Source: Candidatus Eisenbacteria bacterium
Lineage (GTDB): Bacteria > Eisenbacteria > RBG-16-71-46 > SZUA-252
Direction of reading: 5' to 3'
Assembly (NCBI GenBank): GCA_005893305.1
Contig: VBOZ01000029.1
Span: 112,461 to 148,617, forward strand
DNA length: 36,157 nucleotides
Position 1 is the stretch's first letter. Each line of letters starts with the position of its first letter. Made by a program: the position numbers and the translations under genes. The notes beneath the pieces were generated by a model. That model worked only from the letters and a program-made list of their open reading frames with translations, was not told the DNA's origin and ran no database searches. Below are positions 1 to 36,157 of this stretch, piece by piece.

Positions 1-421
1 CTCCGAGGCGAATCGAGGTCGCGACTCCCTCGAGATCGAAGCGCGCCGCGCGGTGATCCGCGCGCTCTACGAAGGTGGGGCGGGCCTTCTGCTCGGCTCC
101 GACACGCCGGGGAGGTTCCGCGTGCCCGGCTACGCGCTGATCGAGGAGATGCGGGCGATGCGCGCCGCGGGACTTCCTCCCGCGGCGATCTTGGCAGCCG
201 CGACAAGAAACGCGGCCGCGTGCATCGACCGATCGAACGAGATCGGGACGATCGAGATCGGGAAGCGCGCCGACCTGGTCTTGCTCAACGCGAATCCGCT
301 CGAGGACATCGAGAACGTGGGCAGTCGCTCGGGCGTGATGCTTCGTGGCGCGTGGTACCGCAGTCAGGAGCTTGAGGAGATGGCTCGCTCGCTCGCGTCC
401 CTGTTGCGGGCGCCTACATGA
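1..421 (+). CDS. amidohydrolase family protein, C-terminal fragment
   Basis: The reading frame is open from base 2, so the 5' end lies outside the window; about 139 residues are visible. The sequence LLGSDTP near visible residue 35 is the late metal-ligand Asp strand of the amidohydrolase (imidazolonepropionase/dihydroorotase-like) TIM barrel. The ending EIGTIEIGKRADLVLLNANP is the usual return into the small beta-sandwich domain of these enzymes. The family hydrolyses C-N or related bonds using one or two metal ions; the substrate cannot be read from this fragment. It stops at TGA 419-421, and the next gene starts 13 bases later. Family assignment is secure, substrate unknown. Confidence 0.85.
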   Translation, partial: SEANRGRDSLEIEARRAVIRALYEGGAGLLLGSDTPGRFRVPGYALIEEMRAMRAAGLPPAAILAAATRNAAACIDRSNEIGTIEIGKRADLVLLNANPLEDIENVGSRSGVMLRGAWYRSQELEEMARSLASLLRAPT

Positions 422-427
422 TAGGAT
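419..427 (+). promoter_or_regulatory. possible extended -10 just before the SIMPL gene
   Basis: TG, one base, then TAGGAT, ends 7 bases before the GTG at 435. It resembles the -10-to-start arrangement seen at ispG, menG and menF. The same bases include AGGA, which could equally act as a weak ribosome-binding site, so this call is tentative. Confidence 0.3.
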
Positions 428-434
428 CGGCGGC

Positions 435-1202
435 GTGGACGAGCTCGTAGAAGAACCGCGGCGCGGCGGCGGCGGAGGCACGATCCTGCTCGCTCTCGGC
501 GTCGCGCTCGCCGGCTGGTTCGTCTCCAGCGGCCTGACCGGAATCCGCACCGCCGATCGCTTCGTGACGGTGAAGGGGGTCTCCGAGCGGGAGGTGAAAG
601 CCGACCTTGCCCTCTGGCCGATCCAGCTCGCCGTGACCGACGACAACGTTTCCATCGCTCAGAGCCGGGTCAACCAGAACGTCTCGAAGGTGATCGCGTT
701 TCTCAAGGCGAACGGGATCGATTCGACCGAAATCGAGCTTCAGGGCCTTCGCGTCACGGACGTATTGGCCAACGCGTACAACCAGCAGAATCGAGCCGGG
801 AACCGGTTCATCATCCAGCAGACCGTGATGGTCCGCTCCGACAGCCCGGATCGGGTGCGCGCGACGAGCCAGAAAGTGGGGGAGCTCGTGAACACGGGCG
901 TGGTCCTCTCCTCGGGACCGGAATGGGGTCCCGGTGGGCCGGCGTACGTGTTCCGACGCCTCAACGATCTCAAGCCGAGCATGATCGCCGAGGCGACGGC
1001 CGAGGCCCGGAAGGCCGCGGAGCAGTTCGCCAAGGATTCGAAAAGCAAGCTCGGCGGGATCCACACCGCGAACCAGGGCGTCTTCGTCATCCTGCCGCGC
1101 GACGCCACCGCCACGGAGCAAGGCCCGGGGATGAACGAGCAATCCCAGATCTTGAAGACGGTCCGGGTCGTGACGACCGTGGAGTACCTGCTCCGCAACT
1201 GA
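435..1202 (+). CDS. SIMPL domain (DUF541) membrane-anchored protein
   Basis: A 255-residue protein starting at GTG 435. An upstream in-frame start at 345 would overlap the preceding gene by 77 bases and is less likely. One hydrophobic segment (about residues 15-34) forms an N-terminal anchor or uncleaved signal, so the rest is probably periplasmic. The body matches the SIMPL/YggE/DUF541 fold: a strand ending in VTVKGVSEREVKAD, a long helix SIAQSRVNQNVSKVIAFLK, then GIDSTEIELQGLRV, and a late AEATAEARKAAEQFAKDSKSKLG helix typical of the family. Molecular function in the family is poorly defined (YggE is linked to oxidative-stress tolerance in E. coli). The kinase gene follows after 19 bases. 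Confidence 0.85.
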   Translation: MDELVEEPRRGGGGGTILLALGVALAGWFVSSGLTGIRTADRFVTVKGVSEREVKADLALWPIQLAVTDDNVSIAQSRVNQNVSKVIAFLKANGIDSTEIELQGLRVTDVLANAYNQQNRAGNRFIIQQTVMVRSDSPDRVRATSQKVGELVNTGVVLSSGPEWGPGGPAYVFRRLNDLKPSMIAEATAEARKAAEQFAKDSKSKLGGIHTANQGVFVILPRDATATEQGPGMNEQSQILKTVRVVTTVEYLLRN

Positions 1203-1221
1203 GCTGAGGAGCCTCATCCGC

Positions 1222-3468
1222 GTGACTTCGGTGATTCTGGACCGCCTCCGGTCCGCACTCGCCAATCGCTACGAGCTGAAGCGCGAGCTCGCGCGCGGAG
1301 GAATGGGGCAGGTCTTCGAAGCTCGGGATCTGAAGCACGGCCGCTCCGTCGCCATCAAAGTGCTCGATCCGGAGCTGGCCGCATCGATCGGGCCGGCACG
1401 GTTTCGGGCAGAGATCGAAACCGCCGCGCGCCTCTCGCATCCGCACATCGTTCCGCTGTTCGATTCGGGCGAAGCTGATGGCCTCTTCTACTTCGTCATG
1501 CCGCTCATCGCCGGCGAGTCGCTCCGCCAGCGCCTGAGCCGCGAGCGCCAGCTTCCCGTGGAGGACGCCCTCCGCATCGCGCGCGAGGCGGCCGACGCCC
1601 TGGAGTACGCGCATGGGCAGGGGCTGGTTCACCGGGACGTGAAGCCGGAGAACATCCTGCTCGCGGGAGGGCATGCCCTCGTCCTCGACTTCGGCATCGC
1701 GCGGTCCAGGGATGGCGGTGAAGGGGGCTCGACCCGGACGGTCACGCCGATCGGAACCCCAGCGTACATGAGCCCCGAACAGATCGCAGGCGCGGACCTC
1801 GACGGGAGGTGCGATCAGTACGCCCTCGCGTGCGTGGTCTACGAGATGCTGGCGGGGCAACCGCCGTTCACGGGCCCGACCCCCGACATCGTTCTCTCGC
1901 AGCATCGGTCGGCGGCGCCACGCTCCGTCGACACCATGCGGCCCGCGGCGCCGACGCCTGTCGGGGCAGCTCTGTCGCGCGCGCTGGCCAAGGCCCCCGC
2001 CGACCGGTACCGAACCCTTTCGGATTTCGCGGCTGCGCTGACGACGGTGCCCACTCCGACCGGCCTGGGCCGAGGCTCAGCCAGGCTGGGCGGTGCCGGC
2101 CGCGTCATGCTCGCGGTTCTCCCGTTGGAAAATCTGAGTGCCGATCCGGAGCAAGAATACTTCGTCGACGGAATGACGGACGAGCTGATCTCGCACTTGA
2201 GCCGTCTCCAACCGAAGCGGCTCGGCGTCATCGCTCGCACCTCCGCCCTCCGCTACAAGAAGACGGGGAAGAGCATCGAGGAGATCGGCCGCGAGCTGGG
2301 GGTGGAGTTCGTCTTGGAGGGAAGCGTACGCCGCGCCGGAGATCGAATCCGAATCACGACGCAGCTGATCCAGGTATCGGACCAGAGCAATCTCTGGGCC
2401 CAGACCCACGATCGTCGCTTGGCGGACATCTTCGAGCTGCAGGACGAAGTCGCAACGACGATCGCCAAGGCTCTAGAGATGGAGCTGGTCCCTTCGAGAG
2501 AGGCCTCCGACTCAAGCGCGGAAGTTACGAAGAGCGCCGCGTACGAGGCGTATTTGAAGGGGCGTTTCCACTGGAACAAGAGGACGCCTGAAGGCATCCG
2601 GTTAGGGATCGAATGGTTCGAGAGAGCGGTCCAGGCGGATCCTCAATTCGCGCGCGCCTACTCCGGCCTCTCCGATGTTTACAACATCGCGATCACCTAC
2701 ATGCTTTTGCCGGCCGAGGAAGCCCTACCCAAGTCGGAGCGCGCGGCGAGGCGCGCGCTGGAGCTTGATCCCGACCTCGTCGACGCCCACGCATCGTTGG
2801 GCAGTGTCTTGACCCACAAAGGAGAGCCGGAGGAGGCGAGGCATGTCTTCCGCAGGGCGCTCGAGCTGGATCCGAACTACGTTCCAGCCCTCTATTGGGG
2901 CGCAATGAATTTCGTCACGCTGGGAGACTTCGAGGGAGCGACCGGCACCGTCGCGCGGGCCGACGCGCTCGACCCGCTCTCCGTCACGGTGAAAATCGTC
3001 CAGGGCAATATCCACTTTTACGCGCGACGGTACGATCAGGCGCTGTCGTACTTCCGGCACATCGTGGAGCTGGAGCCGAAGCTCTATTGGCCTCACCAAC
3101 GGGTGGCGATCTGTATGGCCGCGCAGGGGCGGCTCGAGGAGGCCCTGGCGGAGCTGGATCGCCATCCTGCCGATCTCACCGGCAGCCTCGACCTGATCTC
3201 GGCCCGCGCGTACATGCTGGGTAGGCTCGGACGCCTCGACGAGGCGCGCGCCGCGCTCGAGCAGCTCGAGGTGCGGTCGAAGTCCGAGTACGTCTCCTGG
3301 GAGCGATTTGCGTACGCGTACCTGGGACTCGATGACCGGACGTCGCTGCTGAAGGTCCTCGAGCGGGTCAAGGTACCGGGCGTGCTCGGCCGACTCTCGT
3401 TGCGCCACGAGTCCGCGTTCGACCCAGTCCGCGACGACCCCCGATTCGAAAAGCTGCTCCGCGTCTGA
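1222..3468 (+). CDS. Ser/Thr protein kinase with TolB-like and TPR domains
   Basis: A 748-residue protein starting at GTG 1222 with AGGAG upstream. Residues 17-280 form a Hanks-type kinase: glycine loop RGGMGQVF, ATP lysine K46 (AIKV), catalytic HRDVKPEN with D139, DFG at 156-158, and TPAYMSPEQ in the activation segment. All catalytic residues are present. Residues from about 294 to 415 (AVLPLENLSADPEQEYFVDGM) resemble the TolB-N/FlgO-like domain found after kinase or adenylate-cyclase domains in soil bacteria. The C-terminal half is tetratricopeptide repeats (for example AYSGLSDVYNIA, ALELDPNYVPALYWG), probably for protein binding. No transmembrane segment is apparent, unlike PknB-type kinases, so it is probably cytoplasmic. 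Substrates are unknown. Confidence 0.93.
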   Translation: MTSVILDRLRSALANRYELKRELARGGMGQVFEARDLKHGRSVAIKVLDPELAASIGPARFRAEIETAARLSHPHIVPLFDSGEADGLFYFVMPLIAGESLRQRLSRERQLPVEDALRIAREAADALEYAHGQGLVHRDVKPENILLAGGHALVLDFGIARSRDGGEGGSTRTVTPIGTPAYMSPEQIAGADLDGRCDQYALACVVYEMLAGQPPFTGPTPDIVLSQHRSAAPRSVDTMRPAAPTPVGAALSRALAKAPADRYRTLSDFAAALTTVPTPTGLGRGSARLGGAGRVMLAVLPLENLSADPEQEYFVDGMTDELISHLSRLQPKRLGVIARTSALRYKKTGKSIEEIGRELGVEFVLEGSVRRAGDRIRITTQLIQVSDQSNLWAQTHDRRLADIFELQDEVATTIAKALEMELVPSREASDSSAEVTKSAAYEAYLKGRFHWNKRTPEGIRLGIEWFERAVQADPQFARAYSGLSDVYNIAITYMLLPAEEALPKSERAARRALELDPDLVDAHASLGSVLTHKGEPEEARHVFRRALELDPNYVPALYWGAMNFVTLGDFEGATGTVARADALDPLSVTVKIVQGNIHFYARRYDQALSYFRHIVELEPKLYWPHQRVAICMAAQGRLEEALAELDRHPADLTGSLDLISARAYMLGRLGRLDEARAALEQLEVRSKSEYVSWERFAYAYLGLDDRTSLLKVLERVKVPGVLGRLSLRHESAFDPVRDDPRFEKLLRV

Positions 3469-3709
3469 AGAGGCACGCGGCGCCCAGACACGCCGTTCGC
3501 GATCCGCAACGCCGCTGTAACTCGCACGCGACATGGGTCCATCCCCCCGTGGTACCACCCCGTTCAGCCTGACCCTCCCGGGACACCTCTGCAAAGGTGA
3601 TCTCCGACCCCGGCTCCGATGCAATTGCTTGAAATTCCTGCGCCTGCGGCCCCGCGGCCTTGATATGTCGATATTTGGCACGCCCTCTGATGCTCATTCG
3701 GTGTTCCTC

Positions 3710-4483
3710 ATGAACAGAATGGCTCGAGCGCTACTGATACGCGTTCTTCGCATCGTCCTCGTGGGGCTCGCGGTCGCCGCGTGCCCACGCGACGCGCGCG
3801 CGATGGGCGGCGGCGTGGGCATCGACTACTCGGGCGGACCAGGGGATCAGAGGACACAGGACGCGCTGGGCTATCTCACGACCAAGCTCGGCGGCGACGG
3901 CGACCTGACCCTAATCGGGGCGCGCTACGACAACACCGAGATCGGGCCGGGCACCCTAGGCGCCGTGGGCGTCGGGATACCCGTTCCGGGTCTGACACTC
4001 ATTCGCGTCTCGGGCGCGCGCACCATCGGGGACAAGAACTACCGGGCATTCCGGCTCCAGGCCGGGCCGGAGCTCAACGTGGGAGGCGGTCGAACCCTGG
4101 GAATCTTCTACCTCCACGTCGAGGACAACCTGGCGTCGCTCTCGAACGGCGTCGTGACGGAGCTCGGCGTCCCGATCTCCCCCGTGCTTGCGGGCGGGCT
4201 CGGCGCGGCGGTCGCTTCGAAGGAAGGAGGGCGGACCAGCGCCCAGGGCACCGCGAGCATGACCTGGGGCCCGGCGGGTCGGGTCCAGCTCTTGGGAGAG
4301 ATGAGCGTGGGCCAGAACGTCGTTGGGTTTTCCCAGAGCGGGTCCTCGTCCCAGGGAGGGGTGCTGGGGCGGCTCCCGATCATGGGCCACGGTTCCTCCT
4401 CGAAAAAGGAGGCCGGCGCGGTCAAGGCGGAGTACGGCACGCAAGCGACCGGGCTCGTCGGGATCCGGTTCCTGTTCCCGTAG
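3710..4483 (+). CDS. probable outer-membrane beta-barrel protein
   Basis: A 257-residue protein from ATG 3710. The frame is open upstream to 3533, but the segment MNRMARALLIRVLRIVLVGL followed by AVAACPRDARA is a convincing signal peptide and fixes the start here. The mature part is rich in Gly and alternating polar/hydrophobic strands (LTLIGARYD, TLIRVSGAR, RAFRLQAGPEL, TLGIFYLHVED, VQLLGEMSVG) and ends in VGIRFLFP. This pattern suits a small outer-membrane barrel, and the C-terminal aromatic-rich strand fits BAM recognition. I recognise no named family. It is followed 55 bases later by another exported protein in the same direction, so the pair may be co-transcribed. Confidence 0.7.
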   Translation: MNRMARALLIRVLRIVLVGLAVAACPRDARAMGGGVGIDYSGGPGDQRTQDALGYLTTKLGGDGDLTLIGARYDNTEIGPGTLGAVGVGIPVPGLTLIRVSGARTIGDKNYRAFRLQAGPELNVGGGRTLGIFYLHVEDNLASLSNGVVTELGVPISPVLAGGLGAAVASKEGGRTSAQGTASMTWGPAGRVQLLGEMSVGQNVVGFSQSGSSSQGGVLGRLPIMGHGSSSKKEAGAVKAEYGTQATGLVGIRFLFP

Positions 4484-4538
4484 CGCGAAGTGGGGGGCAA
4501 ACGGCGTCTTTCGGGGCGCCAGTGAAAGGAGAAACGAT

Positions 4539-5288
4539 ATGAAACGAATATGGATTCTCGTGTCGCTCGTGGCGGTGATGGTTTGGACGGTGGGTACGTC
4601 GCTCGCTCAGTCCGATACGGCGCCCGGGCAGGCCCCGGCAACGCCCCAGGCCCAGACCCCGGCGTCGCCGGAACCGCAAGCGGCGCCGCAGAGCACCACT
4701 CCCCCGACGCCCGATGTCGGACTGAAGGCAGAGGCGGGCGCGAGCGCGGGAGCGACGGTGATCATGGAGAAGGCCAAGAAGGCGCCGCCCCAGGAGGCGG
4801 AGGCCACCGAGAAGAGGCTTCGCGAGACGGTCAAAAAGGTCGAAGAGGAAGGCACATCGAAGGGCGACCAGACCGTTGCCTCGCGATTGGGAGCGGAATT
4901 CGGCATGACCCCGGACGCGCTGATCGCGGAGAAGAGCCAGTACCAGACTGGCTGGGGTGAGCTCATGATCGCGCACACCATCCTCGCGAGCGCGAAGGGT
5001 GGGGTCACGCTCGACCAGCTTTTCGACATGCGTCGGAACGGACTCGGCTGGGGCCAGATCGGACACGGCCTCGATCTCAGGCTCGGTGGAATCGTGAGCG
5101 CCGTGAAGGCTGAGAGTCGCGTCGCGCTGGGCGTGGCCAAGGCGGATGGACGGCCTGCGAAGATTCAAAGCGCCGCGGTTCACGCAAACGCGGGCACGAA
5201 GGCGGGAGTCGGCGCGGGGCACAAAGGCGCCGGAGTCTCGACGGACGTTGGTGTCGGTGCCGCGGTGAAGGGGCAGACGGGGAAATAA
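4539..5288 (+). CDS. secreted Pro/Ala-rich protein with helical GWG-motif domain
   Basis: A 249-residue protein; the start at ATG 4539 is set by AAAGGAG 7 bases upstream. MKRIWILVSLVAVMVWTVGT with a likely cut after SLAQ is a signal peptide. Residues about 25-60 are a Pro/Ala/Gln-rich linker. Residues about 75-190 look helical: a charged KRLRETVKKVEEEG helix, then two similar units, TGWGELMIAHTILA and LGWGQIGHGLDLRL, each with a GWG turn before a helix. The tail is Gly/Ala/Val/Lys rich. No function can be assigned. Its neighbour is the putative barrel protein, so a periplasmic or envelope role is possible. Confidence 0.7.
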   Translation: MKRIWILVSLVAVMVWTVGTSLAQSDTAPGQAPATPQAQTPASPEPQAAPQSTTPPTPDVGLKAEAGASAGATVIMEKAKKAPPQEAEATEKRLRETVKKVEEEGTSKGDQTVASRLGAEFGMTPDALIAEKSQYQTGWGELMIAHTILASAKGGVTLDQLFDMRRNGLGWGQIGHGLDLRLGGIVSAVKAESRVALGVAKADGRPAKIQSAAVHANAGTKAGVGAGHKGAGVSTDVGVGAAVKGQTGK

Positions 5289-5302
5289 CCGGACGATTCA
5301 GC

Positions 5303-5340
5303 GAGCGAGGGCCATCGGGCTTCGGCCCGGTGGCCCGCTC
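5303..5340 (+). terminator. GC-rich hairpin with TTCG loop, probable terminator
   Basis: GGGCCA-T-CGGGC, loop TTCG, GCCCG-G-TGGCCC, extended by outer GAGC/GCTC with a two-base bulge. It lies 15 bases after the stop of the secreted-protein gene. No T tract follows, so it is a hairpin terminator or 3'-end stabiliser rather than a textbook intrinsic terminator. Confidence 0.55.
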
Positions 5341-5353
5341 GTCCTCGGTCGTG

Positions 5354-5368
5354 TAGGACGAACTCCTA
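5354..5368. promoter_or_regulatory. palindromic site TAGGACGAACTCCTA (copy 1)
   Basis: A perfect inverted repeat, TAGGA-N5-TCCTA, 106 bases upstream of the response-regulator start. The last two bases overlap a good -10-like hexamer, TATAAA (5367-5372). The form resembles RcsB/NarL-type sites. A near-identical copy lies just after the same gene (6150-6164), which supports binding by this regulator. Confidence 0.6.
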
Positions 5369-5432
5369 TAAACGGTTATGGGCATCAATCGTGCTTGCTC
5401 CGGCACCCCGATCTAGATAAGCTTATAGCTGA

Positions 5433-5452
5433 CCCCCAGCGTCGTGTGGGGG
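5433..5452 (+). promoter_or_regulatory. leader hairpin CCCCCA / TGGGGG before the response regulator
   Basis: A 6-bp stem with an 8-base loop ends 9 bases before the GGAGGT ribosome-binding site (5462-5467) of the response-regulator gene. It may influence mRNA stability or translation; this is inferred from position only. Confidence 0.35.
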
Positions 5453-5473
5453 CGGTTCCATGGAGGTTTAGCT

Positions 5474-6106
5474 ATGATTCGAGCGCTCGTCGCGGACGAC
5501 CACGCGGTCGTACGCCGAGGGCTCCGGGAGCTCCTGGCCGAATCACGCGAAGTGGCTGTCACCGGTGAGGCCGGGAACGCCCGCGAAACCCTCGAGCAAG
5601 TCCGCACAGGGAAGTGGGACGTGCTCGTTCTCGACATCAATCTGCCGGACGCGAGCGGGCTGGATGTGCTCCGCGAGGTCAAGCAGATTTCCCCCCAGCT
5701 GCCCGTGCTGATCCTCACGATCTACGCCGAGGACCAATTCGCTGTGCGGGCGCTTCGATCGGGGGCTGCCGGGTACGTCACGAAGCAAAGCGCCCCCGAG
5801 GAGCTGGTGGACGCCATCCGGAAGGTCGTGCGCGGCGGCCGGTATATCAGTCCCGCGCTGGCCGAGAGGCTCGCGGTTCTTGCCGATCCCCAAGCGGAGC
5901 GGCAGCCGCACGAATCGCTCTCGGAGCGGGAGTTTCAAGTGTTCCGCACCCTAGCATCGGGCAAGACCGTCTCGCAAGTCGCCGATTTGCTCCATCTCAG
6001 CGTCAAGACCATAAGCACCTATCGGGCGCGCGTGCTCGAGAAGATGGGCTTGGAAACGAACGCGGAGCTAACGGTCTACGCGGTGCGAAACGGCATCGTC
6101 GAGTAG
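5474..6106 (+). CDS. NarL/FixJ-type response regulator
   Basis: A 210-residue two-component transcription factor. The start at ATG 5474 has GGAGGT 6 bases upstream. The receiver domain (1-120) has the acidic pair D8/D9, phospho-acceptor D54 in VLVLDINLPD, and K104 in GYVTKQ. The C-terminal domain (about 145-205) is a LuxR-type helix-turn-helix: SLSEREFQVFRTLASGKTVS, then VADLLHLSVKTISTYRARVLEKMGL. No histidine kinase gene is adjacent, so it is an orphan regulator here. The domain layout is that of the RcsB/NarL/UhpA group. It is flanked by two copies of one palindrome, suggesting autoregulation and control of the downstream region. Confidence 0.95.
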   Translation: MIRALVADDHAVVRRGLRELLAESREVAVTGEAGNARETLEQVRTGKWDVLVLDINLPDASGLDVLREVKQISPQLPVLILTIYAEDQFAVRALRSGAAGYVTKQSAPEELVDAIRKVVRGGRYISPALAERLAVLADPQAERQPHESLSEREFQVFRTLASGKTVSQVADLLHLSVKTISTYRARVLEKMGLETNAELTVYAVRNGIVE

Positions 6107-6149
6107 CGTGCTCTAAAGTCTGGAATTGCACCCCCGCTGTCCGTACGTG

Positions 6150-6164
6150 TAGGACTAACTCCTA
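6150..6164. promoter_or_regulatory. palindromic site TAGGACTAACTCCTA (copy 2)
   Basis: A perfect TAGGA-N5-TCCTA inverted repeat 44 bases after the response-regulator stop. With flanks, both copies read CGTGTAGGAC(G/T)AACTCCTA, so 17 of 18 bases agree, inside otherwise unrelated sequence. No other copy was noticed in the window. Confidence 0.6.
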
Positions 6165-6320
6165 CTTTCCCCTTCCGAAAATCCCACAAAACAATGAGAG
6201 ACCCGCCGATGGTGGCTTCGCGCGGGTGGCCGTATTCTTATAGGCGTTGATGCGCTCACCATCCCGGGCGCATGGAATGGCGGCCATGGCAGGCGTTCCC
6301 CCTGGCGAATGGTCGCGCAA

Positions 6321-6426
6321 GAGGCCTCTCGGGCTGGGATTTCCGACGCTTCACTGCATCGTGCGTCGACAGATACCCCCACGTACCGTTGAAGTTTGGG
6401 GGCGTCGGAATCCCCCCGGAGGCCTC
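6321..6426. ncRNA. long imperfect hairpin, possible structured RNA or terminator
   Basis: The left arm (6321-6349) and right arm (6402-6426) can form about 25 base pairs, in blocks GAGGCCTC, CGGG, GGGAT and TCCGACGC separated by bulges of one or two bases on the left. The 52-base loop contains a nested CCCCA/TGGGG pairing (6377-6381 with 6397-6401). The right arm is followed by AAGTTGTTT, a weak U-rich tail on the plus strand. It could be the 3' part of a small RNA started near palindrome copy 2, a bidirectional terminator, or a leader of the epimerase gene. I recognise no known RNA family. Confidence 0.45.
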
Positions 6427-6484
6427 AAGTTGTTTCCCCACCCGCCGCGCTCAGGTGCCGACCGTATAGGCGCTCCATCGCCTG

Positions 6485-6493
6485 TGCTACCCT
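6485..6493 (+). promoter_or_regulatory. extended -10 of the epimerase gene
   Basis: TGC followed by TACCCT ends 8 bases before the GTG at 6502, and no ribosome-binding site is visible. The arrangement matches menG and suggests a leaderless or near-leaderless transcript. No convincing -35 was found. Confidence 0.35.
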
Positions 6494-6501
6494 AGCCCGG
6501 C

Positions 6502-7461
6502 GTGGAAACGAAATCGCCCCGGGCTGATTCAGCGTACAAATCATCGGGATCGACGGTCCTCGTGACCGGCGCTTCGGGCTTCGTCGGAAGCCGCGTGGCG
6601 CTGCGGCTCGCCGGCGTCGGCTCTCGTGTTCGGGCGCTTGTGCGGCGTCCGGGAGCGGCGCCGGATCTCGGCAGCGCCGGCATCGAGGAGATCGAAGGTG
6701 ATTTCGTCGATCGCGATGTGGCCCACCGCGCGGCGGTGGGCGCGGATCTCGTGGTGCATTGCGCCGCCACCTCGGGACCCGACTTCGACCCGGTCCGCCG
6801 CGTGAATGCCGAGGGCACGTACTCCGTGGTGGATGCGGCCCTCACCGCCGGATCCCGCCGTTACGTTCATATCTCGACCTGCTCGGTCTACCGCACGGGC
6901 GGTCTCACGCTGGTCGACGAGGACGCGCCACTCAAGGAGGCGGGCGATCCCTACGGCGTCACGAAGGCGGAGGCCGACCGGATCGTCCTCGACGCGGCGG
7001 CCGGCGGACTCCAGGCCGTGATCCTTCGCCCAGGCGCGATCCTGGGCGTTCACCCGACGTCCACCTGGGCGATCAAGATGCCCGCGCGCGTCCGCGATCG
7101 CCAGATCAAGCTCACGATCGACGGCGGGAACACGGTGCCCTATGTCCACGTCGAGGACCTGGTCGACGCGGTTCTTCTCGCGCTCGGCAACGAGCGGGCG
7201 GCTGGTCGCGTCTACAACGTCGTCGACGGCCACATGACGTGGAAGGAATACACGGACGAGATCCGCGGCTGGTTCGGCACGCCGCCCCTCGAGGTCGTTC
7301 CCAAGGACCAGGTTCCCGACGGGGGATACTGGACGGGGAAGTTCGACGCGACGCGGATCCGCGCCGAGCTCAACTACGCGCCCCGCCACACCTACGCGGA
7401 GGGAATGGCCGAGGCGGCCCGACACTGGAGGCAGGAGCTTGAAACGGCCCGATCCGTCTGA
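6502..7461 (+). CDS. NAD(P)-dependent epimerase/dehydratase (extended SDR)
   Basis: A 319-residue protein from GTG 6502. The Rossmann motif TGASGFVG is at 22-29 and the acidic turn GDFVD follows at about 66-70. The catalytic set is a Ser in STCSVY (125-130) and Y151/K155 in PYGVTKAEAD. LRPGAILG and VPYVHVEDLVDAVLLAL are typical of sugar-nucleotide or sterol-type extended SDRs. Substrate is not evident; family relatives act on nucleotide sugars, 3-beta-hydroxysteroids or dihydroflavonols. The last 23 bases overlap the start of the DinB-type gene, so the two are probably translated together. Confidence 0.9.
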   Translation: METKSPRADSAYKSSGSTVLVTGASGFVGSRVALRLAGVGSRVRALVRRPGAAPDLGSAGIEEIEGDFVDRDVAHRAAVGADLVVHCAATSGPDFDPVRRVNAEGTYSVVDAALTAGSRRYVHISTCSVYRTGGLTLVDEDAPLKEAGDPYGVTKAEADRIVLDAAAGGLQAVILRPGAILGVHPTSTWAIKMPARVRDRQIKLTIDGGNTVPYVHVEDLVDAVLLALGNERAAGRVYNVVDGHMTWKEYTDEIRGWFGTPPLEVVPKDQVPDGGYWTGKFDATRIRAELNYAPRHTYAEGMAEAARHWRQELETARSV

Positions 7462-7951
7462 ATACGCGCCGTACTACGGCAAGTACATCGAGAAGGTTCC
7501 GGATGGCCCGATCCTGGACATCCTGCGCGCGCAGATTCGCGGCACCCTGGAGCTACTGCGCTCTTTGCCCGAGTCGAAGGGTGAGCACGTCTACGCGCCC
7601 GGCAAGTGGAGCATCAAGCAGGTCGTTGGCCACGTGAGCGACGGGGAGCGCGTATTCGCGTATCGGGCGCTCCGATTCGGACGCAGCGACGCCACTCAGC
7701 TCCCGGGCTTCGAGCAGGACGACTACGCGCGCGACGGCGGATTTGCCGCGCGATCCCTGCGCCATCTTGCGGACGAGCTGGAGGCGGTCCGCCGCGCGAC
7801 GGTGCTCCTTTACGAGGGCTTCGGTGAGGGGGACTGGTTGCGGAAGGGGATCGCTTCCTCGAACCCGGTGAGCGTGCGCGCCCTCGCCTACATCATCGCG
7901 GGCCACGAGCTCCACCACGTCAAGATTCTCCGGGAACGATACCTGGCCTGA
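7439..7951 (+). CDS. DinB-fold metalloprotein
   Basis: A 170-residue four-helix-bundle protein of the DinB/YfiT-like superfamily. The TTG start at 7439 has GGAGG 7 bases upstream and gives the N-terminus KRPDPSEYAPYYGKYIEKVP, which is common at the start of this family. The three likely metal ligands are H65 (VVGHVSDGER), H156 and H160 (AGHELHHVKIL). Some relatives are thiol-dependent transferases (bacillithiol, mycothiol) and many are uncharacterised; none of these roles can be assigned here. It overlaps the epimerase gene by 23 bases and converges with the transporter gene after 49 bases. Confidence 0.88.
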   Translation: MKRPDPSEYAPYYGKYIEKVPDGPILDILRAQIRGTLELLRSLPESKGEHVYAPGKWSIKQVVGHVSDGERVFAYRALRFGRSDATQLPGFEQDDYARDGGFAARSLRHLADELEAVRRATVLLYEGFGEGDWLRKGIASSNPVSVRALAYIIAGHELHHVKILRERYLA

Positions 7952-8000
7952 GTCGCGCCCTGCTCCACGATCCGGAAAGCCCGCCTCGCGCGTCTCCCGG

Positions 8001-8888
8001 CTAGTCCCGCCCCGAGAACAGCGTCACCGCAACCCCGCAGAGGACCAACGCCCCTCCCAGGTACGTGATCGGCGCCGGCGATTCTCCCCGTACGATCGCG
8101 CCCACGATCACCGCGATCATTGGGATGATGAGCGCCGCCACGGTTACCCTCGTCACCTTCCATTGTCCGACGAGCCAGGTATAGAGGACGTAGGCGCCCA
8201 GGTTTCCGGCGATCGCCAGATAGATAATCGGACCCCAGCCGGTCATCGTGTGGGGCAGCGTGTGCGACTCCCCGAGCGCGAGGCTTGCCAGGAAGCAGAT
8301 CACGGCTCCGATGGCCGCGCCCAGCGCGTTCACGACGAACGCCGAATGGGTGGGCACCTTCTTCAAGATGACGCCCGCGAGGGCGGCACAGGTCGCGCCG
8401 CCGAAGACGCCGAGAAGGGCCGGGGCGGGGGCTCCCAGCTTGAGCTCGCCGGAGAAGATCAGCGCGACCCCGGCCAATCCCACGACGGCAGCGAGCATGC
8501 GCCGGCGATCCAGCGCATGGACGCCGAGCATCGACGCGAAGATGCCGGTCGTGAGCGGGGTCGTGGCATAGAGCGTCGCCGCGATCCCGCTCGGCACGGT
8601 CTGTTCGCCCCAGTAGAGCAGGGCGAAATTCACGCCCAGATTGAGAAAGCCGAAGAGGGCGATTCCCTTGAGCGCCGCTCCCCGCGGCCAGTCGGCCCGC
8701 GTGGCCAGGGCGACAAGCGTATTCAGGGCGGCCGCCAGAATCAGCCGGATCGTCGCCCCCCAAAGGGGAGGCACCGCCTCGTTCCCGATCCGGATCGCCA
8801 GGAACGTGGTTCCCCAGATCAAGGACATGCCTACGAAGGCGGCGTACTGGGCGGGTTGTCGGGTCTCGGCGGGGGATGGAGCGTTCAT
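8001..8888 (-). CDS. EamA/DMT-family transporter
   Basis: A 295-residue membrane protein with about ten transmembrane segments in two EamA repeats (roughly 15-145 and 155-290). The first begins FVGMSLIWGTTFLAIRIG, the usual first helix of this family; the second ends with YLGGALVLCGVAVTLFSG. ATG at 8888 is chosen. The frame stays open to an ATG at 8939, but that codon lies inside a strong hairpin and would add a polar 17-residue extension. Family members export amino acids, purines or other metabolites; the substrate is unknown. It lies downstream of the small repeat-protein gene, separated by the hairpin. Confidence 0.9.
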   Translation of the reverse strand: MNAPSPAETRQPAQYAAFVGMSLIWGTTFLAIRIGNEAVPPLWGATIRLILAAALNTLVALATRADWPRGAALKGIALFGFLNLGVNFALLYWGEQTVPSGIAATLYATTPLTTGIFASMLGVHALDRRRMLAAVVGLAGVALIFSGELKLGAPAPALLGVFGGATCAALAGVILKKVPTHSAFVVNALGAAIGAVICFLASLALGESHTLPHTMTGWGPIIYLAIAGNLGAYVLYTWLVGQWKVTRVTVAALIIPMIAVIVGAIVRGESPAPITYLGGALVLCGVAVTLFSGRD

Positions 8889-8926
8889 TGATGAGGCGAT
8901 CCTGACACATTCGCGCGTCAAAGCGA

Positions 8927-8953
8927 AGGGGCGCCCCATCGTGGGGCGCCCCT
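8927..8953. terminator. perfect 12-bp hairpin, probable terminator
   Basis: AGGGGCGCCCCA, loop TCG, TGGGGCGCCCCT: a perfect 12-bp stem. On the minus strand it lies 41 bases after the stop of the repeat-protein gene and 38 bases before the transporter start. A minus-strand TTCGCTTTG follows, only weakly T-rich. It probably separates the two transcripts. Confidence 0.65.
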
Positions 8954-8994
8954 CGAAGTCTTGACCTCGCCGCGCCGGCTACGTCGGGCGTGCG

Positions 8995-9411
8995 CTAGGG
9001 TCGGAGTGAGACCTGCGATCCCTTGTTGTCATACAGGTTGAGGCGCGGCCCCTTGTCTTCCGTGATCATCAGCTGGGCGCGTGGGCTCTCGGTTGCGTCG
9101 AACAGATCGAGAGCGGGTCCTTCCTTGTCCACGCCGAGATTCACGCGGAGCTTTCCGTCCTTGTCGAGGAGCGTGAGGGCGGGGCCCTCATCTCCGACAG
9201 CCAGGATCATCCGCGCCTTCCCTTGCGCGTCGCGGACGATGAAGAGCTCCGCATCGAGCGTCTTGCTCGGAGGTGCGGAGAGGCCGAGAAACAGGGCTCC
9301 CACCACACCAAGTAGAGCGATCGAGCCGCCGATCTTGAGGCTTCGATTCTCGCGCTCCACTTTTTCCAGCCGGATCAACAACGAATCCTGCATTTGATTC
9401 TCCGACGACAT
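8995..9411 (-). CDS. small membrane-anchored repeat protein, function unknown
   Basis: A 138-residue protein from ATG 9411 with a G-run (AAGGGGGG) just upstream as ribosome-binding site. Residues 8-26 are a short amphipathic, coiled-coil-like helix (LLIRLEKVERENRSLK), 27-46 are one transmembrane segment, and 54-136 are about four copies of a 20-23-residue beta-type repeat with the pattern EGPaLxLxDxxGkxRxxL. The repeats read like a small beta-solenoid or sheet outside the membrane. Topology is probably N-in with the repeats exported. No function can be assigned. Start and reading frame are well supported by the repeat regularity. Confidence 0.72.
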   Translation of the reverse strand: MSSENQMQDSLLIRLEKVERENRSLKIGGSIALLGVVGALFLGLSAPPSKTLDAELFIVRDAQGKARMILAVGDEGPALTLLDKDGKLRVNLGVDKEGPALDLFDATESPRAQLMITEDKGPRLNLYDNKGSQVSLRP

Positions 9412-9756
9412 GCACCCCCCTTACACCGTGAATGTGAAATGTCTCGCTCGACCGGAACAACATTCATATATCGGCAAGAGGGGACGGAAGGTTAGCTCGG
9501 ATCGACGCGCGAAGCGATTTGGAGCGCGCGGCAAAGCGCATTCGGGCGATTTGCCAAAGCGCTCGTGCGCCGCGGACGATCGCGGCGACGTCGATCGCGG
9601 ACACGATGAAATTGCCGACCGCAATTTCGAACCGTGGCGTTTTGATCGACGCGCGACGAACGTGGATCGCGACGCGAGACGACGTCGACGACATCTCGAT
9701 GCGAGACGAGGAGCGAAGACGCTTCGCGAGCGCGCGATGGGGATCGTGGCCGGCAC

Positions 9757-9784
9757 GGGCCGCCAGGGCCGCCACGGGCCGCCA
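9757..9784 (+). repeat. three GGGCCGCCA units
   Basis: Copies at 9757-9765, 9766-9774 and 9776-9784, the last after one extra C. A short tandem repeat in non-coding DNA with no assigned role. Confidence 0.7.
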
Positions 9785-9804
9785 CAATCTAATTCCCAAG
9801 GAGC

Positions 9805-9857
9805 GTGCAAGTCGGGCCCGAGAGAGTGCAATTGGAGTGCGGTCAGAAACTGTGCAA
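9805..9857 (+). promoter_or_regulatory. GTGCAA motif cluster next to an AT-rich promoter region
   Basis: GTGCAA at 9805-9810, 9826-9831 and 9852-9857, plus GTGCGG at 9837-9842, immediately upstream of the AT-rich stretch 9858-9877. The first two are 21 bases apart, two helical turns. They may be binding sites for a regulator of the gene at 9947; this is only a pattern observation. Confidence 0.25.
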
Positions 9858-9918
9858 CCTATTAAAATATATTAACTTACATCCTAAAGTCGTGCCCGTC
9901 GAATGCCGATGAATAGCA

Positions 9919-9936
9919 ACGGACAAGAACGTCCGT
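9919..9936 (+). promoter_or_regulatory. leader hairpin ACGGAC / GTCCGT before the membrane-protein gene
   Basis: A 6-bp perfect stem with a 6-base loop ends one base before the GGAGGT (9938-9943) of the next gene. Folding could affect access to the ribosome-binding site. Confidence 0.3.
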
Positions 9937-9946
9937 CGGAGGTGGG

Positions 9947-10801
9947 ATGCCTAAGTCGGCTCGGCGCTATTTTCAGATCGTCATATTTCGAGTCGGCCTC
10001 GCGGTCATGGCGCTTCTTACGGCGGCCTGGGCCGGACATCAGCTGCGAGAAGACGGCCCGGTCTGGCTCATCGCTTCGATCTTCGCGGCGAGCGCATCGG
10101 TCTGTCTCATCTGGCCGCTTGTCGTGCCCGCGGAGAACAGCACGATGGTTGTCTACTCGGTCGGGCCCGCGTTCTATCTCGCCGGCATGTTCCTGCTCCC
10201 GCCAGGACTCTTGGTGCTCGTGATCGGATTCTCGACCGCGCTCTCGGGAATCGTGTACGGCACTCGCGCGTACCGAACGGTCTTTCAGCTCTCGGCCTCG
10301 ATCCTGGCGTTCGGCGGATTCGCGCTCTTCTTTCACCTCGGTCCGCAGCCTGCCGACTTCATGTTCCATCCCGCCCCACGCGCCGGCCTCGAGCTCCTGA
10401 TCGCGACGGCCGCGCTCATCTCGCTGCTCATCATCCGCAGCCTGGCGCTGCGCGTCGAGCACGGGGATCACGCGCCCCACTGGGGTGCGTTCCAGAAGAC
10501 CGCCATCATCGAAGCCGTCCTCTGTCTCGCGTTTTCGCTGACCATCACGGTGCTCGCTCGCATCCACCTCGCCCTTCTCTCGATCGTCTACGTCGAGATC
10601 GGAGCGGTCTGGTGGTTCCTGCACCGTTACCACGGATACGTGAGCCGGATGAAGGGCGGGAGGATGGTGCCGTCGGTGGCTCCCGTTTGGGGGCGGTTCG
10701 ACAAGTCGCCCCGCCTGGCGGGCGAGGCAAAGCAGGAGGAGTGGGCGAGCGCGCGGGCTCGGAAGGCTGCTAGCGGGACTTCCCGGCGGGGCCGGCTTTG
10801 A
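9947..10801 (+). CDS. polytopic membrane protein, function unknown
   Basis: A 284-residue protein from ATG 9947 with GGAGGT close upstream. About seven hydrophobic segments fill residues 8-225 (for example [76 protein letters not shown]). A polar, basic cytoplasmic tail follows ([16 protein letters not shown] to the end). The arrangement resembles membrane sensor modules found in front of GGDEF, HD-GYP or kinase domains, but no output domain is present. Its 3' end overlaps the 3' end of ispG on the other strand by 32 bases. No function is proposed. Confidence 0.65.
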
Positions 10802-12074
10802 CGATTTCGGCGGGGCGCGATCTGCCGTAGCGACCCGCGACGTACTCCTCGACCAGAGCGAGAAAATCCTCCGCGATTCGCGGGCCCTGAAGCGTCGTCC
10901 GGAGGGATCCGTCGACGTAGACCGGCGCCTTCGGGTCCTCCGCCGTGCCGGGCAACGAAATGCCGATGTCCGCGTGTCTTGATTCCCCCGGGCCGTTCAC
11001 CACGCAGCCCATCACCGCGACGCGGAGCTCCTCCACGCCCGCGTAGCGGGCCCGCCACTCCGGCATCCGTTCCCGAAGCCGAGCGTTCACCCGTTCGGCA
11101 AGCTCCTGGAAGAAGCTGCTCGTGGTCCGGCCGCACCCGGGGCAGGAAGTGACCTGGGGCTGAAAGTGGCGGATCTCGAGGGATTGGAGGATTTGCTGGC
11201 AGACCCAGACCTCCTCGCGGCGGTCGCCGCCGGGCTGGGGAGTCAGGCTCACGCGGATCGTATCGCCGATCCCATCGAGCAGGAGCGTGGAGAGGCCGGC
11301 GGTCGAGGCGACGATCCCCTTCGTCCCCATGCCGGCTTCGGTGAGCCCGAGATGGAGCGGGAAATCGGTTTCCGCAGCGAGCCGCCGGTAGATCGCGATC
11401 AGGTCGCGGACCCCGGAGACCTTGGCGGATAGGACGATCGCGCCATGCGGCTGGCCGAATTCCTCGGCGAGCGCCGCCGATCGGACGGCGCTCTGGAACA
11501 TCGCCTCGAGCGTGACGTCGCGATCGTCCCTCGGCTGGGCCCGACGCGCGTTCTCATCCATCAGCGCGGTGAGGAGCTCGCGATCGAGCGAGCCCCAGTT
11601 GACGCCGATCCTCACCGGCTTCCCGTTCGCCGCGGCGACCTCGATGATCCGTCGGAAGTGATCGTCGTGCTTCTTCCCGGCTCCGACGTTTCCGGGATTG
11701 ATCCGGTACTTGTCGAGGGCGCGCGCGCACTCGGGATACTCCGTGAGCAGGAGGTGGCCGCTGAAGTGGAAGTCCCCGATGATGGGCGCCGTGACGCCTT
11801 GATCGCGCACGCGCCGCACGATCTCGGGCACCGCCTTGGCCGCCTCCGGCGTGTTGACGGTGACGCGGACGAGCTCGGATCCCGCCTCGGCGAGCGCCGC
11901 GGTCTGGTCGGCGGTCGCTTTGGCATCGGCGGTGTCCGTGTTGGTCATCGACTGGACGGCGACGGGGGGGCCGCCTCCGACCGTCACCGAGCCGATGGTG
12001 ACAGGGACGGAGTGCCGGCGGGGCCGATCTTCGGACGCCGGGGTGGAGCCTGGCTTCATGGATATCACGAGCAT
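10770..12074 (-). CDS. ispG: 4-hydroxy-3-methylbut-2-en-1-yl diphosphate synthase (IspG/GcpE)
   Basis: A 434-residue enzyme of the MEP isoprenoid pathway converting MEcPP to HMBPP with a [4Fe-4S] cluster. N-terminal [20 protein letters not shown] is the family signature. The barrel contains RINPGNVG and IGVNWGSLD. The C-terminal cluster domain has CPGCGR and GCVVNGPGE, giving three Cys ligands (C311, C314 and C357 from this start). ATG 12074 is chosen because a good promoter places it only 6 bases after the -10; ATG 12059 (MKPGST) is the alternative. It neighbours the menaquinone genes, fitting supply of the polyprenyl tail. Confidence 0.97.
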
Positions 12075-12080
12075 CCGGCG

Positions 12081-12109
12081 AGTCTACCGCGCTCCCAGAG
12101 GGCGGTCAA
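12081..12109 (-). promoter_or_regulatory. promoter of ispG
   Basis: On the minus strand, TTGACC (12109-12104), a 17-base spacer and TAGACT (12086-12081). Five of six and four of six bases match sigma70 consensus. The ATG at 12074 follows 6 bases after the -10, so the mRNA may begin at or near the start codon. Confidence 0.6.
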
Positions 12110-12114
12110 ACGAA

Positions 12115-12136
12115 CGGCGAGGTGCTATGCTCGCCG
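12115..12136. promoter_or_regulatory. inverted repeat CGGCGAG / CTCGCCG over the menG start region
   Basis: A perfect 7-bp inverted repeat with an 8-base spacer (12122-12129), between the divergent ispG and menG genes and overlapping the menG -10. It ends one base before the GTG of menG. It could be an operator or arise by chance from the GC-rich start context. Confidence 0.3.
12123..12131 (+). promoter_or_regulatory. extended -10 of menG
   Basis: TGC followed by TATGCT, ending 6 bases before the GTG at 12138. No ribosome-binding site is visible, which suggests a leaderless transcript like that proposed for ispG and menF. No good -35 was seen, which extended -10 promoters tolerate. Confidence 0.45.
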
Positions 12137-12137
12137 G

Positions 12138-12893
12138 GTGACGACAAATCCGACGATGACTCCGCCCGCGCCGCCCGCGCCACCCGCGCTGCCCGCGCCG
12201 AGCGTGAAGCGCATGTTCGCGTCGATCGCGGGCTCCTACGATCGCGCGAACCAGATTCTCTCATGGGGCATGCACCACGGCTGGCGCGTCGCGGCGGTTC
12301 GCTGGAGCGGCGCCAAGGCCGGCGACCGGGTCCTCGATTGCGCGACCGGGACGGGGGATCTGGCGCTCGCGTTTCGACGCGCCGTCGGACCCGAGGGCGA
12401 AGTGGTCGGCACCGATTTCTGCGAGGAGATGCTCGCGATCGCGTCGGAGAAGTCGAGGCGAGCTGGGCTCTCCGTCCGCTACGAGCCGGCGGACGTGCTC
12501 TCGCTCCCGTACCGGGATGCCTCGTTCGACATCGCGTCGATCGCCTTCGGCATCCGGAACGTCGAAGACCCCGCGCGGGGGATTGTCGGGCTGGCCAGAG
12601 TGGTCCGGCCCGGAGGGCGCGTCGTGGTGCTGGAATTCGGCCAGCCGGGGAGCGCCCTGTTCGCGCCCCTCTACCGCTTCTATTCCCGGCGGATCCTCCC
12701 GACGATCGGCGGGTGGGTCAGCGGCGAGCGCTCAGCCTACGAGTATCTCGATCGCACCTCGTCGCGCTTTCCCGCGGGAGAGCGTTTCGCCTCGCTGATG
12801 CGCGCGACCGGCGCGTTCCGCCGCGTGGAGTCGCACGCGCTCACAGGCGGCGTCGCGCATGTCTACGTGGGCGAGGTGGGGGTACCGCAATGA
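12138..12893 (+). CDS. menG: demethylmenaquinone methyltransferase (MenG/UbiE)
   Basis: A 251-residue class I SAM methyltransferase doing the last step of menaquinone synthesis. The signature FASIAGSYDRANQILSWGMH opens the fold; SAM motif I is LDCATGTGDLA (66-76); GTDFCEEML, AFGIRNV, RPGGRVVVLEFGQP and YSRRILPTIGGWVSGERSAY are characteristic of UbiE/MenG. The frame is open far upstream, but that part is antisense to ispG. GTG 12138 is preferred because of the adjacent -10; ATG 12156 is an alternative. The first 20 residues are a Pro/Ala repeat. The menI gene follows after 25 bases. Confidence 0.96.
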   Translation: MTTNPTMTPPAPPAPPALPAPSVKRMFASIAGSYDRANQILSWGMHHGWRVAAVRWSGAKAGDRVLDCATGTGDLALAFRRAVGPEGEVVGTDFCEEMLAIASEKSRRAGLSVRYEPADVLSLPYRDASFDIASIAFGIRNVEDPARGIVGLARVVRPGGRVVVLEFGQPGSALFAPLYRFYSRRILPTIGGWVSGERSAYEYLDRTSSRFPAGERFASLMRATGAFRRVESHALTGGVAHVYVGEVGVPQ

Positions 12894-12918
12894 TGACGGT
12901 CCCAGGAGATGCCTCGAC

Positions 12919-13356
12919 GTGAGCTTTCGGACGACGCTCCCCGTGCGCTTCCAGGATGTCGACGCCGGCGGGGTCCTCTTCTTCGGCCGGATCTTCGACT
13001 ATTGCCACCAAGCGTATGAGGAGTTCGTCGCGACCTCGGGAGTCGATCCCGCGCATTACTTCGCCGGCGATGACTACCTCGTGCCGATCGTGCACGCGGA
13101 GGCCGACTATCGGGCTCCGATCCGCCATGGCGAGCGCGTCGTCGTCACGATCGACGTGAGCCGCGTGGGACGAGCCTCGATCGAGCTTCGCTATCGCGTC
13201 ACGGGTCTCAAGGAAGATCTGCGGGACGAGGTGACCACGGTCCACGCCTTCGTCGAGCGGGCGGCGATGAAGCCGATCCCGATCCCGGCCGCCCTACGTG
13301 AGTTCTTTCTCGGGCACCTGGTTCCGGAAGCGGTCGCGCACCACCCGCCGAAGTAG
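12919..13356 (+). CDS. menI: hotdog thioesterase, probable DHNA-CoA hydrolase (MenI)
   Basis: A 145-residue 4HBT-family hotdog protein. GTG 12919 with AGGAG 10 bases upstream is preferred over an earlier in-frame start inside menG. The N-terminal RFQDVDAGGVLFFGRIFDYC matches the family helix with the catalytic acidic residue (D15 in QDVDAGG). Similar proteins hydrolyse 4-hydroxybenzoyl-CoA, acyl-CoAs or, in cyanobacteria, 1,4-dihydroxy-2-naphthoyl-CoA. Position between menG and menE in a full men cluster supports the DHNA-CoA role; the specific substrate is inferred from context. Its last 63 bases overlap the 3' end of menE on the opposite strand. Confidence 0.82.
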   Translation: MSFRTTLPVRFQDVDAGGVLFFGRIFDYCHQAYEEFVATSGVDPAHYFAGDDYLVPIVHAEADYRAPIRHGERVVVTIDVSRVGRASIELRYRVTGLKEDLRDEVTTVHAFVERAAMKPIPIPAALREFFLGHLVPEAVAHHPPK

Positions 13357-14796
13357 CTTTCCCGAGGGGCTCCGGGGCAGCTCCCGCAGCACCATGAGCC
13401 GGCGCGGCAGCTTGAATGAGGCGAGCGTGGGCTCAGCGTGGCGGCGAAGCTCCTCGATCGTGACCACCTCGTCGCCCCGCACCTGGATCGCCGCCGCGAC
13501 CTCGTTTCCCCAGGAGCCCGCGGGGATGCCGACCACGCACGCGTCCGCCACCGCCGGGTGCTCCCGAAGCACGCGCTCGACCTCCTCGGGCGAGACATTC
13601 TCGCCTCCGACGACGATCCGGTCGATGCGCCGATCCTTCACCAAGAGTCTCCCGGCGGCATCCCACGCTCCGACGTCGCCCGTCTTGAGCCAGCGGCCGG
13701 CCCAGGCCGACGCGTTCGATTGCTCGTCCTCGAGGTAGGCGGCCATGACGGTCGGTCCGCGAACCACGATTTCCCCCTCCACGCCCTTTCCCGCGGCCTG
13801 TCCGTCCGAGTCGCGGATCTCCACCTGAGTGAACATCAGGGGGCGTCCCGCCGACTCGAGACCGGCCGGCCATTCGCGAAGCGAGAGCGTCGTGACTTGG
13901 GAAGCCGCTTCGGTGAGTCCATAGGTGGGGAGGGCATGGAGACGGAGGTCGGCCGCCTGCTCCAGCAGAGCCGCCGGGATCGGACCGCCGCCGATGAGCG
14001 CGGCGCGGAGGGAGGTGGGGAAGATCCGGCCGCGCCGTCCTTCGAGGAGCCGCTCGAGCATCGGCGGCACGAGGGAGAGGAGCGTGACCCCTTCCGCGTC
14101 GATCGCCTTGTTTACCGCGTCGGCGTCGAAGCGATCGTGGAGCAGCACGCCGGTTCCGTAGTACGCGCTCCGCGTCAGGATGGAGAGCCCGCCGACGTGG
14201 TGGAGCGGGAGGCAGCTGAGCCAGAGGTCGTTCGGGCGCACGCCCAGATTCCGCGCGGACTGGAGCGCGCTCCAGAAGAAATTCCCGTGGGTCAGGATGC
14301 ACGCCCGCGGCTCGCCGCCCGTCCCGGACGTGAAGCAGAGCGCGGCAGGCGCGTCGAGCCGGCGATCGCGGACCTGGACGGTCGGCGCGGCGCTCTCCAG
14401 GGCCGCGGCCGAGGTCTTCTCCCGGGCCACGGCCGGCGCCTTCCCCCGGGTCGCCCCGATGGCCTCGCTCGTGATGACGAGCTCGACCATGGCCCGCTCC
14501 CGGAGCGCCTGCCGCTCCAGGGGCGTCAGCGACGTGCCGATCGGCGCCGGGAGGACGTCGGCACGATGGCACGCATGAAACGCGATCGCGAAGGGAAGGG
14601 GATGCTGCGGCTCGAACTCGAGGGAGAGATGCTCGCCCGCGCCCAAGCCCTGCACGAGGAACGCGTCGGTCGACTCTTGCACCGCGGCGTCGAGCTGGCC
14701 GTAGGTGAAGGCGCGTCCGCCGTGGCGGAGTGCCAGGCGGCCGGGAGCGATGCGCGCCCAGAACCGGACGGGGTCGGGGGTCGAAGTTTGGGTCAC
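13294..14796 (-). CDS. menE: o-succinylbenzoate-CoA ligase (MenE)
   Basis: A 500-residue ANL-superfamily adenylate-forming enzyme that activates o-succinylbenzoate with ATP and CoA. Motifs in order: ALCFTSGTGGEPRACILTHG (P-loop), SCLPLHHVGGLSIL, LIGGGPIP, LPTYGLTEAAS, LKTGDVGAWDAAGRL, RIDRIVVGGENVSPEEVE and the C-terminal catalytic-lysine motif RSPSGKLLRR. The GTG start (14796) overlaps the menC stop as GTGA, indicating translational coupling. It is the last gene of the minus-strand men operon and ends inside the antisense menI 3' end. Confidence 0.95.
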   Translation of the reverse strand: MTQTSTPDPVRFWARIAPGRLALRHGGRAFTYGQLDAAVQESTDAFLVQGLGAGEHLSLEFEPQHPLPFAIAFHACHRADVLPAPIGTSLTPLERQALRERAMVELVITSEAIGATRGKAPAVAREKTSAAALESAAPTVQVRDRRLDAPAALCFTSGTGGEPRACILTHGNFFWSALQSARNLGVRPNDLWLSCLPLHHVGGLSILTRSAYYGTGVLLHDRFDADAVNKAIDAEGVTLLSLVPPMLERLLEGRRGRIFPTSLRAALIGGGPIPAALLEQAADLRLHALPTYGLTEAASQVTTLSLREWPAGLESAGRPLMFTQVEIRDSDGQAAGKGVEGEIVVRGPTVMAAYLEDEQSNASAWAGRWLKTGDVGAWDAAGRLLVKDRRIDRIVVGGENVSPEEVERVLREHPAVADACVVGIPAGSWGNEVAAAIQVRGDEVVTIEELRRHAEPTLASFKLPRRLMVLRELPRSPSGKLLRRVVRDRFRNQVPEKELT

Positions 14797-15923
14797 GCGC
14801 CCTCCTCCGCGAACGACCCCACCAGCTCCGCCGCGCTCCAGAACGCGGCAGGGAGGGTTGCGCCGAGGCCGGGCTCCGTGGGGACGCGGGCCTTGCCGCC
14901 AGGGTAGGACGTCACGCGGCGCGACCCGTCGAACGCCCGCTCCGCGGAGGCGACGCCGTGGGCGAAGCGGCTCGGGCCGAGCGAAGCGGCGAGGTGGAGC
15001 GCGCCGGTCCGGCCGATGTCGCTCTCCAGCAGCGACGTCACGACCACCGCCGCGCCGAATTCCCCGGCGAGGGCCGCCACCGCTCCTGCGGCCTGGAGAC
15101 CGCCGAGCGCCATCGGCTTCACGATGAGGATATCGGCCGCGCCCGCCGCCAGAATCCGGCGCGCGGTCGCCAGGTCACGCACCGCCTCGTCGGCGGCGAT
15201 CGGCACGCCCGCGGCCGCGCGGACGCGCGCGAGCGCGTCGATCGCGTCCGCCGGGACGGGCTGCTCGCAGAATTCGATGTCGTAGCGACGGAGCTCGGCC
15301 AGAGTCTGGATCGCCTCGATCTCCGACCACGCCTGGTTCGCGTCCACTCGAATCCGAACCGCCGGTCCCGCGACCTCACGCACCGCGCGGACGCGGGCGA
15401 CGTCCTCACCGAGCGACCCGCCACCGACCTTGACCTTGATCGTGCCGACACCCGATGCGACCGCGGCCATCGCCCCCCGCGCCGTCCGGTCCGGGGACAG
15501 ACGGGGGATCGCGGCGTTGACCGGGACTTCGGTGAGCGCACCGGACCCGCTCAGGAACCGGGCCACGGACATGTTTGCATGCTGCGCCGCGAGGTCGTGA
15601 AGCGCGAGATCGATCGCGTGTCGCGCGCACGGAGACGCCGCGACCGGGGCCAACCGGGGGAGGTCGGCGGCCGCCTCGAGATACGCCTCCCGCGGAAGCC
15701 CGACCAACCGTTCCGCCGCGCCTCGCAGCGCCGCCACGCTGGACGCGTGCGTCTCGAGTCCGAACCCGGGCCAGGGCGCGGTCTCGCCGAGACCGACCCA
15801 GCCCCCTTCCTCCTCGAGGAGCAGGATCGAGCCGACGCGCTCGGTCGTGGGCCCTTCCGCGCTCGGCCATGCATCGGGCAGCGGGGTGCGATAGGACCGA
15901 ATCCAGACCTTTCGAATGGTCAT
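14793..15923 (-). CDS. menC: o-succinylbenzoate synthase (MenC)
   Basis: A 376-residue enolase-superfamily enzyme that dehydrates SHCHC to o-succinylbenzoate. Catalytic lysines K163 and K165 are in TIKVKVGGG; metal ligands are D194 (RVDAN), E220 (CEQP) and D245 (ADE); K269 (IVKPM) is the opposite general acid/base. All expected residues are present. The frame is open upstream to 16082, but ATG 15923, overlapping the menA stop as ATGA, gives the proper N-terminus MTIRKVWIRSYRTPL. Coupled at both ends to menA and menE. Confidence 0.95.
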   Translation of the reverse strand: MTIRKVWIRSYRTPLPDAWPSAEGPTTERVGSILLLEEEGGWVGLGETAPWPGFGLETHASSVAALRGAAERLVGLPREAYLEAAADLPRLAPVAASPCARHAIDLALHDLAAQHANMSVARFLSGSGALTEVPVNAAIPRLSPDRTARGAMAAVASGVGTIKVKVGGGSLGEDVARVRAVREVAGPAVRIRVDANQAWSEIEAIQTLAELRRYDIEFCEQPVPADAIDALARVRAAAGVPIAADEAVRDLATARRILAAGAADILIVKPMALGGLQAAGAVAALAGEFGAAVVVTSLLESDIGRTGALHLAASLGPSRFAHGVASAERAFDGSRRVTSYPGGKARVPTEPGLGATLPAAFWSAAELVGSFAEEGA

Positions 15924-16858
15924 CCGAGGACGATCCCCGCCGCGAAGAGAACGCCGAAGAGGGCGTGAAGCCGCGCGGTGTCGAGGAGGGCCCGGTTCAG
16001 CGCGGGACCATCCTCCCGCTCCCGCACCGCGTGGAGCGCGCGCATCGCCAGAGGCCCCGTCGCGAAGGGAAGGAGGACCCACGCCGACCGGAATCCCTGC
16101 GCCCAGAGGCCGAGCGGGACCGCGTAGGCCGCGATCAGGAACGCCAGAAACTCAGCCCGCGCGCCCCGGCGGCCGAGGATGACGGCCAGCGTTCGCTTCC
16201 CGGCGGCGCGGTCACGATCGAGGTCCCGCACGTTGTTCACGATCAGGATCGCGGTCGCGAGCGCTCCCACGGGAATCGCCGCCAGGACCGCCTCGGGGTG
16301 GACGGTCCCCGCTTGGACATAGTAGGTCCCGAGGACGGCGACAAAACCGAAGAAGAGAAGCACCGCGAGATCTCCGAGGCCGACGTACGCGAGGGCGAAC
16401 GGTCCGGCGGTGTACCCGATGCCGGCCGCGATCGAGGCCGTGCCGATCGCGACCACGGGCCAGCCGGCGACCCTCCAGAGATAGACGCCCGCGAGGGTGG
16501 CGATCGCGAAGGAGACGATCATCCCGGTCCGCACCTCGCTCCCGCTCAGCCAGCCTTGCGGCAGGACCCGGGGCGGGCCGATCCGGCCCGGCGCATCGGC
16601 GCCCTTCCGAAAGTCGTAGATATCGTTCGCGAGGTTGGTGCCGATCTGGATCGCGACCGAGCCGACCAGGGCGGCAAGCGCGGCCAGCGGGCGCGAGGCC
16701 CCGTGGCGCCACGCCACGGCGGTTCCAACGAGGACGGGAACGACCGACGCGGCGAGGGTGGGAATACGGAAGGCGTGAAGCCACGCCCCGACCCTGCTCG
16801 GGCGCGGGATGACGACCTCGCGGAGTCCGCTCCCTTCGCCCGCTTGGACGCCGATCAC
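15920..16858 (-). CDS. menA: DHNA polyprenyltransferase (MenA)
   Basis: A 312-residue UbiA-family membrane prenyltransferase joining the polyprenyl chain to 1,4-dihydroxy-2-naphthoate with loss of CO2. The first Asp-rich motif is NLANDIYDFRKGAD, the second NNVRDLDRDRAAGKRTLAV; about eight to nine membrane helices lie around them. The GTG start at 16858 is 4 bases after the menB stop. The isoprenoid substrate derives from the pathway that includes the nearby ispG. Confidence 0.95.
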   Translation of the reverse strand: MIGVQAGEGSGLREVVIPRPSRVGAWLHAFRIPTLAASVVPVLVGTAVAWRHGASRPLAALAALVGSVAIQIGTNLANDIYDFRKGADAPGRIGPPRVLPQGWLSGSEVRTGMIVSFAIATLAGVYLWRVAGWPVVAIGTASIAAGIGYTAGPFALAYVGLGDLAVLLFFGFVAVLGTYYVQAGTVHPEAVLAAIPVGALATAILIVNNVRDLDRDRAAGKRTLAVILGRRGARAEFLAFLIAAYAVPLGLWAQGFRSAWVLLPFATGPLAMRALHAVREREDGPALNRALLDTARLHALFGVLFAAGIVLG

Positions 16859-16862
16859 CGGG

Positions 16863-17693
16863 TCAAGGGAGGCGGGGGAACTTGGTGAAGTCGGGCTTTC
16901 GCCGTTCGAGGTACGCGTTTCGCCCCTCCTGCGCCTCTTCGGACATGTAGTAAAGAAGGGTGGCGTTCCCCGCGAATTCCTGGAGCCCCGCCTGCCCGTC
17001 GCAATCGGCGTTCAACGCCGCCTTGAGGCACCGGAGCGCCATCGGGCTCATGGCGAGGATCTCCCGGCACCACGAGACCGTCTCCTCCTCGAGCCGCTCG
17101 AGCGGGACGACCGCGTTCACGAGGCCCATCGCGAGAGCTTCCTTCGCGTCGTATTGCCGGCAGAGATACCAGATCTCACGGGCCTTCTTCTGGCCCACGA
17201 TCCGCGCGAGGTACGCCGCGCCAAACCCGCCGTCGAACGAGCCGACCTTGGGCCCGGTCTGGCCGAATCGGGCGTTTTCCGCCGCGACGGTCAGGTCGCA
17301 GACTACGTGGAGCACGTGGCCGCCGCCGATCGCGAAACCGGCCACCATGGCGATCACCGGCTTGGGGAGCGCGCGGATCCGCTTCTGAAGATCGAGGACG
17401 TTGAGTCGTGGAACCTGATCGTCGCCGACGTAGCCGGCCGCCCCGCGGACGCGCTGATCGCCGCCCGAGCAGAACGCTTCCTCGCCGGCTCCGGTCAGGA
17501 TGACGACGCCGATCTCAGGATCCTCACGCGCATCGTCGAATGCCTCGATCATCTCGCGGACGGTCTGGGGCCGGAAGGCGTTCCGCACGTCCGGCCGGTT
17601 GATCGTCACCTTCGCGATGCCGTCGGCCTTCTCGTACAGGATGTCTTGGTAGGTTTTGGCGTTCTTCCATGCGACGGTCGTGGCGACGGGCAT
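16863..17693 (-). CDS. menB: 1,4-dihydroxy-2-naphthoyl-CoA synthase (MenB)
   Basis: A 276-residue crotonase-fold enzyme that ring-closes o-succinylbenzoyl-CoA. Family signatures: [10 protein letters not shown] (75-84), [20 protein letters not shown] with the oxyanion-hole glycines, and [16 protein letters not shown] (143-158), which is close to diagnostic for MenB among crotonases. The C-terminus ending [14 protein letters not shown] is also typical of MenB. It lies 10 bases after menH and 4 bases before menA in the operon. Confidence 0.97.
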
Positions 17694-17703
17694 CGTGGCT
17701 CCT

Positions 17704-18585
17704 TTACGCGGGCAGGGAGGCCTTGCGATCGGGCGCGGCCACGAGCCGGTCGAGCCGGTCGAGGACCGCCCGGCGAAAAGCCTCGGGCTGTTCTAGGTGA
17801 ATGTTGTGTCCGGCGCCCGGCACGATCATGGCCTCCGCGTCGGGAATCGCGGCGGCCATCCGTTGCACGAGTGCCGCGTACTTCGGATCGAGAGCGCCGG
17901 CCAGAAGGAGGGTCGGGCAGTGGACCGACCCGAGGCGCGGGCCGAGGAATTCCTGCGCGCCCTGTCCCAGGCCGCGGAGGGACCCCGCCAGACCCGCGGC
18001 GTTGTTGCGGAGCCGCCGGGCGCGCTGCTCGCTGTGTGCCTCCTTGGACAAGCCACGCTGCGACCCGAAGATCGGGAGCGCCTCCCACGTGTCCACGAAC
18101 CAGGGGACGCCGCGCGCCGCGATCTCCGCGGCGAAGGCTTCGTCGCGGATCCGTCGCTCGGTTCGCGCGGATTCCTCTGCGATTCCCGCGGAGGTCGATT
18201 CGAGAATCAGGGAGGCGACGCGCGCGGGCTCTGTGACGCCCAGATAGAGAGCCACGCGGCCGCCCATCGAGTACCCCATCCAATGGGCGTGCGCGATTCC
18301 GAGCGTCGTGATCAGTGTCGCAAGATCACGCGCCGTCTCGGCCATGGTGAAGCGATGTGGCTCCGCGGGGATGCCGGTCCGGCCGTGGCCCGGGAGGTCG
18401 ATTCCGACGCCGGCGAAGCCGGCCTCAGTCAGCGCTGCCGCCGTCCCGATCCAATCCTCGGACGATCCGCTGAACCCGTGCAACATGACGACCGCGGCGC
18501 GTGCCGTATCGACCCCGCCCGCAATCCTCACGCCGTAGCTCAGGCCGGCGACGTCGATGGCCCTGGCTTCCTCCCAGCCGGTCAC
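17704..18585 (-). CDS. menH: SHCHC synthase (MenH), alpha/beta hydrolase
   Basis: A 293-residue alpha/beta-hydrolase that eliminates pyruvate from SEPHCHC. The catalytic triad is S106 in GYSMGGR, D233 in GALDPKY and H260 in GAGHNIH. The oxyanion motif is [11 protein letters not shown] and the RTERRIRDE stretch lies in the cap, as in MenH. The GTG start overlaps the menD stop as GTGA. The alpha/beta fold alone would not fix the substrate; the gene order menF-D-H does. Confidence 0.92.
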
Positions 18586-20456
18586 AGCGTCTCCTCGACC
18601 GCGCGGATCACGTCCGCGCGCAACGCCTGATGGAGCGCCCGCGTTTCGTCGCGGTCGGTCCGGACCTCGAGGATCTCGGTGGCGCGCCTCGCGAGCGAGG
18701 ACGCGGCCCTGGCGCCGAGCGCGGCGAGAGAATCCGGGCGCGCGAACGGAATCCCGTACATCGCCGCCGCGGGGGCGAAGTCGAGCCCGTGCGGCGTGCC
18801 GAAGTAGCGCTCGAAGACCTCGCCGTGCCGCGCGATCGGGAGGAGCGAGAAGACGCCTCCGCCGTCGTTGTTCACGATCACGATCGTGGCCCGGGCGTTT
18901 CCCTCGCGCGCGGCCGCGAGCCCGTTCAGGTCGTGGTGGAAGGAGAGGTCGCCAGTCACGATGAGGACGGGGAAATCGCCCGCCGCGCCCGCGCCGAGCC
19001 CGCTCGAGATCACGCCGTCGATCCCGCTCGCGCCCCGGTTGGCGAGGATCCGGAGCCGCTTGGCAGAAGCGGGCGCGAACAAGTCCAGATTTCGGATCGC
19101 GAGGCTGTTCCCGACGTAGACGAGCGTTCCTTCGGGGGCCGAGTCGAGGAGCGCGGGGAAGAGATACCCCTCGGAGAGGTCGGAGACGGACGCGCGTCGG
19201 CGGTCGATCGCGTCGCGCGCGGCTCGTTCGGCGAGGTCGAACGTCTCGCCCCAGCGCGGGAGCGGGTCCGATCCCTTGGCCAGCGAGTCCGCGAGGGCGG
19301 ACGCGAACGCGGTCGGATCGGCCGCGAAGACCTCGCGCGCGCGGCGCGAGGGGCTGCGCCAGCCGCGGGCCGGATCGACGAGGAGATGCACCGCCCCCGG
19401 GTGCCGCGCCGCGTACAGGTGATAGGACTTCGAGGTGAGCGCCGGCCCGAATTGGATCACGACCTCCGGCGCCTCGCGCGCGGCGAATCCCGGCGCGCGG
19501 AGAAACGCGTCATAGGCGCCGAGCACGTGCGATCGGTCGTGCGGGCCATAGCGAACCTGCGACGCCGGATCGGCGAGGATCGGATACCCGGTCACGGCGG
19601 CGAGGCGCGCGACCGCCGCCGGCAGCTCCGGCGACGCGTCCTCGGGGCCGCAAATGATCAGCCCGCGACGTCTCTGACGCAGGAGGCCGGCCGCGCGCGC
19701 GAGATCCCGCGCCGATGGCGATGGAGATTCGGGCGCTCCGGCCGCGCCCGGCGACTCGGCGGCCCCACCCGCCATCGCGGCATCGCCCCGACGCGCGGCA
19801 TCGCCCCGACGCGCGGCATCGCCCCCACGCGCGGGACGCGCCTCCAGCAACTCGGGGTCTGGAACGAGCGGCTCGCGAAACGCGAAGTTGAGATGAACCG
19901 GGCCCGCGGGCGGACCCCACGCCTCCGCCACCGCGCGGGCTCCGAGCGCGGCCGCGTACTGGATCAGGTCCGGCTCGGCCACGGGCGCGCCGACCTCGTG
20001 GAACCAGCGCGCGGCGGCTCCGAACATCCGGATCTGATCGATCGTCTGCGACGCGCCCGCGTCTCGCAGCTCGGGGGGACGGTCGGCGGTGAGAAGAATC
20101 AACGGAACGCGCGCGTGGTGCGCCTCGACGGCGGCCGGATGGAGGTTCGCGGCGGCGGTTCCGGAAGTCGTCAGGATGGCCACCGGCCGGCGCGAAGCCT
20201 TCGCCAGGCCGAGCGCGAAGAAGGCGCCCGCCCGCTCATCGAGCGCGACGTGGGTCCGGATCGAGGAACGGTGGAGCGCCAGCACGAGCGGAGCGGACCG
20301 GGAGCCGGAGCAGACGCACGCGTCGCGGACGCCCCGCTCCTCGAGGGCGAAGACGAACGCCTCGGCCCAGGCGAGGTTCGTCGCCGCGGTCGCGGAGCCG
20401 GCCGCGTCCTCCACCGCGCGCGCGGGTCCGTCGACTTTGGAGGAGAGGTCAGCCAC
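18582..20456 (-). CDS. menD: SEPHCHC synthase (MenD), ThDP enzyme
   Basis: A 624-residue thiamine-diphosphate enzyme joining 2-oxoglutarate to isochorismate. N-terminal CSGSRSAPLVLALHR and DERAGAFFALGLAKAS (with the ThDP-activating Glu) and C-terminal NRGASGIDGVISS and GDLSFHHDLN (502-511) are MenD signatures. A linker at about residues 209-227 is expanded by an 18-bp tandem repeat, adding Arg-Arg-Gly-Asp-Ala-Ala units. Six in-frame units do not disturb the conserved domains. GTG 20456 overlaps the menF 3' end by 8 bases. Confidence 0.96.
   Translation of the reverse strand: MADLSSKVDGPARAVEDAAGSATAATNLAWAEAFVFALEERGVRDACVCSGSRSAPLVLALHRSSIRTHVALDERAGAFFALGLAKASRRPVAILTTSGTAAANLHPAAVEAHHARVPLILLTADRPPELRDAGASQTIDQIRMFGAAARWFHEVGAPVAEPDLIQYAAALGARAVAEAWGPPAGPVHLNFAFREPLVPDPELLEARPARGGDAARRGDAARRGDAAMAGGAAESPGAAGAPESPSPSARDLARAAGLLRQRRRGLIICGPEDASPELPAAVARLAAVTGYPILADPASQVRYGPHDRSHVLGAYDAFLRAPGFAAREAPEVVIQFGPALTSKSYHLYAARHPGAVHLLVDPARGWRSPSRRAREVFAADPTAFASALADSLAKGSDPLPRWGETFDLAERAARDAIDRRRASVSDLSEGYLFPALLDSAPEGTLVYVGNSLAIRNLDLFAPASAKRLRILANRGASGIDGVISSGLGAGAAGDFPVLIVTGDLSFHHDLNGLAAAREGNARATIVIVNNDGGGVFSLLPIARHGEVFERYFGTPHGLDFAPAAAMYGIPFARPDSLAALGARAASSLARRATEILEVRTDRDETRALHQALRADVIRAVEETL
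19777..19830 (-). repeat. three 18-bp tandem units inside menD
   Basis: Unit GCGGCATCGCCCCGACGC (plus strand) repeated at 19777-19794, 19795-19812 and 19813-19830, the third with one mismatch. It is in frame, and copy-number changes would add or remove six residues (ARRGDA) in the inter-domain linker. Confidence 0.9.
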
Positions 20457-21786
20457 GAAACAGCACGTCCTCGATCGAGCCGAGCTTCGCTTCGCACTCG
20501 TCCCATTCGCGCTCGGCCCGCGATCCGGCGACGATCCCGGCGCCCGCGTAGAGGAGCGCGCGGTCGCCGCGTACGAATGCCGACCGGATCCCCACCGCGA
20601 AATCGCCCTCGCCCCCGGGCTTCATCCAGCCGATGGGGCCGGCGTACCAGCCGCGTCCTCGCGGCTCGATCACGCGGATGAGCTTGAGGGCCTCCTCGCG
20701 CGGCGTTCCCGCGACGGCGGGGGTCGGGTGGAGCCGGGAGACGAGATCCAGCACGTGGGTCCCGGGAGCTGCGGTCGCCGTGATCGGCGTGCGCAGGTGC
20801 GCGAGACCATGAAGGCGAAGCAGGGCCGGCTCGGGCGGCGCCGCGGCGTCCGGGCAAACGCCTCGGAGCGCGGCCAAGATTTCTCTCGCGACCACCTCGT
20901 GCTCGCGGCGTTCCTTGGGATCGTCCAGGAGGGCGCGAGCGGCGTCACTCCCGTCGGCGCTTCCCAATCGCGCGGTGCCCGCCACCGCGTCCGCGCGGAC
21001 GCGCCCCTCGCGCAGCGACACCAGCCGCTCCGGGCTCGCACCAAGAAAGACGGAACCCGAGTCGTTCCAGTAGAGGAAGCGGAAGCACGAGGGATACGTC
21101 TCGCGAAGCGCCGTGAAGGCCCGGACGGCATCCCAGCCGACAGGGGTGCGCGCCTCGCGGCTTCTGGCCAGGACTACCTTCTCGACGCCGCCGGCTTGAA
21201 TGCGATCGAGCGCCCACCCGACCGCCCGCGACCAATCTCCGCGCGACCACTCCCCGGCGAGGTCCTCGTCTTCCATCCGGGTGCCCAGCTCCGCCGGCCT
21301 GGGGCCGAGCCCGACGCTGCGTCCGAGACCGAGACCGCGCCCGAGTCCGAGCCACGGTTGGACATCGGCCCAGGTGGTGAGGGCAGCATGTCCGTCCGTG
21401 TCGCGGTGCCACTGAAGGGCCGGAATCATCACCACGCCGGCGGGGAGTCCCCACGCCGACGCGGGACCGCCGTCGAAGCTGAACCCGCCGAATGCGATCG
21501 GCGTTGTGTCGGTCGGTTGGCCGGGGAGCTTCGTCGATCCGGCGATTTCACGGAGCCAGAGGCGGGCTTCCATCCACGGGTCCGGGCCCGAGAACTCGCG
21601 CCGGGCCGAGGCCCCGATCAGGGAAATGCATTCCCCGTCCGGGGATTCCCAGAAGAAGCAGGGCGGCGCCAGGAGGCTTTCGTCCACGGCGTCGAGACGA
21701 AAATCGTCCTGGGTCGCGGCGCCGGGCGCGGAGGCGGACCCCGAGAGCGAGTCCTTCATCGTTATCGAGTGGGGAGGCGAGGCCAC
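20449..21786 (-). CDS. menF: isochorismate synthase (MenF)
   Basis: A 445-residue chorismate-utilising enzyme, the first committed step of the pathway. C-terminal motifs: VEKVVLARSREA, FLGASPERLVSLREGRV, AVAGTARLG, EHEVVAREI, HVLDLVSRLHPTPAVAGTPRE and YAGPIGWMKPGGEGDFAVGIR, the Mg- and chorismate-binding core. The frame is open to 21972, but a promoter at 21793-21821 lies between. GTG 21786 is 6 bases from the -10; ATG 21759 is an alternative giving 436 residues. The N-terminal region carries a Leu-Gly repeat. This is the first gene of menF-D-H-B-A-C-E. Confidence 0.95.
   Translation of the reverse strand: MASPPHSITMKDSLSGSASAPGAATQDDFRLDAVDESLLAPPCFFWESPDGECISLIGASARREFSGPDPWMEARLWLREIAGSTKLPGQPTDTTPIAFGGFSFDGGPASAWGLPAGVVMIPALQWHRDTDGHAALTTWADVQPWLGLGRGLGLGRSVGLGPRPAELGTRMEDEDLAGEWSRGDWSRAVGWALDRIQAGGVEKVVLARSREARTPVGWDAVRAFTALRETYPSCFRFLYWNDSGSVFLGASPERLVSLREGRVRADAVAGTARLGSADGSDAARALLDDPKERREHEVVAREILAALRGVCPDAAAPPEPALLRLHGLAHLRTPITATAAPGTHVLDLVSRLHPTPAVAGTPREEALKLIRVIEPRGRGWYAGPIGWMKPGGEGDFAVGIRSAFVRGDRALLYAGAGIVAGSRAEREWDECEAKLGSIEDVLFRG
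21301..21356 (-). repeat. hexamer CTCGGN-type repeat in menF
   Basis: On the minus strand a run of degenerate CTCGGN hexamers encodes LGLGRGLGLGRSVGLGP. It lies in the linker between the N-terminal part and the catalytic core of isochorismate synthase, with no conserved motif affected. Confidence 0.7.
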
Positions 21787-21792
21787 GCGGCG

Positions 21793-21821
21793 AGTATAGA
21801 GACTCGGGAGTCCACGGGCAA
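21793..21821 (-). promoter_or_regulatory. promoter of the men operon
   Basis: On the minus strand TTGCCC (21821-21816), a 17-base spacer and TATACT (21798-21793), a good sigma70-type promoter. The GTG at 21786 follows 6 bases after the -10. It diverges from the act/cox promoter about 125 bases away. Confidence 0.6.
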
Positions 21822-21946
21822 CCGGGGGCGGCAGCGCCCAACCGGCCTTCGCGCAAAGAAATGGCGAATCGCGGCCGGCTCGTCTATCCTGCCGCGGCCA
21901 GCGTCGGGATCGGGCGTCCGCCGACTCCCGGGGACCAGGATCCCGC

Positions 21947-21976
21947 TTGACGTCGGAGCGACTTGGTGACAATATT
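21947..21976 (+). promoter_or_regulatory. promoter of the act/cox operon
   Basis: TTGACG (21947-21952) and AATATT (21971-21976) with an 18-base spacer; CAATAT one base earlier gives a 17-base spacer. This would give a leader of roughly 60-65 bases before actA. A CRP-like palindrome overlaps the -10. Confidence 0.5.
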
Positions 21977-21980
21977 CACA
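21965..21980. promoter_or_regulatory. CRP/FNR-family-like operator over the act/cox -10
   Basis: GGTGA-N6-TCACA, matching 9 of 10 positions of the CRP consensus TGTGA-N6-TCACA, with a perfect GTGA/TCAC core. It coincides with the -10 of the putative promoter, a position that usually means repression. The regulator is not encoded in the window. Confidence 0.45.
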
Positions 21981-22046
21981 AAGTTTTTTCGCATCCACCG
22001 ATTTCGCGGAGCGATCTCGGACATGGGGAAGGCGTAGCCGGCACCG

Positions 22047-22562
22047 GTGTCCCTCCAGATCAAACAGGGAGTCATTCCCCTCCTCATCGTCGTCCTCCTG
22101 GGCCTCGGCGGATGGGCGTTCCTCGACGCGTTCAGCAACGTCGGGTACGCGCCGAAGCAGCCGGTGCCGTTCAGCCATAAGCTGCATGCCGGCACGCGGA
22201 AAATCCCCTGCCTCTACTGCCATTCCAACGCGGAGCGATCCCGCCACGCCACCGTCCCGGCGGGAAACGTGTGTATGAACTGCCACCTGGTGGTCCGCAC
22301 CGACAGCCCTTCCATCCAGCTCGTCACGAGCTACTACCAGTCGAATAGGCCGATGCCGTGGGTGCGGGTCCACCGGCTCCCCGACTACGTCTACTTCAGC
22401 CATCGCTGGCACATTGCCAGAGGGATCGCGTGTCAAACCTGCCACGGCCCCATCGAGACGATGGATGTGGTGCGCCAAGTGTCCAGCTTGAAGATGGGTT
22501 GGTGCATCGATTGCCACCGGCTGAACAAAGCGTCCACGGAGTGCAATACATGTCACATGTGA
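22047..22562 (+). CDS. actA: ACIII subunit ActA, pentahaem cytochrome c
   Basis: A 171-residue membrane-anchored cytochrome. Residues 9-29 form one membrane helix; five CxxCH motifs follow: C55-H59, C76-H80, C129-H133, C153-H157 and C166-H170. This number and spacing are those of ActA of alternative complex III, which replaces the bc1 complex as quinol:cytochrome c oxidoreductase. Start is GTG 22047; the ribosome-binding site is weak. The stop overlaps possible starts of actB, and the whole act-cox series follows. Confidence 0.96.
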   Translation: MSLQIKQGVIPLLIVVLLGLGGWAFLDAFSNVGYAPKQPVPFSHKLHAGTRKIPCLYCHSNAERSRHATVPAGNVCMNCHLVVRTDSPSIQLVTSYYQSNRPMPWVRVHRLPDYVYFSHRWHIARGIACQTCHGPIETMDVVRQVSSLKMGWCIDCHRLNKASTECNTCHM

Positions 22563-22576
22563 ACGGGGGACCGGAC

Positions 22577-25500
22577 GTGAAGGCGAACGAGATACCTGAG
22601 CCGGCCGGTTCCGCGCCGCCCAAGCACTGGTCGACCCTCGCCGAGCTGCGCGGCTCGGCCGAGGTCGCGGAGCTGCGCGAGCGCGAGTTCTTCACGCCGT
22701 CCGAGGAAGAGGAGAGCGAGCTCCCGTCCCGCCGGGAATTCCTGAAGTTCCTCGGCGCCGGCGCCGCCTTCGCCGCGGCGGGATGCGCGCGCAAGCCGGT
22801 CGAGAAAATTCTTCCGTACGTCAAGGCGCCGGAAGAGCTTTCTCCGGGGAACGCGATCTATTTCGCGTCCACATGCAGCGACTGCCCCGCCGCCTGCGGC
22901 ACCCTCGTCAAGACCCGAGAGGGAAGGCCGATCAAGATCGAGGGGAACAAGTCGCACCCGATGAGCCGCGGCGCCCTCTGCGCGCGCGGCCAGTCATCGA
23001 TCCTCAACCTCTACGATCCAGATCGCCTTCGCGGTCCGCTGCTCGTCGACCGGGCGAAGGGCTCGACATCGGCGGCCGGTTGGAGCGAGATCGACCGCCG
23101 CGCCGCGAAAGCCCTGGGCGAGGCGCGGGACCGCGGCGGCAAGCTCGTCTTCCTGACCGGGACCATCGTGAGCCCGACGACGCTCGCGCTGATCCAATCG
23201 TTCCTCGGAGCGTTCCAGGGCGCGGAGCACGTGGTCTATGACGCCGTCTCCTCCGACGCGCTCGCCAAGGCGCAGGAGCTCTGCTACGGCGGGCGGATCA
23301 TCCCGCGGTATCGGCTCGACCAGGCCGACGTCCTGGTCACCTTCGGGGCGGATCCCCTCGGCACGTTCCTCTCTCCGGTCGAGTTCGCGCGCGACTTCTC
23401 GGGCCGCCGGAAGCCAGAGGCGGGAACGATGTCGCGCTTCATCGCGATCGAGCCGATCCTCTCGTTGACCGGAACCAATGCCGACACGCACCTCCGCGTT
23501 CGGCCGGATCACCTCTATCCGGTCGCGATGGCCCTGGCCCACGAGCTGCTCGTGCGTAATCCCCGCTCGCCCCTCTCCTCGAACGCGGCCATGGTCGCCG
23601 CGGTCAGCCCATTTGCGGCCGAGTCGGTGGAGAAGAGCGCGGGCCTCGAGGAAGGGACGCTCGCCAAGGTCGCGGACGAGCTGGCTCGGGCCCGCGGGAG
23701 GAGTCTCGTGCTCGCCGGACCCCAGGCCGCGCCCGCAGAGCAGGCGGTGGCGCTCCAGGTCGCGGTGAATCTGCTGAACAGCGCGCTCGGAGACGAGGGC
23801 GTCACGGTCGACAGCTCCCAGCCTTCGCGGCAGGCCGCGGGCTCGGAGGAGGCGGTGCTCCGCCTGGTGGAGCGCATGCGGGCCGGCGAGGTCGCCGCGC
23901 TCCTCATTCACGGCGTCAACCCGGCGCACACGCTCCCGGCCGCGGTCGGCTTCACCGATGGCTTGAAGCGCGTTCCGTTCGTCGCGAGCTTCGCGGATCG
24001 GGTGGACGAGACGGCGGCCGGCGCCGACGTGATCGCGCCGGACACGCACTCGCTCGAGTCGTGGAACGACCACGAGCCGCGGCCCGGAATTCTCTCGCTG
24101 ACCCAGCCCACGATCTCGCCCCTCTACGATCTTCGCCCGTTCCAGGAGACGCTCCTGGCGTGGGGCCGCGCGCTCGGGAAGGGGTCGCTCGCGGCGACGT
24201 CGGGGACCTGGCACCAATACTTAAAGGACGGCTGGCGCGCCAACGTCTATCCGAAGGCGAACGCGGCGGCGCCGTTCGAGCTCTTCTGGGAGGGCGTGCT
24301 TCGGGAGGGTGTGCTGGTGCTGGCGAAGGGGGCCGCCGCGACGGCGCGGCCGTTCCGCAACGATGCGCTCCAGGCGCTCTCAGCGGCGAAGCGGCCGGAG
24401 GGCGACGGATCGCTCCAGCTTGTGCTCTACACGCCGGTAACCCTCTACGACGGCCGGAACGCGAACAACGCCTGGCTTCAAGAGCTGCCCGATCCGGTTT
24501 CCAAGATCACCTGGGACAACTATGTCTCGATCTCGCCGTCGCGCGCGAAGGCGCTCGGTGTCTCGGATTACGAGATGAAGGCGGACGTCGTCACGATCGA
24601 CGCGGGCCATGCGAAGTTCGATCTGCCCGTCCACGTGCAGCCGGGGCTTCATCCCGACGTCGTGGCGATCGCGATCGGGTACGGCCGCACCGCGGCGGGC
24701 CGCGTCGGGAACCAGGTCGGCCAGAACGGCTTTGCCCTCGCGGTCGCGACGGGCGGCCGCATCGGCTTGACCGGGATTCCGGTCCGGATCGCGAAGACGG
24801 GCCGCATCGCACCGCTCGCCTGTGTGCAGGGGCACCAGTTCACCGAGCACCGGCCGATCATCTACGAGACGACGTTCACGGAATTCCTTCGCGACCCGCG
24901 TTCCGGGAACGAAGAGCCCGAGCATCTTCCCTCGATGTGGTCCCGCCACGAATACAAGGGGCACAAGTGGGGGATGGCGGTCGATCTGAGCGCGTGCATC
25001 GGCTGCAGCGCGTGCATGGTCGCGTGCCGCTCGGAGAACAACGTGCCGGTGGTCGGGAAGGAGATTGTGCTCCGCGGCCGCGAGATGGACTGGATCCGGA
25101 TCGACCGCTACTACTCGGGCGACGCCGAGAATCCCGATAGCGTCCACCAGCCGATGCTCTGTCAGCACTGCGAGAACGCTCCCTGCGAGACAGTCTGCCC
25201 CGTCCTCGCGACCGTCCACTCGAGCGAAGGGCTGAACATCCAGATCTACAACCGCTGCGTCGGCACGCGGTACTGCTCCAACAACTGCCCCTACAAGGTG
25301 CGCCGGTTCAACTGGTTCGACTACAGCCACCCGAAAGAGAAATCGCTCCAGCTGGTCCTGAATCCCGACGTGACGGTCCGGAGCAAGGGCGTGATGGAGA
25401 AGTGCACCTTCTGCGTGCAGCGCATCCGGGACGGCAAGGAGCACGCGAAGGCGCTCGGCGTGCCGGTCCAGGACGGCGACATCGAGACCGCGTGCATGCA

Positions 25501-25669
25501 GACCTGCCCGACGCAGGCGATCGTCTTCGGTGACTTGAACGATCCGAAGAGCCGCGCGGCCCAGCTGGCGAAGAGCGACCGCGGATACCACGTGCTCTCC
25601 GAGCTCAATACGCGTTCCTCGATCACGTACCAGACCAAGGTTCGGAACCGGGAGGAGACGTCCTCGTGA
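22577..25669 (+). CDS. actB: ACIII subunit ActB, molybdopterin-like/iron-sulfur fusion
   Basis: A 1030-residue protein from GTG 22577 (GGGGGA 6 bases upstream); GTG 22559 or ATG 22550 are alternatives. KHWSTLAEL opens the extended Tat leader, with [10 protein letters not shown] (51-60) as twin-arginine motif. The first half is a molybdopterin-oxidoreductase fold. The second half is ferredoxin-like with 15 Cys: 807, 810, 813, 817; 862, 865, 870, 874; 894, 900, 904; 943, 946; 973, 977, enough for three [4Fe-4S] and one [3Fe-4S]. Unusually, the first half also carries C100-x2-C103-x3-C107-x27-C135, a classic [4Fe-4S] motif that characterised ActB proteins lack. Confidence 0.95.
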
Positions 25670-27069
25670 GCGACAACGCCGCGACGGCGATCCTGGGCGA
25701 GCCGCCGCTCATCAATCCCAAGAAGTCGTTCTCGGACATTTCGGCCGAGGTCGCGGCTCCGCTCGAGCGGAAGCCCGGGGCCCTCTGGAAGATCTTCTTT
25801 GGCATCGCCCTCCTTCTCACGCTCCAGTGGGTCGCCGAGATCGGCTACCAGATGTACAAGGGGATCGGGATCTGGGGGTTGAACCATCCCGTCGGGTGGG
25901 CCGTCGACATCACCAGCTTCGTCTTCTGGATCGGCATCGGGCACGCTGGGACGCTTATCTCGGCGATCCTCCACCTCTTCCGCCAGAGGTGGCGCACCGC
26001 GATCAACCGGTCCGCCGAGGCGATGACGATCTTCGCGGTCATGACGGCGGGCATGTTCCCGCTCATTCACCTGGGGCGGACCTGGTTCGCGTACTGGCTC
26101 GTGCCGTACCCCAACTGGCGCCACCTCTGGGTCAACTTCCGCTCACCGCTCGTTTGGGACGTATTCGCGGTCACGACCTACCTCACGATCTCGGTCTGCT
26201 TCTGGTACACGGGGCTGATTCCGGACTTCGCGACCCTGCGCGACCGCTCGACCGGGTGGCGCCGCGCGATCTACGGCATCGCGTCGCTGGGCTGGACGGG
26301 CTCGGAGCGGCACTGGCAGCACTACGAGCGCGCCTACATGATGCTGGCGGGCCTTTCCACGCCGCTCGTTCTCTCGGTGCACAGCATCGTTTCCTTCGAT
26401 TTCGCGACCTCGATCCTTCCCGGCTGGCACACGACGATCTTCCCGCCGTACTTCGTCGCCGGGGCGATCTTCTCGGGCTTCGCGATGGTGGTCACCCTCC
26501 TCGTCATCATGCGGAAGGTGTTCCACATGGAGGAGTACGTCACGCTCCACCACCTCGAGAACATGAACAAGATCATCCTGGTCACGGGAATGATGGTCGG
26601 CTACGCGTACGCGACCGAGTTCTTCGTGGCGCTCTACAGCGGGAACCCGTTCGAGAAGTTCACGTTCCTGAACCGCGCCACCGGGCCGTTCGCGTGGTCG
26701 TACTGGATCATGGTCTCGTGCAACGTGCTCGCGCCGCAGGTCTTCTGGGTGAGAAAACTCCGCCGCAGCATCCCGATGATGTTCGTCGTCTCGCTGCTCG
26801 TGAATGTCGGAATGTGGTTCGAGCGGTTCACGATCATCGTGACGTCGCTCCACCGCGACTTCATCCCGACGGCGTGGTCGTACTACAAGCCGACGATCTT
26901 CGACTACTCGGTCATCGTGGGCTCGTTCGGGTTCTTCTTCATGTGGTTCCTGCTCTTCTGCCGCTTCTTCCCGGCGATCTCGATCGCCGAGGTGAAGGGC
27001 GTGCTCTGGAACGCGAAGAAGGCAGCCTCCCCGGCCCCGGCCCGCGCCGAGGAGAAGGTCCATGTTTAA
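25666..27069 (+). CDS. actC: ACIII subunit ActC, NrfD-like membrane protein
   Basis: A 467-residue NrfD/PsrC-family protein with about ten transmembrane helices. [39 protein letters not shown] and [16 protein letters not shown] are typical of the quinol-interacting ActC. The C-terminal helices contain YCKP-type features replaced by [19 protein letters not shown]. The GTG start overlaps the actB stop as GTGA. It is expected to pass electrons from menaquinol to the iron-sulfur chain of ActB. Confidence 0.96.
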
Positions 27070-27601
27070 CCCGTTCGCGAAGCCGGCTGCCACGCGCGGC
27101 GTGCTCGCGCTCTATGCCGACCCTGATTCGCTCCTGAACGCCGCGACGCGGGCGAGGGAGCACGGATTTCAAGGGATGGACGCGTATACGCCGTATGCCG
27201 TGCACGGCCTTAGCGAAGCGCTCGGAATCCGGAAATCGTGGGTGCCGTGGGTGACGCTTGTCATGGGCCTGAGCGGGGCGGCTCTCGGCTTGACGTTCAT
27301 GATCTGGACCTCGGCCTACGACTGGCCGATCAACGTCGGCGGGAAGCCGATGATCTCCCTTCCGGCCTTCATCCCGATCACCTTCGAGTGCGGGGTGCTT
27401 CTCGGCGGGACGATGACGCTCGCGGCGCTCTTCGTGGCCTGCGGTCTTCCGAATTACGGCAAGCCGATCCTGGATCGCGATCTGACGAACGACCGCTTCG
27501 GGCTCTGGATCCCCGAGGTCGGTCCCGACTGGAACGAGGGAAGGATCTTCATGGTGCTGAAGCCGACCGGCGCGGTCGACATTCGGGTGCTCCGTGTCTA
27601 G
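27062..27601 (+). CDS. actD: ACIII subunit ActD (DUF3341)
   Basis: A 179-residue protein. The N-terminal [39 protein letters not shown] is a small ferredoxin-like soluble domain; two membrane helices follow (about 62-82 and 103-128), then [24 protein letters not shown]. This is the standard layout of DUF3341 proteins in ACIII. It starts 8 bases inside actC and ends 8 bases inside actE. ActD is a structural subunit without cofactors. Confidence 0.95.
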
Positions 27602-28223
27602 GCGCGCGGCGTGGGGCGGCAGGATGACCGGCGCGGCGGGAATCGCGCTGATCGCGATGGCGGCGGCCGGCTGCTCCCACCAGAAGCAGGAGACCGCGAT
27701 CGAGTACATGCCCGACATGGCCTATCAGGCGCGGGTCGGGGCGCAGCACGAGGATCCGCTCCGCCCCGGGATGTCCGTCATGCGAAACCCGGTCGAGGGG
27801 ACCGTGCCGAGAGGCTACACGCCGTACCGGTACACGCCGGCCGACAGCCTCATCGCCCAGCAGGAGCTTCAGAATCCCCTCCCGCGAACCGCCGAGACGC
27901 TCGAGCGCGGACAGAGGGTCTACATGACGACGTGCGTCGTCTGCCACGGACCGCAGGGGGATGGCCACGGCTACATCGTTCCGCCCTTCCCGATGCCGCC
28001 GACGCTCCACTCGGACAAGGTCCGCGGATGGCCGGACGGGCGGATCTTCCACGTCATTTCGGTGGGCCAGAATCTCATGCCCTCCTACGCGTCTCAGATT
28101 CTGCCCGAGGATCGGTGGGCGGTGATCGACTACGTGCGCGCGCTCGAGCGGTCGCACCGGCCCCTGCCGTCGGATCTGGCCGGCACCGCCGGTGCCGCGG
28201 ACTCGACCGGAGGGAAGCCATGA
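27594..28223 (+). CDS. actE: ACIII subunit ActE, monohaem cytochrome c lipoprotein
   Basis: A 209-residue protein from GTG 27594; ATG 27624 would shorten it by ten residues and give a more standard lipoprotein signal. The lipobox ends at C27 (MAAAGC), so the mature protein is lipid-anchored. One haem motif, C114-V-V-C117-H118, and a likely axial Met in GQNLMPSYASQI make it a class I cytochrome c. In ACIII, ActE lies next to ActA and can hand electrons to the oxidase. Its stop overlaps the actF start as ATGA. Confidence 0.94.
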   Translation: MSRRAAWGGRMTGAAGIALIAMAAAGCSHQKQETAIEYMPDMAYQARVGAQHEDPLRPGMSVMRNPVEGTVPRGYTPYRYTPADSLIAQQELQNPLPRTAETLERGQRVYMTTCVVCHGPQGDGHGYIVPPFPMPPTLHSDKVRGWPDGRIFHVISVGQNLMPSYASQILPEDRWAVIDYVRALERSHRPLPSDLAGTAGAADSTGGKP

Positions 28224-29443
28224 GCGCGGCCCAGTCGGCGGCGCAAGCCGTGACCATCCAGACGCTCCGGGATCGGGTCAAGCCGATCGCGGTGCCGCTC
28301 GGCGTCCGCGCGATGTTCGGCCTGCTTCTCCTGCTCGGGGTCGGGACGTTCGTGATCGAGATCCGCTCCGATCCGACCCGCGCGTACGCCGCGTTCCTGA
28401 TCGGGTATTGGTATTTCATGGCGCTGGGGCTGGCCGGTACCTTCTTCACGGCGCTCCACTACCTCGTCGGGGCAACGTGGAGCGTGGTCGTGCGGCGCGT
28501 GGCAGAGGCATTCTCCTCGTACCTCCCGATGGCCTTCCTCCTCCTCCTGGTGCTCTTCCTGGGCATTCCGCACCTCTACGTGTGGTCGACCCAGCTCGCG
28601 ACCGAGGGGGGGCATGCTCTCGATCCCTGGAAGGGGCGGTATCTCTCGACGCCCTTCTTCGCGGCACGGAACATCGTCATCCTCGCGCTCTGGTGCCTCT
28701 TCTCGTGGTATTTCGTGCGAAACTCGATCCGCCAGGACCAGACCGGCGATCCGAACCTCACGAGGTCGAGCATTAAGGTGTCCGCGGTGTTCATCCTCCT
28801 GTTCGCGCTGACCGTCACGATCGCCGCCTTCGATCTGCTCATGTCCCTCGAGCCGACCTGGTACAGCACGATCTTCGGCGTCTACTGCTTCGCCGGGCTC
28901 TGGCAGAGCGGGCTCGCGGCGATCACGATCGTCGTCGTGCTCCTGCGACGCCAGGGCGCGCTGAACGGGGTGATCAACCGGTACCATTACTGGGATCTGG
29001 GCAAGTACATGTTCGCCTTCTCGGTTTTCTGGATGTACATCGCCTTCTCCCAGTTCATGCTGATCTGGTACGCGAACCTCCCGGAGGAGATCGAGTACAT
29101 GATCCACCGGACGTTCACCGGGTGGGGAGGGGTTGGAATCGCGCTTGGGACGCTCAAGTTCGTGATCCCCTTCTTCGCGCTCCTGCATCAGAGAATGAAG
29201 GAGAACGAGATCGTGCTGCTGACGGTCGCCGCGTGCATCCTGATCGGCCAGTGGGTCGATCTCTACTGGCTGATCCTGCCCGCGTTCTCGCCCCAGGCGG
29301 TCGTTCTGGGATGGACCGAGATCGGAATCACGCTCGGCTTCCTCGGCCTCTTCGGATTGTGTCTGGTCCGGTTCTTCTCGCGCCACCCGGTCGCGGCCGC
29401 CGGTGATCCCCAATTCGAATCGAGCGTGAGGTTCCACGGATGA
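28220..29443 (+). CDS. actF: ACIII subunit ActF, membrane protein
   Basis: A 407-residue polytopic protein with about ten helices, related to ActC but ending the ACIII gene set. ATG 28220 is fixed by ATGA overlap with actE although the frame is open upstream. Signatures include GYWYFMALGLAGTFFTALHYL, ATWSVVVRRVAEAFSSYLP, LEPTWYSTIFGVYCFAG and YHYWDLGKYMFAFSVFWMYIAFSQFMLIWYANLPEE, typical of ActF. Its role is structural and possibly in proton transfer. Confidence 0.95.
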   Translation: MSAAQSAAQAVTIQTLRDRVKPIAVPLGVRAMFGLLLLLGVGTFVIEIRSDPTRAYAAFLIGYWYFMALGLAGTFFTALHYLVGATWSVVVRRVAEAFSSYLPMAFLLLLVLFLGIPHLYVWSTQLATEGGHALDPWKGRYLSTPFFAARNIVILALWCLFSWYFVRNSIRQDQTGDPNLTRSSIKVSAVFILLFALTVTIAAFDLLMSLEPTWYSTIFGVYCFAGLWQSGLAAITIVVVLLRRQGALNGVINRYHYWDLGKYMFAFSVFWMYIAFSQFMLIWYANLPEEIEYMIHRTFTGWGGVGIALGTLKFVIPFFALLHQRMKENEIVLLTVAACILIGQWVDLYWLILPAFSPQAVVLGWTEIGITLGFLGLFGLCLVRFFSRHPVAAAGDPQFESSVRFHG

Positions 29444-30453
29444 GCCACGAGCCCACCCCGCACGGCTCGCCCGACACCGGTCCAGCGGCCGACGCCGCCG
29501 TATCCTCAGCCCTGGCGAAGGCTCAGTTCTTCGTCACCGGCCTCATCCTGGCCGTCGTGGCGACCCTCGCCTACATGGCCGGCATGCAGTCGGCGAAGGG
29601 CGGGGGCCACGGCACCGGAGAGGGAGGGATGGCGACCCCGGCGGCGAAGGTCGACGTCTCGAGCCTCCTCAAGCCGACGCCCGAGCTCCTCGCCCGCGGG
29701 AAGACAGTCTTTCAGATCAATTGCGCCTCCTGCCACGGGAACACCGGTCACGGCGACGGCCCGGCGGCGGCGGCGCTCAACCCGAAGCCGCGGAACTTCA
29801 CGGAAGGCTACTGGAAATTCGGCGGCGGGCTCGCCCGGGTGGTCCGCACCATCAGCGAAGGCTCCCCGGGTACCGCGATGGCCTCGTTCACGACGCTCCC
29901 GCTCGAGGACCGCATCGCGGTGGCGCACCACGAACGATCGCTCTCCCCGAAGCCCGAGGAGGACAAGCCCGAGGATCTCGCCTGGCTGATGCCGGCCGGT
30001 CAGCCCAAAGGCGGCGGCGCGGAGGCTTCCTCGACCGGAGTGGCGGCCGGAACGACTCCGGCGGGCCCGTCGATCCCGATCGAGAGGGCGATCGCCGCGC
30101 TCGCGGAGGCCGAGCCCCCGATCGGCGCCGCTGTCACGCCGGAGCCGGGTCCCGGCGCGGATCTCTACGCCCAGCGCTGCGCGTCCTGCCACGGAGCGGC
30201 CGGCCAGGGAGGCGTCCGGGTGCGGATGCTCGGATCGGCGCCTTACGCCTACGTCGCCACGCGGAGCCTCGGCGACGCGCGCGGCGATTGGACGACCAAC
30301 TCCGCCGCGTTCGAGAGGGTTACACTATCGGGCATTCCCGGCTTCGTCATGCCGGCGAACGGCGATCTGTCGCGCGATGACGTGCGCGACCTCTACGCCT
30401 ACACCCAGAAGCTGCACGCGCGCCTCGAGCTCGCGGCGCGAAGCGGGAGCTGA
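29440..30453 (+). CDS. membrane-anchored dihaem cytochrome c
   Basis: A 337-residue protein starting in ATGA overlap with actF. One N-terminal helix (about 29-49) anchors it. Two class I cytochrome c domains follow, with C95-A-S-C98-H99 and C247-A-S-C250-H251; likely Met ligands are in GTAMASF and GFVMPANG. A Pro/Gly/Ser-rich linker (about 185-235) joins them. It lies between the ACIII genes and coxB, and CoxB here has no fused cytochrome domain. It is therefore the natural candidate for carrying electrons from ACIII to the CuA centre; this is inferred from position. Confidence 0.9.
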   Translation: MSHEPTPHGSPDTGPAADAAVSSALAKAQFFVTGLILAVVATLAYMAGMQSAKGGGHGTGEGGMATPAAKVDVSSLLKPTPELLARGKTVFQINCASCHGNTGHGDGPAAAALNPKPRNFTEGYWKFGGGLARVVRTISEGSPGTAMASFTTLPLEDRIAVAHHERSLSPKPEEDKPEDLAWLMPAGQPKGGGAEASSTGVAAGTTPAGPSIPIERAIAALAEAEPPIGAAVTPEPGPGADLYAQRCASCHGAAGQGGVRVRMLGSAPYAYVATRSLGDARGDWTTNSAAFERVTLSGIPGFVMPANGDLSRDDVRDLYAYTQKLHARLELAARSGS

Positions 30454-30454
30454 C

Positions 30455-31168
30455 ATGACTCGAAGCCGCCGGAATCGAATTCTCCTCACCTCCGCCGCGT
30501 GCGTCCTGGCGGCGCTCGCCACGGCGGGCACGGCGTGGGCGTGGCTCGTGAACCCGGTCACGCCGGTGGCGCACGAGACGCGCGAGCTCTTCTGGAAAGC
30601 CTTCGGCGTGACGATGTTCTTCTTCCTGCTCGCCGAGCTCATCCTCCTGGTTGCCGTGATCCGATTCCGCGCCCGGCCGGGCGTGCCAGCGGCCAAGTTC
30701 CACGAGAACGTCAAGCTGGAGATCGTCTGGACCGCCATCCCGGCGCTGGCCATGGTCATCCTCTCCGGACCCAGCTTCACGACGCTCAAGTATCTCGAGA
30801 CGGTGCCGAAGTCCGACCTCACGATCGAGATCGTGGGGCATCAGTGGTTCTGGGAATATCGCTATCCGGGCGAGGGAGTGGCCTTCGCGAACGAGCCTCT
30901 CGTCGTTCCGTACGGAAAGATCGTGGCCGCGAACGTCACGTCCATCGACGTGATCCACAGCTGGTTCGTGCCCGAGTTCGGCGTCAAGATGGACGCCAAT
31001 CCCGGCCGCGTGAATCACACGTGGTTCCAGGTCGAGAAGCCGGGAACGTACAAAGGGCAGTGCGCCGAGCTCTGCGGGGTCCTTCACGGTGAGATGTTCA
31101 TCACCGTGAACGTGGTGAGCCCGGAAGAGTTCGCGCGCTGGCTCGAGCAGAAGAAGAAGGGAGCCTAG
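30455..31168 (+). CDS. coxB: cytochrome c oxidase subunit II
   Basis: A 237-residue protein from ATG 30455, just after the preceding stop; the frame is open upstream but overlaps that gene. A signal or first helix (8-29) and two membrane helices precede a cupredoxin domain. CuA ligands are present: H168 (VIHSWFVP), C203, C207, H211 and M214 in CAELCGVLHGEM, with GHQWFWEYRY as the aromatic electron-entry patch. There is no CxxCH, so it is not a caa3-type fusion. The coxA gene starts 3 bases after its stop. Confidence 0.97.
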   Translation: MTRSRRNRILLTSAACVLAALATAGTAWAWLVNPVTPVAHETRELFWKAFGVTMFFFLLAELILLVAVIRFRARPGVPAAKFHENVKLEIVWTAIPALAMVILSGPSFTTLKYLETVPKSDLTIEIVGHQWFWEYRYPGEGVAFANEPLVVPYGKIVAANVTSIDVIHSWFVPEFGVKMDANPGRVNHTWFQVEKPGTYKGQCAELCGVLHGEMFITVNVVSPEEFARWLEQKKKGA

Positions 31169-31171
31169 GCG

Positions 31172-32788
31172 ATGGAAGCGGGAACCATGGTCGGCGCCCA
31201 CGCGGTACCGACCGGCGCGAAGATGGAGCCCAAGCCGAGGACCGGGATCCTCAAGTGGCTCCTCACGACCGACCACAAGCTGATAGGCGTGATGTACATG
31301 TGGCTCTCCACGTTCTTCTTCGTGCTCGCCGGGGCGTTTGCCATGGCCATGCGCGCCCAGCTCTCGTCGCCGGGGCTCCACGTGCTCCGTCCCGAGCTCT
31401 ACAACCAGATCATGTCGCTCCACGGCACGTTCATGGTCTTCTTCTGGACCATTCCCATCATGGCCGGTCTCAGCAACTACGTCGTCCCGCTCCAGATCGG
31501 CGCGCGCGACATGGCCTTCCCGCGCGTCAACGCGTTCAGCTTCTGGCTCCTGGTGCCCGCGGGCTGCCTCATGCTGGCGAGCATCTGGCTTCAGGGCGGC
31601 GCGGCGGCGGCCGGATGGACCAGCTACCCGCCGCTCACCGACCGGCAGTACTCGCCGGGCCCGGGCGTCGATCTCTGGATCCTGGGGCTTCATCTCGCGG
31701 GAATGTCGTCGATCCTGGGCGGCATCAACTTCGTCGTCACGATCCTGAATCTCCGGGCCCCGGGCATGACGCTGTTCAAGATGCCTCTGTTCTGCTGGAC
31801 GGTCCTCATCACGCAGTCGATCATCCTCGTCGCGACGCCCGTCCTGGCCGGCGCCCTGACCATGCTCCTCACCGACCGCCTGTTCGGCACCGCGTTCTTC
31901 CACCCGGCGGCGGGAGGAGATCCGGTGCTCTGGCAGCACCTCTTCTGGTTCTACTCACACCCTGCCGTCTACATCATGGTGCTGCCCGGGATGGGGATGA
32001 TCTCCCAGGTGCTGCCCGCGTTCTCCGGCAAGCACGTCTTCGGATACAAGGGCATGGTGTTCGCCACGCTGGGAATCGGCCTGATCGGTTTCTTGGTGTG
32101 GGGCCACCACATGTTCGCGACCGGAATGGACCCGGGGCTGCGCCGCTTCTTCAGCTTCGCGTCGATGGTCATCGCGGTGCCGACCGGGATCAAGATCTGG
32201 TCGTGGCTCGCCACGATCTGGGGCGGCTCGATCCGGTTCCGCACGCCGATGCTCTACGGCCTCGGGTTCATCGCCCTCTTCACGATCGGCGGGATCACCG
32301 GCATCTGGCTCGCGCTCGTGCCGTTCGACGTCCAGGTGCATGACACGTACTTCGTCGTGGCCCATCTCCATTACGTTCTCTTCGGCGGATCGCTGATGGC
32401 GATCTTCGCCGGGTTCTACTACTGGTTCCCGAAGATCTCGGGCCGCCTCTACAACGAGTTCTGGGGCAAGGTCCACTTCTGGCTGGTCTTCATCGGCATG
32501 AACGTCACCTTCATGCCGATGCACCTCATGGGCATGCTGGGGATGCCGCGGCGCATCTACACATACCAGCCCCAGTACGCGATGCTGAACCACATCGCGA
32601 GCGCGGGAGCGGCGATCCTGGGCGTGGCCATGCTCATCTTCGTGATCAACATGCTCTTGAGCCTTTGGAAGGGCCGCCGCGCGCCCGCCGATCCCTGGGA
32701 GCACGCCGACGTCAACCGCACCCTCGAGTGGACCATCGAGTCGCCGCCCCCGGCGGAGAACTTCCACCGCATTCCGGTCATCCGGTAG
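31172..32788 (+). CDS. coxA: cytochrome c oxidase subunit I, A2-type
   Basis: A 538-residue haem-copper oxidase with twelve main helices. Haem a ligands are H84 (LHGTFMVFF) and H400; haem a3 ligand H398 (VAHLHYV). CuB ligands are H263, H312 and H313, with Y267 the cross-linked Tyr in YSHPAVY. The YS pair at 261-262 replaces the Glu of the D-channel and is the hallmark of A2-type oxidases such as that of Rhodothermus marinus, also an ACIII organism. All redox ligands are intact, so it should reduce O2 to water and pump protons. Confidence 0.98.
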   Translation: MEAGTMVGAHAVPTGAKMEPKPRTGILKWLLTTDHKLIGVMYMWLSTFFFVLAGAFAMAMRAQLSSPGLHVLRPELYNQIMSLHGTFMVFFWTIPIMAGLSNYVVPLQIGARDMAFPRVNAFSFWLLVPAGCLMLASIWLQGGAAAAGWTSYPPLTDRQYSPGPGVDLWILGLHLAGMSSILGGINFVVTILNLRAPGMTLFKMPLFCWTVLITQSIILVATPVLAGALTMLLTDRLFGTAFFHPAAGGDPVLWQHLFWFYSHPAVYIMVLPGMGMISQVLPAFSGKHVFGYKGMVFATLGIGLIGFLVWGHHMFATGMDPGLRRFFSFASMVIAVPTGIKIWSWLATIWGGSIRFRTPMLYGLGFIALFTIGGITGIWLALVPFDVQVHDTYFVVAHLHYVLFGGSLMAIFAGFYYWFPKISGRLYNEFWGKVHFWLVFIGMNVTFMPMHLMGMLGMPRRIYTYQPQYAMLNHIASAGAAILGVAMLIFVINMLLSLWKGRRAPADPWEHADVNRTLEWTIESPPPAENFHRIPVIR

Positions 32789-32829
32789 GAGCCGTCGCGC
32801 CGCCTTCCTCGCGGCGCCCTCGGTTGTCG

Positions 32830-33753
32830 ATGGAAGATAGATCCGGCCGCCTGCCCAGCCTCCTTGTCGCGACGCTCGCGATGGTCTTCGTCCTCGTGAT
32901 CTGGGGCGGCGTCGTGCGGCTGAGCGGCTCGGGCCTCGCCATCCCCGACTGGCCGCTCGCGGGTGGGAAGCTGATCCCGCCCGCGCATCCCAACGTCCTG
33001 ATCGAGTTCGGCCACCGCGTGATCGCGATGCTGGTCACGTTCTTGATGCTCGCGATCGCGATCGTCGTGTTCCGGTCGCGCGAGTACCGGCGGAGTCTCG
33101 GCGTCCTGACGGTGGCGGCGCTCATCACGCTCGCGCTTCAGGTGTTCATGGGCGCGAGGGTGGTCCTGGAGGAGCTGCCGGTCGACCGCGTGGTTGCGCA
33201 TCTCCTCCTCGCGTTCACGCTCTTCGCGATCCTGCTCGTGATGGCCCTCCGCGTCACCGAGTCGCCCGCGCCGCCGGCGGCGGGGCCTGGGCGGCCCGCG
33301 CCCGCGCCGTCGCCTGCGCCGGATCCGCGAGCCAGATTCCTCGGCCGGTTGGCGCATCTCGCGGCAGGGGCGGTCTTCCTACAGGCGGGGCTCGGCGCCT
33401 GGGTCTCATCCTCCGGCGCGGCGCTCGCCTGTCCCGATTTCCCCACGTGCCAGGGCTCGTGGCTCCCTCCGATGACCGGGCTGGTCGGCATCCACTACGC
33501 CCATAGGCTGGGCGCCTACACGATCGTCGTGATCGTCCTGTGGCTCCTCGTGGCCGCGGCCCCGGCTCACCTCCCGCCGCGGGCCCGATGGCCGCTCCGC
33601 TTCTCGGGTATACTCCTTGCGGTCCAGGTCCTCCTGGGGATCGCAAACGTCGTGCTCCGCGTGCCTCTTCCGGTCAGTGCGGCGCACTTAGGCACGGCGC
33701 TCGCCCTCTTCGGCACACTCCTGACGGCGGCCTATGAGCTCAAGCGTGCTTGA
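32830..33753 (+). CDS. ctaA: haem A synthase (CtaA/Cox15)
   Basis: A 307-residue, eight-helix protein made of two similar halves. ATG 32830 is the sensible start; upstream frame lies in coxA. Haem-ligand His are H62 (EFGHR), H124 (VVAHLLLA), H225 (HYAHR) and H286 (SAAHLG). The extracytoplasmic Cys pair is present only in the second half, C201 and C207 (ACPDFPTCQG); the matching first-half loop reads AIPDWPLAGG, with both Cys absent. A Pro/Ala-rich linker joins the halves. It oxidises the methyl group of haem O to make haem A for CoxA. The end overlaps ctaB by 20 bases. Confidence 0.94.
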   Translation: MEDRSGRLPSLLVATLAMVFVLVIWGGVVRLSGSGLAIPDWPLAGGKLIPPAHPNVLIEFGHRVIAMLVTFLMLAIAIVVFRSREYRRSLGVLTVAALITLALQVFMGARVVLEELPVDRVVAHLLLAFTLFAILLVMALRVTESPAPPAAGPGRPAPAPSPAPDPRARFLGRLAHLAAGAVFLQAGLGAWVSSSGAALACPDFPTCQGSWLPPMTGLVGIHYAHRLGAYTIVVIVLWLLVAAAPAHLPPRARWPLRFSGILLAVQVLLGIANVVLRVPLPVSAAHLGTALALFGTLLTAAYELKRA

Positions 33754-34615
33754 CTACATCCTGCTGACGAAGCCCCGGATCGTGCTCCTGGTGATGATCA
33801 CCGCGGTGGCGGGGCTCGTCGTCGAGGGCTCGCTCCTCCGCGACCCGGCTCGATTCGCGCTCGTGCTCTTCGCGATCACGCTGACGGCGGGCTCGGCGAA
33901 CGCGTTCAACCAGTACTTCGACCGCGATCTGGACGCCGCGATGGCCCGCACGCGGAAGAGGCGCCCGCTCCCGCTCCATCGCGTCTCCGAGCGCGGCGCG
34001 CTCACCTTCGCGATTGGCGTGGGGGCGGCGTCGGTGGTCCTTCTCTGGTGGGTGGGGAATCCGCTGAGCGCGTGGCTTGCTCTCGGGACGATCGTCTTCT
34101 ACGGATTCTTCTACACGCTCTGGCTCAAGCCCCGCACCGTGCACAACATCGTGATCGGGGGAGCCGCTGGGGCCATGGGCCCGGTCATCGCGTGGGCCGC
34201 GGCGAGCGGCGGCATCGCCCTCGCGCCGGTGCTTCTGTTCCTCGTCATCTTCCTCTGGACCCCGCCCCACTTCTGGGCGCTTGCCCTCTGTTTGCAGGAG
34301 GACTACCGCCTGGTCCGGATTCCCATGCTTCCGATCGTGAAGGGGGAGGCCGAGACCTACCGCCAGATCGAGCTCTACACGATCGCGCTCGTCGTCCTCA
34401 CGCTCGCGATGCCACTGATGCACGCGGGGGGCGCGATCTTCGCGGCCGTCGCGGCCGCCTGCGGCGGGGTCTTTATCTGGAAGGCCGTGCGCGCGCGCCG
34501 CGCGGCGACCGTGCCGTCGGCATGGAACGTCTTCGCCTACTCGATCGTCTACCTCTTCGTGCTCTTCCTCGGAGTCATTGCCGACGCGATCTGGCGTATC
34601 CCACTTCATATCTAG
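33734..34615 (+). CDS. ctaB: protohaem IX farnesyltransferase (CtaB/CyoE)
   Basis: A 293-residue UbiA-superfamily protein that converts haem B to haem O. The catalytic NxxxDxxxD is N59, D63, D67 in NAFNQYFDRDLD; TRKRRPLP follows. WLKPRTVHNIVIGGAAGAMGP and WTPPHFWALAL are specific to haem O synthases. About nine membrane helices. Starts within the ctaA 3' end; ctaG follows after 10 bases. Confidence 0.96.
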   Translation: MSSSVLDYILLTKPRIVLLVMITAVAGLVVEGSLLRDPARFALVLFAITLTAGSANAFNQYFDRDLDAAMARTRKRRPLPLHRVSERGALTFAIGVGAASVVLLWWVGNPLSAWLALGTIVFYGFFYTLWLKPRTVHNIVIGGAAGAMGPVIAWAAASGGIALAPVLLFLVIFLWTPPHFWALALCLQEDYRLVRIPMLPIVKGEAETYRQIELYTIALVVLTLAMPLMHAGGAIFAAVAAACGGVFIWKAVRARRAATVPSAWNVFAYSIVYLFVLFLGVIADAIWRIPLHI

Positions 34616-34625
34616 GAGTTACAAG

Positions 34626-35243
34626 TTGAAGTTAATGCGCCCATCGAACGCCGTGCTGGGAATCGGGATCGGCGCGTTCGTCCTGCTCATGTTCACGTTC
34701 GCCTACGCCAACGTGCCGCTCTTCCAGCTTTTCTGCGAGCGCTTTGGCCTTTCCGGATCGGGGAAGGCGGCGTTCCGGGGCGGGGCATCGACGCCGGGCC
34801 GCCTGGGATCGCGAGGCGGGATCGTCACGCCGATGTCGAGCACGACAGGGAATATCCTCGGCAGGGAGATCCGGGTGAAGTTCATGGGGGTGGCGGGCTC
34901 GGGCCTCCCGGTCCGGTTCGGACCCTCGACCCCGGCGCTCTCGATTCATCCCGGGAAGCCGGTGCGCTTGAGCTACCGCTTCACCAATATGAGCGACGAC
35001 TCGGTCTACTTTCGCGCGGTCCACTCGATCGTTCCGGTCGAGGCCGCGAAGGAGTTCCAGCTGATCCAGTGCTTCTGCTTCGACGACCAGTCGCTCGGCC
35101 CGCGGGAGACGCGGGACCTTCCCGTCTACTTCGCCCTCTCGCCCCGCTTCCCACAGGACGTGGACGAGATCATCCTCAACTACTCGCTCTTCCCCCGCGA
35201 TCCCAAGAAGGGCCTGCCGGTTCCGGCCGCGGCGGCCAATTGA
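34626..35243 (+). CDS. ctaG: copper chaperone CtaG/Cox11
   Basis: A 205-residue protein that delivers copper to the CuB site of CoxA. TTG 34626 is chosen because AGGAG lies 7 bases upstream; ATG 34635 is too far from it. One membrane helix (9-28) is followed by YANVPLFQLFCERFG, and a periplasmic domain carries the copper-binding C149-F-C151-F motif and GPRETRDLPVYFALSPRFP, all family signatures. The stop overlaps the next small gene as TTGA. Confidence 0.95.
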   Translation: MKLMRPSNAVLGIGIGAFVLLMFTFAYANVPLFQLFCERFGLSGSGKAAFRGGASTPGRLGSRGGIVTPMSSTTGNILGREIRVKFMGVAGSGLPVRFGPSTPALSIHPGKPVRLSYRFTNMSDDSVYFRAVHSIVPVEAAKEFQLIQCFCFDDQSLGPRETRDLPVYFALSPRFPQDVDEIILNYSLFPRDPKKGLPVPAAAAN

Positions 35244-35392
35244 CGGAGGAATCTCCCGAGGCTCGCGCCGCGCGCGCCACGAGGACCAAGAACCGCATCG
35301 CACTCACATTGATCCTGGTGGCTTGCGTCGGGCTGGGGGCGCTGGGGTTCCTGTTCGCCTTGTGGCTCCGCGCGAGGCCGGCGGGGCACTGA
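35240..35392 (+). CDS. 50-residue single-helix membrane peptide
   Basis: TTG 35240 overlaps the ctaG stop as TTGA, the coupling style used throughout this operon. The peptide has a charged N-terminus (TEESPEARAARATRTKNR), one hydrophobic helix (about residues 20-43, IALTLILVACVGLGALGFLF) and a short basic tail. Small one-helix proteins encoded beside ctaG are common in oxidase operons and serve as small subunits or assembly factors. That role is likely but unproven here. It occupies the place where coxC usually lies. Confidence 0.6.
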   Translation: MTEESPEARAARATRTKNRIALTLILVACVGLGALGFLFALWLRARPAGH

Positions 35393-35422
35393 CGGGGGCG
35401 AGGCCCGAGGGGCACTGACGGG
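35383..35422 (+). repeat. duplicated 14-bp segment at the operon end
   Basis: GGGGCACTGACGGG occurs at 35383-35396 and 35409-35422. The first copy contains the stop codon of the 50-residue gene. The second falls in the 46-base gap before the convergent aldolase gene. Confidence 0.7.
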
Positions 35423-35438
35423 TAAGCGCTACGACGGC

Positions 35439-36157
35439 CTAGGGAGTCTCTCCCGCGTAGACTGCCATGATGCGGCGAAGGAGCTTGAGCGCGTCCGGCC
35501 TTCTCCTCTGGAAGGAGTTCCGGCCGATGATCGACCCGAAGCCGCCGCCGTCTCGGATGGCGCGGGCCTCGTTCACGATCTCCTCGTCATTCTCCTTCTT
35601 GGCTCCGCCCGAGAAGATCAAGATCCTCCGGCCGTCGAACGACGATTGGACCACGTGGCGGACGCGCTCGGCGAGGGTGCCGATCGGAATGGCGTTTTTC
35701 TCGTACGCCTTCCGCGCCTCTTGCTTCACCTTGAGGATGTGGGCCCCGAGCTGCGCGGCGATCTGCGCGCCGTACGCGACCACGTCGATCGCGGTCTCGC
35801 CCGCCTTGCTGATCCCGGACCCGCGCGGATAGGACCAGACGACGACCGCGAGGCCTGCCCGCTTCGCTTCCTCCGCGAGCGCCCGGATCTGCTCGTACAT
35901 GCGGCCCGCCATCGCGGAGCCCGGGTAGATCGTGAATCCGATCGCGGCGCAGCCGAGCCGGAGCGCCTCGCCGACGCTCCCCGTGACCGCCGACAACGGG
36001 TCCTTCTCGTCGTGCAGCACGTCGTGGTTGTTGAGCTTCAGGATGAGCGGGATCTCGCCGGCGAACTCGGCAGCGCCCGCCTCCAGGAATCCGAGAGGGG
36101 CGGCGTACGCGTTGCAGCCCGCCTCGATCGCCAGGTCGAAGTGATATCGGGGATCGT
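35439..36157 (-). CDS. fbaB: class I fructose-bisphosphate aldolase (DhnA/FbaB type), 3' part
   Basis: The frame is open to the window edge, so the N-terminus is missing; 238 residues are visible. Visible motifs are DPRYHFDLAIEAGCNAYAAP, LILKLNNHDVLHDEKDPLSA, GCAAIGFTIYPGS, VVWSYPRGSGI, AHILKVKQ (the probable Schiff-base Lys) and ILIFSGGAKK with GGGFGSIIGRNSFQR for phosphate binding. These are typical of the archaeal/DhnA-type class I aldolase of glycolysis and gluconeogenesis. It converges with the act/cox operon and is not part of it. Confidence 0.93.
   Translation of the reverse strand, partial: DPRYHFDLAIEAGCNAYAAPLGFLEAGAAEFAGEIPLILKLNNHDVLHDEKDPLSAVTGSVGEALRLGCAAIGFTIYPGSAMAGRMYEQIRALAEEAKRAGLAVVVWSYPRGSGISKAGETAIDVVAYGAQIAAQLGAHILKVKQEARKAYEKNAIPIGTLAERVRHVVQSSFDGRRILIFSGGAKKENDEEIVNEARAIRDGGGFGSIIGRNSFQRRRPDALKLLRRIMAVYAGETP

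Follow-up and report, generated by a model that had tools for sequence, protein, structure and literature searches.

The locus studied here raises the question of why a response regulator gene of a Candidatus Eisenbacteria genome is flanked on both sides by nearly the same palindrome, and what is controlled from the two copies. The window, i.e., the whole analyzed stretch of DNA of 36,157 nucleotides (G000:C29:112461-148617), originates from a 2.75-Mb genome (G000, the own genome in the following). Coordinates of the features discussed below are compiled in Table 1.

The response regulator and its two flanking palindromes

The response regulator (RR) possesses the receiver and GerE/LuxR-type helix-turn-helix architecture of the NarL/FixJ family (Pfam Response_reg, 1.8e-28; GerE, 8.3e-16), and its solved relatives include DevR, VraR, NarL, EvgA and RcsB. 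The best NCBIfam model was UvrY/SirA/GacA (NF007018), which scored 179.5 bits, under the cut-off of 280. A sequence-only reading of this DNA had seen a resemblance to the RcsB/NarL class; the assignment to the NarL/FixJ family holds, with UvrY/SirA/GacA instead of RcsB as the nearest named relative by profile. The nearest named relative of the own genome is a Candidatus Eisenbacteria MAG, and the RR of this MAG (L038) is 70% identical. Kinase genes were found ahead of the RR gene in G001 (REC-PAS-HisKA_3) and G066 (PAS-HisKA_3); in the window, a frame without Pfam match lies upstream and no kinase gene precedes the RR. Since the closest relatives of the G001 kinase in G000 are at most 36% identical, no kinase partner is named. 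At positions 4539-5288, a predicted secreted, Ala/Gly-rich protein of 249 aa without Pfam match is encoded, occupying the place of the sensor kinase in some other genomes. Furthermore, the window harbors a gene for a serine/threonine protein kinase fused to TPR repeats (1222-3468).

The sequence CGTGTAGGACkAACTCCTA occurs on both sides of the RR gene (5474-6106). Just as the sequence-only reading had it, copy 1 (TAGGACGAACTCCTA) is located at 5354-5368 and copy 2 (TAGGACTAACTCCTA) at 6150-6164. Both copies have the same orientation, are 796 bp apart and bracket one gene. Extended by the CGTG flank, they are identical at 18 of 19 positions, the earlier count being 17 of 18. Copy 1 lies 105 bases ahead of the ATG at 5474 and copy 2 lies 43 bases past the stop codon ending at 6106, distances formerly given as 106 and 44. 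With up to three mismatches, the palindrome was matched three times in the window, the third match being copy 2 on the other strand; this is more than chance (0.42 matches expected). Moreover, the 15-mer TAGGACNAACTCCTA has only two places in the 2.75-Mb genome, namely copies 1 and 2, and no matches in eight other genomes of the source family.

A genome search for the palindrome had been proposed as a way to define a regulon, and it returned background values: TAGGA-N5-TCCTA was found at five places compared to seven for the reversed control. On this result, the strict palindrome was dropped as a regulon marker in favor of the wider site described below. The 19-mer with up to three mismatches was likewise not enriched in the own genome (36 vs. 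51 places in the control, both strands counted), and at nine of its places that were inspected (L127-L132, L140, L143 and L151) no array of the type presented in the next section was seen. One of them, CGTAGGACGGACGCCTACA at G000:C36:22230-22248 (L132), differs by one base from the site preceding a secreted protein in G003, has no array behind it and lies 159 bp from the end of an opposite-strand frame resembling parB by eye.

A phased array of half-sites behind the regulator gene

In the flanks of 80 homologous RRs, the conserved site is wider than the palindrome: instead of the TAGGA-N5-TCCTA dyad assumed before, it reads TGTMGG-N7-CCKACA, and TGTAGGACAAACNCCGACA-like sites are mostly located right behind the RR gene. 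Beside RR orthologues, where the sequence-only reading expected its motif, the exact palindrome is missing; the wider site is nevertheless present. The complete array has the architecture TGTMGG-N7-CCKACA-N17-CCKACA-N17-CCGAYA with a period of 23 bp and is followed, about 20 bp past its end, by a -10-like element; in many loci, an extended -10-like TGNTA lies about 18 bases past the array. The sites in the window are of the TGTAGG-N7-CCTAYW type, and the array headed by copy 2 matches 21 of 24 positions with 16/17 spacing, its first step being 22 bp and not 23. Half-sites 2 and 3 together match 10 of 12 positions, a value attained at 0.17% of window positions and 0.47% of shuffles. This array is the only one reaching a score of 20 in the whole 36-kb window, and copy 1 is followed by none.

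Table 1. Features in and around the response regulator locus (positions refer to the window).
Feature	Position	Strand	Basis or remark
Copy 1, lone dyad TGTAGGACGAACTCCTATA	5352..5370	+	No phased half-sites behind (5/12)
RR gene, 210 aa, receiver and GerE/LuxR helix-turn-helix, GacA/UvrY-like	5474..6106	+	Pfam, NCBIfam
Copy 2, first dyad of array, TGTAGGACTAACTCCTACT	6148..6166	+	Sequence, motif scans, array scan
Second half-site CCCACA	6183..6188	+	16 bases past dyad; array scan
Third half-site CCGATG, in -35 place	6206..6211	+	17 bases past second half-site; array scan
Predicted -10 element TATTCT	6233..6238	+	21 bases past third half-site; position like that of other loci
Predicted folded, probably non-coding transcript	6246..6440	+	Long stem about 6321-6426
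NAD-dependent epimerase/dehydratase-like gene, possible alternative target	6502..7461	+	Pfam Epimerase 1.5e-36

Conservation of the array was evaluated in several scans. The first consensus scan (at least 14 matched positions) identified 16 sites within 350 nt downstream of the RR genes compared to one in the reversed control. Values were near background upstream (1 vs. 1), within the gene (1 vs. 1) and at larger distances (17 vs. 11). With fixed 17/17 spacing, 14 of 85 RR loci, in which L038 and G006 represent one locus counted twice, reached at least 19 of 24 positions within 350 nt downstream, the maximum of the reversed control being 18. Spacings of 16-18 led to 18 of 87 loci (the locus mentioned being counted once) with at least 20 of 24 positions in the same range, each of them on the coding strand, and the highest score of the reversed control was 19, reached once. 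Among 21 paralogous NarL-type RRs of relatives, the highest scores were 18 downstream and 16 upstream. Moreover, a scan of 99 genomes with up to three mismatches and 17/17-type spacing, for which the window and G003 are below threshold, provided two matches (G001 and G006), both directly behind an RR orthologue, and four scattered ones in the control. A pattern with 16/17 spacing, whose last position was loosened after the window had been seen, yielded nine matches in six of 39 genomes compared to two control matches. They comprise copy 2 of the window, which is the single match in the own genome, G003:C67 and seven places in G014, G017, G024 and G025.

As many of the loci scored had already served to derive the consensus by eye, these counts are partly circular. 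G001, G066, L061 and the secreted-protein promoters of G003 and G000 were not used for drawing it, and less circular support is provided by the 99-genome scan, the G066 arrays and half-sites 2 and 3 of the window. G066, which is more distant and belongs only to the same domain, carries two arrays with a score of 23, one ahead of a sigma-70 gene and the other ahead of the gene following it. A phylum scan centered on G066 and covering nine genomes also detected two arrays in G103, neither of which was shown to lie beside an RR. G003:C29 contains one more place, near 45659 (L121:5660), with an array score of 21 of 24.

In a maximum-likelihood tree of 86 RRs, computed quickly without bootstrap and featuring several long branches, all 17 array-bearing rows fell into one set of 29 rows (SH-aLRT 99), compared to none of the 57 rows of the other, Pseudomonadota-only set; the RR of G001, which is split over contigs, was therefore not included. 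The array clade spans Eiseniibacteriota, Myxococcota/Thermodesulfobacteriota, Chloroflexota and Bacteroidota. It includes the RR of the window, whose array, like those of the other array rows, lies no more than 350 nt behind the gene and scores 20 of 24 or higher. No array was found within 350 nt downstream in 12 of the 29 clade rows, three of which (L050, L053 and L070) have one elsewhere in the DNA analyzed, and the G007 orthologue (71% identity) has none. In L053 (about 4769-5767 and 6009), the RR gene is separated from the array by an opposite-strand frame, and the array is kept with an acyl-CoA synthetase gene.

Several Roseateles/Pelomonas-type loci contain left arms TGTMGGA ahead of the RR gene that are spaced by 22 bp and followed, after 36 bp, by TGNTANNNT; such upstream half-sites amount to 19 in 85 loci vs. 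five in the control. This suggests an autoregulation with nearly identical phasing for these RRs. In Pandoraea loci such as L073, L074, L078, L081 and L095, a strongly conserved GACAGTCTCTGGAGCTTAGATGTC-like stretch, unlike the array, lies just ahead of the RR gene, and these relatives seem to use another promoter.

These distributions bear on the origin of the two copies. If the copies belonged to another regulator, or were paired by chance, with the RR nearby by coincidence, this would agree with the lacking enrichment of TAGGA-N5-TCCTA in the genome and with the missing exact palindrome beside orthologues. However, the wider site and the array were found directly behind RR orthologues of several phyla but not behind paralogous RRs, and the array is confined to this RR clade, so that such a coincidence is very improbable. 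The same orientation and the near identity of two copies around a single gene (18/19 bases, 796 bp) might also be expected of direct repeats that arose when the RR gene was inserted or recombined, either att-like or as a target duplication. In relatives, though, the downstream copy is kept in position without the upstream one, and the similarity continues as phased half-sites behind copy 2 only. Because the downstream copy alone is conserved, this origin was rejected as almost certainly wrong.

The best explanation, which as a whole we hold with good confidence, is that the RR binds the dyads, that copy 2 heads an RR-dependent array promoter and that copy 1 is probably autoregulatory. From the observed sequence, phasing and conservation we infer binding, phosphorylation and activation as follows. 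The GacA/UvrY-like RR would bind TGTMGG-N7-CCKACA dyads, copy 2 representing the distal and strongest dyad of three binding positions 23 bp apart (22 bp in the first step of the window). Dimers of the phosphorylated RR would occupy all three positions in register, at intervals of about two turns, and recruit RNA polymerase. The last half-site CCGAYA, about 20 bp before the -10 element, would replace the -35 element, and transcription would be switched on from about 6245. For the own genome, either a structured non-coding RNA or a long structured leader is expected as the probable immediate product. The earlier proposal that something transcribed from copy 2 is controlled by the regulator is strongly supported, since the copy-2 position is conserved and heads a phased promoter array beside related RRs.

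Copy 1, as a single dyad ahead of the RR gene, is probably an autoregulatory site. The autoregulation put forward in the sequence-only reading is plausible, with the qualification that copy 1 comprises one dyad only, has no array and was not seen (by eye) upstream of Eisenbacteria orthologues. Regarding the -10 element that copy 1 had been said to overlap, a TATAAA does overlap it at 5367-5372, but no promoter-like pair was detected between 4300 and 6600 in a sigma-70 scan. Copy 1 could also act as a repressor site, where bound RR covers the TATAAA and exerts negative autoregulation; the overlap and the missing half-sites behind copy 1 are in line with such a role, but no -35 partner was found in the scan, and we regard it as rather unlikely.

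Candidate targets in the own genome and in other phyla

For positions 6247-6440, a fold of -93.4 kcal/mol was predicted (z -3.47, none of 200 shuffles being as good), and the only frame in the stretch 6246-6440 is an unlikely 82-aa TTG frame. Behind the arrays of G000, G003 and G006, no convincing frame was found, and strong folds were also predicted in G003 (z -2.14) and G006 (z -4.50). By eye, the latter two have a two-hairpin layout in common; the folded RNA of the window could not be aligned with them, and no common sequence was evident by eye. As judged from the sequence, a non-coding product behind the window array is likely. No Rfam family was detected in the window at the gathering threshold. 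Furthermore, no GGA-rich RsmY-like RNA was recognized, and no GGA-in-loop pattern was established in the folded stretch; csrA is present in six of ten genomes, including G000, G003 and G006, and not in G001.

Alternatively, the RR-dependent promoter at copy 2 may serve the genes that start with the epimerase at 6502, and the folded stretch may function only as their leader or as an attenuator. The epimerase gene is the first sizeable frame behind the promoter and is encoded on the same strand, and in most other phyla a protein gene lies behind the array. Against this stand the required leader length of about 255 nt, including a hairpin of very high stability, and the situation in G003 and G006, where no convincing gene occurs in the 600-1000 nt behind the array and an unrelated frame follows which we take to be NIPSNAP-like. 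The epimerase gene is regarded as a possible rather than a probable target, and the structured RNA as the preferred one.

In the explanation favored here, regulator and array would stay together across phyla and the gene behind the array would change. A receiver-only protein is encoded behind the array in L042 and L079, as well as in L077 and L111 (sequence by eye), and an ADP-forming acyl-CoA synthetase-like protein in L040 and, according to the start of the sequence, in L043, L047, L051, L056 and L061. Moreover, the gene behind the array codes for a sigma-70 factor in G066 and for a secreted, PPC domain-containing protein in G001. Next after its sigma-70 gene, G066 encodes a lipoprotein-like secreted protein (L162, G066:C42, minus strand, about 1908-3734), whose gene is preceded by an array of its own (23/24); a related protein in G103 (L159) is also preceded by an array.

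The array-driven secreted protein of G001 has full-length homologues in G003 and G000 (57% identity). The G003 homologue, encoded on another contig than the RR, has an array with one mismatch upstream. The G000 homologue (C16:17056-20085, minus strand) is preceded by CGTAGGCCAGATCCCGACA-N17-CCGATA (CGTAGG-N7-CCGACA-N17-CCGATA), with the two promoter-proximal positions in register, a poor first dyad and a best score of 20/24; this promoter, including the 19-mer place at C16:20208-20226, was inspected because of the homology and represents a directed, not a blind, test. In Eisenbacteria, the array before this protein of about 1000 aa therefore adjoins the RR in one genome and is unlinked in two, and the protein, encoded on another contig, is the predicted second target in the own genome.

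Relation to known regulators and meaning of the proposed module

The receiver and GerE architecture of the RR is identical to that of the NarL/FixJ regulators NarL, RcsB, EvgA, BvgA, VraR and DevR. The sites of these regulators differ in sequence and spacing from the array described here, and no named member of the family was found with this array. A search of the open-licence literature, including TGTAGGAC, gave nothing on this site among the matches listed, and the listed TGTAGGAC matches looked unrelated. Excerpts of Desulfovibrio regulator studies deal with other families or offer no motif for the NarL-type regulator in question (PMC3333781, PMC6456213). According to one of these excerpts, LurR and NrfR have several short inverted sites before a target operon beside the regulator (PMC6456213). 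The locus described here resembles them in having several short inverted sites and a target adjoining the regulator; unlike its RR, LurR and NrfR are, in that excerpt, sigma-54-dependent, use 16-bp sites and belong to another family.

GacA acts, according to an excerpt of PMC4950607, via the 18-bp upstream site TGTAAG-N6-CTTACA before rsmY and rsmZ. Besides GacA/UvrY/SirA being the best family profile for the RR, both sites have 6-bp inverted arms starting with TGT and lie well upstream of the promoter, as far as this excerpt describes the GacA site. In the same source, the site before rsmX/Y/Z switches on small RNAs; in the window, a folded, probably non-coding stretch follows copy 2. In contrast to the GacA site of that excerpt, the arms here are TGTMGG/CCKACA with seven bases between them, vs. 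TGTAAG-N6-CTTACA. Unlike in GacA, the site heads a 23-bp-phased array, and the target in other phyla is a protein gene. The RR failed two tests for GacA, the profile cut-off (179.5 vs. 280 bits) and the site.

On balance, we lean towards the view that at least four phyla have retained one module, a GacA-like regulator with a 23-bp-phased three-position array right behind its gene, and that different transcription units (CheY-like receiver, sigma factor, ADP-forming acyl-CoA synthetase, secreted protein or structured RNA) have been exchanged after the array, the module serving as a portable two-component output socket. Most RRs of uncultured phyla have no known targets, and the predicted binding site of this one is readable from the sequence. 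The array architecture is strict enough for genome scans and would allow inference of RR targets from sequence alone; in two genomes, it already connects the regulator with another gene at an unlinked place. The locus would also represent a case in which regulator and operator are fixed over a long evolutionary distance and the regulated gene is swapped.
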